Shown here: piece after piece, positions 1-64,000 of the stretch
Layout of the letters: each line of letters opens with the position of its first letter
How positions within the stretch are numbered: the first letter of the stretch is position 1
DNA from: Leptolyngbya sp. 'hensonii'
Lineage (GTDB): Bacteria; Cyanobacteriota; Cyanobacteriia; GCF-001939115
Assembly (NCBI RefSeq): GCF_001939115.1
Contig: NZ_MQTZ01000003.1
Location: 62,001 to 126,000 of the forward strand
Direction: 5' to 3'
DNA: 64,000 nucleotides
Program-made: the position numbers and the translations under genes
The notes under the pieces: model-generated
The model's database searches: none
Seen by the model: the letters and a program-made list of their open reading frames with translations, nothing else
What the model was told of the DNA's origin: nothing

Positions 1-1055
1 CCGGTGGCCGCGCTCGGTCCTCCCGTTCGAGTGCAGTGGTTCTGTACGGTATCCGCTTGCTCATCCTGGGAGTTGGCGTGGGCGTCATTGTCGGCAGTTT
101 ATTGTCTGCCTGGGATCCCGCCACCCGGGCGACTGCTGGATCCTCCCAGGCTGGGTTCTTTCCCAGTTCCCCTACTCGAACTCAACCAACTGTCAGCAGC
201 CCGATCGTATCTACTCCTGTGGAATTAAAGCTGGGTGAGGAACTAACCGCACTTAAGACAGAAGTTCAGGCTTTAACAGCCCAGAATTCTGGCCTGACGG
301 CAGGAGTATTTTTCGTAGATCTGGATACTGGCGCTTACATTGACCTGAATGGCGACAGTACTTTCTCAGCCGCCAGTATGATTAAAGTACCCATTCTGGT
401 AGCCTTTCTCCAGGATGTGGATGCCGGTAAGATTCGCCTGGATGAGATGTTGACCATGCGGCCTGATTTGATCGGCTCCGGGTCTGGGGTGATTCAGTAT
501 CGCACACCAGGAACTCAGTTTACAGCCCTGGAGATAGCCACCAAGATGATCGTCATCAGTGACAATACGGCCACGAATATGTTGATCGATCGATTGGGTG
601 GCATTGCTGCGCTGAACCAGCGATTCCAATCCTGGGGGTTAACCGGAACTCTGGTATACAATCTTCTTCCAGATCTGGAAGGAACGAATGTCACCCGACC
701 CAAAGAGCTGGCGACCCTGATGTTTCGCGTCAGTCAGGGGGATCTACTGTCCATTCGTTCCCGCGATCGGATGCTGGATATCATGCGTCGTACCGAGACA
801 GATACCCTGCTACCCCGTGGTCTGGACGACAATGCCACGATTTCCCACAAGACCGGAGATATCGGCTCCATGGTGGGGGATGTCGGGGTGATTGATGCTC
901 CCAATGGCAAGCGATATGTTGCGGTGGCCATGGTCAAACGCCCCCACAATGATTCCCGCGCCCAGGAGATGATTCGCCGAATTTCCCGAGCAGCCTATCA
1001 GGCTTATAATCCTCCGGTGGCACCAGCCAAACCAGTCCGCAGTCCCAGTCTCTGA
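1..1055 (+). CDS. Class A beta-lactamase-fold serine hydrolase (5' end outside window)
   Basis: The reading frame is open from the first bases, so the true start lies upstream; a GTG at 36 is only an internal candidate. The visible part has a hydrophobic N-terminal segment (ILGVGVGVIVGSLL), a Ser/Pro/Thr-rich linker and a beta-lactamase2-type domain. All three class A signatures are present: SxxK as S-M-I-K in AASMIKVP, SDN in ISDNTATNML and KTG in SHKTGDIGS. This points to a membrane-anchored or exported serine acyl-enzyme hydrolase acting outside the cytoplasm. Cyanobacteria carry many such proteins; some may be penicillin-recognising or peptidoglycan-related enzymes, so antibiotic resistance cannot be claimed. 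A convergent hydrolase follows after about 110 bp. Confidence 0.85.
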   Translation, partial: GGRARSSRSSAVVLYGIRLLILGVGVGVIVGSLLSAWDPATRATAGSSQAGFFPSSPTRTQPTVSSPIVSTPVELKLGEELTALKTEVQALTAQNSGLTAGVFFVDLDTGAYIDLNGDSTFSAASMIKVPILVAFLQDVDAGKIRLDEMLTMRPDLIGSGSGVIQYRTPGTQFTALEIATKMIVISDNTATNMLIDRLGGIAALNQRFQSWGLTGTLVYNLLPDLEGTNVTRPKELATLMFRVSQGDLLSIRSRDRMLDIMRRTETDTLLPRGLDDNATISHKTGDIGSMVGDVGVIDAPNGKRYVAVAMVKRPHNDSRAQEMIRRISRAAYQAYNPPVAPAKPVRSPSL

Positions 1056-1163
1056 GACCCTGACCCGATCGCCATTCCTTAATCCAGACAGTGACAGGTG
1101 CTCCTGCAGGTGAGAAATAGGGGTCTCCAGTGGCACCTGAGCCTTGATTATTGAAGGACTCGA

Positions 1164-1919
1164 TCAAAGCTTGTGGCCAAACAGTTCCTGCACCTCCTCC
1201 CAGGCTGCCGTTGCCGCTGCCGGGTTATAGCTGGCCCGATGGTCACAGAAGAAGCCGTGCTCGGCATCGGGGTAGCGCAGAACTTTGTGGGGGATGTGGT
1301 GCTCCTGTAAGGCCGCTTCAATTTGGTTCACCTGCTCCACGGGAATGCTGGCATCCTGCATCCCGAAAAAGGCGTACAGGGTGCCTTGGATGTCTGCTGT
1401 GCGGCTAAGTGTGGGCGCACCCCCACCAGGCGTCATGGTCGTAATTCCGGCCCCGTAGAAGGACGCTGTGGCCTGGATATCGGGCAGGGTGGAGACCAGG
1501 TAGGCAACATGGCCCCCGAAACAGAAGCCAATACAACCAAACCCCTGCGATTTGATCGCGCAATGGGCTTTGACATAATCGATCGTGGCCTGAATATCCG
1601 CCAGTAGTTCAACTGCTTTGGTCTGATCTTTGTACTGGCGACCAATCTGGATGGCTTCCGGGGTGTAACCCGTCTCAAAGCCAGGAGCGAGCCGTTGGTA
1701 AATAGCCGGGGCGATCGCCCTATAGCCCGATCGGGCAAACCGTTCGGTCACCTCTCGAATGTGGGCATTGACCCCAAAGATCTCTTGAATCACCACCACT
1801 GTTGGGTAAGGCCCTTCCCCAACAGGCTCGGCCAGGTAAGCAGCAATCTTCAGATCTCCATTAGGAACATCTACCTGACGGGTCCGAATCTCCAGATTAG
1901 ACATGGGTGAATCATCCAT
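1164..1919 (-). CDS. Dienelactone hydrolase family protein
   Basis: A 251-residue alpha/beta hydrolase, the usual length for the family. The signature IQEIFGVN near residue 44 carries the glutamate that gates the catalytic cysteine in dienelactone hydrolases. The nucleophile elbow is G-F-C-F-G-G (Cys near residue 133), followed by an Asp in MQDASIP and a His in AEHGFF, completing a Cys-Asp-His triad. Most relatives are cytosolic carboxymethylenebutenolidase-like enzymes of unknown physiological substrate. An internal ATG giving MSNLEIRT (1904) is an equally possible start. It is divergent from the GntR regulator, with 65 bp between them, so the two may share a control region. Confidence 0.88.
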   Translation of the reverse strand: MDDSPMSNLEIRTRQVDVPNGDLKIAAYLAEPVGEGPYPTVVVIQEIFGVNAHIREVTERFARSGYRAIAPAIYQRLAPGFETGYTPEAIQIGRQYKDQTKAVELLADIQATIDYVKAHCAIKSQGFGCIGFCFGGHVAYLVSTLPDIQATASFYGAGITTMTPGGGAPTLSRTADIQGTLYAFFGMQDASIPVEQVNQIEAALQEHHIPHKVLRYPDAEHGFFCDHRASYNPAAATAAWEEVQELFGHKL

Positions 1920-1984
1920 TGTTCAGGAAGGTACGAGGTAAATTGTAGTAGCCTGGAAGAAATAGAGTCACCACGGAGGCTCTA

Positions 1985-2971
1985 ATGATTCAATTTCACA
2001 TCCAGCCGGACAGTGACATCCCGGCTTCGACCCAGTTATACAATCAGATCCACTTCGCGATCGCGTCTCGCCAGTATCCCCCCGGTCATCGCTTACCCAG
2101 TACGAGGCAACTGGCGATGCAGACTGGGCTACATCGCAATACAATCAGCAAGGTTTATCGCCAACTGGAAGATGATGGCGTAGTAGAGTCCCAGGCTGGG
2201 TCAGGCATTTATGTCAAAGCTCCGGGGGATGAAAGCACAGCCCGGCTGAAAACGCCCACCATGGAGCAATTTCCCCAGGCCCACAAATTGATCAAGCAAA
2301 ATCTAGACGAATTGTTGAAGCAGGGCTGTTCCCTGAACCAGGCCAGGGAAATGTTTCTAGCCGAGGTGGATTGGCGACTTCGTTGTAGTGCCAGGGTACT
2401 GGTTACCTCTCCGAGTGAGGATATTGGAGCCGGAGAATTGATGACTAGCCAGTTAGAAGATGCCCTCAAGATCCCGGTGCAATTGGTGCCCTTGGAGGAG
2501 CTGGCCCAGATCCTGGATCAGGCCCGCTCTGGTACGGTGGTCACCAGCCATTACTTCAGTGCTGCTGCAGAAGAGATAGCCGCCCCCCGATCGGTGCGGG
2601 TGATTCCGCTGGATATCTATGACTATGGCCAGGAGATTCAGTTGTTGGTGAACCTGCCCAAGGATAGCTGCCTGGGCCTGGTCAGCGTCAGCACTGGCTT
2701 CCTGCGAGCCTCTGCTGTGATTGTGCATAGTCTGCGAGGAGAAAACTTGCTGGTGATGACAGCCCATCCCAATGACACCTTTCGGTTGAATGCCATGGTT
2801 CGGAGTGCCCATACGATCGCCAGCTTTGATCGGGCCAGTTGCGCCGCCGTGAAAGCCACCGTTGCAGCCGCCAGGGAGGACCTGATTCGACCTCCCAAGC
2901 TTTACTGCTGCGATACCTACATTGGGGATAAGTCTATCAATTTGCTGAAGCGGGAACTGGGCCTGGAGTAG
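1985..2971 (+). CDS. GntR-family transcriptional regulator
   Basis: The first 75 or so residues form a GntR winged helix: PASTQLYNQIHFAI, then RLPSTRQLAMQTGLHRNTI and a wing ending QAGSGIYV. The rest of the 328 residues does not look like the aminotransferase domain of MocR proteins, nor does it show clear FadR or UTRA features; its ligand is unknown. A good ribosome site, GGAGG at 1975-1979, sits 5 nt before the ATG and fixes the start. The gene is divergent from the dienelactone hydrolase, which is a plausible target. Its last 35 nt overlap the convergent WD40 gene. Confidence 0.88.
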   Translation: MIQFHIQPDSDIPASTQLYNQIHFAIASRQYPPGHRLPSTRQLAMQTGLHRNTISKVYRQLEDDGVVESQAGSGIYVKAPGDESTARLKTPTMEQFPQAHKLIKQNLDELLKQGCSLNQAREMFLAEVDWRLRCSARVLVTSPSEDIGAGELMTSQLEDALKIPVQLVPLEELAQILDQARSGTVVTSHYFSAAAEEIAAPRSVRVIPLDIYDYGQEIQLLVNLPKDSCLGLVSVSTGFLRASAVIVHSLRGENLLVMTAHPNDTFRLNAMVRSAHTIASFDRASCAAVKATVAAAREDLIRPPKLYCCDTYIGDKSINLLKRELGLE

Positions 2972-3977
2972 TCTGCCAGAGTTGGAGGCCATCAGTCCCA
3001 ACCGCAACTAAAGCGCGCCCCTGCCAGCCAAATTGCACGGAGACATTGCTATACCAGGAACCCCGTAATGTTCCCAGGAGTTTCCGGGGGGAGAGTTGCC
3101 AGAAGTAGATGGTGCCCCCCAGGGGAGCTGCCACAAACTGGCCGTTTGGGTTCAGGGTCAAATCCGTGGCTCCAAAATTCATCGATTGGGAAAGTTGCCC
3201 TGTTTTCACCTGCCAGAGCTTTGTTCGACTACTGCCAGTCAACAGGGTTCGTCCATCTGGACTGAATTGCAAGGCAGTGGGTTCACCAGAATCCAGGATA
3301 TGGCGCAGATGGCCGGATTGCAGATCCCAGAGGTGAGCCTTGGCTGAGCCAGCCGCCAAAACCTGCCCTTGAGGGCTGAAGGCAAGGGTATGGTAGACAT
3401 CAGTTCCGATCGTTTGCCGGAGGCGATGGTCTTTAACATCCCAAAGCTGCACGCCCCCCTGACTGAGGGTGCCATCTGGCCAGATGCGATAACGACTACT
3501 GGCTGCGAGCAGGTGTCCATTGGGGCTGAAAACCAGACAGGTGACCCGTCCGGCCTGGAGAATAGCTTGCAGATGCCCCGTCTTTAAGTTCCAGAGTCGA
3601 ATGGTCTGATCCAGGCTGGCGCTGGCAAGAATTTTTTCATCAGGAGAAATGGCCAGGGCTGTGACCCGACTAAGGTGGCCAGAAAAGGTGCGCGGGGCTG
3701 TCATTGTCTGCACATCCCACAGTTGAATTGCTTGATTGAGACCAATGGCTAGCCTGGACCCATGGGGGTGGATGGCCATCGCGGTGATGTGTCTGCTGGG
3801 CAACTGGTGGGTTGAACGGTAACAGACAGGGGCAGCATGGGGCAAAGGCAAGCAGATTCGGGCCTTAATCTGTGAGGCAACCCCATCTTGATACAGCACA
3901 TAGGCACAAACCAGAATCAGAATGATTCCAATCAGGATCAAAATTCCAATCGCAGGCTTCGTTCTGGTCTGGCTCAT
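2937..3977 (-). CDS. WD40-repeat protein with N-terminal membrane anchor
   Basis: A 346-residue protein starting MSQTRTKPAIG. One hydrophobic segment (residues about 9-28, ILILIGIILILVCAYVLY) is followed by WD40 repeats with recognisable GH...W[DN] units, for example GHLSRVTALAISPD ending TIRLWNLKTG. The repeats fit a single propeller. Longer starts upstream would run into the divergent membrane-protein gene and give a non-homologous leader, so the ATG at 3977 is preferred. The anchor suggests a propeller outside the cytoplasm or on the thylakoid lumen side. The partner is unknown. The 3' end overlaps the GntR gene by 35 nt, tail to tail. Confidence 0.82.
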   Translation of the reverse strand: MSQTRTKPAIGILILIGIILILVCAYVLYQDGVASQIKARICLPLPHAAPVCYRSTHQLPSRHITAMAIHPHGSRLAIGLNQAIQLWDVQTMTAPRTFSGHLSRVTALAISPDEKILASASLDQTIRLWNLKTGHLQAILQAGRVTCLVFSPNGHLLAASSRYRIWPDGTLSQGGVQLWDVKDHRLRQTIGTDVYHTLAFSPQGQVLAAGSAKAHLWDLQSGHLRHILDSGEPTALQFSPDGRTLLTGSSRTKLWQVKTGQLSQSMNFGATDLTLNPNGQFVAAPLGGTIYFWQLSPRKLLGTLRGSWYSNVSVQFGWQGRALVAVGTDGLQLWQTTPGPVPASAN

Positions 3978-4020
3978 CTCTGGACGTTGATATGAAGTTT
4001 TGCTACAAGAGCCTATAGGA

Positions 4021-5508
4021 ATGATTGCAACCGAGAGACCTAACCCTGAGAAAACCATGCGGCAATTCAACGGACGATCGGCTCCAGCCGTCTGGAATCT
4101 CCTACTTCCCCTCATTGCCCTGGTTGTTGCGGCCTGGTTGAGCTTCCAACTGGCGGAACTGGGGCTGGAAAAATTCGACCTGGCACTGGCGGGGGGGAGA
4201 AAATACGCCACCTTTCCAAGTTGGGAAACCCATTTGGGGATCAGCCTCAGCTACCTGTTGCTATGGCTACTATACCTGGTCTGGCTGAGCCGCAGGCAAA
4301 GGCCCTCCCTGGGAAGACCTTTCAGGGCAGTGCTTAGATCGATCACCTTGTTTATCCTGCTGGCATTCCTGGCCTATCCCCTGGGCAATGATATCTATCT
4401 CTACCTGCATACCGGATTGATGAACCTGAGTGACGTCAATCCATTTCTGGTAGGGACCAAACACTTTACCTCTGAACTATCTTCGCTGGTGGATTGGGGC
4501 CAACCTTCTACCTACGGTCCTTTGTCTCACCTCCTGTTTACCGGGTCAGCCCAACTTTTGGCCATCCATCCCCTGCTGGCAATCTATGCTTTCAAGGGAA
4601 TCTGCCTGGGCCTGCATCTGCTGAATGGATATCTGCTCTGGTCTCTCCTCCCAGTGCTGGAACGGGAGGCAGTCGTTACAGCTTATCTGCTCAACCCGTT
4701 ACTCCTTCTGGAACAGGTCGCCTCCGGTCATATTGATGTGCTGGTTTGCACCTGCACGATCGTGTTGATTGGCTGTTTACAGGAACAGCGCTATGCCGCC
4801 GCCTTTGTAGCTCTGTGGGCTGGTTTCCTGACCAAGACCTTCCCCCTGCTCTGGATGCCTCTAGTTGGAGTCTGGCTCATCCGTCACCGACGCTGGCTGG
4901 ATCTGCTCTGGGCCGCAGTTTTTTCGGTGGTGCTGCTAGTAGGTCTGGGTTCAACGGTATTGCCCGCTCCAGAAGCCTGGCGCAGTTTGCTCAATCCTGG
5001 TGTGGCAGGGCAGTATCAGGCGTCTCTGTTGGCTCTGGTTCGATCGGCCCTATTTTGGTTAGGGGGATCCGGATTTTCAATGCTGACTCCAGCTCTGACC
5101 AAACACCTGCTCCTCCAACTGGGTCAGTACAGCCTGCTCATCTATGGCCTGTTTTATGGATGGACATTGCTGCAAGGGTTGACCAAGAGATCCGATCGCC
5201 TGCCCAACCTGATTGCAGAACTGGGCTGGGTCATACTGACCCTGTTTTTGTTCGCAACGCCCTGGCTCATGCCCTGGTATCCCTCGGTTCTGATTCCGAT
5301 CGCAGCCCTGGTTCCCCAGGACCGCTTATTCAGACTGACCACCTTCACCTTTTGCCTATCGAGTAGCTGCACCTATCTGCTGTTGCGCCATGATGGCCTG
5401 AAAGGACTGGTCGTCGTTGGCCTACCACTCCTGGTTCTAGGATTGGGGTCTTTCCTGGCTCCCCCTCAGGTCTCAACTTCCGGTACAGCACAGACTCAGA
5501 ACGTTTAA
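4021..5508 (+). CDS. Polytopic membrane protein, GT-C/GT87-like glycosyltransferase
   Basis: About 495 residues with roughly ten to twelve hydrophobic helices and short loops. An acidic, aromatic first large loop (GNDIYLYLHTGLMN, then NPF and STYGPL) resembles the YGPL-type loops of DUF2029/GT87 and related polyprenol-phosphate-sugar mannosyltransferases, which extend extracytoplasmic or lipid-linked glycans. The donor and acceptor cannot be read from sequence. Start choice is uncertain: a TTG at 4000, ATG at 4021 and ATG at 4057 are all in frame; 4057 has a GAG about 8 nt upstream. It is divergent from the WD40 gene with a very short shared promoter region and is followed by a strong hairpin terminator. 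Confidence 0.7.
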   Translation: MIATERPNPEKTMRQFNGRSAPAVWNLLLPLIALVVAAWLSFQLAELGLEKFDLALAGGRKYATFPSWETHLGISLSYLLLWLLYLVWLSRRQRPSLGRPFRAVLRSITLFILLAFLAYPLGNDIYLYLHTGLMNLSDVNPFLVGTKHFTSELSSLVDWGQPSTYGPLSHLLFTGSAQLLAIHPLLAIYAFKGICLGLHLLNGYLLWSLLPVLEREAVVTAYLLNPLLLLEQVASGHIDVLVCTCTIVLIGCLQEQRYAAAFVALWAGFLTKTFPLLWMPLVGVWLIRHRRWLDLLWAAVFSVVLLVGLGSTVLPAPEAWRSLLNPGVAGQYQASLLALVRSALFWLGGSGFSMLTPALTKHLLLQLGQYSLLIYGLFYGWTLLQGLTKRSDRLPNLIAELGWVILTLFLFATPWLMPWYPSVLIPIAALVPQDRLFRLTTFTFCLSSSCTYLLLRHDGLKGLVVVGLPLLVLGLGSFLAPPQVSTSGTAQTQNV

Positions 5509-5586
5509 GTCCAATAACTCAAAGCAGCTTTTGAACCGCCTGTTGTTCAAGAGCCCTGAGGTTCTCTCCCAAGTTTATCCATCTGA

Positions 5587-5624
5587 AAAATCTGAGGGGC
5601 ATACTGGTACATCCCTCAGATTTT
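5587..5624. terminator. Bidirectional intrinsic terminator
   Basis: Perfect 12-bp stem: AAAATCTGAGGG (5587-5598) pairs with CCCTCAGATTTT (5613-5624) around a 14-nt loop. The stem carries A-runs on one side and T-runs on the other, so it can stop transcription from the membrane-protein gene on the left and from glgA on the right. Confidence 0.75.
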
Positions 5625-5710
5625 CGCATGCATAAATCCAGACCTATTCCCATTGAAATGGAGCCGCTTTACTGAACAATTGCCTGGAAACAGTCTGTGT
5701 TCCTGTTTTT

Positions 5711-7186
5711 TTACTTATACCGGATATGGTCATAAACTTCCACGTAGTCCTCACCGGGGTGATTCCAGGAATAGTCGCAGGCCATACCCTGAACTACCAA
5801 TTGACGGAACTCTTCCGGATATTCGTAGTAAAGCCCGATCGCTCGATCCATGGCAGACTCCAGCGCATTGTAGTCCGTCTGGTAGAACACATAGCCATTA
5901 CGTTCTTCCGGCAAGTGATTTTCGTCGTAATCCCGATCAAAGACTGTGTTGATCAAGCCCCCCACCCCTCGCACGATCGGCACAGTTCCATACCGGAGAC
6001 CAATCATCTGGGTTAACCCACAGGGCTCATAGTTACTGGGGACGACAATCATATCTGCCCCAGCGTAGATCAGGTGAGAGAGTTCTTCGTTAAAGCCCAA
6101 CTCCAGATGGCAATCCGGATTATTGTTCAGAATGTAACGCTCATGGGCAAAGTGGCTGTGAATTCCGGGCTCCGTTGCTGAACCCAGGAGCACAAACTGG
6201 CACTCCCGATGCAGGGCATAGTAGATAGCATGGTGAACCAGGTGAACCCCTTTCTGGTCATCTAAACGGCCAATGTAGCAGACGATCGGCTTTTCGGAGT
6301 CCCGCAGCATGAGGCGTTTGCGGAGTGCGGTTTTGTTCTTGGCTTTCCCTTCTAGATCGTCGCTGGAGTAATGAAAGGGCAAGTAGCGATCGGAGGTGGG
6401 GTTCCAAACATCGTAATCGATCCCATTGAGGATCCCAGTAAACTTATGCTGATGGAGATGCAGGGTGTGCCCCAGGCCATAGCCGATTGGAGTATAGCGG
6501 GCTTCCCAGGCATGGTGCGGGGAAACAGTGGTGATGGCATTGGAATAGACGATGCCCCCCTTCATCATATTGAGGGCAAAGGGATTGAAGTTATCCTGCA
6601 GCCGATCGTAGTGAAAGTAGTAATCTTCTCGATTCAACCCTGTTGCCCACAATACCTCTGCACCGGCAATGCCCTGATGCTTGAAGTTATGAATGGTGTA
6701 GCAGACCCGTTGGGTCCCCATGCCGTTGTATTGGTAAATCTCATATAACAAAACTGGCACCAATCCCGTCTGCCAATCATGGCAGTGGATCACATCTGGG
6801 CGTTTATTACTCCGGAGCAAAAATTCCATGGCAGCCTTGCTAAAGAAGGCGAAGCGCATATTATCGTCTTTGCAACCGTAATAGCATCCCCGGTGGAAGA
6901 AATTATCAGCAGAGTGGGGTTCAATAAAGAAGCACAGGCGACCATGGACCCAGCCACAATAGACAGAGCAGTGAATGGCACCCCCATACCAGGGGACCCA
7001 CAGATCCCGATAAGCGTCATGTATCCCCCAGATATGGTCATAGCGCATGCAGTCATACATGGGCAGGATCAACTCGATGCAGTGACCCCGTGTTTCCAGC
7101 TCACGGCTAAGGCCATAGACCACATCGCCTAAACCCCCAGCCTTAATGACGGGAGCACATTCTGAGGCAATCTGTACGATGTACAT
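5711..7186 (-). CDS. glgA: Glycogen synthase GlgA (491 aa, cyanobacterial GlgA2-like type)
   Basis: ADP-glucose:alpha-1,4-glucan glucosyltransferase of family GT5; it elongates glycogen in the cytoplasm. The N-terminus MYIVQIASECAPVIKAGGLG includes the ADP-glucose-binding K-x-G-G-L motif (Lys15). The C-terminal GT-B half carries NYEPCGLTQMIGLRYG and the PIVRGVGGL segment typical of glycogen and starch synthases. Length and sequence resemble the 491-residue isoform of cyanobacteria rather than the shorter GlgA1; this isoform assignment is from memory of the family. It is divergent from a GH57 gene, and a second GH57 enzyme of the branching type lies at 43158-44747, so glycogen metabolism is represented twice in the window. 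Confidence 0.96.
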   Translation of the reverse strand: MYIVQIASECAPVIKAGGLGDVVYGLSRELETRGHCIELILPMYDCMRYDHIWGIHDAYRDLWVPWYGGAIHCSVYCGWVHGRLCFFIEPHSADNFFHRGCYYGCKDDNMRFAFFSKAAMEFLLRSNKRPDVIHCHDWQTGLVPVLLYEIYQYNGMGTQRVCYTIHNFKHQGIAGAEVLWATGLNREDYYFHYDRLQDNFNPFALNMMKGGIVYSNAITTVSPHHAWEARYTPIGYGLGHTLHLHQHKFTGILNGIDYDVWNPTSDRYLPFHYSSDDLEGKAKNKTALRKRLMLRDSEKPIVCYIGRLDDQKGVHLVHHAIYYALHRECQFVLLGSATEPGIHSHFAHERYILNNNPDCHLELGFNEELSHLIYAGADMIVVPSNYEPCGLTQMIGLRYGTVPIVRGVGGLINTVFDRDYDENHLPEERNGYVFYQTDYNALESAMDRAIGLYYEYPEEFRQLVVQGMACDYSWNHPGEDYVEVYDHIRYK

Positions 7187-7520
7187 CCTTACTTCTCACC
7201 TGTAGTAATACTCATCTGCAATAATACTCATCCTTTACAAAAGATAATATTTTTCCGGTCCATCAATGACCACGATTTCAATAGTGCAGGGGAAAAGACC
7301 ATCAGTTGTTCTTATGGAAGGCCCATTACCAACCTGCACATCCTGAAAAAGGGTCGATCGACCTAAAAATTAAGTTGTTACAAGATCCCCCACCGACAGA
7401 ACCAAATCTTGCCTATGATAGGGCCACTCCTGTGAAGTTCCAGCATGCCCCCAGGTCACTCCTGGCACTGGATATTCACTCCTGTGAACCAATCACCCTC
7501 ACTTTTTCAAGGACATTTCT
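7187..7520. promoter_or_regulatory. Divergent control region between glgA and the GH57 gene
   Basis: The 334 bp hold no convincing gene. Two exact 11-nt direct repeats TAATACTCATC lie at 7206-7216 and 7222-7232, next to the glgA start, spaced 16 nt apart; they could be paired activator or repressor sites for glgA. An AT-rich stretch follows (7234-7255). An AAGGA about 8 nt before the GH57 ATG is its ribosome site. Promoters are not assigned. Confidence 0.45.
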
Positions 7521-9008
7521 ATGACTGCAGCAGTACCGTCCCTCCAACTACCCGTTTTAGAAGACATAAAGTCGGGCTTGCCGAATATTTGTGGATGGGA
7601 AGCGGACATCAGCTCTGTTGTAAATCACCATGAGCCTGTTTTTCTGTCAGAGACCAATCTGCGCCTGGAAGACATTACAGCCGGATTTGCCTGTGCGCTC
7701 CACATGCACCAACCCACGATTCCCGCTGGAGCCAATGGCAGCTTGATCAGTAATCTGCAACACATGTTCGAGCATCCCCATGATGGAGACAATCACAATG
7801 CCGGGGTGTTTGCTTCCTGTTATGGCCGCATGGGAGACTTCATTCCCCAACTCGTTGGGGAGGGATGCAATCCCCGCATCATGCTGGATTACTCTGGCAA
7901 CCTCCTCTGGGGATTGCGCCAGATGGGCCGCGAGGATGTGCTGAATAACCTGAAGAAAATTACCTGCGATCGTCAGTACCAGCCCTATGTGGAATGGCTG
8001 GGCACCATGTGGAGCCATGCGGTAGTGCCCTCCACCCCCATCCCCGATGTCAAGCTGCAGATCCAGGCCTGGCAGCACCACTTTGCCGCCCTCTTCGGGT
8101 ACGATGCCCTGCGCCGGGTGAAGGGGTTTTCCCCCCCGGAAATGCACATGCCGAATCACCCGGATACGATGTATGAGTACATCAAAGCCCTCAAGGAATG
8201 CGGTTATCAGTGGTTACTGGTGCAGGAACACTCTGTCGAGAATCTGGATGGTTCTGGTCTGCGCCACGAACAGAAGTACCTGCCCAATCGCCTGATTGCC
8301 CGCAATTCCCGTGGTGCAGTCATCAGCATCACGGCCCTGATCAAGACCCAGGGTTCCGATACGAAACTGGTGGCTCAGATGCAGCCCTACTTCGAGGCTA
8401 AGGGCCGGGGTCGAGAGCAGCTCGGTTCTGTTTCCGTCCCTTCTCTGGTCAGCCAGATCGCAGATGGCGAAAATGGGGGCGTGATGATGAATGAATTCCC
8501 CCGAGATTTTCTGCGGGTTCACCATGAACTGGGCTCGGGCCGAACTGGCACTGTACCGATGAATGGCACAGAATACCTGGAGCTGATTACAGCAGCAGGG
8601 GCCAAATCGGAAGACTATCCCACCTGTCAGGCCATACAGCAGCACAAAATCTGGCAACGGGTGCATCCAGACCAAGCCACACCAGAGGCTGTGGAGCAGG
8701 CGATCGCGGAGCTGAAGCAAACAGACCACCACTTCCACATGGATGGCGCATCCTGGACCAATAATATGAGTTGGGTTCAGGGCTACGAAAACGTGCTGGA
8801 ACCGATGAACCAGCTCAGTGCTGCCTTTCACCGGAAGTATGATCCCCTGGTGCAGCAAGACCCTACCGTAACCCGCCAATCTGATTATCAGGAGGCGCTG
8901 TTGTATAACTTGTTGGTCCAAACGAGCTGCTTCCGCTACTGGGGCCAAGGCACCTGGACCGACTATGCTCGTGAACTTTATGCCCGTGGGTCCGCCCTCC
9001 TAGGGTGA
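7521..9008 (+). CDS. Glycoside hydrolase family 57 protein
   Basis: A 495-residue protein with the GH57 signs: an early HMHQP motif (GFACALHMHQPTIPAG, as in the first conserved GH57 region), the LDYSGNLLWGL segment and the catalytic-glutamate region SPPEMHMPNH (Glu near residue 208). GH57 members act on alpha-1,4 or alpha-1,6 glucans as amylases, branching or transferring enzymes in the cytoplasm. Its position divergent from glgA supports a role in glycogen turnover, but it is a different subfamily from the DUF1957 branching enzyme at 43158-44747, so the precise reaction is not assigned. AAGGA 8 nt upstream supports the ATG. A perfect hairpin follows the stop. Confidence 0.85.
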   Translation: MTAAVPSLQLPVLEDIKSGLPNICGWEADISSVVNHHEPVFLSETNLRLEDITAGFACALHMHQPTIPAGANGSLISNLQHMFEHPHDGDNHNAGVFASCYGRMGDFIPQLVGEGCNPRIMLDYSGNLLWGLRQMGREDVLNNLKKITCDRQYQPYVEWLGTMWSHAVVPSTPIPDVKLQIQAWQHHFAALFGYDALRRVKGFSPPEMHMPNHPDTMYEYIKALKECGYQWLLVQEHSVENLDGSGLRHEQKYLPNRLIARNSRGAVISITALIKTQGSDTKLVAQMQPYFEAKGRGREQLGSVSVPSLVSQIADGENGGVMMNEFPRDFLRVHHELGSGRTGTVPMNGTEYLELITAAGAKSEDYPTCQAIQQHKIWQRVHPDQATPEAVEQAIAELKQTDHHFHMDGASWTNNMSWVQGYENVLEPMNQLSAAFHRKYDPLVQQDPTVTRQSDYQEALLYNLLVQTSCFRYWGQGTWTDYARELYARGSALLG

Positions 9009-9039
9009 TGGGTAACCCCGCCGCAGGAACTTGAATCAT

Positions 9040-9065
9040 AGAGCCGATCTATTCAGATCGGCTCT
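9040..9065 (+). terminator. Perfect hairpin after the GH57 gene
   Basis: Arms AGAGCCGATCT (9040-9050) and AGATCGGCTCT (9055-9065) flank the tetraloop ATTC. The stem is 11 bp without mismatch, about 30 nt after the stop codon. The following T-run is poor (ACCCATGATTATC), so termination may be inefficient or the hairpin may stabilise the mRNA end. Its presence argues against translation of the next gene starting at the TTG at 9031. Confidence 0.6.
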
Positions 9066-9096
9066 ACCCATGATTATCGATGATGGATTATTTAAC

Positions 9097-10248
9097 ATGA
9101 CACTGACCTTCTCAATCAATGACAGCCAACGGCTCCATCTGCAGCCCCTGCAGATGCCAACTCGTCTTCTCCTGGGGCCTGGGCCGTCTAATGCTCATCC
9201 CGCCGTTCTCCAGGCGATGAATACCCCACCGGTAGGGCATCTGGACCCCACATTCCTAGGTCTGATGGACGAAATCCGATCGCTGTTGCGCTACGTCTGG
9301 CAGACCGAGAACCTAACCACGATCGCCGTTAGCGGCACAGGCACGGCAGCCATGGAAGCAGCCATAGCCAACGCTGTAGAACCGGGGGATGTGGTTCTGA
9401 TTGGGGTCAATGGCTATTTCGGCCATCGCCTAGTGGACATGGCCGGACGGTATGGGGCCGAGGTCCAGGCCATCCACAAACCCTGGGGCCAGGTGTTCTC
9501 CCTGGCCGAACTCCGGACTGCCCTGGAAACTCATCGGCCTACAGTCCTAGCCCTGGTCAATGCTGAAACCTCCACTGGAGCCCGCCAGCCCCTGGAAGGG
9601 GTGGGGGATCTGTGCCGGGAGTTCGGCAGTCTGCTGCTGGTGGATACGGTGACAAGTCTGGGGGGAGTTCCCCTGTTTCTGGATGACTGGGGCGTAGACC
9701 TGGCCTATAGTTGCAGTCAGAAGGGATTGGGCTGTTCTCCCGGCGCTTCACCCCTGACCCTGAGTGCCCGGGCCATGGAGAAAGTAGAGCAGCGGAAAAC
9801 CAGGGTGGCCAACTGGTATCTGGATATCACCCTGCTGGAAAAGTACTGGGGTCCCGATCGGGTTTACCACCACACAGCCCCGATTAATCTCTACTATGGG
9901 CTGCGGGAAGCACTGCGCCTGATCGCCGAAGAAGGACTGGCAACCTGCTGGCAGCGGCACCAGCAAACCGCAGAATACTTCTGGGAACAGTTGGCTGACC
10001 TGGGCCTGACCCTGCATGTGGAGAAAGCCTTTCGTCTACCGACCCTGACCACGGTCTGCATTCCAGAGGGGGTGGATGGCAAAGCGATCGCCCGTCAGTT
10101 ACTCAACGAGCACAATATCGAGATTGGTGGTGGCCTGGGGGAACTGGCTGGCCGAGTCTGGCGTGTCGGGTTGATGGGATATAACAGCCAGCGGGAGAGT
10201 GTCGATCGGTTAATCCACGCCCTGAAAGAGGTGTTGCCGATCCAATAG
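9097..10248 (+). CDS. Alanine-glyoxylate / serine-type aminotransferase (class V, PLP)
   Basis: A 383-residue fold-type I aminotransferase. MTLTFSIND begins the conserved part, followed by the family motif LLLGPGPSNAHPAVLQAM. The PLP lysine is in CSQKGLGCSPG; an aspartate for the pyridine nitrogen is in LLVDTVTSLGG. Relatives interconvert alanine or serine with glyoxylate and pyruvate and serve photorespiratory 2-phosphoglycolate metabolism; some database entries call it soluble hydrogenase 42 kDa subunit, a historical misname. An in-frame TTG at 9031 would place a perfect hairpin inside the coding region and add a leader not expected in the family, so ATG 9097 is preferred. Confidence 0.9.
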   Translation: MTLTFSINDSQRLHLQPLQMPTRLLLGPGPSNAHPAVLQAMNTPPVGHLDPTFLGLMDEIRSLLRYVWQTENLTTIAVSGTGTAAMEAAIANAVEPGDVVLIGVNGYFGHRLVDMAGRYGAEVQAIHKPWGQVFSLAELRTALETHRPTVLALVNAETSTGARQPLEGVGDLCREFGSLLLVDTVTSLGGVPLFLDDWGVDLAYSCSQKGLGCSPGASPLTLSARAMEKVEQRKTRVANWYLDITLLEKYWGPDRVYHHTAPINLYYGLREALRLIAEEGLATCWQRHQQTAEYFWEQLADLGLTLHVEKAFRLPTLTTVCIPEGVDGKAIARQLLNEHNIEIGGGLGELAGRVWRVGLMGYNSQRESVDRLIHALKEVLPIQ

Positions 10249-10253
10249 GGGAT

Positions 10254-10273
10254 AGGCGTTGCATGTAACGCCT
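10254..10273 (+). terminator. Weak hairpin after the aminotransferase gene
   Basis: AGGCGTT (10254-10260) pairs with AACGCCT (10267-10273) around GCATGT. The stem is only 7 bp and there is no T-run, so a true terminator is uncertain. It separates the aminotransferase from the injection-system operon. Confidence 0.3.
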
Positions 10274-10365
10274 GCCCCACCCCGGTGACGAATAACCCAT
10301 GACCATCCTGACTTCGACTTTTGGCGAATAGTGTCCCTCTCTCCGATCGCAGTAGAGTGACGGCG

Positions 10366-10800
10366 ATGCTATCCGAATTGGGCATGAATCAACTACCATC
10401 GCGTAGCTATCTGGGAACAGGTCTGGGATTTCCTCTCCAGGTCAATGTGCGCGGTAATCTGCAGTTCAGCTCTGGTGAACAAAATGTGGAGGAATCGATC
10501 CGAATTATTCTGGGGACAACGATTGGAGAACGGGCCAGTCGTCCTGATTTTGGTTCTCTCCTGGCCAATTTGACCTTTGCCCCGATGAATACAGACACCC
10601 TGGTGATGTTGTGTATGGCGGTAGAAGATGCCCTCATTCGCTGGGAACCCCGCATTATTCTGGACGATGTCCAGGCTGAACCTGATCCAGTGCGGGGTCG
10701 GGTGGACCTGACGATCCAGTATCACTATGTGGACAGTTACGATCCACGCACAATGGTTTTTCCCTTCTCCCTGCGTCCGGAGGCAGAGGCGGAAGTCTGA
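10366..10800 (+). CDS. GPW/gp25-family baseplate protein of a contractile injection system
   Basis: About 144 residues. The core reads SYLGTGLGFPLQVNVRG, SGEQNVEESIRIILGT, GERASRPDFGSLLANLTFAP and a C-terminal strand segment, the arrangement of T4 gp25 and P2 gpW homologues that initiate sheath assembly in the inner baseplate. The E-R-x-x-R-P-x-F-G signature is present as ERASRPDFG. The start is uncertain: TTG 10321, ATG 10366 and ATG 10384 are in frame and none has a strong ribosome site; the conserved domain begins just after 10384. It is the first gene of an eight-gene co-directional operon that runs to 23282. Confidence 0.88.
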   Translation: MLSELGMNQLPSRSYLGTGLGFPLQVNVRGNLQFSSGEQNVEESIRIILGTTIGERASRPDFGSLLANLTFAPMNTDTLVMLCMAVEDALIRWEPRIILDDVQAEPDPVRGRVDLTIQYHYVDSYDPRTMVFPFSLRPEAEAEV

Positions 10801-10888
10801 ACCGGTGCAGGAATGCCCGGAGGGATAGCCTCGATCCACATTCCCAGTCCAATCGGTATGAGAGAGCAGGCAATTCATTTTAATCATC

Positions 10889-13072
10889 ATGGAATTCCAG
10901 TTTCTTCCCCAATTGCCGAAATCTGACCTGGACGATCGCAAACGCCAGGATCTGGTTGATGAGTGTATTCTCCGGATTCCCCGCTACTGTCCGGAGTGGA
11001 CAAACTACAGTCCCAGTGATCCTGGCATTACCCTGGTGGAATTGTTCGCCTGGATGACGGAGCAAATGTTGACCCGGTTCAACCAGGTGCCCCGGCGCAA
11101 TTACATTGCCTTCCTGGAGTTACTGGGGATGCGGCTGCGGCCTCCTACACCGGCCCAAACTGACCTCACCTTTTACCTGAATACGGTATTGCCCGAGCCC
11201 TATACGATTCCCGAAGGGGTAGAGGTGGCCACGATTCGCACCGAAGGGGAAGATTCGGTCATCTTCAGCCTCGATCGACCCCTGGTGGTGGGCCAGCCCC
11301 AGTTGCGCCACTTTCTGACGGCGGAGGCGGCAGAAGCCCTGCCCCGGCAGTTGCGCGATCGACTCACCGATCGCTGGACCCAACAGCCTGATGGTCGCTG
11401 GGAAGGTTCAGAGCAATTGTTATTTGATGAACAACCCCAGGTTGGGAATTGTTTCTACCTGGTAATGGAACCAGGAGAAACCCTGGAAGGAAATGTGTTG
11501 GCAATTTCCGTGCAGGGAGAGGCTGCAACTGCTACAGGAATTAACCCGAATCTGCCACCCCGATACTGGGAAGCCTGGGATGGGGCCAACTGGCAGCCCA
11601 TCCTGCGCCAGGAAGCCGATGATGCGACCCAGGGTTTCAGCTTCAGTGATCTGGCCCAGGGACGGGGGGGGATTCAGGGGGGAGATGTGATTCTGCACCT
11701 GCCCCAACAATGGCCGATCTCTGTCTTTCAAACCTATCAGGGGCGCTGGTTACGCTGCGTCTATGTTCAACCTGATGCAGAGCAACCGGGGTATAGCCGT
11801 TCCCCCCGGATTGTGAGTCTGGCAGTGCGGGCGATCGGCGGCACTGCCCCGGCCAGTCAATGTACCCTGATTCGGGAGGAGGTCTTGGGTCTAAGTAATG
11901 GGACCTCCGGGCAGACGTTTCAGCTATTTGGGGTGCCTGTCTTGCCTCGGCGGGCTGGGGAGACGATCCAGGTGATGCCCCCGGACGGGTTACCCCAGAC
12001 TTGGCAGGAGGTGCCTGACTTTGCGGACTCTGGGCCGAACGATCGCCATTACGTGATTGATTCTGTGACCGGCACAGTTCAGTTTGGCCCCCTGATTCGC
12101 GAACCTGGTCAGTTACAACTGCAAACCCAGGTCCGAGCCCAAATTCAGGCGGGGCTGCTGCAGGAAAGGGACGAAGAGACCGTGATCCCCACCCCGCGCG
12201 AACAGCAGTATGGGGCAGTTCCCCCCAGGGGTGCGGTGATTCGGATGCTGGCCTATCGGACAGGAGGGGGACAGCGGGGCAACGTTCAGCGGGACGCTCT
12301 GAAGATTTTGAAAACGGCCATTCCCTACATTGCGTCGGTGGTGAATCATGCGCCTGCCCGGAATGGGGCTGATGCCGAAACCCTGGAGCAATTGGCAATT
12401 CGGGTGCCTCGGCAATTGCGCACCCGCAATCGGGCAGTTACCCCCGAGGACTTTGAGACTCTGGCTTTGCAGGCGGGGCAGGGAAGTATTTTGCGGGCAC
12501 GCTGTCTGCCTGCGATCAGTGGTCAGGATGCCGGAATCGTGCAGTTGCTGCTCCTACCCCAGATCAACCTGGAGACGATCGCCTGGAGTGAGGGGCTGCA
12601 CCCAGATCAGTTGATTCTGACCGCCCCCCTGCAACAGCAAGTACTGACTTTTCTAGAGGAACGAAAACTGCTGGGGGTGAGAATTCAACTCCAGCAACCC
12701 GACTACGTGGGGGTGTCTGTGCGGGCAGAGGTGGGAATCTCGCCAGAGTACAACAATCCCCAAGCCCGCCAACTCATCTGGCAACAGTTGCAGACCGCCC
12801 TCTACCGCTTTCTGAATCCGATCGTAGGGGGACCAGAAGGTACAGGCTGGCCCTTTGGTCGCCAGGTGTATACTTCCGACATTATTGTGCTGTTTCAGAA
12901 AGTTCCAGGGGTGCGTTATCTGGAGTTTGTGCAGTTGACGGAGTTGCGGCGTCAGGGAATGGATTGGATTCGCAGTCCCCTGCCAGATTCCAGTATTAAT
13001 CCAGGAGCAAATGGATTAATTTGCTCCTGGAACGGTCCTCAGTCCGGTCATACGATTAGCCTGATCCAGTGA
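10889..13072 (+). CDS. Putative baseplate assembly protein, gpJ/gp6-like
   Basis: 727 residues. The N-terminal segment LPKSDLDDRKRQDLVDECI through SDPGITLVELFAWMTEQM is typical of the large baseplate assembly proteins of extracellular contractile injection systems (the TIGR02243 type), which form the wedge ring like T4 gp6 and P2 gpJ. A long middle beta-rich region (about residues 180-420) is followed by a C-terminal gpJ-like part (about 470-727) with TLEQLAIRVPRQLRTRNRAV and TPEDFE. It follows the gp25 gene by 88 bp and overlaps the next gene by 4 nt (GTGA), so it is probably translationally coupled. It should act in the cytoplasm as part of the baseplate. Confidence 0.88.
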   Translation: MEFQFLPQLPKSDLDDRKRQDLVDECILRIPRYCPEWTNYSPSDPGITLVELFAWMTEQMLTRFNQVPRRNYIAFLELLGMRLRPPTPAQTDLTFYLNTVLPEPYTIPEGVEVATIRTEGEDSVIFSLDRPLVVGQPQLRHFLTAEAAEALPRQLRDRLTDRWTQQPDGRWEGSEQLLFDEQPQVGNCFYLVMEPGETLEGNVLAISVQGEAATATGINPNLPPRYWEAWDGANWQPILRQEADDATQGFSFSDLAQGRGGIQGGDVILHLPQQWPISVFQTYQGRWLRCVYVQPDAEQPGYSRSPRIVSLAVRAIGGTAPASQCTLIREEVLGLSNGTSGQTFQLFGVPVLPRRAGETIQVMPPDGLPQTWQEVPDFADSGPNDRHYVIDSVTGTVQFGPLIREPGQLQLQTQVRAQIQAGLLQERDEETVIPTPREQQYGAVPPRGAVIRMLAYRTGGGQRGNVQRDALKILKTAIPYIASVVNHAPARNGADAETLEQLAIRVPRQLRTRNRAVTPEDFETLALQAGQGSILRARCLPAISGQDAGIVQLLLLPQINLETIAWSEGLHPDQLILTAPLQQQVLTFLEERKLLGVRIQLQQPDYVGVSVRAEVGISPEYNNPQARQLIWQQLQTALYRFLNPIVGGPEGTGWPFGRQVYTSDIIVLFQKVPGVRYLEFVQLTELRRQGMDWIRSPLPDSSINPGANGLICSWNGPQSGHTISLIQ

Positions 13073-14088
13073 GCCTATCCCCGATGACCCAAGCCCGTTC
13101 CAATCAGATTCTGCGTCTCCAATTTCTGCCGACCCAGGTGGCAGAGTCCCATCCCCTTGCTTCCAGCAGTGGTGGGGGCGACCTGTCCATGGTGCTGCAT
13201 CCGGGAGAATCCAGTGAATTGATTGTGCGCCTGAATAACCAGGGTAGCGAATCCCTGGCGATCGATCTGCGTTTGGAAGGAAGCTTGCCCTCGGATTGGT
13301 ATCACATTGGCCTGGAAGGGCTGGACCTGCCTGTGGGACAGGGGATGGACGCGGTGATTTACTTCCGGATCCCGGCTGATTATTTTGAGCAGCCGGGGGC
13401 TCTGAAACCGGATACCGTGCTTACCCTGGACTATCCGATGTACGTTCTGGTGTCCTATCGGCTGGCCTCCCAGGGTCAGCCTCACCTGGAATACACAACC
13501 CTCACCCTCTATATCCGGCCTCGCAGTCGTTACCTGGAACACCTGCCGGTGATTTATCGGGAGGTGGACTTTGTGGGTCGCTTCCTGCAGATATTTGAAC
13601 AGGCGTTTCATCCCGTTGTCCAGACTACGGATGTGATGTGGGCCTACCTGGACCCTTTAACGGCTCCAGAAGCGATGTTACCCTTTCTGGCCCATTGGGT
13701 GAACTGGCCCCTTGATCCTCGCTGGGATCTGGTCCAGCAACGCCGCCTGATTCGCAATGCCTTGGAATTGTATCGCTGGCGTGGAACCCGGCGGGGGTTG
13801 CGGCTGTTTCTGCATCTCTACACGGGGCTACCCCTGGATGATGGGATTCCCCGGGAGGAGGACAAACATATCTGTATTCAAGAAGCCTCCTTTTCTGCCT
13901 TTGTGATCGGTCAGGCTCGCCTGGGAGAAGAAGCAGGGATTGGCCAGGGTCGCCCTTACCACTTTATTGTGCGGCTGCGGCCCATGGTGGACGGTCCACC
14001 GATCGAGGAGCGATTTATTCGACGGCTGATTGAACAGGAAAAACCCGCTTTCTGCACCTATGAACTGTATCTTGAGGTCCCGGCATGA
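13069..14088 (+). CDS. gpI-like phage tail/baseplate protein with N-terminal Ig-like extension
   Basis: 339 residues in two parts. Residues about 153-339 start with YLEHLPVIYREVDFVGRFLQ and resemble the P2 gpI/TIGR02242 tail proteins, which connect wedges or fibres in contractile tails. Residues about 30-150 form a beta-sandwich-like module (LNNQGSESLAIDLRL, a central Trp in SDWY, and a V-x-x-G-Q-G turn) of the type repeated in the two membrane proteins downstream. The start is a GTG overlapping the previous stop (GTGA); ATG 13084 is an alternative. It overlaps the next gene by ATGA. I infer that the Ig module could dock the baseplate to those membrane proteins. Confidence 0.82.
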   Translation: MSLSPMTQARSNQILRLQFLPTQVAESHPLASSSGGGDLSMVLHPGESSELIVRLNNQGSESLAIDLRLEGSLPSDWYHIGLEGLDLPVGQGMDAVIYFRIPADYFEQPGALKPDTVLTLDYPMYVLVSYRLASQGQPHLEYTTLTLYIRPRSRYLEHLPVIYREVDFVGRFLQIFEQAFHPVVQTTDVMWAYLDPLTAPEAMLPFLAHWVNWPLDPRWDLVQQRRLIRNALELYRWRGTRRGLRLFLHLYTGLPLDDGIPREEDKHICIQEASFSAFVIGQARLGEEAGIGQGRPYHFIVRLRPMVDGPPIEERFIRRLIEQEKPAFCTYELYLEVPA

Positions 14089-15458
14089 CCCTGTCCCCGT
14101 TCCTTCGCACCCAACCTTTTGAGCGCCTGCAGGTGTCTGATGGCCTGCTGATTAATGCCGAACGCTGGCAACAGGCCCACACTTACCATCGGGAACGCCA
14201 GAATGTTCTGTATCAGGCATTGCATCAGCCCGGAATTGTTTGGGGATTGGGCGTTTGCCCCATTCCAGCCCCCCAGGATATTCCGGCTCAGTTTCGCGAC
14301 CAGCGCTGGGTGCAGATTCAGCCGGGGATGGCGATCGATCGAATGGGCAATCCCATCATTGTGCCGGAACCAATCGAGTTTCGGATTACTTCCATTCCTG
14401 ATGCGGGCCGTCCGATCACGGTTTACCTGGTGATCCGCTATGTGGATCCCGATCAGTTGCAACAAGTGACGCAGCGAGAATTTGTCCGGGAAACCTTTCG
14501 CCTGGATGAGAAAGGGACACCTCCGGATCGCCTGGATGTGGAACTTTGCCGGATTGTGCTGCAGTATCCGGTGACCCAGATCTCGGCCCCGATCGAGGTC
14601 TTTTCCCCAGCCCCCAATACCCTGGATCTGCGCGATCGGGTCCCAGTTGGAGCCCGTCCCCTCCTGGACATCCGGCTGGCCTACCTGACCAACCCTGGCG
14701 ACACCAGTGCTGCCCCAACGGTGCAGGCCTTACAACGCTTGCTGCAGTCAGCTCCGGCGCTCTATCCGGCTTTGAGTGGAACACTGGAGTCTGTGGCTCT
14801 GGCTGACCTGAATCACCATCCGCAAGCTTACGACCTGCTTTATTTGACAGCTCGACAGCTAGCTGGTTTGCTGGATCCCAGTCTGGACATCCTCAGTCGT
14901 TATGTCAACCAGGGCGGGTCGCTGTTAGTTGGGGTTCCAACTCAGGGCACGGCAGTGGCCGATTTGTGGCCCCTCCAGGGCCAGTTGCAAGAGGCTCTAG
15001 ATCGGCTTCAGGCCGTTTTGCCCCAGGGAGGAGCCCGGGGAGAATTAACCACCCTGCAGCAGGACCTGATTGGGGACCTGACGGGGGTCCGGTCTGATCT
15101 GGAACGGGAAATGGATACCCTGACTCGATCGGTCCATCACTTTGCCCAACGGCTAGGGATAATGCTGGAATCCTTCGATCGACTTCCCCCATCCCATCCT
15201 CTGCGAACTCAGCCGTTCCTGTTCGCAACCCTACCCCTGGTAGACCAGCATCCCCTGCAACTGTGGGTTGGGAATGGTCTGCTGGCTCTGGTGGGGGATA
15301 TACCCGTACTCTGGGGGGGAGAAGGATCGCCCCCGTTCTCGCGCACGATGATTCGAGAGTTGCAGGAATGGGGGCTTAACCTGCTGCAATTTGTGGGTCA
15401 GCGGCGACACCTGACCCAACTCCTACATTTGTCTGATAAGGAGGCTCCTCTGCCATGA
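14085..15458 (+). CDS. Baseplate-operon protein with DUF4159-like C-terminal region
   Basis: 457 residues. The N-terminal part (about 1-185: FERLQVSDGLLINAERWQQA, GMAIDRMGNPIIVPEPI) is a beta-rich domain I do not recognise securely; it may be a baseplate-associated or fibre-adaptor domain. Residues about 185-310 resemble DUF4159, a Rossmann/GATase-like fold: LLDIRLAYLTN, DLLYLTARQLAGL and YVNQGGSLLVGVP. The C-terminal part is helical. No signal peptide or membrane segment is seen, so it is probably cytoplasmic. GAGG at 14074-14077 serves the ATG, which overlaps the upstream stop. It also overlaps the sensor gene by 4 nt. The domain calls are from motif reading only. Confidence 0.6.
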   Translation: MTLSPFLRTQPFERLQVSDGLLINAERWQQAHTYHRERQNVLYQALHQPGIVWGLGVCPIPAPQDIPAQFRDQRWVQIQPGMAIDRMGNPIIVPEPIEFRITSIPDAGRPITVYLVIRYVDPDQLQQVTQREFVRETFRLDEKGTPPDRLDVELCRIVLQYPVTQISAPIEVFSPAPNTLDLRDRVPVGARPLLDIRLAYLTNPGDTSAAPTVQALQRLLQSAPALYPALSGTLESVALADLNHHPQAYDLLYLTARQLAGLLDPSLDILSRYVNQGGSLLVGVPTQGTAVADLWPLQGQLQEALDRLQAVLPQGGARGELTTLQQDLIGDLTGVRSDLEREMDTLTRSVHHFAQRLGIMLESFDRLPPSHPLRTQPFLFATLPLVDQHPLQLWVGNGLLALVGDIPVLWGGEGSPPFSRTMIRELQEWGLNLLQFVGQRRHLTQLLHLSDKEAPLP

Positions 15459-16810
15459 TGCGACTTCCTAAATTCCTCTATCCTCCGGCCTGGCCACTGG
15501 TTGTGAAGATCTGCCTGATGCTGCTGACGGTGACAATGGTTCCCCTCAGCCTGACAACTTTCTACAATCTGAACCAGAGTCTGACGGTTCTAAAGAAGAA
15601 TGAATATCGCCGCCTGGAAATGCTGGCGGCCAGTACGGCGAACCGACTGAATGAGCTGATTCAGGGCATGGAACTGGTGTCTGTCCAGCTCAGTACCCGT
15701 TCTGAGGTGGTTTCGTTCCTGGCGGCTGAAACCCCAGAAGGACGGGACTCACAAAAGACAGCGGTCCAGGCTACCCTGCGAAATATTCAGGATAACTTTC
15801 CAGTTCGGAGCGTATTCCTGCTCGATCGCAATGGAATTAACCGAGCCACCTCCCTGTCCCGCAATTTGGGGGAGAACAATTCCTTTCGCGGGTTCTTCAA
15901 GGAGGCCATGCGGGGGAAGGTCTATGTCTCCAGTATGTTGCTGGATGCCCGCAGCCGTCAGCCCAATATTTTCTTTGCCGCTCCAGTTAAAGATGATGGG
16001 GGCAACGTCGTGGGTGTGGCTGTCCTGGTCTTTAAGGGAGAGCGGGTTTGGGAAATTCTGGATGAGGTCCAGGCGGGCAGTGACGGATTCACGGTCCTGA
16101 TCGATCGGGTAGGGGTAGTGATTGCCCATCCCAATAAAGCATTTCTCTATCACAGTTTGATTCCCCTCTCTGCAGATGATTTGAGGCAGGTGCAGCGGGA
16201 TAATGACTTTGGGATTGCCCAGGTAGACAGTCTGAACTTGCCGAATCTGGCCAAGGCTGTAATCGGCACAAAACAGGTAGGCCACACAGAATATATTTCC
16301 AGCAATGTCTGGAAGATTTTGGGCTATGCTCCCTTGAAGCGGGAGCCTGAATGGGTGGTAGGGGTAGCCTATGAAAAACCACAACTACAAGCCCCGATTT
16401 ATCAACTGGTTCGACACAATATTCTGACGGGGGTAGTGATTGGGGGGATTACCCTGGCCGTTTCACTGCTGCTGGCCCGGGGAATTGTACGACCCATCCA
16501 TCGCCTGACTAAAGTTGCCCAGGATTTGAAGCAGGATCGCCTTAACCCTCAAGAGCTCCAGAAACTACCCCGAGGGGAGGATGATGTGGGACAACTGGTG
16601 GAGGTGTTCATCAGCATGGCCGAGGATGTGCGGGTACGGGAGCATGGGCTGAAGCAACAGGTGAATGAGTTGCATAACCAGATTGAAGTCGTTCGGCAGG
16701 AAAGTAGTAGCACGGGGGATCTGGCCTATTTCCGTCACTTGCGGCAGAAAGTTCAAGCGCTGCGCAGGGCTCACTTGCCTGGTCGATCGAGTGAGGGAAC
16801 AAGAGGGTAA
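15455..16810 (+). CDS. Cache-HAMP transmembrane sensor without output domain
   Basis: 451 residues. TM1 lies at about 13-34 and TM2 at about 322-342. The region between them is a double-Cache-type sensing domain: RSVFLLDRNGINRATSL, FFAAPVKDDGGNVVGVAVL, DGFTVLIDRVGVVIAHPN. A HAMP linker follows (ARGIVRPIHRLTKVAQDL, about 340-395), then a short coiled coil (about 405-425) and the end of the protein. No kinase, cyclase, GGDEF or chemoreceptor tip is present. Chemoreceptors and kinases of this build normally continue for 200 or more residues. AAGGAGG at 15438-15444 precedes the start, and ATGA overlaps the previous gene. Its place inside a baseplate operon suggests a mechanical or signalling link to the injection machine; this is inference. 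Confidence 0.85.
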   Translation: MMRLPKFLYPPAWPLVVKICLMLLTVTMVPLSLTTFYNLNQSLTVLKKNEYRRLEMLAASTANRLNELIQGMELVSVQLSTRSEVVSFLAAETPEGRDSQKTAVQATLRNIQDNFPVRSVFLLDRNGINRATSLSRNLGENNSFRGFFKEAMRGKVYVSSMLLDARSRQPNIFFAAPVKDDGGNVVGVAVLVFKGERVWEILDEVQAGSDGFTVLIDRVGVVIAHPNKAFLYHSLIPLSADDLRQVQRDNDFGIAQVDSLNLPNLAKAVIGTKQVGHTEYISSNVWKILGYAPLKREPEWVVGVAYEKPQLQAPIYQLVRHNILTGVVIGGITLAVSLLLARGIVRPIHRLTKVAQDLKQDRLNPQELQKLPRGEDDVGQLVEVFISMAEDVRVREHGLKQQVNELHNQIEVVRQESSSTGDLAYFRHLRQKVQALRRAHLPGRSSEGTRG

Positions 16811-16834
16811 TGGCATGATACGGAATTCAACAGT

Positions 16835-18979
16835 ATGAATACCAAACTGATCCAGGCCAGCCTCTCAGCCCAGGTCGTGAACTTTCAACCTGGGGGTGCG
16901 GCAGCTGGGTTTGAAGTCCTAGTCGATAATTACAGTGATCGATTTGCCACATTCCAACTGGAAGTTCTGGCTCCGGGAGCGCATGAAACGGGCAATCCCT
17001 CCTGGTACAGACTGTCCCCAGAGGTGGCAGCCAAAAAGCCCCCCGGCGATCGCACCCGGTTTGTGGTGGAAATCCTGGATAGCCCCGTACCGGGATTTTC
17101 CGGTTCCATGAACCTGACCGTGCGGATCTTCTCTCTAGAATTGGGAGAAGAGCGGAAAGTGCTGCGGCTGGTCCTGGGTAAGGGAGCGGATGTTCCTATT
17201 CGAGTAGATCTGCCCGTACAACGGTTTGAGGCCCATCCCCTGGAGCAGGTTAACATTCCCGTATCCCTGGAAAATCAGGGTCAGGATCTGGCATTACTGA
17301 TCGTCACCCTGACCGGGATTCCCCCGGATTGGATAGAATCGGGTCCGGAGCAGCGGCTGCAACTGAAAGCCAGTGCCAGTACAGAGTTGACCTTCCGTTG
17401 TCAGTTGCCGGAAACCATTCGCACCCTCAGTCAGGTCTATTCCTTTACCGTACAGGTGATCCAGGCTCAGGGACCATCCTCCCAGGCCACAGGATTATTG
17501 CAGGTCGTGCCCCAGGGTACGGTCGAGTTCACCTGTCTTCAGACCCAGCAGCAATATCCCCAGCGCTGGGGCATCTGGTGGTGGCGAGCTCCTGTTCTAA
17601 CCCCGTTTCCCCTGCAACTCCGGAACGATAGTAATGTGATCTCAACGGTGCGGATCAACATTGAGACGGAATCTCGGCATCGCTGCATTTTCCAGGTTTT
17701 GCCCGATGATGCGCCCCTGAAACCGGGGGAGGTGACGCCGATCGATCTAGGGGTGCGGGTGCGGCGGTATTGGTGGCGGGGACAGTCTGTTCTGTTACAG
17801 GTCCAATCCCAGGTGGCCGATGCGCGTATTAATGTATTGAATGATACCCTGCTCCTGAAGTTGAAGGTGTTGCCCCGGATTCATCCTGCCGTCCAACTTC
17901 TGTGGCTGGCTCTGATTCTTTATGGGCTCTGGTGGGCGTCCTGGTTGAATCCGGCCAGTCCCCTGTTTGGTCATCGGGGAGCCGTCAATGCCGTCCAATT
18001 GAGTGGAACCAGTGATCAGGCCGTCAGTGCCTCCGATGACCAGACGGTCATTCAGTGGTGGGTGCCCGGTTTCTTCAATCCTTTTCTGAAGCAATATATT
18101 GGCCCCATTTTGCAAGACAGGAAAGCCGTGCGGGTGGTCCGTCTGCGCCCGATCGACAATAACTGGTTGGCCGCTGGTCTGGAGAATGGGGAGATCAAGC
18201 TGCAGTCTCTGGAAGTAGCCCGCAAGCCTCTGACTTTTGCCTATCAGGTGGATGATCGGGTGCTTGATCTACGGTTTACCCGTGATGCTCGCACCCTGTT
18301 TAGTGCCCATGGTAGCGGTCGAGTTCTGCAATGGCAGATCCCCTACGTGCCGGAAGCAGGACCAATATCCGTTTCCAGCCAACCATTGCAGCAAAAGCGC
18401 TTTGACTTTGCGGTGTATGGATTAGCGATCGTGGGCGACCAGACCCTGGCGATCGGAGGACGGTTCAATCAGCTGACCCTCTGGAACTGGGAGAAGGATG
18501 AAGTGCAACCGGTGGCCTATCCCCGTCCAGGGGGACAGGATGCCTACCTGACCAGCCTCACCAGTGCAGAATTTCGGCCCTATTTGCTGGTCACTGCAGA
18601 TAACCAGGGCTACATCACCCTCTGGAATCTGCGCCCCTGTTTGATGGGCGATCAACCCTGTGAAGTACTGGACGAATGGCAGGATGGCCATGGCAAAAAG
18701 CCTGTGCGATCGGTTGCCCTGTCCCCGGAGGGATGTTACCTGAGTAGTGGGGGGGCAGACGGGCGTGTCGTGTTGTGGCCTCTCTCTGCAGACGGACGGC
18801 GGGCTTCCCGGTTCATGCAGGGGATTGAACTGATGCAGGTGGCCAAACCCTTTAATAGTGTGGATGTTCGGGTAGCCCATCAGGATGTCCTGGTGGTCGG
18901 TGGCAATGAGGATTGGCAGGTGCGGGTGGTCCGATCGTCCCGGCTTCCGGCTGCCCTTTGTGATGTGACGGATCGTTAG
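16835..18979 (+). CDS. Ig-like/transmembrane/WD40 fusion protein
   Basis: 714 residues. Residues about 10-345 hold two or three Ig-like (COG1470-style) modules, for example ENQGQDLALLIVTLTGIPPDW. A single transmembrane helix lies at about 353-372 (AVQLLWLALILYGLWWASWL). The remainder is a WD40 propeller beginning GHRGAVNAVQLSG and including SVALSPEGCYLSSGGADGRVVLW. There is no N-terminal signal peptide, and Lys and Arg residues precede the helix (LLLKLKVLPRI), so the positive-inside rule puts the Ig side in the cytoplasm and the propeller in the periplasm or thylakoid lumen. It follows the sensor gene by 24 bp and precedes the next Ig protein by 17 bp. Confidence 0.82.
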   Translation: MNTKLIQASLSAQVVNFQPGGAAAGFEVLVDNYSDRFATFQLEVLAPGAHETGNPSWYRLSPEVAAKKPPGDRTRFVVEILDSPVPGFSGSMNLTVRIFSLELGEERKVLRLVLGKGADVPIRVDLPVQRFEAHPLEQVNIPVSLENQGQDLALLIVTLTGIPPDWIESGPEQRLQLKASASTELTFRCQLPETIRTLSQVYSFTVQVIQAQGPSSQATGLLQVVPQGTVEFTCLQTQQQYPQRWGIWWWRAPVLTPFPLQLRNDSNVISTVRINIETESRHRCIFQVLPDDAPLKPGEVTPIDLGVRVRRYWWRGQSVLLQVQSQVADARINVLNDTLLLKLKVLPRIHPAVQLLWLALILYGLWWASWLNPASPLFGHRGAVNAVQLSGTSDQAVSASDDQTVIQWWVPGFFNPFLKQYIGPILQDRKAVRVVRLRPIDNNWLAAGLENGEIKLQSLEVARKPLTFAYQVDDRVLDLRFTRDARTLFSAHGSGRVLQWQIPYVPEAGPISVSSQPLQQKRFDFAVYGLAIVGDQTLAIGGRFNQLTLWNWEKDEVQPVAYPRPGGQDAYLTSLTSAEFRPYLLVTADNQGYITLWNLRPCLMGDQPCEVLDEWQDGHGKKPVRSVALSPEGCYLSSGGADGRVVLWPLSADGRRASRFMQGIELMQVAKPFNSVDVRVAHQDVLVVGGNEDWQVRVVRSSRLPAALCDVTDR

Positions 18980-18996
18980 CCCGCAGGAGAAGCGTC

Positions 18997-21594
18997 ATGG
19001 TCGATCAATTGCCCATTTATCGCGATCGTCCACCCATGGGGGAGGATGTCCCCGGTTCCATCGGAGGCAAACCCCTGGCAGTGATTCTCAGTCCGCTGGG
19101 TGACCATACGGCGGCGGCAGGGTCCACTCTGGAGCTGAGTGTCGCTGTTTTTAATCGGGGTGGGCAGAATGCCATCCTCCATATCTACTTGAGTGACCCC
19201 AGCGAAACGGTGAATCGATGGTGTACGTCTCCGTTTGAGCGATTGGCGATCGGGCCAGGGCAGAGCAGTGACGTGCTATTCCGGCTGCAGGTCCCCACCC
19301 AGACCTTACCGGGCACCTATCCCTACCAGGTGATTGTGGACGCGCCTCAGCATTACCCGGAAGATACCCCGATTCAGTACAATCAGCGGCTGCAGGTGCT
19401 GCCTCAGGTGGAGTCTGTTGTCCAGGTGAGTGACCCCACCTTCACCCTGGAGCCCATTACCACATCGCTCCAGCCAGCGGTCTTACAACCAGGAGGATCT
19501 CTGGATGTGCGGGTTCAGGTCTACAATCGCTCCAATCGGGTCGATCGATTTCGCCTCAGTTGTCCAGATCTAGATCATCGCTGGTTTAAGGTCATTTACC
19601 CACAGGGGTTGCTCACCCCTGGGCTGATTAGTAGTGGCAGTGGCCTGGAGCTGAATCCGGGCGATCGAGGTGAGATTCTGTTGCGGCTCAGTCCACCGCC
19701 CGAAGCTCTGGCGGGCAGCTACACGCCGACCCTCCGACTTTATTCGACCAATCAGCCCCAACTGGCGTTGTTGGATGCCTTTTACCTGGAAGTCACACCG
19801 ATCGATCTGATGCAGGTGGAATTGCAGACCCTGATCGGCAAAGTGCGGCAGACGGTGGGGCTCTATCGGGTCCAACTAACCAATCGAGGGAATACACCCC
19901 GGGAGTTGTTGTTAGGGGCTCACAGTGTCGAAGAAGAGGAATCCCGCCTCTGTCAGTATCGCTGGGCTGACCCGGAGAATGCCAGGGCAGATTGGCTCCC
20001 GGTACGATCGACCGGGACCGATGGCCCCCCTGTCACCCTATCCCCCCTGATTCCAATCCTCCCTGGCCAGTCAATCGGCGTTGACCTGGAAGTGAAACCG
20101 ACCCGGGCCTCTCGCAGACCCTGGCTAGGAAATGGCCGGATTTTTAACTTCAGGGTAGACCTGAAAGATCCGCAGCAGCGGCCCCTACCTCTGGAATATC
20201 TGCAGGGTAGCCTGCTCTGGCGAGCCCGGCCTTTCTGGCAATTCCTGTTGTTGCTGCTGACGGCCCTGGGGGCGATCGGAGCCCTGGCCTTTTTGATCTG
20301 GTGGCTGTTCTTCCGTCCTCCCCTGCCCTCCAGGGTGTTGGAACTGACTGCCGGAGATTTGGCTTACGAAGAGCTGAATGGGAAACCGGTTCGCCTCAAC
20401 TGGCAAATCAGCAATCCTAAGCGTATTGGTAAACTGCGCCTGGTCGGTCTCTCAACTGAAGATGGTACAGTTCTGAGTCAACCGGTTGTCTATGACTTCA
20501 GCCAGGGGTTGCCGAATCCCCTGAAGCCTTTCTGCACCCTCGATCGAGTGCTGACCTGTCGCTATGTGCCGACGGATGCCCATCGAACTGGCAGCTATGT
20601 GTTTGAGTTGCAGGTTCAACCCCGAAAAGAGAATGCCTCCCCATTGGATACGGCTAAGACGAACCCGATTAAAATCAGTCCCCTGCCCCTGCCCAAAATT
20701 TTAGAGTTGGGGCCAACGGAGCCAATCTATCAGGAACCCGCTAATCCGGTGGCAAACTCCACAGACGGTCAAATTCTGTTGAACTGGAAAGTAGCCAATC
20801 CCGGTCTGCTTCAGGAAGTTCAGTTGATAGGCCGGTCTCCCGACAATACGGTTGTAGTGCCGCTGCAGCGATTCGACTTCAGTAGTGGTGTGCCATCGAC
20901 TTTGCAGTCCTTCTGTGTGATTCAGACGGCATTGGTGTGCCGTAAGGTCCCGATCGAGGCCCGCAAGCCGGGAGATTACATCTTCGAATTGCTGGTCACC
21001 AGCCGCACGGCTCCAGAGGAACCCGTAGCCAATCGGAAAACGGACACGGTGCGGATTAAGCCCCAGCAGGTGCCGATCCAGATTGTGAAATTCCTGATTA
21101 ATGGGCAACCGGCAGAGCCCCGTCTGGTGCTGCTGGTGCAGCCGGATCAGCCTCCTCCTCCCTTGCAAATCTCCTGGGAAGTGACGGGTGGCCGGGGCCT
21201 GAAAGTGACTCTGTTACCGGCTCCTGGCACGGTTGGTCTGTCGGGAACTGTCCCCTACAGTCTCAGTACCCAACCTCGCCAGGAAACTCTGACCCTGCAG
21301 GTGACAAATGAAATGGGGGAACAGGTGACCCGATCGGTGACGATCGAAACCGTAAATCCCCCAGCCCAGCCCCAGGTATCCCCGGAACAGATGGCTCCGG
21401 CTCCTGGAAGTCAACCGGCCTTCTCTCCGACAGACCCAACCGGCTCGGCTGGTTTTGGGAGTCCCGCTTCCCAACCCGGTGTTGCCCCCGGTGCGACCTC
21501 GGCCCCATCTCCTGGTAGTGACCTGCAAGGGCCAGTTCCAGTCCAACCGGGAACCCTTTCCCCCGTTGATGTCCCCCCTCAGTTCGATCGATGA
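18997..21594 (+). CDS. Large single-pass membrane protein with Ig-like modules and duplicated Cys-pair domains
   Basis: 865 residues. Three Ig-like modules precede a transmembrane helix at about 412-438 (FLLLLLTALGAIGALAFLIW). After it come two similar domains of about 85 residues: one from GKPVRLNWQISNPKRIG to SYVFELQV and one from DGQILLNWKVANPGLLQ to DYIFELLV. Each has a Cys pair about 10 residues apart (FC...CR). A third, shorter relative (LQISWEVTGG) and a Pro/Gly/Ser-rich tail close the protein. AGGAG at 18985-18989 supports the ATG. No signal peptide is seen, so the Ig modules are predicted cytoplasmic and the Cys-pair domains lumenal or periplasmic. It overlaps the TPR gene by ATGA. 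The family is not recognised by name. Confidence 0.78.
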   Translation: MVDQLPIYRDRPPMGEDVPGSIGGKPLAVILSPLGDHTAAAGSTLELSVAVFNRGGQNAILHIYLSDPSETVNRWCTSPFERLAIGPGQSSDVLFRLQVPTQTLPGTYPYQVIVDAPQHYPEDTPIQYNQRLQVLPQVESVVQVSDPTFTLEPITTSLQPAVLQPGGSLDVRVQVYNRSNRVDRFRLSCPDLDHRWFKVIYPQGLLTPGLISSGSGLELNPGDRGEILLRLSPPPEALAGSYTPTLRLYSTNQPQLALLDAFYLEVTPIDLMQVELQTLIGKVRQTVGLYRVQLTNRGNTPRELLLGAHSVEEEESRLCQYRWADPENARADWLPVRSTGTDGPPVTLSPLIPILPGQSIGVDLEVKPTRASRRPWLGNGRIFNFRVDLKDPQQRPLPLEYLQGSLLWRARPFWQFLLLLLTALGAIGALAFLIWWLFFRPPLPSRVLELTAGDLAYEELNGKPVRLNWQISNPKRIGKLRLVGLSTEDGTVLSQPVVYDFSQGLPNPLKPFCTLDRVLTCRYVPTDAHRTGSYVFELQVQPRKENASPLDTAKTNPIKISPLPLPKILELGPTEPIYQEPANPVANSTDGQILLNWKVANPGLLQEVQLIGRSPDNTVVVPLQRFDFSSGVPSTLQSFCVIQTALVCRKVPIEARKPGDYIFELLVTSRTAPEEPVANRKTDTVRIKPQQVPIQIVKFLINGQPAEPRLVLLVQPDQPPPPLQISWEVTGGRGLKVTLLPAPGTVGLSGTVPYSLSTQPRQETLTLQVTNEMGEQVTRSVTIETVNPPAQPQVSPEQMAPAPGSQPAFSPTDPTGSAGFGSPASQPGVAPGATSAPSPGSDLQGPVPVQPGTLSPVDVPPQFDR

Positions 21595-23282
21595 AACCCT
21601 CTTTTATTTCCCATCTCGCCACAATAACCCTGGTTGGGAGTTTCCTGGGTCTGGGTCAGGGAGTTCTCCTGGCCCAATCTCAACCGGGGGGCTTAAGCAC
21701 GTTGCCGGATTTTGACTACTGGGCCGATCGCTGCCGCACCCTGGCCCAGGCCGACCAGTTGGAACAGGCTATCCCGGCCTGCGAACAGGCGATCGCCCTG
21801 CGCTCTGGAGATAAAACCCTCTGGATTTTGTATGCCGATGTCCTCTATCGCCTGGGCCGCTATGGGGAGGCGGCGGCGGCGGCTAAATCTGCCCTGCGCT
21901 ATGACGATCGCAATTCGGAAGCCCTTACTTCCCGCTGTCGGGCTTTGCTGGCAATTCATCAGTATGAGGCGGCGATCGCCGCCTGTGCCCAGGCGTTGGA
22001 GGTAAATGAAAACTGGGGAACCCTGACCCCAAAGCTGGCCTGGTTTAAGCAGGGATTAGCCCTAGTCCGGGTAGGTCGTGCCGCAGCCGGTATTAAAGCC
22101 TATGATGAATCCCTTAAGCTAGACCCGCGCCAGTCTGGGGTTCTGACCCATCGCTGTCAGGCTCTCTTGCAACTGGAGACGTTCGAGGCCGCGATCGGTG
22201 ATTGTCGTCAGGCCCTGGATGTGGATGCCCAGTGGGGTGGTCAGTCGCCCAAGTCGGCCTGGAATGCCCAGGGAAGTGCCCTCCAGATGCTAAAGCGGTT
22301 GGAGGAGGCGGTGTTTGCCTATGATCAATCCCTACGTCTGGATGCCAAACAGCCGATCATCTGGGCCAAACAGGGGTTGATCCTACGGGAACTCGATCGG
22401 GACGCGGATGCCCTAGTGGCCTTTACCCAGGCGGTACAGAGCAAGCCGGATTACACCCTGGCCCTAGTCAATCAATGCACCCTGCTCAACCAGTTTGGCC
22501 AGTATGACGCAGCCCTGCGGGCCTGTGAAGCAGCGATTCGGGGGGATGGCTCTTGGGGGCCTTTAGGCCCAGCCCAGGGCTGGGATCAGCAGGCCAATGC
22601 CCTAGCTGGCTTGCGACGCCTGGAGGAGGCCCTAGCTTCGGCGGAACGGGCGGTGAATATGGCTCCCGACTACCCGACAGCCTGGAATAATCGGGGGGTG
22701 ATTCTCTGGTCCTTGCAGCGATATGATGACGCCCTGACTTCGGTCGATCGAGCCCTGGAACTGCGGCAGGATTATGCCCGGGCCTGGTTCAACCGGGGGC
22801 GAATTCTGCGGGAGTTGGGGCGCTATGCGGCAGCAGCGCGGGCCTACGATGAGGTGATTCGCTTGGAACCGGAGAATGCCCTAGCTTGGGCGAATCAGAG
22901 TGCCGTCCTCTGGCAGATGAAACGATATGATCTGGCCTTGAGGGCTGCTGATGCCGCGATCGATCGTCAGCCCAGTCTGGCCCTTGCCTGGTATAACCGA
23001 GGCACGGCTTTGAGCAGCCAGGGGCGTTACAGTGAGGCGATCTCAGCCTTCGATCGGGCCCTGGAATTGACCCCCACCGACACCGGGAGTCTGACCGGGA
23101 AGGGGTTGTCCCTGGTGGCGATCGGGGAGGACGAAGCCGCCGTTCCTGTTCTGCAGCAGGCACTCCGGTTGAATCCCAACCAAATTCTGGCCCAGGAAAA
23201 CCTGAAACAGGCGGCGAAACGAATTCTGCTGCGGCAGAAGGAGGAGCAGGAACGGAAGCGGCAGGAACAGATGAAAAAATAA
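21591..23282 (+). CDS. Exported TPR-repeat protein, last gene of the baseplate operon
   Basis: 563 residues. A signal peptide covers about 1-28 (ATITLVGSFLGLGQGVLLAQS). About twelve TPR units follow, with typical patterns such as AWYNRGTALSSQGRYSEAI and AWNNRGVILWSLQRYDDAL. The C-terminus is a charged helix (QKEEQERKRQEQMKK). TPR proteins are scaffolds for protein complexes. The ATGA overlap with the preceding membrane-protein gene implies coupled translation and a shared role, probably on the far side of the membrane from the baseplate. The gene ends only 2 bp before the convergent panB stop, with no visible terminator between them. Confidence 0.88.
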   Translation: MKPSFISHLATITLVGSFLGLGQGVLLAQSQPGGLSTLPDFDYWADRCRTLAQADQLEQAIPACEQAIALRSGDKTLWILYADVLYRLGRYGEAAAAAKSALRYDDRNSEALTSRCRALLAIHQYEAAIAACAQALEVNENWGTLTPKLAWFKQGLALVRVGRAAAGIKAYDESLKLDPRQSGVLTHRCQALLQLETFEAAIGDCRQALDVDAQWGGQSPKSAWNAQGSALQMLKRLEEAVFAYDQSLRLDAKQPIIWAKQGLILRELDRDADALVAFTQAVQSKPDYTLALVNQCTLLNQFGQYDAALRACEAAIRGDGSWGPLGPAQGWDQQANALAGLRRLEEALASAERAVNMAPDYPTAWNNRGVILWSLQRYDDALTSVDRALELRQDYARAWFNRGRILRELGRYAAAARAYDEVIRLEPENALAWANQSAVLWQMKRYDLALRAADAAIDRQPSLALAWYNRGTALSSQGRYSEAISAFDRALELTPTDTGSLTGKGLSLVAIGEDEAAVPVLQQALRLNPNQILAQENLKQAAKRILLRQKEEQERKRQEQMKK

Positions 23283-23284
23283 CC

Positions 23285-24064
23285 TCAGGCTTCGGGGAAT
23301 TGGTGCTCCCGCACCTCCGCACAGTAGGTCCGAACCGCCTGATCGATGTCCGCTCGCAGGTTCAGATATGCCTTGGCGAAGGGGGGCTTCTTCTCTGTCA
23401 AACCCAGCACATCCGCTGTCACCAGCACCTGCCCGTCACAGTGGGGACCGGCCCCGATGCCGACCGTCGGAATCTGTAATTTCTGGGTAATCTGTGAGGC
23501 CAGCTCTGGGGGAATGTGCTCCAGGACGATCGCAAAGGCACCCGCCTGTTCCAATTCGATCGCCTCGGTCAAAATCCGCTTGCCTGCTTCTGGAGAATTG
23601 CCCTGCTGTCGATAACCCAACTGATGCACGGACTGTGGGGTTAAGCCCACATGACCCATAACCGGAATGCCCACCTGGACCAACCGGGCTACGGTTTCGA
23701 TCAGGGCAGGATAGCCCCCTTCGATTTTGACGGCCTGAACCCCAGTTTCCTTCAGGACTCGACCGGCAGTGTGGAGAGCCTGTTGGGTGCTCTCCTGATA
23801 GCTCATGAAGGGCAGGTCACAGACCACCAGAGCCCGATCGACAGCTCGCCGCACCGAACTAGCATGGTAGAGCATCTCTTCCAGGGTGACGGGCAGGGTG
23901 GTGGTATAGCCTAATGCAGTCATGGCCAGGGAGTCCCCGACCAGGATCAGATCCACGCCAGCCCGATCGAGAATCTGAGCGATCGCAAAATCCCAGGCCG
24001 TCAGAGCGGTGATCGATCGTCCCTGCTGTTTCCACTGGCTCAACTGCCGGGGAGTTACTGCCAT
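23285..24064 (-). CDS. panB: 3-methyl-2-oxobutanoate hydroxymethyltransferase
   Basis: First step of pantothenate synthesis: 5,10-methylene-THF plus 2-oxoisovalerate gives ketopantoate in the cytoplasm. The 259 residues match the family length. Metal-binding acids are visible at Asp44 (LVGDSLAM), Asp83 (VCDLPF) and a Glu in VKIEGGYP. The catalytic Glu is in VLEHIP, and [10 protein letters not shown] is a family signature. [11 protein letters not shown] is the usual substrate-binding start. No other pantothenate gene lies nearby. It is transcribed convergently with the injection-system operon. Confidence 0.96.
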
Positions 24065-24223
24065 CTCTCGCTACCCAAACCCAACACCTCCATGGTAAGA
24101 CAATCCTCACCCAGATCAGGGTGGGGAAACAGGGGGGACAGCCTCCCCTGCTCTGGCTCCCCTGTTTCCAGATTTCGGAGCAGTCTGACTTCAGGCAATA
24201 GCCCAAGCCTCACTAGTGGTCGC

Positions 24224-25414
24224 TCACTCTGGCCGCACTGCCCAGGCCAGAAAGCGTTCTGTGTAATACAGGGCAAGCTGGTTGCTGAGCCCCTGGAATA
24301 CGGCATCGAACGCATGTTCAGCCCAGGGAATTTCAATGAATACTGCGGTGTTACCGGTCTGGCGCAGGCGATCGTAGAGCTGTCGCCCGAACTTCGCCAT
24401 CACAATATGGTCCCGCTGGCCGTAAATCAGCAGGGTAGGGGGTAAGCCAGGTCGGACAGCATACATCGGGGAAGCGGCCTGGTAGAGGGGGGTTAACGCC
24501 TCGGGTGGTCCGCCCAAAAAGGTTTTCAGAACGGTTTGAACCTGCAAGGGATCAGGGGTGGGCAAATCCCGGTATCCCTCAATCAGATCTACGGGACCGT
24601 AGTAGCCCACGACGGCTCGGATGGGTGGAGCATCGGATTGATAGGCAGCCAGCAGAGCCAGATGGGCTCCGGCAGAACGACCGACTAGGACCAGCCGATC
24701 GGGATCGGTGTCGTACTGGTTGGCATGCTGGCGAATGAACTGGAGAGCTGATCGCACGTCTTCCAGTTGGGCCGGAAACCGATAGCGGGGAGCATGGCGA
24801 TAGGAGATGGCGAAAACCGTATAGCCCTGGGCGGCCAGGTATTGATTGAATGGGATATGTTCCCTGGGGCTGCCGTTCTGCCAGGCCCCTCCGTAAAGCA
24901 CGATCATCCCTGGATGGGGACCGGCCTGGGTGGGCTGGTACAGATCCAGAGTCAGGGGACTGCCATTGGGAGTGGCAAAGGGGATGTCGGGCTGGTAGCG
25001 CCCTGGACTAGTTGGAATCCCCTGAAAGACCTGGATCAGGTTTAGAGGGGTGGGCCGCATCAGGGTGGTTTGGGCAGGGGTGATGCGGGTGAAATAGCCC
25101 TGACCGAGGGCGGACTGCATGACCTGGGCTGCCTGTCGATCGGCAGTCGCGAATTGCTGCAGTGGCAGAAGGCTCAGGATCAGGCTCACCAGACTCAGCC
25201 CGATCGCCCCATACATCCAGGGGGTCAGGTGTCGGCCCCCGATCGCCAATGCCAGGACAATCGCACTCAGTCCCACCAGCCAGGGACTGACTTCAGGGGC
25301 TCCTACCCCCAGGGGAAACAGGAGCATGGTGGGAGCTGGCACCACAATCCAAAGGCTGAGAAACAGGCTGACGCAGGCCAGCAGCAGAATCAACAGGCTG
25401 AATGCAATCGTCAT
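24224..25414 (-). CDS. Membrane-anchored alpha/beta hydrolase (esterase/lipase type)
   Basis: 396 residues. Three or four hydrophobic helices occupy about 1-95. A hydrolase domain follows with an oxyanion-hole motif (VLYGGAWQNGS), the nucleophile elbow GRSAGAH, an Asp region (LLIYGQRDHIV) and a catalytic His in WAEHAFD. The closest broad type is the BD-FAE/HSL-like esterase group. The catalytic domain probably lies at the membrane surface. Its ATG overlaps the stop codon of the upstream DUF815 gene by one nucleotide, indicating coupled translation. The substrate is unknown. Confidence 0.85.
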   Translation of the reverse strand: MTIAFSLLILLLACVSLFLSLWIVVPAPTMLLFPLGVGAPEVSPWLVGLSAIVLALAIGGRHLTPWMYGAIGLSLVSLILSLLPLQQFATADRQAAQVMQSALGQGYFTRITPAQTTLMRPTPLNLIQVFQGIPTSPGRYQPDIPFATPNGSPLTLDLYQPTQAGPHPGMIVLYGGAWQNGSPREHIPFNQYLAAQGYTVFAISYRHAPRYRFPAQLEDVRSALQFIRQHANQYDTDPDRLVLVGRSAGAHLALLAAYQSDAPPIRAVVGYYGPVDLIEGYRDLPTPDPLQVQTVLKTFLGGPPEALTPLYQAASPMYAVRPGLPPTLLIYGQRDHIVMAKFGRQLYDRLRQTGNTAVFIEIPWAEHAFDAVFQGLSNQLALYYTERFLAWAVRPE

Positions 25415-26745
25415 CAGGGAGTCTCCTGGGTCAGGGTCAGATCAGCTTTGAGGAAATCAATGAATTGGCGGGCGGTGCGACCCGATCGACCATTGTGGCG
25501 GGTGGCCCACTGCAGAGCCCGATGCTCCAGGTCGTCGGGAGCGAGGCAAATAGCATGGCGAGTGGCCAGATGATGCACGATCGCCAGGTAGGTTTTTTGA
25601 TCAGCAGGTTCGAAGGTGAGGGTGAGGCCGAACCGATCGCTGAAGGAGAGCTTTTCCTGGACTGTATCCCAGCTATGAACTTCGTCTCCCGCACTGGGGC
25701 GAGGCCGATCGGCAAAGAACTCTCGAATTAGATGTCGGCGGTTGGAGGTGGCGTAGACCACAATATTCTGGGGACGGGCAGTGAGTCCTCCTTCCAACAC
25801 AACCTTGAGGGCTTTGAAGGCATCATCGTCTTCCTCAAAGGAAAGGTCATCCACAAACAGGATGAACTTTTGAGGCACCTGCCGAAGCCGATCCAGAATC
25901 GCGGGCAGATCAGCTAAGTCTGTTTTGGCCACTTCCACCAGCCGCAACCCCCGATCACCATATTCCTGCAGCAAAGCCTTCACCAGAGAGGACTTTCCAG
26001 ACCCCCGACTACCGTATAGCAGGACATGGAGGGCTGGCAGTCCGGCGAGCAGGAATTCTGTGTTTTTGATCAACTGTTCCCGCTGCCACTCATGGCCGGC
26101 TAGATCAGAGAGGCGGCCTGGGTCGGGGTAGGCAACGCCCATCAATTGACCGGCCTGCCAGCGCAGGGCGCGATATCTGGCAAATAGGCCAGTGCCCTGT
26201 TGCCGATAGTGGGTGGCCAGATCTGCAAGAGCTGTTCCCCAGTCTTCGGCCTGTTGGAGACTGGGCAGCAGGTCGGTGGCTGTAATCGTGCTGGCCCAGG
26301 GAACAGGCGGGGTCGGGCAGGTGCTGATCTCCCGCAGCCATTGACTCAATTGGGTGGGTGGACAGTGGTATAGGGCCTGGAGCGATCGCAAATCTTGTTG
26401 GACTGCGGTGACCAGTGCAAGGGGCAAATCTGCCAGATTGGTGTGTTGCACCTGTCGGGTAAACGGATTCTCAGCCTGGGCAATTTCATGGCAGAGGTAA
26501 TCTTGCCAGCCTAAATTTTGGTCGGCTAGAGCCCTGAACCAGCGTCCGTAAGCCTGTAAAGCAGCCCGTTCATCCCTCGGGGCAATAAACGTCTCTAGCA
26601 GCGCCAGAAAAGCCTGCCCAATTTCGTTCTGGAGAACGGATTGGTAAATCAGGAGAGCGTCGGCCTGTCGTTGCAGGGCCTGCATGGGGTAGTTTGTAGG
26701 AGAATCTTTCATCAATTCAACAAATTCGTCAGCGGAAATTGACAC
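25414..26745 (-). CDS. DUF815-family P-loop ATPase
   Basis: 443 residues. The C-terminal half is a AAA-like domain: Walker A YGSRGSGKSSLVKAL, Walker B FILFVDDLSFEEDD, sensor region VVYATSNRRHLI and the arginine-rich ADRPRP part, all typical of DUF815. The N-terminal 190 residues are helical and not assigned. The function of the family is unknown; a chaperone-like role is only a guess. The start drawn is a GTG; an ATG at 26712 (MKDSPTN) is an alternative and would keep the gene clear of the rpsL promoter. The gene is followed by an alpha/beta hydrolase with a 1-nt overlap. Confidence 0.88.
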   Translation of the reverse strand: MSISADEFVELMKDSPTNYPMQALQRQADALLIYQSVLQNEIGQAFLALLETFIAPRDERAALQAYGRWFRALADQNLGWQDYLCHEIAQAENPFTRQVQHTNLADLPLALVTAVQQDLRSLQALYHCPPTQLSQWLREISTCPTPPVPWASTITATDLLPSLQQAEDWGTALADLATHYRQQGTGLFARYRALRWQAGQLMGVAYPDPGRLSDLAGHEWQREQLIKNTEFLLAGLPALHVLLYGSRGSGKSSLVKALLQEYGDRGLRLVEVAKTDLADLPAILDRLRQVPQKFILFVDDLSFEEDDDAFKALKVVLEGGLTARPQNIVVYATSNRRHLIREFFADRPRPSAGDEVHSWDTVQEKLSFSDRFGLTLTFEPADQKTYLAIVHHLATRHAICLAPDDLEHRALQWATRHNGRSGRTARQFIDFLKADLTLTQETP

Positions 26746-26768
26746 TTGTGCAAGTTAGCGGCTAAAAT
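26739..26768 (+). promoter_or_regulatory. Sigma70-type promoter of the str operon
   Basis: TTGACA (26739-26744) and TAAAAT (26763-26768) are separated by 18 nt and lie 40 nt before the rpsL ATG. The -35 box covers the GTG proposed as the start of the divergent DUF815 gene, so the two transcripts would interfere or the DUF815 start lies further in. Confidence 0.6.
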
Positions 26769-26807
26769 CAGAATTTGTGTAAAGTCAGGATTTAACCCCC
26801 CTCACCC

Positions 26808-27188
26808 ATGCCCACGATTCAGCAACTCATTCGCAGCGAACGGCAAAGTATTACCAAGAAGACCAAGTCCCCCGCGTTAAAGAGCTGTCCCCAGCGTCGC
26901 GGTGTCTGCACAAGAGTCTACACAACAACCCCCAAGAAACCCAACTCAGCCCTTCGTAAGGTTGCCAGGGTTCGCTTAACTTCCGGATTTGAAGTGACGG
27001 CATATATTCCCGGCATTGGTCATAACCTGCAGGAACACTCTGTCGTTATGATTCGAGGGGGTCGGGTAAAAGATCTGCCGGGAGTCCGATATCACATTAT
27101 CCGTGGTACTCTGGACACTGCTGGTGTGAAGGACCGTAAGCAGGGCCGCTCCAAGTATGGCGCTAAGCGTCCCAAGCCTAAGGCATAG
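26808..27188 (+). CDS. rpsL: 30S ribosomal protein S12
   Basis: 126 residues, full length. Conserved decoding-site segments are seen: [38 protein letters not shown] and the basic tail [13 protein letters not shown]. The lysine of KKPNSA, where streptomycin-resistance changes arise in other bacteria, is unaltered. It is the first gene of the str operon and is preceded by a good promoter. Confidence 0.98.
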
Positions 27189-27415
27189 GCCCTCCCACCG
27201 CAAAAGGCTTGATTCATTCTTGATTCATCGATTTGCATCTCTGAATGGCAGAATTAAGGGTTGCGGATTTAAGGTTTTGGGATTGGAATTGCGCGATCGA
27301 GTAGCCTGTGCATGAGGTTAGCTCATTCAGATTGCCCCGTTCCTGTTTTCTTTAAGGGCTTGCTTCTCTAAGGATTCACTGTCTTCTCTTCTAAAAATTA
27401 GCTCCAAGGTTTTTT

Positions 27416-27886
27416 ATGTCTCGTCGTACTACAGTTAAAAAGCGTCCTGTTCTTCCCGATCCGGTCTACAATAGCACCCTGGTCAGCATGATGATGCGGC
27501 GGATCATGAAGCGTGGTAAGAAATCACTGGCTATGCGCATTGTCTACAGTGCGATGAAGACCGTTGAAGAGCGGACAGGCGGAGACGCCCTGGAGCTATT
27601 TGAACGGGCTGTGCGCAATGCAACGCCTCTGGTTGAAGTCAAGGCCCGTCGGGTTGGTGGTGCAACTTATCAAGTGCCAATGGAAGTACGGCCTGACCGG
27701 GGCATAGCCCTGGCCCTCCGCTGGCTCTCTCAGTTTGCTCGCCAAAGAGCAGGTCGGACGATGGCTGGGAAGCTGGCTAATGAATTGATGGATGCTGCGA
27801 ATGAAACCGGAAGTGCCATCCGGAAGCGCGAAGAAACCCATCGGATGGCAGAGGCCAATAAGGCTTTTGCTCACTATAGATACTAA
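27416..27886 (+). CDS. rpsG: 30S ribosomal protein S7
   Basis: 156 residues. [20 protein letters not shown], the KVRR-like region [16 protein letters not shown] and the C-terminal [20 protein letters not shown] are standard for bacterial S7, which nucleates the 30S head by binding 16S rRNA. It lies 227 bp after rpsL; that gap contains no recognisable gene or hairpin. AAGG stands before the ATG. Confidence 0.98.
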
Positions 27887-28025
27887 ATTGCGCCTGAAGT
27901 CTGCGGGTTAAAACAGGTCTTAGCGTTGACTGCATCTGCTCTGAGATTCAGTAAACGTCTCCACCTGAAAAAGTATAAAATCTTAACAGACCTATTGATT
28001 GAGGGGTATCTGCGGCCTATATTCC

Positions 28026-28034
28026 AAAGGAGGT
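28026..28034 (+). promoter_or_regulatory. Strong ribosome-binding site for fusA
   Basis: AAAGGAGGT ends 4 nt before a GTG start codon. It decides the start of fusA: the in-frame GTG at 28039 gives the canonical N-terminus [15 protein letters not shown]. Confidence 0.85.
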
Positions 28035-28038
28035 AGCC

Positions 28039-30117
28039 GTGGCACGCACTGTTCCGCTTGAGAGAGTTAGAAATATTGGGATCGCTGCGCATATCGATGC
28101 GGGCAAGACCACCACAACTGAACGAATTTTGTTTTACTCTGGTGTGGTTCACAAGATTGGAGAAGTCCATGAAGGAACCGCGACCACAGATTGGATGGAA
28201 CAGGAGCGTGAGCGGGGTATTACCATTACAGCTGCTGCCATCAGCACCAGTTGGAAAAACCACCAAATCAATATTATTGATACACCTGGACATGTGGACT
28301 TCACGATCGAAGTCGAGCGGTCCATGCGGGTGTTGGATGGTGTGATTGCGGTTTTTTGCTCGGTGGGAGGCGTTCAGCCTCAGTCTGAAACGGTTTGGCG
28401 TCAGGCCGATCGCTACAAGGTTCCTCGCATTGCTTTTGTCAATAAAATGGACCGGACAGGTGCCAACTTCTTCAAGGTCTATCAGCAGATCATTGATCGA
28501 CTGCGGGCTAAGGCAGTGCCCATCCAGCTTCCGATCGGCAGTGAAGATGTCTTTAAGGGGATTGTCGATCTGGTCCGGATGCGGGCATTGATCTATAACA
28601 ATGACCTGGGAACCGATATTCAAGAAGTAGACATTCCTGAAGACATGCAGGAAGTGGTTCAGGAGTATCGGGTCAAGCTAATTGAAGCGGTGGCTGAACT
28701 GGATGACACCCTGATGGAGAAATACCTGGAAGGGGAAGAGCTGACTGAAGCTGAAATCAAAGCCATGATTCGTAAAGGGACAGTTTCTGGCCAAATGGTG
28801 CCGGTGCTCTGTGGCTCTGCCTTTAAGAATAAGGGCGTGCAACTGATGCTGGATGCCGTTGTCGATTATCTGCCTGCCCCCATTGATGTGCCTCCGATTC
28901 AGGGAGCCCTACCAGACGGTACAACGGTAGAGCGGATGGCTGATGATGATGCCCCCCTGTCGGCCCTGGCGTTTAAGGTGATGGCAGACAAGTTTGTCGG
29001 TCGCCTTACCTTCGTGCGAGTGTATTCTGGGGTCTTGAAGAAGGGCAGCTATGTACTGAATTCCACGAAGAATAAGAAGGAACGGGTTTCTCGCCTGATT
29101 GTTTTGAAAGCAGACGATCGAATTGATGTTGAGGAACTGCGGGCAGGCGATCTGGGAGCAGTTCCGGGTTTGACCGATACCCTTACGGGTGACACAATCT
29201 GTGATGACAAAGCACCCGTCATTCTGGAATCTCTCTTTGTCCCTGAGCCTGTGATTTCCGTGGCAGTGGAGCCAAAGACAAAGCAGGATATGGAAAAATT
29301 GTCCAAGGCTCTGAAAGCTCTGTCAGAAGAAGATCCCACATTTCGAGTCAGTACTGACCCGGAAACCAATCAGACCGTGATTGCTGGTATGGGGGAACTT
29401 CATCTGGAGATCCTGGTTGATCGCATGCTGCGAGAGTTCAAGGTAGAGGCTAATGTTGGCGCACCTCAGGTGGCTTACCGGGAAACGATTCGGAAGGCGG
29501 TTCGCACTGAAGGTAAGTTTGTTCGCCAGAGTGGTGGTAAGGGTCAATATGGCCATGTTGTGATCGAAGTGGAGCCTGCTGAACCCGGTACCGGGTTTGA
29601 GTTTATCTCTAAAATCGTCGGTGGTTCGGTCCCGAAAGAATATGTCGGGCCAGCGGAACAGGGGATGAAGGAAGCCTGTGAATCGGGCATCCTGGCCGGA
29701 TATCCTCTGATCGACGTTCGAGTCACAATGGTCGATGGCTCTTACCACGAGGTGGACTCCTCTGAAATGGCCTTCAAAATCGCCGGTTCTATGGCCATTA
29801 AAGACGGAGTGATGAAGGCTTCGCCTGTCCTACTGGAACCGGTAATGAAGGTGGAAGTGGAGGCCCCAGAAGATTTCCTGGGAAGCATCATGGGTAACCT
29901 GATTTCCCGGAGAGGACAGATCGAAGGCCAGAGCTCTGAGCAGGGCATTGCTAAAGTGGCCGCCAAGGTTCCACTGGCCGAGATGTTTGGATATGCCACC
30001 GATGTCCGGTCTATGACTCAGGGTCGAGGCATATTTACAATGGAATTCAGCCACTATGATGAGGTGCCTCGCAATGTGGCTGAGACAATCATTGCTAAGA
30101 GTAAAGGGAACGCATAA
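28039..30117 (+). CDS. fusA: Elongation factor G
   Basis: 692-residue translocation GTPase. G motifs: [14 protein letters not shown] (P-loop), the GITITAAA switch I segment, DTPGHVDF and NKMDRTGA. Domains II to V are complete, including [15 protein letters not shown] of domain IV and the C-terminal [17 protein letters not shown]. It begins with GTG behind a near-perfect ribosome site and lies 27 bp ahead of tuf. This is the usual cyanobacterial str-operon copy. Confidence 0.98.
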
Positions 30118-30144
30118 TCAGCAAGTAAGAGGAACACAGAATCC

Positions 30145-31377
30145 ATGGCACGCGCAAAGTTTGAACGGACTAAACCCCACGTTAATATCGGTACGATCGG
30201 TCACGTGGACCACGGTAAAACAACCCTGACTGCTGCAATTACCATGTCTCTGGCAGCAGCCGGTCAGGCAGCAGCTCGGAAGTACGATGAGATTGATGCC
30301 GCACCCGAAGAAAAGGCACGGGGTATCACCATCAACACCGCTCACGTCGAATACCAGACCGATAAGCGGCACTATGCCCACGTGGATTGTCCAGGCCACG
30401 CTGACTACGTGAAAAACATGATCACGGGAGCAGCCCAAATGGATGGCGCGATCCTCCTGGTTTCTGCGGCTGATGGCCCTGAGCCTCAGACCCGCGAGCA
30501 TATTCTGTTGGCCCGTCAGGTGGGTGTACCCAACCTAGTGGTTTTCCTGAACAAGGAAGACCAGATGGAAGGGGAAGACGAACTGGTAGAACTGGTGGAA
30601 CTGGAAGTGCGGGAACTTCTCTCCCAGTACGACTTCGATGGCGATAATATTCCTATCGTTCGAGGTTCTGCCCTGAAGGCCGTTGAAGCCATGACTGCAA
30701 ACCCCAAAACCAAGCGGGGTGACGATCCCTGGGTTGATAAGATCTGGGCTTTGATGGATGCCGTGGATGATTACATCCCCACCCCTGAGCGGGATATCGA
30801 TAAGCCTTTCCTGATGGCGGTTGAAGACGTGTTCTCTATCTCTGGACGGGGTACGGTTGCCACAGGCCGGATTGAGCGGGGCAAGGTCCGCATCAGTGAA
30901 GAAATTGAAGTGGTTGGGATCCGCAACACTCGTAAGACTATTGTCACGGGTGTGGAAATGTTCCAGAAGACCCTGGATGAAGGGATGGCGGGTGACAACG
31001 TGGGGCTGCTGTTGCGCGGTCTCAAGAAGGAAGACATTGAGCGGGGTATGGTGCTGGCCAAGCCTGGCAGCATTACCCCTCACACTGAATTTGAAGCTGA
31101 GGTTTATGTCCTGACCGATAAAGAGGGTGGTCGGAAGACGCCCTTCTTCTCAGGCTACAAGCCCCAATTCTATGTTCGGACCACAGATGTAACCGGTGTA
31201 ATCAAAGCTTTCACCAGTGATGACGGGAAAGAAGCTGAAATGATTATGCCTGGGGACCGCATCAAGATGACCGTAGAGCTGATCAAGCCGATCGCCATTG
31301 AGCAGCAAATGCGTTTCGCTATCCGTGAAGGAGGCCGGACCATCGGCTCGGGCGTTGTTTCCAAGATCCTGAAATAG
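30145..31377 (+). CDS. tuf: Elongation factor Tu
   Basis: 410 residues. P-loop [15 protein letters not shown], switch [32 protein letters not shown] and an NKxD motif as NKEDQ. Domains II and III are complete, ending [15 protein letters not shown]. It delivers aminoacyl-tRNA to the ribosome as a GTP complex. It follows fusA by 27 bp with GAGGAA before the ATG, and is separated from rpsJ by a palindromic repeat. Confidence 0.98.
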
Positions 31378-31389
31378 CTATCGAATAAA

Positions 31390-31421
31390 TCGTTGAGACG
31401 CGATTAATTGCGTCTCAACGA
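31390..31421. repeat. GAGACGCG palindromic repeat between tuf and rpsJ
   Basis: TCGTTGAGACGC (31390-31401) pairs with GCGTCTCAACGA (31410-31421) around GATTAATT, a perfect 12-bp stem. The core GAGACGCGATT...GCGTCTC belongs to the same family as the palindrome at 43043-43083. It may also act as a processing or attenuation hairpin within the str transcript. Confidence 0.7.
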
Positions 31422-31459
31422 ATCAACCTTGAACCTTGAAAATTGGATACTAAATTCCT

Positions 31460-31777
31460 ATGGCAACGATTCAGCAGCAAAAAATTCGCATTCGCCTGAA
31501 AGCATTTGACCGCCGTCTTCTGGATACCTCCTGTGAAAAGATTGTGGATACGGCCAAGCGCACGAACGCCACTGCTATTGGCCCTATTCCTTTACCGACA
31601 AAGCGTCGGATCTATTGTGTTCTGCGTTCTCCTCACGTGGACAAAGATTCCCGCGAACACTTTGAAACTCGGACTCACCACCGCTTGATTGATATTTACC
31701 AGCCCTCTTCTCGGACGATCGATGCCCTGATGAAACTGGATCTGCCTGCTGGAGTAGATATCGAAGTTAAGCTCTAA
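31460..31777 (+). CDS. rpsJ: 30S ribosomal protein S10
   Basis: 105 residues: [54 protein letters not shown] and a C-terminal [13 protein letters not shown], all standard. S10 binds the 30S head and, as NusE, takes part in antitermination complexes. The placement directly after tuf is the usual cyanobacterial order. Confidence 0.98.
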
Positions 31778-31928
31778 GTTTGTATCGTAGGATCGTAATC
31801 CTGAAGCCCGGTTGATGGCCTCGCCTGCTGCTGTTTGACGCAGGATATCTGCTATGAACTGGGTTTTGTTGTCATCCTGCTTCTGCAGCTTGGGGCTTGT
31901 TATCTCGGCTACCGATGACAGAACTACT

Positions 31929-33497
31929 ATGACACTGACAGAAACCATTCTGGCTCAGATGCCTGGAGATCCTTTGCAGGGATTACATCAGGCCGATCAG
32001 GTTTGGCGATCGCTGCGGGATGGCACCTTGCCGCTGCCATCTGTGATTCACCAAGCCCAGGACCCCCTGGGGGAAGCAGATTGGGATGTGGTCATTTGTG
32101 GGGGAACTTTGGGAATCTTCCTTGGGGCTGTTCTGGCCCAGCGAGGCTGGCGAACTGCTCTGCTGGAACGGGGGGTCTTGCGGGGCCGCGAGCAGGAGTG
32201 GAATATCTCCCGCCATGAGCTACAGGTATTTGTGGATCTGGGTTTGCTGTCGGTAGCAGAACTGGAGCAGGCGATCGTCACAGAATATAACCCGGCCCGG
32301 ATTGCCTTTAAGGGAGGACCAGAGTTCTGGGTCCGGGATGTGTTGAATGTAGGGGTCGATCCATTGTTCCTGCTGGATTGCCTGAAGTCCCGGTTTTTGG
32401 CCTGGGGGGGAACGCTGCTGGAGCACACTGCTTTTGCAGGGGCGATCGTGCATCCAGATGGGGTCAGGATTGTCGGTGCTGCTGGGCTGAAAACCCGTTT
32501 GCTGATTGATGCCATGGGGCATTTCTCCCCGATCGCCCGTCAGGCTCGCCAGGGAGAGCGCCCAGATGGGGTGTGTCTGGTGGTGGGCAGTTGTGCCCAG
32601 GGGTATCCGGTGAACCAGAGCGGGGATTTAATGGTTTCCTTTACCTCGATTCAGCAACAGTACCAGTATTTCTGGGAGGCTTTCCCAGCCAGGGACGGTC
32701 GCACGACTTATCTGTTTACCTATGGGGATGCCCATCCCGATCGCCCAGATCTGGCTGCCCTGTATGAGGATTACCTGCAACTCCTGCCAGAGTATCAAGG
32801 TGTTGCTCTGGACCAGTTGCAGTTTCGGCGAGCCCTGTTTGGATGCTTTCCCTGTTATCGCCAGAGCCCGTTACGGTCTGCCTGGAACCGGATCTTGCAT
32901 GTGGGAGATAGCAGCGGCAACCAGTCGCCGCTCAGCTTCGGGGGGTTTGGGGCCATGGTGCGCCATCTGCAACGACTGACTGAAGGGGTGGACGATGCGC
33001 TAAAACAGGATTTGCTCGATCGGGCGGCCCTTTCATGCCTGCAACCCTACCAGCCCAACCTGACTGTAACCTGGCTATTTCAACGGGCGATGAGGGTGGA
33101 GTTAACCCAGTCCCTGCCTCCAGATCAGATTAATCAACTGCTATCTGGTGTGTTTCAGGTGATGAGCCGTCTTGGGGATAGGACCCTCAAACCTTTTCTG
33201 CAAGATGTTGTGCAATTTCCTGCCCTTTCCCTGACCCTTTTACAGGTGTCCCTGAGGTACCCTGGCCTGGTTTTGCAGATTATCCCCCACGTGAGCTTAA
33301 GAATTTTATTAGACTGGATGGGTCATTATCTGGCACTGGGAGCTTATACTGCTGTTTACCCACTCAGCCTGTTTTTTGAACCGAAGCTTAAGGCTCTGTC
33401 TCCAACTCAACAGTACTTCTGGAGAGCGCGGATACAGGCCCTTCGATATGGTAGTGGCAATGACTATCGAGGCTCATCCAGTCGTATCCAGGATTGA
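31929..33497 (+). CDS. cruP: Lycopene-cyclase paralog CruP (FAD-dependent oxidoreductase)
   Basis: 522 residues from ATG 31929. A Rossmann FAD-binding start (DWDVVICGGTLGIFLGAVLAQRGW) is followed by LERGVLRGREQEWNISRHE, the EWNISR block typical of CruA/CruP proteins, then DAMGHFSPIARQARQG and a GDSSGNQSPLSFGGFGAMVRH motif. CruP is conserved in cyanobacteria and chloroplasts; its role as an active lycopene cyclase is doubtful and a function in oxidative-stress protection has been proposed. I rely on recall of the family for the CruP versus CruA choice. An in-frame upstream ATG at 31854 adds 25 residues without homology and is not preferred. Confidence 0.78.
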   Translation: MTLTETILAQMPGDPLQGLHQADQVWRSLRDGTLPLPSVIHQAQDPLGEADWDVVICGGTLGIFLGAVLAQRGWRTALLERGVLRGREQEWNISRHELQVFVDLGLLSVAELEQAIVTEYNPARIAFKGGPEFWVRDVLNVGVDPLFLLDCLKSRFLAWGGTLLEHTAFAGAIVHPDGVRIVGAAGLKTRLLIDAMGHFSPIARQARQGERPDGVCLVVGSCAQGYPVNQSGDLMVSFTSIQQQYQYFWEAFPARDGRTTYLFTYGDAHPDRPDLAALYEDYLQLLPEYQGVALDQLQFRRALFGCFPCYRQSPLRSAWNRILHVGDSSGNQSPLSFGGFGAMVRHLQRLTEGVDDALKQDLLDRAALSCLQPYQPNLTVTWLFQRAMRVELTQSLPPDQINQLLSGVFQVMSRLGDRTLKPFLQDVVQFPALSLTLLQVSLRYPGLVLQIIPHVSLRILLDWMGHYLALGAYTAVYPLSLFFEPKLKALSPTQQYFWRARIQALRYGSGNDYRGSSSRIQD

Positions 33498-33626
33498 AAA
33501 TAAACCAGAAGTCACGGTAGAGTTCTGGCAAGGGGCGTGGATAATCCATGGGTAATCTATCCGGTTAGACAGGGACAGACCTATCTCTCTGACAGCCATG
33601 ACTAACTTTTTGAGAGCAGCCGGGAC

Positions 33627-34181
33627 ATGAAAAAAGTACTCTTTATCCTGGGAGAACTGAGTGACGATGACATCGATTGGATGATTGACACGGCAGCCAC
33701 TGAAGAAATTTCAGCCGGAACTGTGTTAATCCAGGAAGGGCAACCGATCGACGCGCTTTATATCGTCTTGAGTGGAACTCTGAAGGTTCTGGTAGAAAGC
33801 TTAGGCGGCAAGGAAGTGGCCCGACTGTCCACAGGCGAAGTGGTCGGAGAAATGTCTTTCGTCGATGCCCGTCCTCCTTCAGCGACGGTGAAAGCCATCG
33901 AGGACTCTCTGGTGATTTCTATCCCCAGGCAACAGTTAGCGGCCAAATTGCAGCAAGATGTGGGGTTTGCCTCCAGATTTTACCGAGCCTTGGCCATTTT
34001 CCTGTCCGATCGCCTGCGAGGAACGGTGAGTCGGTTGGGCTATGGCAAAGATTCTCCGCTGGAGAATCCCAGTGGCAAGGAGAACGAGCCCAATCCTAAT
34101 ATGCTGGATAATCTGACGTTGGCGGGTGCTCGTTTCGATTGGTTATTACGACGGCTACGTAGTATTAGCCCGAAATCTTAG
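33627..34181 (+). CDS. Cyclic-nucleotide-binding-domain protein
   Basis: 184 residues with a single cNMP-binding fold: the beta-roll GTVLIQEGQPIDALYIVLSG and a phosphate-binding cassette-like GEMSFVDARPPSATVKA. The Arg that contacts the cyclic phosphate in cAMP receptors is not clear at the usual place (RPPSATV has an Arg two positions earlier). There is no DNA-binding helix-turn-helix, so it is not a CRP-type regulator. A polar C-terminal tail ends WLLRRLRSISPKS. It heads a cluster with the SirB1-type gene (4-bp gap), DUF427 and a small membrane protein. Confidence 0.82.
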   Translation: MKKVLFILGELSDDDIDWMIDTAATEEISAGTVLIQEGQPIDALYIVLSGTLKVLVESLGGKEVARLSTGEVVGEMSFVDARPPSATVKAIEDSLVISIPRQQLAAKLQQDVGFASRFYRALAIFLSDRLRGTVSRLGYGKDSPLENPSGKENEPNPNMLDNLTLAGARFDWLLRRLRSISPKS

Positions 34182-34185
34182 CTCT

Positions 34186-35022
34186 ATGGATCTTGTTCCT
34201 GCGCGACAGGCGTTTCAGGGGGCGACTTCGGTGCCTGATGATCAAATCGACCTGGCAGAAGCAGCTCTCTATATTGCCCAGGAGGAATATCCAGAACTCT
34301 CTGTAGCCGACTATCTCAGGCTGTTGGATCAGTTGGCACTAGAGGTTCAGAGTCGTTTGCCTCAGGAGCGGTATCCCCTGCGAGTGATCCAGGTGCTGAA
34401 TCAGTATCTGTATCAGCACCTGCGGTTCAAAGGCAACACAACGGACTATTACGATCCGTGTAATAGTTTTCTCAATGATGTTATGGATCGCCGGACGGGT
34501 ATTCCGATTACCCTGGCCCTGGTGTATATGGAAATTGCCCGGCGAGTCGATTTTCCCATGGTCGGGATTGGGATGCCAGGACACTTCTTGATTCGCCCTC
34601 AGGTCGCCGAGATGGAGTTGTACGTAGATGCCTTTCATGGGGGGGAAACGCTGTTTGTCCAGGATTGTCAGGCACGCCTGAGCGAGCTCTTTGGCCAGCC
34701 TGTGTCCCTGGAGACTATGCCAACGCTATTAGCGCCCATCAGTACACGCCGGTTTCTGGCCCGAATGCTGACCAATCTAAAAATGATTTACCTGAACCGG
34801 GGGCAACTCCAGAAAGCGGTGGCCGCCATTGATCGAATTTTGTGGCTCCTGCCCCAGGCTCCGATCGAATATCGAGATCGGGGGCTAATTGCTTACCAAT
34901 TGCATCAATGGCAGGATGCAGTAGAGGATTTGGAAACCTATCTGGCCTCCGTGCCTGAGGCAGAAGATGCGATCGCGATTCAACGGTTACTTCATCAGAT
35001 CAAGCAAGAGGGTGAGAAATGA
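34186..35022 (+). CDS. SirB1-family protein (transglutaminase-like core with TPR tail)
   Basis: 278 residues. The central part YYDPCNSFLNDVMDRRTGIPITLALVY, then MVGIGMPGHFLIRP is the SirB1/Transglut_core2 signature, with the conserved Cys-free motif N-x-x-L-x-x-V and GxPxHF. The C-terminal part forms two TPR-like repeats. The start is set at ATG 34186, 4 bp after the upstream stop; an ORF extending to 34126 would overlap the cNMP gene. Relatives occur throughout cyanobacteria, with no settled function. It overlaps DUF427 by ATGA. Confidence 0.85.
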   Translation: MDLVPARQAFQGATSVPDDQIDLAEAALYIAQEEYPELSVADYLRLLDQLALEVQSRLPQERYPLRVIQVLNQYLYQHLRFKGNTTDYYDPCNSFLNDVMDRRTGIPITLALVYMEIARRVDFPMVGIGMPGHFLIRPQVAEMELYVDAFHGGETLFVQDCQARLSELFGQPVSLETMPTLLAPISTRRFLARMLTNLKMIYLNRGQLQKAVAAIDRILWLLPQAPIEYRDRGLIAYQLHQWQDAVEDLETYLASVPEAEDAIAIQRLLHQIKQEGEK

Positions 35023-35516
35023 TGCCACAAAGAATTGAACCGGGTCCAGGTCAGGAGTCTGTCTGGGATTATCCCCGTCCTCCTCGCCTGGAAAGTACCT
35101 CAAAACACATCCAGATTATCTTCAATCAGGTGATAATTGCAGATACCCACAGCGCGATGCGGGTGCTGGAAACCAGTCATCCGCCGGTCTACTACCTGCC
35201 TCTGGAAAATATCCACCAAGAGTATCTAATCCCAGTGGCTCAGGCTTCTTCCTTTTGTGAGTGGAAAGGACGAGCCGGGTATTATACCGTTAAGGTGGGC
35301 GATCGGCAGGCTCCCAATGCAGCCTGGTATTATAGTGACCCTACCCCCCCTTTCCGACCCATCCAGAATTATGTTGCCTTTTATGCCCATTTGATGGACA
35401 TCTGTACGGTGGAGGGAGAAACGGTACAACCCCAACCGGGAAACTTTTACGGCGGATGGATTACGAAAGATATCGTAGGGCCATTTAAAGGAGGGCCAGG
35501 ATCATGGGGTTGGTGA
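35019..35516 (+). CDS. DUF427-family protein
   Basis: 165 residues. The DUF427 core is seen as KHIQIIFNQVIIADT, HPPVYYLPLENI, the CEWKGRAGYY motif and NAAWYYSDP with NYVAFY. The family is a small beta fold of unknown function. The ATG overlaps the SirB1-type stop, and the 3' end overlaps the next gene by 13 nt, so all three are likely one transcript. Confidence 0.9.
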   Translation: MMPQRIEPGPGQESVWDYPRPPRLESTSKHIQIIFNQVIIADTHSAMRVLETSHPPVYYLPLENIHQEYLIPVAQASSFCEWKGRAGYYTVKVGDRQAPNAAWYYSDPTPPFRPIQNYVAFYAHLMDICTVEGETVQPQPGNFYGGWITKDIVGPFKGGPGSWGW

Positions 35517-35854
35517 AGGGAAGACATGGGCCAGGCCCCGATCCATTTGACGATTCAGATGTAAAACGCCTTCAGTTGTTACTGTACCTGATTCCGGTAT
35601 TTGGGTTTTTCCCAGCTTTGTGGACATTGTATCGCCGTCAGGGAGGCCGGGAACGCCGGAAATTGAGCCGTTTGGTGGTGACATTGACATTAGGGTGGCT
35701 CTTAGGTTACACCCTGTTGGGAACAGGGGCACAATTTTCCGAGTCTCTCTCTCTGCCCCTGCTGTTGACCAGTAGCTTGCTAACGTCCGGCTATTTTCTA
35801 GTTAATATCTGGCTGATGGCGAGAGTTTGGAGACGGAAATCTGTACGTCTATAA
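35504..35854 (+). CDS. Small membrane protein of unknown family
   Basis: 116 residues with three hydrophobic helices (YLIPVFGFFPALWTLY, VVTLTLGWLLGYTLL, LLLTSSLLTSGYFLVNIW) and basic ends (GRERRKLSR; WRRKSVRL), so the loops between helices 1 and 2 and the C-terminus are probably cytoplasmic. AAAGGAGGG at 35487-35495 precedes the ATG. It overlaps the DUF427 gene by 13 nt. I do not recognise the family. Confidence 0.75.
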   Translation: MGLVKGRHGPGPDPFDDSDVKRLQLLLYLIPVFGFFPALWTLYRRQGGRERRKLSRLVVTLTLGWLLGYTLLGTGAQFSESLSLPLLLTSSLLTSGYFLVNIWLMARVWRRKSVRL

Positions 35855-35971
35855 GCACAGCTCCAGAAATCCTGCTACTATGCTGCCTAGCTTATCAAGC
35901 TTGAGTCAGACTAGTTTTTCAGCTCATTTTCCTCAAGTGATTCCTACTGTTTTTTTGGTGTGAGGCCGCTC

Positions 35972-37417
35972 GTGTCAGCTCAGAAGATTTCGAAGTCCCG
36001 TCCGATCAATCCAGGCAAGTCCAAAGCAGTTCAGCCCCGCAATCTGCAGGCCAGTCGGGGGAAATCCGCCAGGAAAGGGGGGAACCTGAACTGGGTCTGG
36101 CTCCTGTTTGGCATGACAGGTGTCGCTATGTTATCGGCTACAGCAGGGGCCCTGCTGGCTGTCACCATGACCACAACTCCACTGATGCAGCGACAGTTGA
36201 CCCCCAAGGAAGCAGCAATTTTCTCTCAGGATGAGCAGATTTCCAAGAATCAGGGCTTGAGTCTGCCAGAATTGACGCGCCCGGTTAATATTCTGGTTTT
36301 GGGGATCAAAGTTCTGACCACGGATGTGGATAACCCGCCACCAGAAGCCAAAAATTTGCGGTACCAGGCAACGATTAACTCCTTTGAAGGGTTGTCTGAT
36401 ACGATGTTGCTGCTTCGGTTTAATCCTCAAACCAAGAAGATGGTAGCGCTTTCCATCCCCAGAGATACCCGGACTACGGTAGAGGGGTATGGGGTGACCA
36501 AAATTAACGAGGCTAACGCGGACGGCGGCCCAGCTTTGAGTGCTAAGGCAACCAGTGAGCTGTTGGGTGGAGTGGGCATCGATCGCTATGTCCGGATTAA
36601 TGTATTTGGCGTCGAGAAGCTGATTGACGCGCTGGGTGGGGTAACCGTCTATGTGCCCCAGGACATGAAATATCAGGACGATAGCCAGCACCTGTACATT
36701 AATCTGAAAGCGGGTCGGCAGCATCTCAATGGGGATCAAGCCCTGCAGCTTCTGAGGTTCCGCTATGACGGGAATGGAGACATTGGTAGAATCCAGCGGC
36801 AGCAGATGGTTATGCGAGCTTTGATGGAGCAAGCGTTGAATCCAGGGACCATTGCCAAACTGCCTCAGATTTTATCTATCATTCAATCTCACATTGATAC
36901 AAATCTGAGTGTGGAAGAGCTGATTGCCCTGGTTGGGTTTGCAGCCAGGACGAATCGGTCTAATGTGCAAATGCTCATGCTACCCGGTACATTCAGCACC
37001 CCAGCACAGTATCAGGCCAGTTACTGGCTCCCCGATCCCCAGAAAATTGATCGGATGGTAGGTCAATACTTCAAGGATGAGAACTCTACGATTGGACAAA
37101 CCCTGAATCCGGCTTACCTGAAAATTGCCATTCAGGACAGTACTGGTCAGGCTAAAGCAGTTCAGTCTTTGATGGATAGTTTGGGTAAGGCTGGTTACAC
37201 CGATGTCCTGATTGATCGCACCTGGAGCGAACCCCTGGTTCAAACGCGCATTGTGGCTCAGCAAGGGTCCGTTGAGGATGCTGAAGCGCTGCGTCGCGCA
37301 CTGGGCTTTGGAGAAGTCAGGACAGAAAGTACCGGCAACCTCCAATCCGACATCACAATTCAACTGGGTCAGGATATACTGCGGCGGACTGTGCCTCAAG
37401 GCTCTCGTAATCCATAA
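35972..37417 (+). CDS. LytR-CpsA-Psr (LCP) family protein with LytR_C domain
   Basis: About 481 residues. A short basic N-terminus and one TM helix (about 40-65, WVWLLFGMTGVAMLSATAG) precede the LCP domain: SDTMLLLRFNPQTKKMVALSIPRD, TKINEANADGG, LDAL-type LIDALGGVTVYV and GDIGRIQRQQMVM with the catalytic Arg residues. A LytR_C domain closes the protein (KIAIQDSTGQ onward). LCP enzymes transfer undecaprenyl-linked glycopolymers to peptidoglycan outside the cytoplasm. The start is a GTG at 35972, supported by TGAGG 6 nt upstream; a GTG at 35960 is the alternative. Confidence 0.92.
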   Translation: MSAQKISKSRPINPGKSKAVQPRNLQASRGKSARKGGNLNWVWLLFGMTGVAMLSATAGALLAVTMTTTPLMQRQLTPKEAAIFSQDEQISKNQGLSLPELTRPVNILVLGIKVLTTDVDNPPPEAKNLRYQATINSFEGLSDTMLLLRFNPQTKKMVALSIPRDTRTTVEGYGVTKINEANADGGPALSAKATSELLGGVGIDRYVRINVFGVEKLIDALGGVTVYVPQDMKYQDDSQHLYINLKAGRQHLNGDQALQLLRFRYDGNGDIGRIQRQQMVMRALMEQALNPGTIAKLPQILSIIQSHIDTNLSVEELIALVGFAARTNRSNVQMLMLPGTFSTPAQYQASYWLPDPQKIDRMVGQYFKDENSTIGQTLNPAYLKIAIQDSTGQAKAVQSLMDSLGKAGYTDVLIDRTWSEPLVQTRIVAQQGSVEDAEALRRALGFGEVRTESTGNLQSDITIQLGQDILRRTVPQGSRNP

Positions 37418-37456
37418 GCTTAAAATTGGGACATTAGCCTTTTGGTCTAAATTCCC

Positions 37457-38833
37457 ATGTCCCAGGTTTTAAGTGGAACGATCGCGGCCATTGCCACGGC
37501 TATAGTGCCCCAGCAGGGGAGTGTGGGGATTGTACGGGTGTCTGGTCCCAACGCGGTGACAATCGCTCGAACGTTATTTCGGGCTCCGGGTCGCCAACTC
37601 TGGGAAAGCCACCGCATTCTCTACGGTCAGATTTGCCATCCCCAAACGGGTCAGATCCTGGATGAAGCCCTGCTCCTGATTATGCAGGCTCCCCGCTCCT
37701 ACACCCGCGAAGATGTGGTGGAGTTTCAGTGCCATGGGGGCATTATGGTGGTGCAGCAGGTGTTGCAGCTTTGCCTGGAGCAGGGAGCGCGGTTGGCTCA
37801 ACCGGGAGAATTTACTTTACGGGCTTTTCTAAATGGACGCTTGGATCTGACCCAGGCTGAGAGCATTGCCGATCTGGTCGGGGCCCAATCCCCCCAGGCG
37901 GCCCAGACAGCCCTGGCTGGTTTGCAAGGTAAACTGGCCCACTCCATCCGCAGTCTGCGGGCAACCTGCCTGGATATCTTGACGGAAATTGAAGCCCGCA
38001 TTGATTTTGAGGAGGATTTGCCGCCGCTGGATGAACCCAACATTCAGGCTCGACTGAATCAGGTCTTGGCCGAAGTCACTCAAGTGCTGGCCACTGCCGA
38101 TCGGGGAGCGTTGCTTCGGACGGGCTTGAAGGTGGCGATCGTAGGGCGGCCCAACGTGGGGAAATCCAGCCTGCTGAATGCCTGGAGTCGCAGCGATCGG
38201 GCCATTGTCACCGCTTTACCAGGGACGACTCGGGATGTGGTGGAGTCCCAATTGGTGGTTGGAGGAATTCCGGTGCAGGTGCTGGATACAGCAGGGATTC
38301 GGGAGACTGAGGATCAGGTCGAGCAGATCGGGGTGGAACGCTCCCGTGCCGTGGCCCAGACGGCGGATCTGGTGTTGCTGACGATCGAGGCTCAGGCCGG
38401 TTGGACTGCAGCTGATCAGGCCATCTATGAGCAGGTTTGTCACCGGCCTCTGATTCTGGTAGTGAATAAGGTAGATCTGGATGGGGATCCCCAAATTAAA
38501 GTGCCAGTAGCCGTAGGACAAGTGGTTCAGACCGCTGCTGCCCAGCATCAGGGCATCACTGACCTGGAGCAGGCAATCCTGGCCACAGTAGCCACTGGGG
38601 ACCTGCAGGCCGCCAATCTGGACCTGGCCATCAATCAACGGCAGGCAGCGGCACTGACGCAGGCCAGAGTGGCGCTGGAGCAAGTACAGGTAACGATGGG
38701 AGAGGGGTTGCCGCTGGATTTCTGGACGATCGATCTGCGGGCTGCCATTCATGCCCTTGGAGAGATTACGGGCCAGGAGGTCACGGAATCTGTTCTGGAT
38801 AATATTTTCAGCCGATTTTGCATTGGGAAATAA
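37457..38833 (+). CDS. mnmE: tRNA modification GTPase MnmE
   Basis: 458 residues. An N-terminal tetrahydrofolate-binding domain ([23 protein letters not shown]) precedes a helical domain interrupted by the G domain: [14 protein letters not shown], the K-loop [14 protein letters not shown] and NKVD. The C-terminal CIGK (FSRFCIGK) is complete. With MnmG it makes the 5-carboxymethylaminomethyl group on wobble uridine 34 of several tRNAs. Confidence 0.98.
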
Positions 38834-38864
38834 CAGCAGCACACAGGGGTTGCCTACAACACCG

Positions 38865-39281
38865 CTATAGATGGGTAAACCGTTCCAACCACTGCATCAG
38901 GAAAGGCGGGATGGGAATTTTCGTCCGATCGCCCGGATGGATACAAGCGTGACGGGTAAGCGCCTTGCTGATCAGTGAGGCATCTACCTCAACCAGGGAA
39001 AGGTCATAGGTAATTTCAAACTTGCTCTCGGTCAATTGCTTGGGAGTCAGGCTAATCTGGATGCGATCGCCGCAATAGAGGGGCCGGAAGAAATCCACCT
39101 GCACATGGGTCAGGGGCACCGCCAGCCCAGAATTATTAAAAAAAGTTCTCAAGCTAATTCCTGTCTCGGCCAGTGACGCTTCATAGGCTTCATGGCAAAC
39201 AATCGGCAGATTGGCAAAGTAAACGACCCCCGCTGCATCAGTTTCTTGAAAGTGAATCGTGCGCTGATAGATAAATGGCAT
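38865..39281 (-). CDS. 1,4-dihydroxy-2-naphthoyl-CoA-type thioesterase (hotdog fold)
   Basis: 138-residue 4HBT-type hotdog enzyme. The catalytic signature is ETDAAGVVYFAN (usual form DxDxxGVVYxxN; the first acid is Glu-Thr-Asp). HVQVDFFRPLYCGDRIQI is the standard second strand. Cyanobacterial enzymes of this type release DHNA from DHNA-CoA in phylloquinone synthesis for photosystem I. No other men gene is in the window, so the assignment rests on sequence type. It is convergent with mnmE. Confidence 0.8.
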   Translation of the reverse strand: MPFIYQRTIHFQETDAAGVVYFANLPIVCHEAYEASLAETGISLRTFFNNSGLAVPLTHVQVDFFRPLYCGDRIQISLTPKQLTESKFEITYDLSLVEVDASLISKALTRHACIHPGDRTKIPIPPFLMQWLERFTHL

Positions 39282-39382
39282 GGTTTTATGAGTTTAGGCA
39301 GCAAGTTTATGCCTGAGCATTATTAATTATTTTTCTCTCTAAGTGAGACTTAAAATCTGAATAATGATTTTCAGGTTAGCCG

Positions 39383-42163
39383 ATGAGATTCTCTCGCGCT
39401 TCAACGCTCCAGATGCAGGCTCATTCTGGGTTTTCTGTGCTGATTGGACTACTCACTGCTTGGGGCTGTGCGGGAACGGCCCTAGCTTCCGATCTGACCT
39501 CCTCGCCCTTCCAGATGGTTCAAGTCAGTGAGCCGTTCCAGCAGGGCAAAGCCAGTCAACTCCTGGAACAGGGTATCCAGATGGTGAATGCCGGTAATAT
39601 CCAGCCTGGCATTCAACTGGAACAACAGGCCCTGGTGATTTTTCAGCAAACGGACAATGAGCGGGGAGAAGCCCAAACCCTCATCGCCCTGGCGGAGGCT
39701 TACCTGAAGCTGAAAGACGATGCGACTGCAGCCAAGTATGCTCAACGGGCTTTCAAGCGGGCTCAGAGGATAGGGGATAGTCAACTGCAGACTGCAGCGA
39801 CAGCCTTGCTATCTAAAGCCCAGGGGCACCCTGCCGCCAGAGGGGCAGCTTCCGAAAACATCATCCCCGCTGACCCAGCATCACAGCAAGCACAGGTGAT
39901 CCAATTACTGCTCCAGGCAGGGCAAGAAGCTAATTCTGGCGAGGCCGCCAAAGGGATTCAAACTCTGGAACAGGCACTCCCACTCGTGCGTGAGCTAAAA
40001 AATCCTCAACTGGAGTGGATTGTCCTCTTTGGGCTAGGCGCTGCTTACAATACCGCAGGTAACTATGCCAAAGGGATTCAATACAGTGAACAGAGCCTGA
40101 GCATCCTTCGCGAACTCCAGAACCAGGAGTATGAGGGGATGGTTCTGGCTTCTTTGGCCAATACCTACGCGACTTTGGGGGACTACGATCGAGCAATTTA
40201 CCTGTATAACCAGGTTCTGACTCAGATGAAGCAACGCCAGGACTACCAGGGCAAAATGTTTGCTGGGGCAGCCCTCTTTGGTTTAGGCAGTGCCTATAAA
40301 ACTCGGAAAGAATATGCTGTAGCAATTCAGTTCTACCAACAGAGCCTGGTGATTGCCCGTGAACTGAAAGGTCGTCAGGCAGAAGCCCCCTCCTTGCCCG
40401 GTAGCAATTCCCCCTTAACTGGATTCAATGAAGGAATACCCCTGGCGACCTTGGGAGATACCTACCGGGAGATGGGGGATTATGCCAAAGCAATACAATT
40501 TAATCAGGAGGCCCTGACCGCTACCCGTCAACTGAATAACCGTTTGATTGAATCGGCTCTGCTGTTGAATTCGAGCAGCACCTATGGGGAAATGGGGAAC
40601 TATCCGGCAGCGATCCAGTCCGTGCAACAAAGCCTGACGATCGCCCGTGAGCTCAAAAATCAAAGATTAGAAGGGTTAGCCCTCGGTAATCTGGGAGACA
40701 TCCTCCTGAGAATGGGCAAACTTGCGGCAGCAGAAGAACCTCTGGTGACCGCAATTGAGATTCTGGAAACGCAACGGCAGGGATTACAAGATTTACAACA
40801 GGTTTCCCTGGCTGATACTTACAATCAGGCTGAACCTTACAGCCTGCTACAACGGGTGTTGCTGGGGCAGAAAAAAGTGGAGGCTGCCCTGGAGGTCGCG
40901 GAACGGGCCAGGGCCAGGGCCTTTGCCACCTTGGTGGCGAAACGGGGGCTGGGAGCAGAGGCAATGACACTGTCCCCAATCAAAATTGCGGCGATCCAAC
41001 AGGTGGCCAGGGAGCAAAACGCAACCCTGGTGGAGTATGCCAATATTCAGGACAAGCAACTGGTCATTTGGGTGGTTTCGCCTCAAGGTCGAGTCTCGGC
41101 TAGACAAGTTGACTTGAAGGAGTTACAGCAGGAAAAGCAGACCTTGACCACCCTGGTTGCCAGCACGCGCTGTCTGGGCCTATTGGTCTGTGAGCAGGCG
41201 ATCGCCTCCAGAGGTGGTTTCGTCTTTAACGTGACTCAAGGCGATCGGCAGTTTGGTGCCCCTCCCGATCTAACCGTGAAGAATCAGTATCTGCGCCGCC
41301 TGCACCGGCTCCTGATCGAACCGATCGGGGATCTCTTACCCAAAGACCCCAAAGACCACGTCATCTTTGTCCCCCATCGAGAGCTATTTCTGATCCCCTT
41401 TGCGGCTTTGCAGAATGGACAGGGCAAATATCTGATTGAGCAGCACACAATTTCGATCGCCCCCTCGATTCAGGTCTTACAACTGACGCACCAGCAACGG
41501 CAGCGGATGACAAGATCTGCAACGTTACCATCGGGGAATGCCGTGCTGGTGGTGGGTAATCCCACAATGCCCATTGTGCAGTTTAAAGTAGACGAACCAC
41601 CCAAACAACTGGCCGCTCTCCCTGGCGCAGAGCAGGAGGCGATCGCGATCGCGAAGCTGTTAGACACTTCTGCCCTGATCGGCCCACAAGCGACTAAAGC
41701 AGCCGTGCGCCAACGCATGCCCCAGGCCCGGATTATCCATTTAGCGACCCATGGCTTACTGGATGATTTCGGTGGGCTGGGCATCCCGGGAGCCATTGCC
41801 CTAGCTCCGGATACCAATGTCCTCAATGAAGGATTACTCACAGCTAGCGAACTCCTGGAAATGAATCTGCAGGCAGAACTGGTGGTCTTGAGTGCTTGTG
41901 ATACTGGCCAGGGGAAAATTACTGGAGATGGGGTGATAGGCTTATCCCGTGCCCTGATCACAGCGGGGGTGCCCACCGTCATCGTTTCGTTATGGAAGGT
42001 TCCTGATGCCCCCACAGCAGAATTGATGACCCAGTTCTACCGCAATCTGAATCAGGGGCAAGACAAAGCAACGGCACTGCGGCAGGCAATGCTGGCCACC
42101 AAACAAAACCATCCCAATCCGACGATCTGGGCTGCTTTTATGGCGATCGGTGAAGCAGAATAA
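39383..42163 (+). CDS. Exported TPR-CHAT protein (caspase-like protease fold)
   Basis: 926 residues. A signal peptide (about 1-36, ending TALASD) is followed by roughly ten TPR units (about 50-480) and a C-terminal CHAT domain. The catalytic dyad is visible: His in IIHLATHG (about residue 790) and Cys in VVLSACDTG (about 839). CHAT proteases belong to the caspase/separase clan. TPR-CHAT proteins are abundant in filamentous cyanobacteria, and relatives elsewhere act in cell-death or defence systems. The signal peptide argues for action outside the cytoplasm, where a caspase-like dyad is unusual. No partner gene is adjacent. A 7-bp hairpin follows the stop. Confidence 0.9.
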   Translation: MRFSRASTLQMQAHSGFSVLIGLLTAWGCAGTALASDLTSSPFQMVQVSEPFQQGKASQLLEQGIQMVNAGNIQPGIQLEQQALVIFQQTDNERGEAQTLIALAEAYLKLKDDATAAKYAQRAFKRAQRIGDSQLQTAATALLSKAQGHPAARGAASENIIPADPASQQAQVIQLLLQAGQEANSGEAAKGIQTLEQALPLVRELKNPQLEWIVLFGLGAAYNTAGNYAKGIQYSEQSLSILRELQNQEYEGMVLASLANTYATLGDYDRAIYLYNQVLTQMKQRQDYQGKMFAGAALFGLGSAYKTRKEYAVAIQFYQQSLVIARELKGRQAEAPSLPGSNSPLTGFNEGIPLATLGDTYREMGDYAKAIQFNQEALTATRQLNNRLIESALLLNSSSTYGEMGNYPAAIQSVQQSLTIARELKNQRLEGLALGNLGDILLRMGKLAAAEEPLVTAIEILETQRQGLQDLQQVSLADTYNQAEPYSLLQRVLLGQKKVEAALEVAERARARAFATLVAKRGLGAEAMTLSPIKIAAIQQVAREQNATLVEYANIQDKQLVIWVVSPQGRVSARQVDLKELQQEKQTLTTLVASTRCLGLLVCEQAIASRGGFVFNVTQGDRQFGAPPDLTVKNQYLRRLHRLLIEPIGDLLPKDPKDHVIFVPHRELFLIPFAALQNGQGKYLIEQHTISIAPSIQVLQLTHQQRQRMTRSATLPSGNAVLVVGNPTMPIVQFKVDEPPKQLAALPGAEQEAIAIAKLLDTSALIGPQATKAAVRQRMPQARIIHLATHGLLDDFGGLGIPGAIALAPDTNVLNEGLLTASELLEMNLQAELVVLSACDTGQGKITGDGVIGLSRALITAGVPTVIVSLWKVPDAPTAELMTQFYRNLNQGQDKATALRQAMLATKQNHPNPTIWAAFMAIGEAE

Positions 42164-42169
42164 AATCAG

Positions 42170-42190
42170 GTGGGACTATCTCCGTCCCAC
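42170..42190 (+). terminator. Hairpin after the TPR-CHAT gene
   Basis: GTGGGAC (42170-42176) and GTCCCAC (42184-42190) flank TATCTCC. The stem is perfect but only 7 bp and the T-run is poor, so termination is uncertain. Confidence 0.35.
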
Positions 42191-42213
42191 GTCTCCTCTG
42201 TTGATACTCAAGT

Positions 42214-43050
42214 ATGACCATCTGGCAGGCTGATTTTTACCGGCGTCCCCTCAAGAATGAACTGGATCAAGCCCTGTGGGAGCTGTTGATTTGCGATCAG
42301 GAGGGCAATCTGAAAGCCTCTGTCCTGTGTCCCCAAGCTGAAGCCACCGCCGACTGGCTCAAAGATGAACTTATAAAACTCGCAGCCTCTCTCCCAGAGC
42401 GCATCCAGGTCTTTCGACCCCAGACCCTGAACTTGCTGGAAACAGCCTGTCAGTCCCTGGGGATTGTTGTGGAAGCCACTCGCCACACCCCAGCGTTACA
42501 CCAGTGGCTGGAGCGTCGATCTCAGGATTATCCCTCCCTGCCCGAATACAACGGGCAACCCTATCAGCCCCTGAATCTGGATAGACCCCCGCCCCTGCCT
42601 TTGCCCGAAAATCTCTGGGGCGATCGCTGGCGATTTGCCACCCTGGCTGCCAGTGGAATTGCAGAGGTATTCAAAGAGCGTCCCATTCCCATTCTGGACT
42701 TGCCTGCAGAATTTCTGCCCCTCAACCTGGGGCTGGCCTCCGATCTGGCTGTGCCGGGGATTGTGATTGATGGGGGTCGCCAATCTATGCGTCTGGCCCG
42801 CTGGCTGGAAGCCTCCCACCCCTACAGTCTGAACTTTTTAGCAGGAGCCCCGGATGGATTGGTGCTGGAAGCCGGGCTGGTCGATCGCTGGATTGTTGCT
42901 ACCTTCGAGGACTCGGAAGTGCGATCGGTGGCCACCCAATACGAAAACCGCAAACAGGCTAGCCGGGGGTTGCATTTCCTGTTGGTGCAACCTGACGATT
43001 CCGGCATGACCTATACCGGGTTTTGGTTATTACGGGAATATCCCACGTAG
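42214..43050 (+). CDS. Tab2/Atab2-family RNA-binding protein
   Basis: 278 residues. WQADFYRRPLKNELDQALWELLICD is the family start, and the C-terminal GLHFLLVQPDDSGMTYTGFWLL completes it. In algae and plants, Tab2/Atab2 promotes translation of photosystem I or II subunit mRNAs in chloroplasts; the cyanobacterial role is less clear. The stop TAG and the final Thr are supplied by the left arm of a palindromic repeat (43043-43083). Confidence 0.9.
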   Translation: MTIWQADFYRRPLKNELDQALWELLICDQEGNLKASVLCPQAEATADWLKDELIKLAASLPERIQVFRPQTLNLLETACQSLGIVVEATRHTPALHQWLERRSQDYPSLPEYNGQPYQPLNLDRPPPLPLPENLWGDRWRFATLAASGIAEVFKERPIPILDLPAEFLPLNLGLASDLAVPGIVIDGGRQSMRLARWLEASHPYSLNFLAGAPDGLVLEAGLVDRWIVATFEDSEVRSVATQYENRKQASRGLHFLLVQPDDSGMTYTGFWLLREYPT

Positions 43051-43083
43051 AGACGCGAACGCGATCATCGCGTCTCTACGTGG
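43043..43083. repeat. GAGACGCG palindromic repeat overlapping the Tab2 stop
   Basis: CCACGTAGAGACGCG (43043-43057) pairs perfectly over 15 bp with CGCGTCTCTACGTGG (43069-43083) around an 11-nt loop. The left arm encodes the last codon and the TAG of the upstream gene. The core is shared with 31390-31421, so this looks like a dispersed palindromic repeat that can also act as a terminator. Confidence 0.75.
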
Positions 43084-43115
43084 ATGTAAAACCAGTATGG
43101 GATTCCACGGTTTTG

Positions 43116-43170
43116 CATGGGGCGATTTTACATGGGGCGATTTTACATGGGGCGATTTTACATGGGGCGG
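43116..43170. repeat. 15-bp tandem repeat at the 3' end of the branching-enzyme gene
   Basis: The unit CATGGGGCGATTTTA occurs three times exactly (43116-43130, 43131-43145, 43146-43160) and partly once more (43161-43170, ending CATGGGGCGG). On the minus strand each unit starts with TAA, so the stop codon of the GH57 gene at 43158-43160 is repeated twice more downstream in frame. The fourth, partial unit is coding. Confidence 0.9.
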
Positions 43171-44747
43171 TACACCCGGTAATTAATGTTGGGGAAGATG
43201 TTGTCGATCGCTTCCACCTTCTCCAACCAACCAGAATCTACCTTGCCCTGGTTCAGTTCTTCGTATAGTTTGTTGAACCGCATCAGGTGCGATCGGGTGC
43301 GCCGCACGGCATAGGGAACCATGGTCCCGGTTCGCATGATGAACGCCCAGTCCGAGGATTGAGCCAGGAGCAATTCCCGTGCTGCCTGGTTCAGGGCTCG
43401 CCATTCCAGCTCATCGGCAGGTTCGCGGCGACCCAGCTCAATCATCCGCTCAGCAGCCATGTGCAGATGGGGATAAATCCAGGCATTGGTTTCATTCAAC
43501 CAATATTCGTGGAAACCCTTGTACCCCCAGCTAGACTGGGAAGGGCGACAAACCTGTTGGGTCGGATTGTTCCGCAGATAATCTGCCAGGTGGGTCATCT
43601 CATAGCTGCCCTGGTCATACCAGGACTTGCGGAACAGATAGTCGATGAACCAGGGGCCTTCGTACCACCAGTGCCCAAAGAGCTCAGCATCATAGGGGGA
43701 AACGACGATCGGTTTACGCTGCATAATCCCATGCAGGTGCTGCACCTGACGTTCCCGGTTGAACATGAAGTTACCCGCATGTTCAGCGGCTTTTTCCCTG
43801 GCCCAATAGGGGTCGTAGAGGGCCTTATCCCCTAAACCTAAACCCCGGCCTGTAATTTTGTGGTACTTGATCCCAACATTTTTCCGCTGGCCGTTGGGCA
43901 TGATATAGGGCTTGATGTACTCATAATCGGCTTCCCAACCCAGGTCTTTGTAAAACTCCCGGTATTCGGCAGCACCGGGATAGCCCACTTCCGAGGACCA
44001 GACCTGCTGAGAGGATTCGTGATCCCGTCCAAAGGCTGCCACACCGCTTTCGGTAAAAATGGGAGCATAGGTGCCAAACCGGGGGCGGGGTCGAGCATAG
44101 AGAATCCCATGGCCATCCGTCAGGAAATAACGCAAGCCAGCATCGGCCAGCATCCGCTCCAGCCCTTCGTAGTAAGCACATTCTGGCAACCAGATCCCCT
44201 TGGGAGGACGCCCGAAATTCTCCTCGTAGCTTTCCACTGCTACCTGAACCTGGGCCCAAACGGCCTGAGGATACATTTTCATCAACGGCAAATAGCCGTG
44301 GGTTGCGCCGCAGGTAATGATCTCGAGGTTATTACTGTCCAGGAATTGCTTGAAGGCTTTGACCAGATCCCGATCGTACTGCTCCCAGGTTTGTCGGACC
44401 CGATTAAATTCCTGAGCGTAGAACTCTGCCAGATACTTGATATGGCCATTGAACTGGTTGTGTTCAATCTCCATTTCGGTCAGCTCTTCGAGCTGAGCCA
44501 GATGGGCATCATATCGATCTTGCAGCAGTGGGTCCCGCAACATGGACACCAGGGGCGGGGTCATGCTCATCGTAATTTTGAAATCAATCCCATCCCGCTT
44601 TAACCCTTCAAAGACCCAGAGGAGTGGAATGTAGGTTTCGGTAATCGCTTCGAACAACCACTCCTCTTCCAAAACGTAATCACTTTCCGGATGCCGAACG
44701 AAGGGAAGGTGAGCATGCAGCACCAGGGCAAGATATCCAAGACTCAT
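43158..44747 (-). CDS. GH57 1,4-alpha-glucan branching enzyme (DUF1957-containing)
   Basis: 529 residues. GH57 motifs: HAHLPFVRHPE, the catalytic nucleophile in GIWLPECAYYEG, and the acid/base Asp in SPYDAELFGHWW. The C-terminal DUF1957 domain (HLHMAAERMIELG) is typical of GH57 branching enzymes, which form alpha-1,6 branches in glycogen. Together with glgA and the other GH57 gene it makes glycogen a recurrent theme of the window. The stop lies in a 15-bp tandem repeat. Confidence 0.92.
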   Translation of the reverse strand: MSLGYLALVLHAHLPFVRHPESDYVLEEEWLFEAITETYIPLLWVFEGLKRDGIDFKITMSMTPPLVSMLRDPLLQDRYDAHLAQLEELTEMEIEHNQFNGHIKYLAEFYAQEFNRVRQTWEQYDRDLVKAFKQFLDSNNLEIITCGATHGYLPLMKMYPQAVWAQVQVAVESYEENFGRPPKGIWLPECAYYEGLERMLADAGLRYFLTDGHGILYARPRPRFGTYAPIFTESGVAAFGRDHESSQQVWSSEVGYPGAAEYREFYKDLGWEADYEYIKPYIMPNGQRKNVGIKYHKITGRGLGLGDKALYDPYWAREKAAEHAGNFMFNRERQVQHLHGIMQRKPIVVSPYDAELFGHWWYEGPWFIDYLFRKSWYDQGSYEMTHLADYLRNNPTQQVCRPSQSSWGYKGFHEYWLNETNAWIYPHLHMAAERMIELGRREPADELEWRALNQAARELLLAQSSDWAFIMRTGTMVPYAVRRTRSHLMRFNKLYEELNQGKVDSGWLEKVEAIDNIFPNINYRVYRPM

Positions 44748-44824
44748 AGGAGTTAAAGGTCTCGTAGATGGGGTTTAGAAAATAGTCTTAAGAAATTGTA
44801 AAGCGAAATTGTCTGCTCCGACTG

Positions 44825-45325
44825 TTAATCCTTGTCTGACTTTTTTTCTGGCTCTTTACAAGTTTCAACTATCTTAAAAATGTCTTCAGGCAGGCGACTC
44901 CCTCGCTTCATCGCCTGATCAAGCTGAATAAACGCTTGCAAGGAATACTGCCTTTGAATTCCCTCCAGGGCGCAGATACAGACCTTTTTCAGAGCTTTCT
45001 CATGGCCTGAGGTACAGGCAGCTAAAAAGTTGTTCACCACTCGATTGGGATAGATCTGCTTGACCGGGATGGCAGATTTTTGGGGTGGCTCCTCAGTTGG
45101 ATGCTGGGTTGTCTGCCCCGGAGGATGGGGGCTTTCCGCTGCTGCAGACGATCGAGAGGGCTGCTCAGGAGGGTGACTGATGCTGACCGTAGGGGAATTG
45201 GGTGAGTCAAGCGTCTGCAAAGGATATCGATCTTGCTCTAGCCTGGAACAACTGATCAGCAAACATAGGAGTAGGAAAAATGGGGTTGCTGAATACAGAT
45301 CATGCACCATTAGCTTGTCCTGCAA
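44825..45325 (-). CDS. Putative lipoprotein, family unknown
   Basis: 166 residues. A signal sequence with a lipobox (FFLLLCLLISC) would leave a lipidated Cys near residue 26. A Pro/Ser-rich linker follows, then a C-terminal domain with Cys residues (LAACTSGHEKALKKVCICALEGI, and a last one in VETCKEP). The C-terminal domain is probably helical and disulfide-bonded in the periplasm. An internal ATG (MVHDLYS) is a possible start. The gene lies upstream of the branching enzyme on the same strand, with no evidence of shared function. Confidence 0.7.
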   Translation of the reverse strand: MQDKLMVHDLYSATPFFLLLCLLISCSRLEQDRYPLQTLDSPNSPTVSISHPPEQPSRSSAAAESPHPPGQTTQHPTEEPPQKSAIPVKQIYPNRVVNNFLAACTSGHEKALKKVCICALEGIQRQYSLQAFIQLDQAMKRGSRLPEDIFKIVETCKEPEKKSDKD

Positions 45326-45569
45326 GGAGAGGATAAAGAAAAGAGACAGATTTTCGCCAGCACTCTAAAGCAAAACCCCCTCCACCCTCACTCACCCGAT
45401 CTATTCACAATATTAAGGATCACGAATTAAATAAGACGAACAATTGTGGTGCAGGGGCGTTGCCCCCAAACCCCTACTTTATTTAGTTTTCGATCCTAAG
45501 GAACGATATGGTAACTCCCCTGTGTTGTAGCTTCACTCCATTGCCTCTCATGAATGTCCAAGGGATAGG
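45326..45569. other. Intergenic region upstream of the lipoprotein gene
   Basis: 244 bp without a gene. A short GGGGC-GTT-GCCCC hairpin lies at 45454-45466, flanked by C-rich sequence (CCCCTACTTTATTTAG to its right). Similar G/C hairpins recur in cyanobacterial intergenic DNA. It could be part of the leuD end signal on the minus strand. Confidence 0.35.
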
Positions 45570-46160
45570 TCAGGCCCACTGGACGTAGGGCAGTTTCGCT
45601 GCAGTCGATCTAATCTGTTCAACCTGAGCGACCAGTTGCCCACAGGCATCCCAGGTGCCTGTCATTAACATCTGGCGTGGACCTTCTGCCATGGAAATAA
45701 GTACTATGGAACCCGCCCAGGTCAGTTCCTGGGCATCCAGATCAAGCTGTAATTGGATCTGAGGCTGGGCTACTACGGCACTTTGCAAACGCCGAATATC
45801 TTCCGGATCAGCCGTGACGCAAGGCAGTCCCATCGCCACACAGTTACCAAAGAAAATCTCAGCAAAGCTCTCGCCAACGATCGCCTGAATACCCCAGCGG
45901 GCGATTGCCTGAGGGGCATGCTCTCGGGAGGAGCCGCAACCAAAGTTCGCGTTGACAATCAGGATTTTGGCTCCTTGATACTGGGGCAAGTCGAAGGGAT
46001 GTTGTCCCTGAGCCTGGATCCGATCGTCTGCGAAAACCTGGGCTCCCAGCCCATCAAAGGTCACGCAACGGAGAAACCGGGCCGGAATAATCCGATCGGT
46101 ATCAATATCATTACCCACCAGGGGAATCCCCTGGCCTGAAATGGACTTGACTTGACTCAT
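45570..46160 (-). CDS. leuD: 3-isopropylmalate dehydratase small subunit
   Basis: 196 residues: the small subunit of the LeuCD isomerase in leucine synthesis. [14 protein letters not shown] is the swivel-domain signature and [17 protein letters not shown] the substrate-binding block. leuC, needed for activity, is not in the window. It lies 78 bp downstream of cphA on the same strand, behind a terminator-like hairpin. Confidence 0.95.
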
Positions 46161-46169
46161 GACATTCTC

Positions 46170-46200
46170 AAATAAAATTCCCAGGCAGTGGCTCCCTGGG
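46170..46200 (-). terminator. Terminator-like hairpin between cphA and leuD
   Basis: On the minus strand CCCAGG (complement of 46195-46200) pairs with CCTGGG (complement of 46180-46185), followed by AATTTTATTT. A second, mutually exclusive pairing, GGCAGT with ACTGCC, uses bases 46184-46189 and 46204-46209, so two alternative folds are possible just before leuD. A leader attenuator is conceivable, but a plain cphA terminator is simpler. Confidence 0.5.
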
Positions 46201-46238
46201 GGGTACTGCCCTATAACCTCTGTTTGGGTGTTTCTATC

Positions 46239-48989
46239 CTACATCGGGCTCAAGGATTCGGAAGAGGAAACCTCTGTAACGGTTGCAACTTCCATTACAG
46301 GAGATGTCTGATAGCCATTCGAGGAATTGATCTCACTCCCATTCGCCTCTAGGGCGGGGATAGGCATATTGTCTGATTCCATGGGACAACGGGCCTTGAT
46401 CAGCTCGATCGCACGACTGACGCTTTCCGGCAAAATCACGACCAGGCTACCGGGGCTGGCACTATCCAAACCCGCCTTAATGGCTGTGGTTTCATCCAGG
46501 ATCGTTTGATAGCGAAAAGCCACATCTGCTTGCTCAATCCCCTCTGCGATCAGGCGAGCTGCATCCCCACGGGGACGGCCACGGGTATCATCATCTTCTT
46601 TAACAATCAAGTCATCGAAGATCTGGGCGGAAAGCACTCCTAATTTCACAAAATCCGTATCCCGTCGATCGCCCGGGCCACCAACGACACCAATGCGCTT
46701 TCCAGGCCAATTCCGGATGAACGCCCCCAGAGCTTCATAGCTAGCCGGGTTGTGGGCATAATCCACCAAGGCGTGATACTGGCCCAGATTGAACAGATTC
46801 ATCCGACCTGGGGTCTGCCCGACAGAGGCTACAAAACTGATCAGCGCTGCCCGGATATCCTCAATCCTTACCCCATGGGCGAAGGCAGCCAGACTGGCCG
46901 CCAGAGCATTGGCGATCATGAAGGGAGCCTTACCCCCCATGGTCAGGGGAACATTCACGGCCTGTTCGATCCGCAGGGTCCAATCACCCTTGAGAATTGA
47001 CAGATAGCCATTCTCATAAATGGCAGCCAGCCCACCCCGGCGGGTATGTTCCCGCACAATGGGATTTTCGGCGTCCATGGCAAAGTAAGCGACCTGAGCG
47101 CTGACCCGCTCGGCCATCGCAACCACTAGGGGATCATCGGCGTTGAGAATGGCATAGCCATTGGGCATGGCTGACTCGGCCACCACACTCTTCAAATTGG
47201 CCAACTGTTCCACCGTATCAATATCCCCAATCCCCAGGTGATCAGCGGCCACATTTAGCACCAGGCCAATATCACAGGTGTCGAATCCCAGACCCGATCG
47301 CAAGATTCCCCCTCGAGCAGACTCCAGCACGGCCACCTCGACTGTGGGATCGCGCAGAATCACTTGGGCACTCTGGGGACCGGTGGTATCTCCCTTCTCG
47401 ACCAGATAATCATTGATATAAATACCATCTGTAGTGGTATAGCCCACCACTTTCTGGGTTTGTTTGAAGATATGGGCAATCAATCGAGTAGTGGTGGTTT
47501 TTCCATTCGTTCCCGTGACAGCGATGATGGGGATACGACTGGGGGTTCCGGGCGGGAACAGCATGTTCAGAACTGGTTCAGCCACATTCCGGGGAATTCC
47601 CTGACTGGGGCTGACGTGCATGCGGAATCCAGGTGCAGCATTCACCTCTACAATCACCCCCCCCGTTTCCCGCAGGGGCTTGGAAATATCAGAAGTCACC
47701 ACATCCAGGCCCGCAATATCCAGGCCGATCGTTTTGACAACCCGTTCCGCGATCCAGATATTTTCTGGGTGAATGTCATCCGTGCGATCGACTGCAATGC
47801 CCCCGGTGCTCAGATTGGCTGTAGCTCGCAGATAGCAGATTTCCCCTTGGGGGAGCACCGAGTCGAGGGTGTAACTCTGACGCTCTAGCAACTGCATCGC
47901 GTGGCGATCGACGGTGATTTTGGTCAACACATTGTCATGCCCTTCGCCCCGATTCGGATCCTGATTGGTCAGTTCAATCAGTTCAGAGATCGTGGAACGG
48001 CCATCTCCCACGACATGGGCTGGCACCCTCTCAGCCACTGCAACCACCTTGCCGTTAACCACCAGGACCCGGTGATCTCGGCCCTGGTAGAACCGCTCTA
48101 CAATGACCGCCCGTGACACTTCCCGCGCCACATCATAGGCTATTTCAGCCATGGCCCAGGAGTCGATGTTAATGGTAATCCCTCGACCATGGTTGCCGTC
48201 CAGGGGTTTAATCACGATCGGATAACCGCCGACTTCCTCGATCGCGGCCTCCAGGTCATCTAGATAGTAGACCACCGTACCTCTGGGAACTGGGATACCC
48301 GCATCTCGCAGAATCTGCTTGGTCCCTTCCTTGTCGCTGGCCAGTTCCACCCCCAGGATGCCTGTGCGATCGCTCAGGGTAGCCTGCATGCGCTTCTGGT
48401 GCACACCATAGCCCAATTGAATCAGGGAACGGGCGCTCAGGGGCAGCCAGGGAATTCCACGGGCTTCGGCCTCCTTCACGATCGTTTCCGTACTGGGTCC
48501 CAGAGCCGCATTCGTCCAGAAATCCTGCAAATCTTTCAGATCTTGCTCCAGTTCAGCCTGGGGATAGACCCCCGTATCCACAATACTCTGGCAAAGGCGG
48601 ACGGCTGCTCTGGCCGCGTAGCGACCAGCCTGCTCATCCCGATACTCGAAAACAACCTGATAGATGCCAGGGGTGGAAGTCTCGCGCGTCCGACCAAAAC
48701 CCACATCCATGCCAGCCAGAGACTGTAGTTCTAGGGCAATATGCTCAATGATATGACCCATCATGGTGCCTTCTCGAACCCGGCTTAAAAAGCCACCACG
48801 ACAACCGGGCGAACAGAAATGCTCTACCAGGCTGGGTAAAGCGCCTGTCAACCCCTCATAAAATCCAGAAACCTGATTGGATGGTGTTTCAGCCAGATCC
48901 TCCAGATCCAGGCGCATCACAATTAATTTTTGACGGCGAATGCTCCAATAATTAGGACCGCGTAGCGTCTGGATTTTGAGTATCTTCAT
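46239..48989 (-). CDS. cphA: Cyanophycin synthetase
   Basis: 916 residues. It makes cyanophycin (multi-L-arginyl-poly-L-aspartate) without a ribosome, using ATP, aspartate and arginine; the polymer is a nitrogen store. MKILKIQTLRGPNYWSIRRQ starts the N-terminal domain. An ATP-grasp domain (about 215-470; KPLDGNHGRGITINI, VVEVNAAPGFRMH) adds aspartate-side bonds, and a Mur-ligase-like domain (about 490-850; P-loop GTNGKTTTTRLIAHI) adds arginine. It lies downstream of cphB on the same strand with a 513-bp gap, as in the cphBA arrangement of many cyanobacteria. Confidence 0.98.
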   Translation of the reverse strand: MKILKIQTLRGPNYWSIRRQKLIVMRLDLEDLAETPSNQVSGFYEGLTGALPSLVEHFCSPGCRGGFLSRVREGTMMGHIIEHIALELQSLAGMDVGFGRTRETSTPGIYQVVFEYRDEQAGRYAARAAVRLCQSIVDTGVYPQAELEQDLKDLQDFWTNAALGPSTETIVKEAEARGIPWLPLSARSLIQLGYGVHQKRMQATLSDRTGILGVELASDKEGTKQILRDAGIPVPRGTVVYYLDDLEAAIEEVGGYPIVIKPLDGNHGRGITINIDSWAMAEIAYDVAREVSRAVIVERFYQGRDHRVLVVNGKVVAVAERVPAHVVGDGRSTISELIELTNQDPNRGEGHDNVLTKITVDRHAMQLLERQSYTLDSVLPQGEICYLRATANLSTGGIAVDRTDDIHPENIWIAERVVKTIGLDIAGLDVVTSDISKPLRETGGVIVEVNAAPGFRMHVSPSQGIPRNVAEPVLNMLFPPGTPSRIPIIAVTGTNGKTTTTRLIAHIFKQTQKVVGYTTTDGIYINDYLVEKGDTTGPQSAQVILRDPTVEVAVLESARGGILRSGLGFDTCDIGLVLNVAADHLGIGDIDTVEQLANLKSVVAESAMPNGYAILNADDPLVVAMAERVSAQVAYFAMDAENPIVREHTRRGGLAAIYENGYLSILKGDWTLRIEQAVNVPLTMGGKAPFMIANALAASLAAFAHGVRIEDIRAALISFVASVGQTPGRMNLFNLGQYHALVDYAHNPASYEALGAFIRNWPGKRIGVVGGPGDRRDTDFVKLGVLSAQIFDDLIVKEDDDTRGRPRGDAARLIAEGIEQADVAFRYQTILDETTAIKAGLDSASPGSLVVILPESVSRAIELIKARCPMESDNMPIPALEANGSEINSSNGYQTSPVMEVATVTEVSSSESLSPM

Positions 48990-49502
48990 AACAACACCGC
49001 AGGCAGATTAATAAGCAAGATGCACAGTTAAACCAGTGGTATCAGTATGCAATTGCAGAGACAAACTTCAGGTGATAACTAATTGATTTGAAAGGTTAAT
49101 GACACCGTATACTGTTCACAGTGAACAGTTTTCCAAATATTTCTAATTAATCCAACATAAATAACTAGCCAATAAAAACTTAAATAACATCAATTATTTC
49201 ACGCTTTCATAGTTGCAAATGTTGTAGAAGCCAATAGATGATAGGTTGCCAGACATCTGAACCAGCCTGCGATTCTTTCCCCTCTCCTCAGGCAGAGAGA
49301 TAGCAGACTTTAATTGTTTTTCAGATTAATTCAGCCAAGCAGCAAATGATGAAACTTTCTAGGCTGTTTTGTCCAGACTCTATCACCCTATACAGGTCAA
49401 GTCATTATCTAGTGTCGCAGAAAACCGTCGTCTGGATGTCAACTTTTAGAATTATTTTTTAACATTTCTCAGATGGAACCAGCGCTATCGTGCCAAACCG
49501 TT
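48990..49502. promoter_or_regulatory. Long cphB-cphA intergenic region
   Basis: 513 bp, AT-rich, with no recognisable gene. It holds the palindrome at 49111-49129 (see separate entry) and, toward cphB, several AT-rich blocks. Such a length suggests that cphA has its own promoter. An NtcA-like GTA-N8-TAC box was sought and not found. Confidence 0.5.
49111..49129. promoter_or_regulatory. Operator-like perfect palindrome upstream of cphA
   Basis: ACTGTTCAC and GTGAACAGT are exact inverted 9-mers around a single A. The site lies 122 bp upstream of the cphA ATG. The symmetry and short spacer suggest binding of a dimeric regulator rather than a terminator. The regulator is unknown. Confidence 0.55.
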
Positions 49503-50366
49503 TCAGCGGGATACTGTTTCAGGTGGAATAGATTCCCGTCGTTTCAGGTCATATCGATCGCCGTGGGTCAAAATATGAACCCGCAAATCATGCAGACTGA
49601 GGGGGCTAGTGGATTCTTCCACCAGGCATTGGTTGGTATAAGACATTTTCTTCGGATCAATCACCGTCACTGTTCCTTTGCCGATGACGTGCAGCAGGCC
49701 ATCCCCTTCAAACAAGGCACAGGTGTCCTCATCGATTCCAACCCCCAAGCGATCGGGGTTGACGGCGATCGCACTCAGCAATCGGGCCATCCGGTTTCGG
49801 TTGTGGAAGTGCTGGTCCACAATGATTTCGGGGATAATCCCCAGACCGATCGCCATGTCAGACAGGGAGCGGTTGGGATGTTCCCCACTCCCCCCGCCCG
49901 CAATCATGTGATGCCCCATAACTGCGGCACCAGCACTAGTCCCAGCCAGGGTAATCTGGCCTCGCTGAGCCCGCATCCGGACCTTATCCATCATGGGAGT
50001 ATCCGCCAACAGAGAACAGAGGCGAAGCTGATCGCCACCCGTCATAAAGACAGCCGTACAATCTTCCAGGAATTCTTGCCAGGCAGGGTCTTCACACTGG
50101 TCCCGATCTCGGATATCCAAAATCGCAACCGTTTTGGCCCCCATGTCTTCAAAAATACTCTGATACCTGGAGCCCAAAATCGCTGGTTCTCGCGAGGCAC
50201 AGGGTAGAATTGCGATTCGCGCATCAGCACCGCCAGCACGGTAGAAGAAGCTATGTAAGATCTCTCTACCATGGACCTTATCTTCTGCACCGCCAATAAT
50301 CATTACGGCAGTTTTGGTGGGTTGAGGCATCCGTTCTGTGAGAAATTGAGATTCTAATCGCAGCAT
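49503..50366 (-). CDS. cphB: Cyanophycinase
   Basis: 287 residues from ATG 50366 (MLRLESQFLTERMPQ), the usual cyanobacterial N-terminus; an upstream ATG at 50444 adds 26 residues not expected. A peptidase-S51-type serine exopeptidase that cuts cyanophycin to beta-Asp-Arg dipeptides. VMIIGGAEDK, the catalytic Ser in GTSAGAAVMG and the QHFHNRNRMARL motif are all present. It precedes cphA in the same direction, so synthesis and breakdown genes are linked. A CGCGTCTCT half-repeat lies 4 nt upstream of the start codon (50370-50378). Confidence 0.97.
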   Translation of the reverse strand: MLRLESQFLTERMPQPTKTAVMIIGGAEDKVHGREILHSFFYRAGGADARIAILPCASREPAILGSRYQSIFEDMGAKTVAILDIRDRDQCEDPAWQEFLEDCTAVFMTGGDQLRLCSLLADTPMMDKVRMRAQRGQITLAGTSAGAAVMGHHMIAGGGSGEHPNRSLSDMAIGLGIIPEIIVDQHFHNRNRMARLLSAIAVNPDRLGVGIDEDTCALFEGDGLLHVIGKGTVTVIDPKKMSYTNQCLVEESTSPLSLHDLRVHILTHGDRYDLKRRESIPPETVSR

Positions 50367-50658
50367 AGTCGCGTCTCTGGACCTAAAATTTATCAGTTGC
50401 CCCAGTAGCCTACTGACAGAGAGAGGAATGCTGCCTTCATTCATCTTGCCATCTCACTCGCCTGATTCTCAGGTCACTACCTGTAAATTGTTGCAAAGAG
50501 CCTACCGGAGTAAGGTCGAGAAGTATCTGTAGGGATTTATTCAATCCACTACAGTGCATTTACCGTTTGGAGCTGTATCAAAACCAAAGGAAGATATAGT
50601 TAATTATTTATACATAATTCTGAGTATTTTATACAAAGGATCAAGGATTCTCGACAGA
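50367..50658. other. Region upstream of cphB
   Basis: 292 bp with no supported gene. It contains the half-copy CGCGTCTCT (50370-50378) of the GAGACGCG repeat next to the cphB start, and otherwise AT-rich sequence where a cphB promoter probably lies. A short ORF on the plus strand here overlaps the end of the ABC gene and has no support. Confidence 0.4.
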
Positions 50659-51327
50659 TCAAGACCCAATCTGAGAATTGGTTCTCAGAGTCTGGGGCTC
50701 AGCACCTTGTTGCAGATTCCCATGATGGAGTGTCCAGCACCGATCGGCGATCTCCAGTAAATCCCCGGCGTCGTGGGTGACCACCAGGAGCATCCACTCC
50801 TGTTTGAGTCGGGCCAGAAGACTTACCAACTGCCGTCGCATAGACCAATCAAGGCCAGCAGTGGGTTCGTCCAACAACAGCAGGTGCGGTTCCCGAATCA
50901 ATTGTACTGCCAGTGCCAGACGGCGTTGCTGGCCCCCGCTGAGGGAATGGGGTGAGGTCTGCAGGGAGAGGTGATCCAGACCAACCTCATCTAAAGCTTT
51001 GTGAACCCGATCGGAACTCAGCTCCGGGTGCCCCAGGCGCAACTCTTCCAGAATGGTGCCGCCACAGAAATGTCGCTCCGGAAACTGAAAGACCAGCCCC
51101 CCCAAATAACGGAGATCAATCGGCAACAACTCCTGTTCCCGCCAGAGGACTTCCCCACTGGTTTTCTCCGCCAATCCGGCCAGGATTTCCAGCAGGGTGG
51201 TTTTTCCGGAACCACTAGGGCCGACAACCAAGCCCATCTGTTGGGGCGCGAGTTGGAGGTTAATCGATTTGAGAATCGGGACCGATGAGACGGCGGGATG
51301 ATAAGTCAGATTTTTGAGATAAAGCAT
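50659..51327 (-). CDS. ABC transporter ATP-binding protein
   Basis: 222 residues. Walker A VGPSGSGKTTLLEIL, Q-loop FQFPERHF, signature HSLSGGQQRRLALAVQL, Walker B HLLLLDEPTAGLD and the H-loop VVTHDAGDL are complete. The FQFPERHF form of the Q-loop (similar to FQNPDQQ of energy-coupling-factor ATPases) suggests an ECF- or cobalt-type transporter subunit, or its chloroplast ABCI relatives. No membrane partner is adjacent, so the substrate is unknown. Confidence 0.88.
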   Translation of the reverse strand: MLYLKNLTYHPAVSSVPILKSINLQLAPQQMGLVVGPSGSGKTTLLEILAGLAEKTSGEVLWREQELLPIDLRYLGGLVFQFPERHFCGGTILEELRLGHPELSSDRVHKALDEVGLDHLSLQTSPHSLSGGQQRRLALAVQLIREPHLLLLDEPTAGLDWSMRRQLVSLLARLKQEWMLLVVTHDAGDLLEIADRCWTLHHGNLQQGAEPQTLRTNSQIGS

Positions 51328-51762
51328 TAACAGGGGTCAGATGGCTAAATTTGATCGAGGTGGAACTTGAGGCAAGGTAGGGCGTCAAATCTTGCAACTG
51401 AATTAACATGTAGCTGATTGACATCCAGCTGATTAACCCTGGGTCATAGCAGGCTTTAGACTCCAAACCTATTTCCAAGATATCCCAGTCCCTGATTCGC
51501 TGGCTTGATTACGATTATGGGGTCTACTCGCAGGTCTCCTGTAGGCTGATGGAACTTTTTCTATCGGATTGACTCCCGATTCCTCGAAGGGGGTGGGGGT
51601 TCTTACCTACTAGCCGATACCTCTACCTGCTTCTAATAAAATTTACTGTAGGATCTTCTCCAATTCAGACCGGAAATTTGTTGGAACTTCTGGAAAATTG
51701 AATCGACAGTTTATAGACCGCTCTGTTTCTTCCATCAACTGTTTTAACGCCAAGGTGTGGTT
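51328..51762. other. Divergent gap before the Sll0314/Alr1548-type TPR gene
   Basis: 435 bp with no convincing gene. AGCTGATT occurs twice near 51412-51438. A G-rich stretch (AAGGGGGTGGGGG, about 51587-51599) is notable. AAGGTG at 51753-51758 is the ribosome site for the TPR gene. Confidence 0.4.
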
Positions 51763-52755
51763 ATGGTTTATTCCAGAATGTTGAAAGTCATTAGCACCAG
51801 CGGGGTCCTTGTCTCCCTGCTGTCTGGCACGGTGGGGTTTGGTTGGCTTCAACCCGCTCTGGCTAAAGACCCCTTTCGAGTGGAGAATGCTCGGCCGATC
51901 GGGGAGAAGACGGAAGCGGCCTTCAAAGCTGTCTTTGAAAAAGGGGATTACCAGACCGCACAGAAATTTCTTCGAGATGCAGAGGCAAATGAGCCACTGG
52001 TTTATGCCATGAGAGCCTCCCTGGCTTATACCGCCCAGGATTTGGAGGCCCTGCGCTCCAATGCCATTTTGACCCGTGAAACGGCAGAGAGAATGGTGGC
52101 CACCGATCCGGTACGAGGCAATCTCTATCAGGCGATCGGTCATTTTATGGAAGGAGCCTACAGCTTGGTCCAGGAAGGCCCGGTGCGAGGAACTCCGGGA
52201 GCCCTGCGGAAACTGCAATTAGTGTTTAAGTATATGAATGCAGCTGAGAAAGCCGCTCCCCAGGATCCAGAGGTGAATATTGTTCGGGGATATATGGACT
52301 TGATGATTGCCGTTAACCTGCCCTTCTCCCATCCAGAACAGGCAATTCAGAAATTGGAGCAGTATGCCGCTCCCCGTTACCTGGCTGATCGGGGCATTGC
52401 CCTGGGCTATCGAGATCTGGGCCAGTACGATCAGGCGCTGGAATATGTCGATCGGGCCTTAAAGCACAATCCGGACCAACCCGAAGCCAATTATCTGAAA
52501 GCTCAAATCCTCACCCTAAAAGGAAATCAGCAAAGTAATCCAGCCTTTTATGCCGCAGCAGTTCCTGCCTTCCAAAAGGCCCTGAAAAAACCGGATCAAT
52601 TGCCTCGCAGCCTGGTTTGGCAGGTGTTCTTCGAGTACTGCATGAACCAAGTCAAGGTGGACAAGAAAGATCGGCAATGTGTGGCCCTGCGAGATCAGAT
52701 TGACCTGCGAGCTGGGCTATGGGGGCCAAAGTCCAGCGACATGCCTAAGATTTAG
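51763..52755 (+). CDS. Exported TPR protein of the Sll0314/Alr1548 type
   Basis: 330 residues. A signal peptide (about 1-33, ending QPALAKD) is followed by TPR-like helices (YLADRGIALGYRDLGQYDQAL, AALEYVDRALKHNPDQPEAN). AAGGTG stands 5 nt before ATG 51763; the GTG at 51757 is the longer alternative. The family is widespread in cyanobacteria and named after its Synechocystis and Anabaena members; its function is unknown to me. The name is from recall. Confidence 0.82.
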   Translation: MVYSRMLKVISTSGVLVSLLSGTVGFGWLQPALAKDPFRVENARPIGEKTEAAFKAVFEKGDYQTAQKFLRDAEANEPLVYAMRASLAYTAQDLEALRSNAILTRETAERMVATDPVRGNLYQAIGHFMEGAYSLVQEGPVRGTPGALRKLQLVFKYMNAAEKAAPQDPEVNIVRGYMDLMIAVNLPFSHPEQAIQKLEQYAAPRYLADRGIALGYRDLGQYDQALEYVDRALKHNPDQPEANYLKAQILTLKGNQQSNPAFYAAAVPAFQKALKKPDQLPRSLVWQVFFEYCMNQVKVDKKDRQCVALRDQIDLRAGLWGPKSSDMPKI

Positions 52756-52934
52756 TTATTGGTCATTGGTCATTGGGATTGTTAAAAGTGTCTGGCGGTT
52801 ATAGCCGCAAAGCGGCTTCTCTTGAAGTAAACCACGACTACAAGAGCGAAGTCCACCTGCGGGGACTCAGGAAAGTCAAGGGTTTCCGTAACCTGCCTTC
52901 GCAGGTTACGTCCGCATAGCTGCGACTTTAGTCC
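52756..52934. repeat. Repeat-rich leader: heptamer repeats and several hairpins
   Basis: No gene. TTGGTCA heptamers stand in tandem at 52759-52777. Hairpins follow: AGCCGC/GCGGCT (52803-52817), CTTCTCTTG with CAAGAGCGAAG, bulged (about 52816-52850), GTCC/GGAC (about 52850-52865) and the 10-bp stem below. Such short tandem heptamers (STRR type) and small palindromes are common between cyanobacterial genes. Confidence 0.6.
52887..52910. repeat. 10-bp perfect hairpin
   Basis: CGTAACCTGC (52887-52896) pairs with GCAGGTTACG (52901-52910) around the tetraloop CTTC. It lies between the TPR gene and the 105-bp tandem repeat. Confidence 0.7.
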
Positions 52935-53249
52935 CTAGTGTTCCGTCAGGAAAATTTTGACGGGTCGAAGACCCGCAAAATTTAACCCCAATCAACAACC
53001 TGGATTTTGGTTGACCGTCAATCATTGATTGACTTACCACTAGTGTTCCGTCAGGAAAATTTTGACGGGTCGAAGACCCGCAAAATTTAACCCCAATCAA
53101 CAACCTAGATTTTGGTTGACCGTCAATCATCGATTGACTTACCACTAGTGTTCCGTCAGGAAAATTTTGACGGGTCGAAGACCCGCAAAATTTAACCCCA
53201 ATCAACAACCTGGATTTTGGTTGACCGTCAATCATTGATTGACTTACCA
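52935..53249. repeat. Three tandem 105-bp repeats rich in hairpins
   Basis: Units at 52935-53039, 53040-53144 and 53145-53249, each starting CTAGTGTTCCG. Units 1 and 3 are identical; unit 2 differs at two bases. Each unit can form an AAATTTTG-(A)-CGGGTC...GACCCG-CAAAATTT hairpin (14 bp with one bulge; 52952-52983 in unit 1), a CAACC...GGTTG hairpin and GTCAATC-ATT-GATTGAC. Because 105 is a multiple of 3 the minus strand stays open through the array, but the sequence is not protein-like. Downstream come AATGACA heptamers (53299-53317). Function unknown. Confidence 0.9.
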
Positions 53250-53365
53250 CTAGGGCTTGGAGATTGGTTATGGGTTGATCACCCCACCCTCCAGATAGGA
53301 CAAATGACAAATGACCCATAACCCATGACAATAAACAAATGACGATCGACCATTGGCAAGGCTGA
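53250..53365. repeat. Heptamer-repeat tail after the 105-bp array
   Basis: Short AAATGAC/CATGACA units (53299-53345) in the opposite sense to the TTGGTCA units at 52759-52777, so the array is flanked by short heptamer tracts. No gene. The DUF3531 ATG follows. Confidence 0.55.
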
Positions 53366-53818
53366 ATGCAAGTTTCCTTTCGCGAGTTTGATCCCTTTGA
53401 TGTCTGGTTTTGGGTTGAGTTCAGCAATTACCCGTCCGAACTGGAAAAACAGTATATCGAGGAGGTGTTCAACTCCTGGTTTTTCCTGGGTAAATTGGGG
53501 GGCTTCAATGCGGAGAATCTCCAGGTGCAGGATACTGGTTTGGATCTCAGCTATATGGAATATGACGAGGGCAATGCTGAGGAGAGTTTGATGGCTCTCA
53601 TGCATAACATGGGTGATTTTGAATATGAGGGCAATTGGGGCCGGTGCTGGTTTGACCTGGGCACCAGCGATGCGATCGCCCTGGATGTCTTGATCAATGC
53701 CCTGCAACAGTTCAGCAAGGATTATGTGACAATCGAGCAGCTCATTCTTGGCGGCCAGAACGAAGATTGGCCGATCACTGGGAGCCGCAGCCGCGCCCGA
53801 TTTGCAGATGAAAATTAG
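53366..53818 (+). CDS. DUF3531-family protein
   Basis: 150 residues. The signature VSFREFDPFDVWFWVEFSN and the LGKLGGFNAENLQ, WGRCWFDLGTSDAIALDVL blocks are typical of DUF3531, a family confined to cyanobacteria and plastid-bearing eukaryotes. No signal peptide or membrane segment; probably a cytoplasmic protein. Function unknown. Confidence 0.9.
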   Translation: MQVSFREFDPFDVWFWVEFSNYPSELEKQYIEEVFNSWFFLGKLGGFNAENLQVQDTGLDLSYMEYDEGNAEESLMALMHNMGDFEYEGNWGRCWFDLGTSDAIALDVLINALQQFSKDYVTIEQLILGGQNEDWPITGSRSRARFADEN

Positions 53819-53948
53819 GGTGGGCCATTTTATCCAAAGCCAATCAAGGGGTCTGAGTCACTAAGGCTTGCGTTAGTTAACAACTTCTGAGGTCGGGTTC
53901 TAAAATTCGCCTAAGATTGCTGTTGATGGGCTGGTAACCGATGGGACC

Positions 53949-55553
53949 ATGCAAAGCAAAAGCTTCCCGATGGACCAGGCGCAGCAATTTCGGGAATTGC
54001 AGATGCAACTCCGCGATCGCTGGCAAACGCTGGAAACCTTTGACCTGAGCAGTGCCGATATTCTGGTAGTGCCCTCCCTCAGCCTGGATCAACGGGAATT
54101 GAAGAAGGTGGAAGGCTTTCATCACTATGAAGAGCGGCTCCTCTTTTCCTTGATTCGCCTGCGGAATCCCCAGACCCGTCTGGTTTACGTCACCTCTCAA
54201 CCCCTCCATCCCAGCATCATTGACTACTATCTCCAGTTGCTACCGGGTATTCCCTTTTCCCATGCCCGCGATCGCTTGCTCCTGTTTTCCACCTACGATT
54301 CCTCCCTCAAACCCCTGAGCCAGAAGATCCTGGAACGGCCTCGCCTGATCGAGCGCATTCGCCAATCCCTGCGGCAGCAGTCTTACATGATTTGTTTTAA
54401 CTCCACCACCCTGGAGCGGGATCTGGCTCTGCAGCTTCAGGTGCCCCTCTATGCCCTGGACCCGGCCCTGCTTTATTGGGGGACGAAGAGCGGCAGTCGG
54501 CAGATTTTCACCGAATGTGGCATTCCCCTCCCTGCCGGGAGTGGGCTGACCTGGAGCGTGGAGGAACTGGCGATCGCAGCGACAGAACTGTGGGAACAAA
54601 GGCCAGCTCTGCGTCGGATGGTGATTAAGTTGAATGAAGGGTTTTCGGGCGAGGGGAACGCCATGCTAGACCTGCGCCCAGTCCAGAGCGATCTGACCGA
54701 AGCCACGACCCAGAAGGAACGGGTGTCGTTGATGCGAGGCCGGTTTCTCCATCTGGGCTTCCAGGCCAAGGGGGAAACCTGGGAGAATTTCTCCAGCCGG
54801 ATTCCAGAATTGGGTGCGATCGCAGAGGAGTTCATCGAGGGGCAGGAAAAACGATCGCCGAGCGTGCAGGGCCGCATTGCCCCAACGGGGGAGGTGGAAA
54901 TCCTTTCCACCCACGATCAGATCCTCGGAGGACCGGATGGGCAAATTTACCTGGGTTGTCGATTTCCGGCAGAGGAGTCCTACCGACTGCGTTTGCAAGA
55001 ACTGGGCCGTCGGGTAGGTAAGAATCTGGCGGAGAAGGGAGCGATGGAGCGCTTTGGCGTGGATTTCCTGACCGTGCGTCGTCCTGGGATAGAAAGTCTG
55101 GAATGGGACATCTCTGCGATCGAAATTAACCTGCGCAAAGGGGGAACGACCCATCCCTTTATGACCCTGCGCCTACTCACCAATGGCCGCTATGACCTAT
55201 CCAGTGGCCTGTTCTACAGTCAGCAGGGGCGCTCCAAATATTACATTGCCACTGATAATTTGCAGAAAGAGCGGTATCAGGGCTTATTGCCCAATGATCT
55301 AATGGATGTGATTGCCCATCACCAACTCCATTTTGATTCTGGGACTGAGACAGGAACTGTGTTTCACCTGATGGGGTGTCTGTCTGAGTTCGGTAAGCTG
55401 GGCGTAACCAGCATCGGCAACTCTCCCCAACAAGCTGAGGAAATCTACAATAAGGTGGTTAAAGTTCTAGATGACGAGACCCAGCATCGGGCCAACCATC
55501 CCGCCTGGATGTCCCCCCCGGAACTACCCATTACCTGGAGAGGACGGGAATGA
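53949..55553 (+). CDS. PGM1-related ATP-grasp peptide ligase
   Basis: 534 residues. The C-terminal half is an ATP-grasp carboxylate-amine ligase: VIKLNEGFSGEGNAML (nucleotide-binding loop), IAEEFIEGQEKRSPSVQG, and ISAIEINLRKGGTTHPF near the metal site, followed by a PGM1_C-like region (VIAHHQLHFDSGTETGTVFHL). PGM1 joins peptide and amino acid parts in pheganomycin synthesis in Streptomyces. Cyanobacterial relatives stand alone, so the product here is unknown; there is no precursor peptide gene in the neighbourhood. MDQAQQF at 53970 is an alternative start. Confidence 0.82.
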   Translation: MQSKSFPMDQAQQFRELQMQLRDRWQTLETFDLSSADILVVPSLSLDQRELKKVEGFHHYEERLLFSLIRLRNPQTRLVYVTSQPLHPSIIDYYLQLLPGIPFSHARDRLLLFSTYDSSLKPLSQKILERPRLIERIRQSLRQQSYMICFNSTTLERDLALQLQVPLYALDPALLYWGTKSGSRQIFTECGIPLPAGSGLTWSVEELAIAATELWEQRPALRRMVIKLNEGFSGEGNAMLDLRPVQSDLTEATTQKERVSLMRGRFLHLGFQAKGETWENFSSRIPELGAIAEEFIEGQEKRSPSVQGRIAPTGEVEILSTHDQILGGPDGQIYLGCRFPAEESYRLRLQELGRRVGKNLAEKGAMERFGVDFLTVRRPGIESLEWDISAIEINLRKGGTTHPFMTLRLLTNGRYDLSSGLFYSQQGRSKYYIATDNLQKERYQGLLPNDLMDVIAHHQLHFDSGTETGTVFHLMGCLSEFGKLGVTSIGNSPQQAEEIYNKVVKVLDDETQHRANHPAWMSPPELPITWRGRE

Positions 55554-55602
55554 TGGGTTGCAGACGTTGTATGATGCTGTTGCCTTTGGAGACTTTCAAC
55601 TG

Positions 55603-55914
55603 ATGCTGTCTAAAGACACCTTGTTTGCCCTATCCCTGTTTCCCTATCTGGGGTTCCTCTGGTTTATGACCCGCTCTCGCCAGGTGCCCCGGTTGGCTCT
55701 GGTCGGTTTTTACATGACCCTGGTTTTTGTCGCCATCACCATCCCTGCCGGGATTTACGCCAGGGTGAAGTATGGTGCAGCCCTGGCCAATGTGGATTGG
55801 CTCCACGGGGGGGCAGAATTTTTTCTTACCCTGTCCAATATTCTGGTGGTCCTGGGCTTCCGGCAGGCAATCTTACAGCAGCGACAAGAATTATCAGATA
55901 TCAAGAAATCCTGA
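55603..55914 (+). CDS. DUF3593-family membrane protein
   Basis: 103 residues from ATG 55603. Three hydrophobic helices: LFALSLFPYLGFLWFM, LALVGFYMTLVFVAITIPAGIYA and AEFFLTLSNILVVLGF. DWLHGGAEFFLTLSN is the family signature. DUF3593 proteins occur in cyanobacteria and chloroplasts and are of unknown function. A longer frame starting at 55471 would overlap the ligase gene by 83 nt with unlikely sequence. Confidence 0.85.
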   Translation: MLSKDTLFALSLFPYLGFLWFMTRSRQVPRLALVGFYMTLVFVAITIPAGIYARVKYGAALANVDWLHGGAEFFLTLSNILVVLGFRQAILQQRQELSDIKKS

Positions 55915-56386
55915 CTTCCGGTTCTAGACGTTTAGTTGAACTTGTTTAGCCAACATCCGCTCATCGCAACATGAACGGCGAAAACTCGTTAGAGCAGGTA
56001 ATCCGGGAAGAAAATACACCTACCTCTCTACCAGTGCTGACGATCGGGAGCGTCCATCGGCTGAGTGAGCGCGAATACCGGGAAGACTGTGCTGTTAGCA
56101 TTGCTGAAATTGCCCTGGAAATCGACAACTATTTAGGGGCAGGTCGGCTCTTTATTCCATGGATGACGAGGGGTTAGTCAATATTGTTAGTCCAACCAAT
56201 TGTTGAATGGACATGGACCATAATATTTTGTCTCTTGAGTTGCAAAGATTGTCGCCGTCCAGGCAGCCCAAACGCGATAAAGTTCCGATTTGAAATCAAA
56301 TCGCAGACTTGATTTCTCCCCTCCGCACTCCCCGTTATGATAAGTGTATTCACGGGTATCATGTCCGCGATCCCATACTCGGCTCT
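55915..56386. other. Mostly unannotated gap before the kinase gene
   Basis: 472 bp. Only a weak small ORF (55971-56177) is seen; the rest shows no gene or strong hairpin. CCAACCAATTG (56190-56201) and neighbouring AT-rich DNA could hold the kinase promoter, but no motif is convincing. Confidence 0.4.
55971..56177 (+). CDS. Possible small protein (68 aa), unrecognised
   Basis: MNGENSLEQVIREEN...LEIDNYLGAGRLFIP. The composition is protein-like (acidic, with a plausible helix EDCAVSIAEIALEIDNYL). There is no clear ribosome site and no recognised family. It could be a genuine small protein, the remnant of a longer gene, or chance. No link to the neighbours is visible. Confidence 0.3.
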   Translation: MNGENSLEQVIREENTPTSLPVLTIGSVHRLSEREYREDCAVSIAEIALEIDNYLGAGRLFIPWMTRG

Positions 56387-58261
56387 ATGAGTTACTGCCT
56401 TAATCCTGACTGTGTTGAGCCTCAAAACCCTCTGCCAGCAAAGTTTTGCCAATGTTGTGGGTCCCTGTTGCTGCTGAAGGAGCGTTATCGAGCCCTCTTG
56501 CCGATCGGAGAGGGAGGATTTGGCAGAACCTATGTGGCTGTGGATGAACATCGGTTACAGACTCGCTGTGTAATCAAGCAATTTGTGCCCCAGACGCTGG
56601 GGTCCAATACTCTCCGACAGGCTTCCCTCGATCGGGCCATTCGGCTGTTTAATCAGGAGGCCATGCGACTGGATGAACTGGGGGAGCATCCCCAAATCCC
56701 GACGCTGCTCGCCTATTTTGAGCAGGAGAAACGACTATACCTGGTGCAGCAGTTCATCGAAGGCTATAACCTGTTTCAAGAGCTGCATCTGCGCGGTCCC
56801 TTCAATGAACCGGAAATCCGCTCCCTGCTTGCCGATCTGCTGCCGGTCCTGACCTTTATCCATGAACGGAATGTGATTCACCGGGATATTAAACCGGCCA
56901 ATATCATCCGCTCTAAGGGAAGCAAACAGTTGGTACTGATTGACTTTGGAGTGGCCAAGCAACTATCCACTTCTCCCCTGACCAAGGCGGTGGGGACAAA
57001 AATTGGCACAGAGGGCTACGCGCCGATCGAACAATGGCGGGGAGGCAAAGCCTATCCGGCCAGTGACCTCTATAGCCTGGGTGCAACTTGCGTTCATCTG
57101 CTGACAAGGGTCAAGCCCGACAGCCTGTTTGATCCGATGGCCGGTCGCTGGATCTGGCGAGATCATCTGGCAAGTATGGGGGTCAAGATCAGCGATCGCC
57201 TGGAACAGATTCTGGACAAACTACTCAAAGATGCAGTCGTAGAGCGGTATCAATCTGCCAGTGAAGTCCTGCGGGAACTGGACGCGATCGATGGATTGCC
57301 CCCCGCCCCACCCCGTCCCCTCGCAGCGCCAGTCCCCCCTCTCCCCGATTACAATGGCCCCCCGTCTGGGCAATTCTGGCAAAACTATCAGACGCTGGTG
57401 GGGCACACCGATCGGATTCGCGCCATTGCGATCAGTCCAGATGGAAAACGGCTGGCCAGTGCTAGCAGCGATAAAACAATCCGGCTCTGGGATCTGGAAA
57501 CTTCCACATTCCTCCATAGCCTGACCGATCATATCGGCGCAGTTCATGCCGTGCTGATTCACCCTAATCGGCAGATCCTGCTCAGTGGGAGTAGCGATAA
57601 AACGATCCGGCTCTGGCACCTGGAGAAGGGGAAACTTCTGCATACCTTTGTAGACCATATTAATTGGGTCAATGCGCTGGCCCTGGAAACCAGAGGACAA
57701 CTTCTGGTCAGCGGCAGTGACGATCGAACCGTTCGCATCTGGGATTTAAAAACTGGCACCCTGATGCAAACCCTGACAGGGCACACAGGCCCTGTGCATG
57801 CAGTTGCGATCAGCCCCGATGGGCAGGTCCTGGCCAGTGGTAGCGGCGATCGAACGGTGCGACTCTGGCAATTGGAATCAGGCCAGAGCCTGGCCACTCC
57901 GATTCGCCATGCCAGCCGCATCAACTCGGTTGTGATCAGTCCCAACGGCCAAATTCTGGTCAGCGGGGGCGATGACAGCACCATCAAGGTCTGGAATCTC
58001 AAAACGAATCAGATGATGCATATCCTGACAGCCCATTCTGATGCCGTTTCTTCCCTGGCCATCAGTGCAGATAGTCGGAGCCTGATCAGTGGGAGCCACG
58101 ATACCACCGTTAAAGTTTGGGAGCTGGCTTCTGGTAAACTCATTCACACCCTGAATGGACATAGCTGGTGGGTGAATGCGGTTGCGATCAGTCCCAATGG
58201 CCAAATCATTGCCAGTGGCAGTGCCGATAAGGTGATTAAGCTGTGGCGGATCAGCCGATAG
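56387..58261 (+). CDS. Ser/Thr protein kinase with zinc-ribbon start and WD40 tail
   Basis: 624 residues from ATG 56387. A rubredoxin-like zinc ribbon starts the protein (CLNPDC...FCQCCG). The kinase domain (about 35-315) has GEGGFGRTY, a Lys in CVIKQF, HRDIKPANI and DFGVAKQL. A proline-rich linker leads into seven WD40 repeats (about 333-624), for example GHTDRIRAIAISPD and GHSWWVNAVAISPNG. No membrane segment is seen. Such kinases are common in cyanobacteria; the WD40 part probably selects the substrate. An earlier ATG at 56309 would add 26 residues before the zinc ribbon and is not preferred. Confidence 0.9.
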   Translation: MSYCLNPDCVEPQNPLPAKFCQCCGSLLLLKERYRALLPIGEGGFGRTYVAVDEHRLQTRCVIKQFVPQTLGSNTLRQASLDRAIRLFNQEAMRLDELGEHPQIPTLLAYFEQEKRLYLVQQFIEGYNLFQELHLRGPFNEPEIRSLLADLLPVLTFIHERNVIHRDIKPANIIRSKGSKQLVLIDFGVAKQLSTSPLTKAVGTKIGTEGYAPIEQWRGGKAYPASDLYSLGATCVHLLTRVKPDSLFDPMAGRWIWRDHLASMGVKISDRLEQILDKLLKDAVVERYQSASEVLRELDAIDGLPPAPPRPLAAPVPPLPDYNGPPSGQFWQNYQTLVGHTDRIRAIAISPDGKRLASASSDKTIRLWDLETSTFLHSLTDHIGAVHAVLIHPNRQILLSGSSDKTIRLWHLEKGKLLHTFVDHINWVNALALETRGQLLVSGSDDRTVRIWDLKTGTLMQTLTGHTGPVHAVAISPDGQVLASGSGDRTVRLWQLESGQSLATPIRHASRINSVVISPNGQILVSGGDDSTIKVWNLKTNQMMHILTAHSDAVSSLAISADSRSLISGSHDTTVKVWELASGKLIHTLNGHSWWVNAVAISPNGQIIASGSADKVIKLWRISR

Positions 58262-58346
58262 GCGGATACTCTGACAGATTTTTTTAATATCAGGGAATTA
58301 TTGATCAGGGTCCGGTGTTACAGGGGACACGACCCAACCCGATGAA

Positions 58347-58380
58347 CAACCAAGGCAGCTTAACTGAATTGCCCTGGTTG
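58347..58380 (+). terminator. Imperfect hairpin after the kinase gene
   Basis: CAACCAAGGCA (58347-58357) faces TGCCCTGGTTG (58370-58380) with one A-C mismatch (10 of 11 paired). The T-run is lacking, so this is a weak terminator candidate about 90 nt after the stop. Confidence 0.35.
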
Positions 58381-58544
58381 AGCTAAAACATCGAGAAATT
58401 GGTTATTATACCGATTCAAAACTAAAGGGCTTGTAGGCAAGGGAGACGTTGCCCACAATGCCTGTGCTGAACGCCTGGGTTAGAATCACAATCCGGAATA
58501 AGGTCTGAGTTCAGAGATATGCTTTTTGAATAACGTTGGGGGAG

Positions 58545-61007
58545 ATGGTGTTGTTACACAAACGAGCCGGGTTTGATTCGGGTCGAGCCACCAAAATACT
58601 GAGTGGGTTGTTGCTGGGGTTCTGGTTCCATTTGACAGTGGCGCTCTTACCAGCCGCCGCCAGGACAGTCCTTGGCGTGGTCCGTAGTCCAGATAATGCG
58701 ACTCAATGGTCAGATATCGTCGATCGTCTAAGAGAGATGGGGACAGCCTATCAGACGATCGACCTGCAACAGCTCCAGCGGCCTCAGGACCTGGAGGGCA
58801 TCACGGTCATCTTCCTGCCCAACCTCAAAGGTCTGACGAAGGAACAGGTGCAACTGTTCCAGGACTGGGTCAGTCAGGGAGGACGGATCATTGCCAGTGG
58901 CCCGATCGGGAATAATGCCTCCCCGTCGATCAGCCAGACCCTGCAGGCTCTGAAAGTAACTTACGCTGCCCCCACTACCGATAAAGGCGGGTTCGATAGT
59001 CGCTGGTTAAAGACCGTTCTGGAACAAAATGAACCTGGGGCTGTAACCCCTACCCCCCCAAGGGTCAGTCCGGCAACGGCAGGGGCGGCGATAGCTGGAA
59101 CCTGGCCTGTGGAGACCAAGACCACCTCAACTGGGGGCAAGCCCTGGTCGATGGACGAGGAGATACCGGTTTCAGAAGACCCGGCAGAACAGGTGGCCCC
59201 TCCCGGCGCTGAAGTCACAGCAGGGCCATTGCCGATCAATGCCCTGGATGCGATCGCCCTACGGCAAGAGCTGGAAAATCTGATTGGTCGGGTGGAAAGT
59301 GCCCTTTTGGCGGTCAATGCTGCGGCTGCAAATCCAGCCAATCTCCAATCTTCCCAATTGAAGGCGATGACGATCGCCCCCACCGCCGCTGATCAGGCAT
59401 CTCCCGCAGGGGCTAACGCTTTGGCCACAGCCCGCCAGTTGATTCGAGCCTTTTCTGAATCCGTCGAGCAGGGTGATTATGCCATGGCTCGCCGTCAGTG
59501 GCTGCAGGCCCGGCAATTGTTATGGGACAGCTATCCCCTGGATCAGCCCTTTGCCCAACCTGAAATCCGCGCTGTTTGGCTTGATCGGGGCACCATTGTT
59601 CAGGCAGGCTCCGAAAAAGAACTGGCGCTCATGTTCGATCGCCTGGCCGCCGCCCGGATCAACACCATTTTCCTGGAAACGATCAATGCCGGTTACCCCA
59701 TCTATCCCAGCAAGATCGCTCCCCGACAGAACCCCCTGACTAAAGGCTGGGACCCACTGGCAGCAGCGGTCAAACTGGCCCATGAGCGGGGGATGGAATT
59801 GCATGCCTGGGTTTGGGTATTTGCCGCTGGCAATCAGAAGCACAATAAACTGGTGCAGCTCCCGGTTAGCTATCCCGGTCCCATCCTGGAAGCCCATCCA
59901 GATTGGGCCAACCGGGATAATCAGGGTAGGATTGTCCCTCTTGGTCAGAACAAACCCTTTCTGGACCCGGCTAACCCTGAGGTGCGAGCCTATTTGCTCC
60001 AGATCTTCACCGAAATTGCCACCCGTTATGAGGTGGATGGTCTCCATTTGGACTATATTCGCTACCCCTTCCAAGATCCCAGTGCCGATCGGACCTATGG
60101 CTATGGAATGGCCGCCCGCCAGCAATTCAAACGCCTGACCGGGGTGGATCCGATTACCCTGTCGCCCCGTAATCCGGATCGATCGGCCCAGATGCTGTGG
60201 CAACAGTGGACTGATTTTCGTACCCAGCAGGTGAACAGTTTTGTGGCAGAGGTGGCCCAGACCCTGCGGCCAAAGCGGCCCCGCCTGATCCTGTCAGCGG
60301 CAGTCTTTCCCATTTCAGAATTTGAGCGTTTGCAGAAGCTGCAACAGCAATGGGAAGTCTGGGCCAGGGAGGGCAATGTAGACCTGATTGTGCCCATGTC
60401 CTATGCCGCCGATACCAATCGCTTTCAGCGAATTGTGCAGCCCTGGCTGATGCAGGTGGATCTGGGTGGGGCTCTGGTCATGCCCGGTATCTACCTGTTT
60501 AAGTTGCCCGAGTTAATGACGATCGACCAGATTCAGGCGATTCGCAATCTTTCGGGGGGTGGATATTCTCTGTTTGCCATGCAGCACTTCAGCGATCGGC
60601 TGCAGTTGATTTTCAGTCAGACTCAGAAGCTCCCCCAACCCATTCCCCAGGAACCGATTCCCTACCGCCAACCCTTTGCCACAGCCGCGATCCGGTATGC
60701 CGGGTTGCAACGAGAGTGGGAATTCCTGATTACAAGAGGCAAATTGCGGTTTCGGGAAAAGGAATTAGTGAATTGGCGTACCCAGTCAGAAGCCGTAGCA
60801 GTCGCTTTGAGCCAACTGGCAGAACAACCGACCCCAGCCCATCTAGATCGGGCCATGGAACTGACAGGTGAATTTCGGGGTCAGTTTCGAGACTTACTGC
60901 GCCTGCCTGCTCTGGGACAGTCCTATCAGGTCAATACCTGGGAAAACCAGTTGACTGCCATCGATCGCCTGCTGCAATATGGCAAACGCACTGCCTTCCG
61001 CAGTTAG
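58545..61007 (+). CDS. GHL10-type glycoside hydrolase, exported
   Basis: 820 residues. An N-terminal signal region (about 15-40, ATKILSGLLLGFWFHLTVALLPAAA) and an N-terminal domain of about 130 residues with GATase/DUF4350-like appearance (VIFLPNLKGL, WVSQGGRIIASGP) precede a flexible Pro/Ala-rich stretch and the GHL10 domain (about 345-690): AVWLDRGTIVQAGS, NTIFLETINAGY, HAWVWVFAAGN, DGLHLDYIRYPF, LILSAAVFP. The GHL10 family is a TIM-barrel glycosidase related to GH10/GH13 relatives of uncertain substrate, probably acting on extracellular polysaccharide. The start is ambiguous: TTG 58536, ATG 58545, GTG 58548 and TTG 58551 lie around a GGGGGAG (58538-58544). Confidence 0.88.
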   Translation: MVLLHKRAGFDSGRATKILSGLLLGFWFHLTVALLPAAARTVLGVVRSPDNATQWSDIVDRLREMGTAYQTIDLQQLQRPQDLEGITVIFLPNLKGLTKEQVQLFQDWVSQGGRIIASGPIGNNASPSISQTLQALKVTYAAPTTDKGGFDSRWLKTVLEQNEPGAVTPTPPRVSPATAGAAIAGTWPVETKTTSTGGKPWSMDEEIPVSEDPAEQVAPPGAEVTAGPLPINALDAIALRQELENLIGRVESALLAVNAAAANPANLQSSQLKAMTIAPTAADQASPAGANALATARQLIRAFSESVEQGDYAMARRQWLQARQLLWDSYPLDQPFAQPEIRAVWLDRGTIVQAGSEKELALMFDRLAAARINTIFLETINAGYPIYPSKIAPRQNPLTKGWDPLAAAVKLAHERGMELHAWVWVFAAGNQKHNKLVQLPVSYPGPILEAHPDWANRDNQGRIVPLGQNKPFLDPANPEVRAYLLQIFTEIATRYEVDGLHLDYIRYPFQDPSADRTYGYGMAARQQFKRLTGVDPITLSPRNPDRSAQMLWQQWTDFRTQQVNSFVAEVAQTLRPKRPRLILSAAVFPISEFERLQKLQQQWEVWAREGNVDLIVPMSYAADTNRFQRIVQPWLMQVDLGGALVMPGIYLFKLPELMTIDQIQAIRNLSGGGYSLFAMQHFSDRLQLIFSQTQKLPQPIPQEPIPYRQPFATAAIRYAGLQREWEFLITRGKLRFREKELVNWRTQSEAVAVALSQLAEQPTPAHLDRAMELTGEFRGQFRDLLRLPALGQSYQVNTWENQLTAIDRLLQYGKRTAFRS

Positions 61008-61017
61008 GCGTGGCATC

Positions 61018-61377
61018 ATGCTACCTCCGCTCTATCACGAGTCCTACAGAGAATTCCAGCGCCTGTTAACCGGCTTGCAAGATCAGGTGGTCCAGGCCAA
61101 TCCCGATCGGGTCAGGCTACAGGCGGAATTTCTCAAGGTCCAGCAATTCTTTCAACTGCAAATCCTGACCCTTAATCCGGGGGATGGGGCGATCTCCCAG
61201 CGGTTGCAAGCCCTCCAGACTGAAACCAATAAGCAACTGCGGTTGCTCGCTGTGGATATTTCGTTTCTACAGGCGGCTCGCCAGCCCGCCACCACCCAGC
61301 AACGGCAGGCCCAGATCCGCGATCGGTTGACGACCCTGGCGGGCTACTGTGAGGTTGTACTGCAGGGGAAGGCATGA
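61018..61377 (+). CDS. patD: PatD-like small protein (heterocyst frequency control type)
   Basis: 119 residues from ATG 61018, 10 nt after the GHL10 stop. Mostly helical: PLYHESYREFQRLLTGLQDQVV, FLKVQQFFQLQILTLNPGDG, FLQAARQPATTQQRQAQIRDRL. The QLRLLAVDISFLQAARQPATT block resembles PatD, a heterocyst-frequency protein of Anabaena that also occurs in non-heterocystous cyanobacteria. The assignment is from recall and less sure than the others. An in-frame ATG at 60979 lies inside the preceding gene. Transcribed together with the GHL10 and zinc-ribbon genes. Confidence 0.6.
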   Translation: MLPPLYHESYREFQRLLTGLQDQVVQANPDRVRLQAEFLKVQQFFQLQILTLNPGDGAISQRLQALQTETNKQLRLLAVDISFLQAARQPATTQQRQAQIRDRLTTLAGYCEVVLQGKA

Positions 61378-61438
61378 TCTTTCCCTGGCCTTAACCTTTT
61401 CCGGTACCCTATATCCTGTACCTTCATCGAAGTCAGCC

Positions 61439-62014
61439 ATGCATTGTCCCAAAGACCGGAAGATACTCCTGGTGAACAGTCAGATCAGTGGTGATCTCGC
61501 AGTCAAATGTTGCCCAGACTGCAAAGGCACCTGGATTCCGGCTGAACAATACGAGGCATGGCAGGCCAGACAACCTCAGAGCAATCAGGACGTTTTCCCG
61601 GAAACCCTGGATGTGGAGTATGTTCAGTCTCCCTTTGATGCCAAAGGAGGGCTGTGTCCTGATTGTAGGCATTACCTGTCTCGGGCCAGGGTGGGACTGA
61701 AGACGCCCTTCTACGTAGAACGCTGTCTGGAGTGCGGCGGCATCTGGTGCGACTATGGGGAGTGGGAGGTGCTGGAAAAGCTGGGCCTCCATACTTCAAT
61801 TCAGCGGTTATTTTCCAGTGAGTGGCAGGCCAGGGCCAGGGAGCGGGAGCATCTCTCCCAGGAGCGGCAAGCCATGATCGATAAGTTGGGTCAGGAACTG
61901 GCTGATCAGGTGTTTGGTCTGGCCGATGCCCTGCAGGATCACCCGAATGGAGATTTTGGGGTAGCTTATCTCATGCGTCGCTTCGATCGGCCTGTGTCCA
62001 CGGAGAATAGGTGA
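61439..62014 (+). CDS. Double TFIIB-type zinc-ribbon protein
   Basis: 191 residues with two zinc-ribbon units of the zf-TFIIB type: MHCPKD...CCPDCKGTWI and GLCPDCRHYL...RCLECGGIWC. A helical, charged C-terminal part (AREREHLSQERQAMI) follows. Such proteins bind zinc and are of unknown function; a role in protein interaction is likely. The start at 61439 places the first Cys pair at the beginning, as in relatives. The gene is 60 bp after the PatD-like gene and convergent with the histidine kinase. Confidence 0.85.
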   Translation: MHCPKDRKILLVNSQISGDLAVKCCPDCKGTWIPAEQYEAWQARQPQSNQDVFPETLDVEYVQSPFDAKGGLCPDCRHYLSRARVGLKTPFYVERCLECGGIWCDYGEWEVLEKLGLHTSIQRLFSSEWQARAREREHLSQERQAMIDKLGQELADQVFGLADALQDHPNGDFGVAYLMRRFDRPVSTENR

Positions 62015-62020
62015 CCAGAA

Positions 62021-63370
62021 TTATCGAGATCCGGCACAACCTGCCGTCATTCTGGGGGCAACTGTTGGAGTCCCGGCCTGGACTGGAATCATCACAACAA
62101 ACTCTGAGCCCTCACCGGGGATAGAGGTGACATCCAATGTGCCACCATGTTTATCCACCACAATAGAGTGGGCAATTGCCAATCCCAACCCAGTGCCCCT
62201 GCCCACGTCCTTCGTTGTGAACAGGTGGTTGAAGATCTTTTGTTGTACCTCAGGGAGGATGCCAATTCCGTTATCCCGAATGCGAATGACGACAGATCGC
62301 CCCTGGTCAGAGAGTTCGGTTTTGATTGTAATCTGGTTGGGCGTTGTGCTGCTCGCCTCAGGGGTGAGGCCCTGATTCCCATCCTCCAGAGCATCGATCG
62401 CGTTGGCCAGCAGATTCATGAAGACCTGATTGAGCTGGCCAGCGTAACATTCGACCTCCGGTAAGGCCCCATAGTCCTTGATCACCTGAATTTCAGGACG
62501 GTCGTCATTGGCCCGGAGACGATGCTTGAGGATCAGCAGCGTACTCTCGATACCGTCATGCAGGTTAAAGCGAACAGGACGATCGCTGTCTGTTCGGGAG
62601 AAGGTGCGCAAACTGGTGCTGATGTTTTGAATTCGCCGCAACCCTTCCTGAGTTGAGTCCAGCAGCTTGGGCACATCTGCCCGCAGGTAGTCCAGATCGA
62701 TCTCCTCGATCGCGGCCTGAATGGCTGTTCCCGGCTGTGGGCAATGTTCCTGGTAAAGATGAAGCAGATTGAATAAATCCTGCAGATAGCCGCTCAGGTG
62801 ACTGATATTCCCACTGACAAACCCAAGGGGGTTATTAATCTCATGGGCCACCCCCGCAACTAAATTGCCGAGAGCTGACATTTTCTCACTTTGCACCATC
62901 TGCATTTGTGAGGTTTGCAGGTTTTGCAAAGCCTGGGTCAGGTCAGCAGTCCGCTGGGCAACCTGTTCCCCTAGGGTTTTCGTGAGTTTCCGCAATTGCA
63001 GATGGGTTTTCACCCGCGCCAGCACTTCAGCTTCCTGAAAGGGCTTGGCAATGTAATCGACAGCTCCCAGATCAAATCCTTTGATCTTGTTTTCGGCATC
63101 GGAAAGGGCCGTCATGAACAGGATAGGAATGTCCTGGGTTTTGGGGTCTGCTTTTAGCAGGCGGCAGGTTTCAAACCCACTGATACCGGGCATCATCACA
63201 TCCAGCAAAATCAGGTCGGGCAGGCGATGTTGGAGTTGCTTGATGGCCCGTTCGCCACTGATGGCGATCGCCACTTCAAAGCCAGCATCGGCCAGGGCAT
63301 CTGAGATTACATCCAGGTTGGCAGGGGTGTCATCAACAATCAGAATCAGCTCAGAAGATTGAGAGGCCAT
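62021..63370 (-). CDS. Response-regulator receiver/histidine kinase hybrid
   Basis: 449 residues from ATG 63370 (MASQSSELILIVDDTPAN). An N-terminal receiver domain (about 8-125: IVDDTPAN, LILLDVMMPGISG with phospho-acceptor Asp, PILFMTA, KPFQ) is joined by a coiled coil to a HisKA domain (MSALGNLVAGVAHEINNPLG with phospho-acceptor His) and an HATPase_c domain (N-box NAIDALEDG, G1 RIRDNGIGI, G2 GTGLGLAIA). This is the common cyanobacterial Rec-HK arrangement, possibly downstream of a phytochrome or other hybrid kinase. It lies directly downstream of another signalling gene (63480-64000) on the same strand. An earlier start at 63538 would add 56 residues without a domain. Confidence 0.92.
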   Translation of the reverse strand: MASQSSELILIVDDTPANLDVISDALADAGFEVAIAISGERAIKQLQHRLPDLILLDVMMPGISGFETCRLLKADPKTQDIPILFMTALSDAENKIKGFDLGAVDYIAKPFQEAEVLARVKTHLQLRKLTKTLGEQVAQRTADLTQALQNLQTSQMQMVQSEKMSALGNLVAGVAHEINNPLGFVSGNISHLSGYLQDLFNLLHLYQEHCPQPGTAIQAAIEEIDLDYLRADVPKLLDSTQEGLRRIQNISTSLRTFSRTDSDRPVRFNLHDGIESTLLILKHRLRANDDRPEIQVIKDYGALPEVECYAGQLNQVFMNLLANAIDALEDGNQGLTPEASSTTPNQITIKTELSDQGRSVVIRIRDNGIGILPEVQQKIFNHLFTTKDVGRGTGLGLAIAHSIVVDKHGGTLDVTSIPGEGSEFVVMIPVQAGTPTVAPRMTAGCAGSR

Positions 63371-63479
63371 AGGTTGTGCCAGAAAATTGCTCAGAGGGTT
63401 GGTATTAATGCAGTATGGGGATGGACCTGAGGGAGAAAGGGCCATGGTCAACCTTTTTGGCCCTGAGATTGCCCCCCAC

Positions 63480-64000
63480 TTACGGCAGGAATTGTCCAAA
63501 CAGTTGTTCGAGTTCTTCGGCCTGAAAAGCCTGGGCAAGTTGGATCACCTGCTGCAGGAAAGCTTGCATCTCTGGACTATTGGTTTCCAATTCTCTGGCA
63601 GCTTCGATCAACGTCTTCAGTCGTCCCTGCTGAGCCATCTCCAGAAAAACTTGCAGGGTATCCCGATCGGGAATTCCTGCAGACTCACGGGTCAAAGCGG
63701 GAGCAATGGCCATCTCTGGTGTGGAGGGAGCTACCTCTTGCGTCTGGTAGATCCAGGTGAGATTGAGATGTTGTTGCAACTGTTGGAATAACTCATCGGC
63801 CTGAACCGGTTTGGCCAGGAAGTCATCGCCACCAGCCTCGATACTTTCCTGCCGGTCCATGTCGGAAACCGAGGCAGAGGAAACAATTACCTTTAGATGC
63901 CGCAGTTGGTCATCCTGACGCAATGTTTTCAGCATCTCAAAGCCATCCATGACGGGCATGGCCAGGTCGGTGATGATCAGATCGGGCTGGGCTGCGGCTT
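63480..64000 (-). CDS. C-terminal part of a hybrid histidine kinase or receiver protein (5' end outside window)
   Basis: The frame is open to the window end, so the upstream part is missing. The visible part starts within a receiver domain (QPDLIITDLAMPVMDGFEML with phospho-acceptor Asp in the DLAMP motif, VIVSSASV, KPVQ) and continues into a helical C-terminal tail of about 95 residues. It is probably the end of a multidomain hybrid sensor kinase, transcribed ahead of the Rec-HK gene, with a 109-bp gap. Confidence 0.8.
   Translation of the reverse strand, partial: AAAQPDLIITDLAMPVMDGFEMLKTLRQDDQLRHLKVIVSSASVSDMDRQESIEAGGDDFLAKPVQADELFQQLQQHLNLTWIYQTQEVAPSTPEMAIAPALTRESAGIPDRDTLQVFLEMAQQGRLKTLIEAARELETNSPEMQAFLQQVIQLAQAFQAEELEQLFGQFLP

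Follow-up and report, generated by a model that had tools for sequence, protein, structure and literature searches.

A contractile injection system very probably split over three loci in a cyanobacterium, with a baseplate operon encoding a candidate membrane-docking module

Described intracellular systems and the operon

Contractile injection systems (CISs), membrane-bound CISs and CIS-linked membrane proteins are already known. Two questions about the intracellular systems are how they come to a membrane and which cue makes them fire. The closest solved relative of the system considered here is the cytoplasmic CIS of Streptomyces coelicolor (PDB 9gtp, 8bky), which is nearest in its sheath, J and spike and gives the best structural match of gpI; a separate bitopic membrane protein, CisA, serves that CIS and is needed for its firing (PMC12237407). 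Further relatives of the Streptomyces CIS are the cytoplasmic CISs of Roseiflexus/Deinococcota, lineage IId (PMC12998442); that account gives no close cisA homologue for Roseiflexus, and we found in it no description of an Ig-TM-WD40 or sensor module. Among cyanobacteria, Anabaena has a thylakoid-anchored CIS (PMC8894136; PDB 7b5h), in which the anchor is the C-terminal transmembrane (TM) helix of Cis13 and Cis11 is extended and cage-bearing. It resembles the present system in being a cyanobacterial intracellular CIS, in its membrane attachment at the baseplate side, as we propose here, and in weak Cis12/Cis13 family similarity, and differs from it in J type, in the Cis13 TM helix and in having no counterpart to the separate membrane proteins and sensor found here.

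The window, by which we mean the whole 64-kb stretch of DNA analyzed, is part of contig C3 of the 5.94-Mb, 99.98% complete genome of Leptolyngbya sp. 'hensonii'. Positions 10366-23282 hold eight closely packed genes with intact frames, all on the + strand, with 4-nt overlaps at the g2/g3, g3/g4, g4/g5 and g7/g8 junctions and, at the others, one gap of 88 nt and two of 24 nt and 17 nt:

g1, 10366 (ATG)-10800, +: gp25/Cis9-like sheath-baseplate linker (PF04965, 1.9e-21); alternative start TTG at 10321
g2, 10889-13072, +: baseplate J protein, Cis11-like, without the long cage extension (TIGR02243, 1.1e-191)
g3, 13069-14088, +: gpI/Tail_P2_I protein, Cis12-like, with an extra N-terminal Ig domain of NEW3/ASH-like type (TIGR02242, 2.6e-37)
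g4, 14085-15458, +: Cis13-like candidate baseplate adaptor with an N-terminal domain, a DUF4159-type domain and a helical hairpin (CIS13_fam, 8.6e-10)
g5, 15455-16810, +: two-TM sensor with an extracytoplasmic dCache domain, HAMP and a short cytoplasmic tail (dCache_1, 1.4e-22; HAMP, 6.7e-6)
g6, 16835-18979, +: N-terminal Ig-type domains, one TM segment and a C-terminal WD40 propeller (WD40, 1.7e-16)
g7, 18997-21594, +: N-terminal Ig domains, one TM segment near residue 412 and a C-terminal Ig-like region (NEW3, 1.1e-6)
g8, 21591-23282, +: TPR protein with an N-terminal hydrophobic segment (TPR_2, 1.3e-63)

Our ORF and HMM calls bear out the initial annotation in its reading of these genes as a co-directional gp25-, gpJ- and gpI-like set with DUF4159-like, Cache-HAMP, Ig-TM-WD40, Ig-TM-Ig and TPR proteins, and in its statement that the operon has no sheath, tube, spike, PAAR or CIS AAA+ ATPase gene; the window as a whole has no sheath, tube or spike. 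All of these except PAAR were found outside the window. By its genes, the genome encodes a CIS in the broad sense: gp25, J, gpI, sheath, tube, spike, cap and AAA+ ATPase are all found, at three loci.

In comparison with the Streptomyces CIS, the features peculiar to this system are the three split loci, the Ig domain on gpI, the two Ig-TM proteins with a sensor, and the Cis13/TssK-like adaptor g4, the Streptomyces structure having no tail-fibre-like part. In the openly accessible literature we found no description of the combination of a sensor slot, two Ig-TM proteins, an Ig domain on gpI and scattered genes. Overall, we believe the best explanation to be a baseplate with a dedicated membrane module at which the particle docks, and we put the probability of such docking at about 0.6. 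That the sensor gates firing is less certain than docking and is suggested tentatively. The membrane used could be the cytoplasmic or the thylakoid membrane.

The sensor slot and the Ig-domain membrane proteins

The TM segments of g5 lie near residues 8 and 321 and the protein ends soon after its HAMP domain. The domain search found no enzymatic output domain in g5, leading us to suspect that its signal would be relayed by contact. Sensor genes recur at this position: in 26 of the 62 loci having both g4 and g6, the slot between these two genes carries one or two TM-containing sensor genes, and it is empty of a sensor in the remaining 36. The 16 slot sensors searched with Pfam combine HAMP with an ectodomain that is dCache, Tll0287-like or unassigned, and half of them also have a cNMP_binding domain. 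On the J tree we count at least five changes of ectodomain type, and the dCache and Tll0287-like ectodomains appear from their sequences to be interchangeable, with HAMP kept. By eye, we also noticed a common tail after HAMP in slot sensors, ending ...L..RS...R.

The proteins encoded by g6 and g7 match each other in profile comparison (E 1.5e-17 over 452 columns) and are related across their whole Ig and TM part, so that g7 appears to be a paralog of g6 over this region. The TM segment of g6 was called at the family level, and the charge bias of the two proteins indicated no clear membrane orientation. Their architectures differ from that of CisA, as judged from the description of CisA alone. 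A g8 homolog follows g7 in a minority of loci and is therefore a recurrent, not a constant, neighbor. The Pfam scan of g5 to g8 identified no TssL/TssM-like or TssJLM domains. Two side observations concern g7 in other genomes. At one locus g7 is followed by a gene for a single-TM protein of 641 aa that has a protein kinase domain (L038:14689-16614, +), and in many f12/g82 genomes without a full J, proteins of about 500 aa match only the TM and C-terminal Ig half of g7.

The extra Ig domain of g3 (about residues 36-150) can be aligned to the first such domain in g7 (93.8% probability) and with one Ig domain of g6 (86.1%). The best PDB match of the g3 model (mean pLDDT 76) was the S. coelicolor CIS baseplate chain 9gtp_A, followed by many Ig, PapD-like and MSP-type domains; as the Streptomyces chain has 179 residues, the Ig part of g3 is an addition. 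These alignments suggest that g3 in the baseplate may contact the membrane proteins g6 and g7 through Ig-Ig interaction, although a common Ig fold need not imply contact, the fold being widespread.

The membrane proteins and sensor might instead regulate how the CIS is expressed or assembled, or might shield the cell from it, and have no part in docking or firing. HAMP, and the cNMP-binding domain present in some relatives, can act via partner proteins; a histidine kinase and a response regulator are encoded in the sheath locus on contig C47; and WD40 and TPR domains are generic scaffolds. However, none of the 16 slot sensors was found by Pfam to have a kinase, cyclase, phosphatase, MCP signaling or DNA-binding domain, and the genes form a tight operon specifically with baseplate genes, the Ig domain being common to the membrane proteins and the baseplate gpI. 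For these reasons we consider a regulatory or protective role unlikely.

Baseplate affinities and the g4 adaptor

The gp25 gene g1 and the J gene g2 are each present in a single copy in the genome. Among solved structures, the top match of g1 was a separate protein, by annotation a putative tail lysozyme, and the second was S. coelicolor gp25 (9gtp), at 88.8 bits as against 49.7 bits for Anabaena. The initial annotation had proposed an HMM check for TIGR02243 and TIGR02242, and when this was run both g2 (727 aa) and g3 exceeded the NCBI cut-offs; g3 also matched Tail_P2_I (1.9e-9) and, weakly, CIS12_fam. The J protein matched S. coelicolor J (9gtp) at 388 bits. At E<=1 it had no match to Cis11 of Anabaena, in a structure library that contained other chains of the Anabaena structure 7b5h, which were matched by the sheath, spike and gp25 searches. 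Among solved structures, the sheath and spike encoded elsewhere in this genome were, like J, matched best by CIS proteins of S. coelicolor.

In the type VI secretion system, TssK links the baseplate to the membrane complex. Two PDB chains matched the predicted model of g4 (pLDDT 88.5, pTM 0.86) in Foldseek at E below 0.001, both of them TssK, the top one at E 6e-4 and prob 0.95 with a TM-score of 0.2 and 12% identity. With so low an overall TM-score the predicted resemblance is a local fold match only, and a sequence-profile search of the PDB with g4 returned chance-like matches only. The CIS13_fam match of g4 is likewise weak, being below the cut-off and confined to the N-terminal part, and hydropathy predicted no TM helix. 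The DUF4159 match, weak in g4 itself (0.0021), was found in 20 of 27 homologs (best 4.4e-17). The likeness to the type VI system therefore lies in the TssK matches of the model and in the similar position between baseplate and membrane that we propose for g4, whereas the overall TM-score is low, the C-terminal domain of g4 is of DUF4159 type and g5 to g7 have no TssL/TssM-like domain. Another TssK-like protein by description is the eCIS fibre class eBAP3, encoded downstream of gp25/J/Tail_P2_I and reported in Bacillota and Actinobacteriota, with classes eBAP2 and eBAP4 being assigned to Cyanobacteriota (PMC12923769). As g4 is Cis13/TssK-like, we refer to the operon system as a relative, and not a member, of the Streptomyces-type cytoplasmic CIS.

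The helical hairpin of g4 coincides with the slot sensor, which is present in 26 of the 43 loci with the hairpin and in none of the 19 without it (p 2.5e-6). The hairpin changes about two times on the J tree and the independent hairpin/sensor pairs number one or two; we therefore rejected the link as an established result and retain it as a lead.

The initial annotation had also drawn on the thylakoid-anchored CIS of Anabaena, in which anchoring is via Cis12/Cis13 extensions. Such a reading is consistent with the cyanobacterial host, with the weak CIS12_fam and CIS13_fam matches and with the presence of membrane proteins in the operon. It is, in our view, improbable, because the J protein is far nearer to its Streptomyces counterpart, as are the sheath, spike and gp25, and g4 has no TM helix; membership in the Anabaena type was rejected on the J type and the lack of the Cis13 helix.

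The remaining loci and the distribution of the module

The sheath, tube and spike genes lie on two other contigs. Contig C47 encodes the genome's one sheath, near three gp19-type tubes, a Pvc16-type cap, an AAA+ ATPase and eCIS_core proteins. The interval from the tube genes to the cap gene holds a LuxR-type response regulator and a histidine kinase, both named by eye (L002:9017-10989). Contig C41 encodes the genome's one VgrG-related spike, adjoining a CIS_tube protein, and a fourth tube gene. A 1894-aa proline/alanine-rich ORF with no NCBIfam match (L008:11413-17097, -) separates a gp19 tube gene there from the genes for CIS_tube and the spike. Of the genes that the initial annotation had proposed to seek genome-wide, sheath, tube and VgrG-like spike were therefore present, whereas a search of the genome with PF05488 found no PAAR; it is possible that a divergent tip, or the spike's own tip, takes its place. 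The three loci hold single copies that complement one another and belong to one lineage, and are best taken as the parts of one divided machine, a simpler reading than a sheathless device. We hold with high confidence that the CIS is split and has a membrane module dedicated to it.

The gene order gp25-J-gpI-g4-(sensor)-g6-g7 recurs in 40 J neighborhoods of other genomes, in several of which cis7 and the spike are immediately upstream of gp25. The same order is found across dozens of genomes in many cyanobacterial families, which places the arrangement beyond chance. All 80 named loci retrieved with g7 were cyanobacterial, many with this order. In Nostoc and Pseudanabaena, g6/g7 adjoin AAA+ ATPase, cap or sheath genes, and at some g7 loci they lie beside spike genes; in both situations J falls outside the stretch that was fetched.

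Among 390 genomes of the class, 95 had a full J (best E <= 1e-139), 102 had g7 and 100 had g6, from genome lists compiled by hand, the g7 count leaving out, again by hand, genomes that match only the C-terminal or middle part of g7. Overlap was extensive (J+g7 in 91/95, J+g6 in 89/95, g6+g7 in 95/100, all three in 88), with very small Fisher p-values that ignore phylogeny. A sheath (PF04984) was found in 88 of the 95 full-J genomes; re-searching the seven others with our own sheath protein gave fragments in two, and most of these exceptions are fragmented drafts. In 16 hand-picked near-closed genomes, each of no more than nine contigs, J and sheath lay between about 20 kb and 2.8 Mb apart (often 0.4-2.8 Mb) and g7 could be 0.5-2.5 Mb from J, the genes still co-occurring. 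Co-occurrence kept despite lost linkage is a stronger argument than the p-values. We take it as very probable that g6 and g7 are parts dedicated to the CIS. In some genomes we observed two full TIGR02243 baseplate loci (G334 and G106; loci L039-L042).

The HMM calls and the sheath counts thus support the proposal of the initial annotation that the operon supplies one half of a contractile injection machine, namely its baseplate and membrane parts. Its other proposal, that the baseplate has been put to new use in a membrane sensor complex, which would then stand by itself and not inject, fared poorly and we regard it as very improbable. It would account for an operon standing alone without sheath, tube or spike, and for G196 (five contigs, 99% complete; L064), in which gp25, J, gpI, g4, the sensor, g6, g7 and a CIS-type AAA+ ATPase are present and no sheath was detected by PF04984 or with our own sheath protein. 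It conflicts with the one sheath and one spike, plus the tubes, cap and ATPase of matching lineage, which this genome encodes at two further loci, and with the general presence of a sheath in full-J genomes. A prophage or tailocin remnant, which the phage-tail homology might suggest, is hardly credible given the gene order kept across many families, the intact frames, the eCIS-type ATPase, the Pvc16 cap and the location of the split loci amid ordinary chromosomal genes.

In the docking model that we favor, gp25, J and gpI from the operon would build the baseplate of one CIS, nearest in sequence to the Streptomyces cytoplasmic CIS, and the two other loci would supply the sheath, tube, cap, ATPase, cargo and spike. 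The particle would assemble in the cytoplasm and dock baseplate-first on the inner face of a cell membrane, with g4 as a TssK/Cis13-like adaptor and the Ig-domain proteins g6 and g7 forming the anchoring site. The sensor g5 would read a cue from across the membrane and pass its signal by contact, promoting firing, and by analogy with Streptomyces the purpose would probably be stress-triggered self-targeting. More speculatively, g5 may be one version of a plug-in TM sensor that fires an intracellular machine, its exchanged ectodomains feeding a contact-only HAMP output to a TssK-like adaptor held by the Ig-TM-WD40 and Ig-TM-Ig proteins.

In roughly one in four of the sampled cyanobacterial genomes (88/390 with J, g6 and g7) the baseplate comes with a conserved membrane module, and in many of these also with a sensor gene; the named genes allow direct tests of docking and firing. 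Searches for CISs that are confined to one cluster overlook systems split over several loci. If the plug-in sensor reading is true, many cyanobacteria would have a CIS into which a signal receptor is built.
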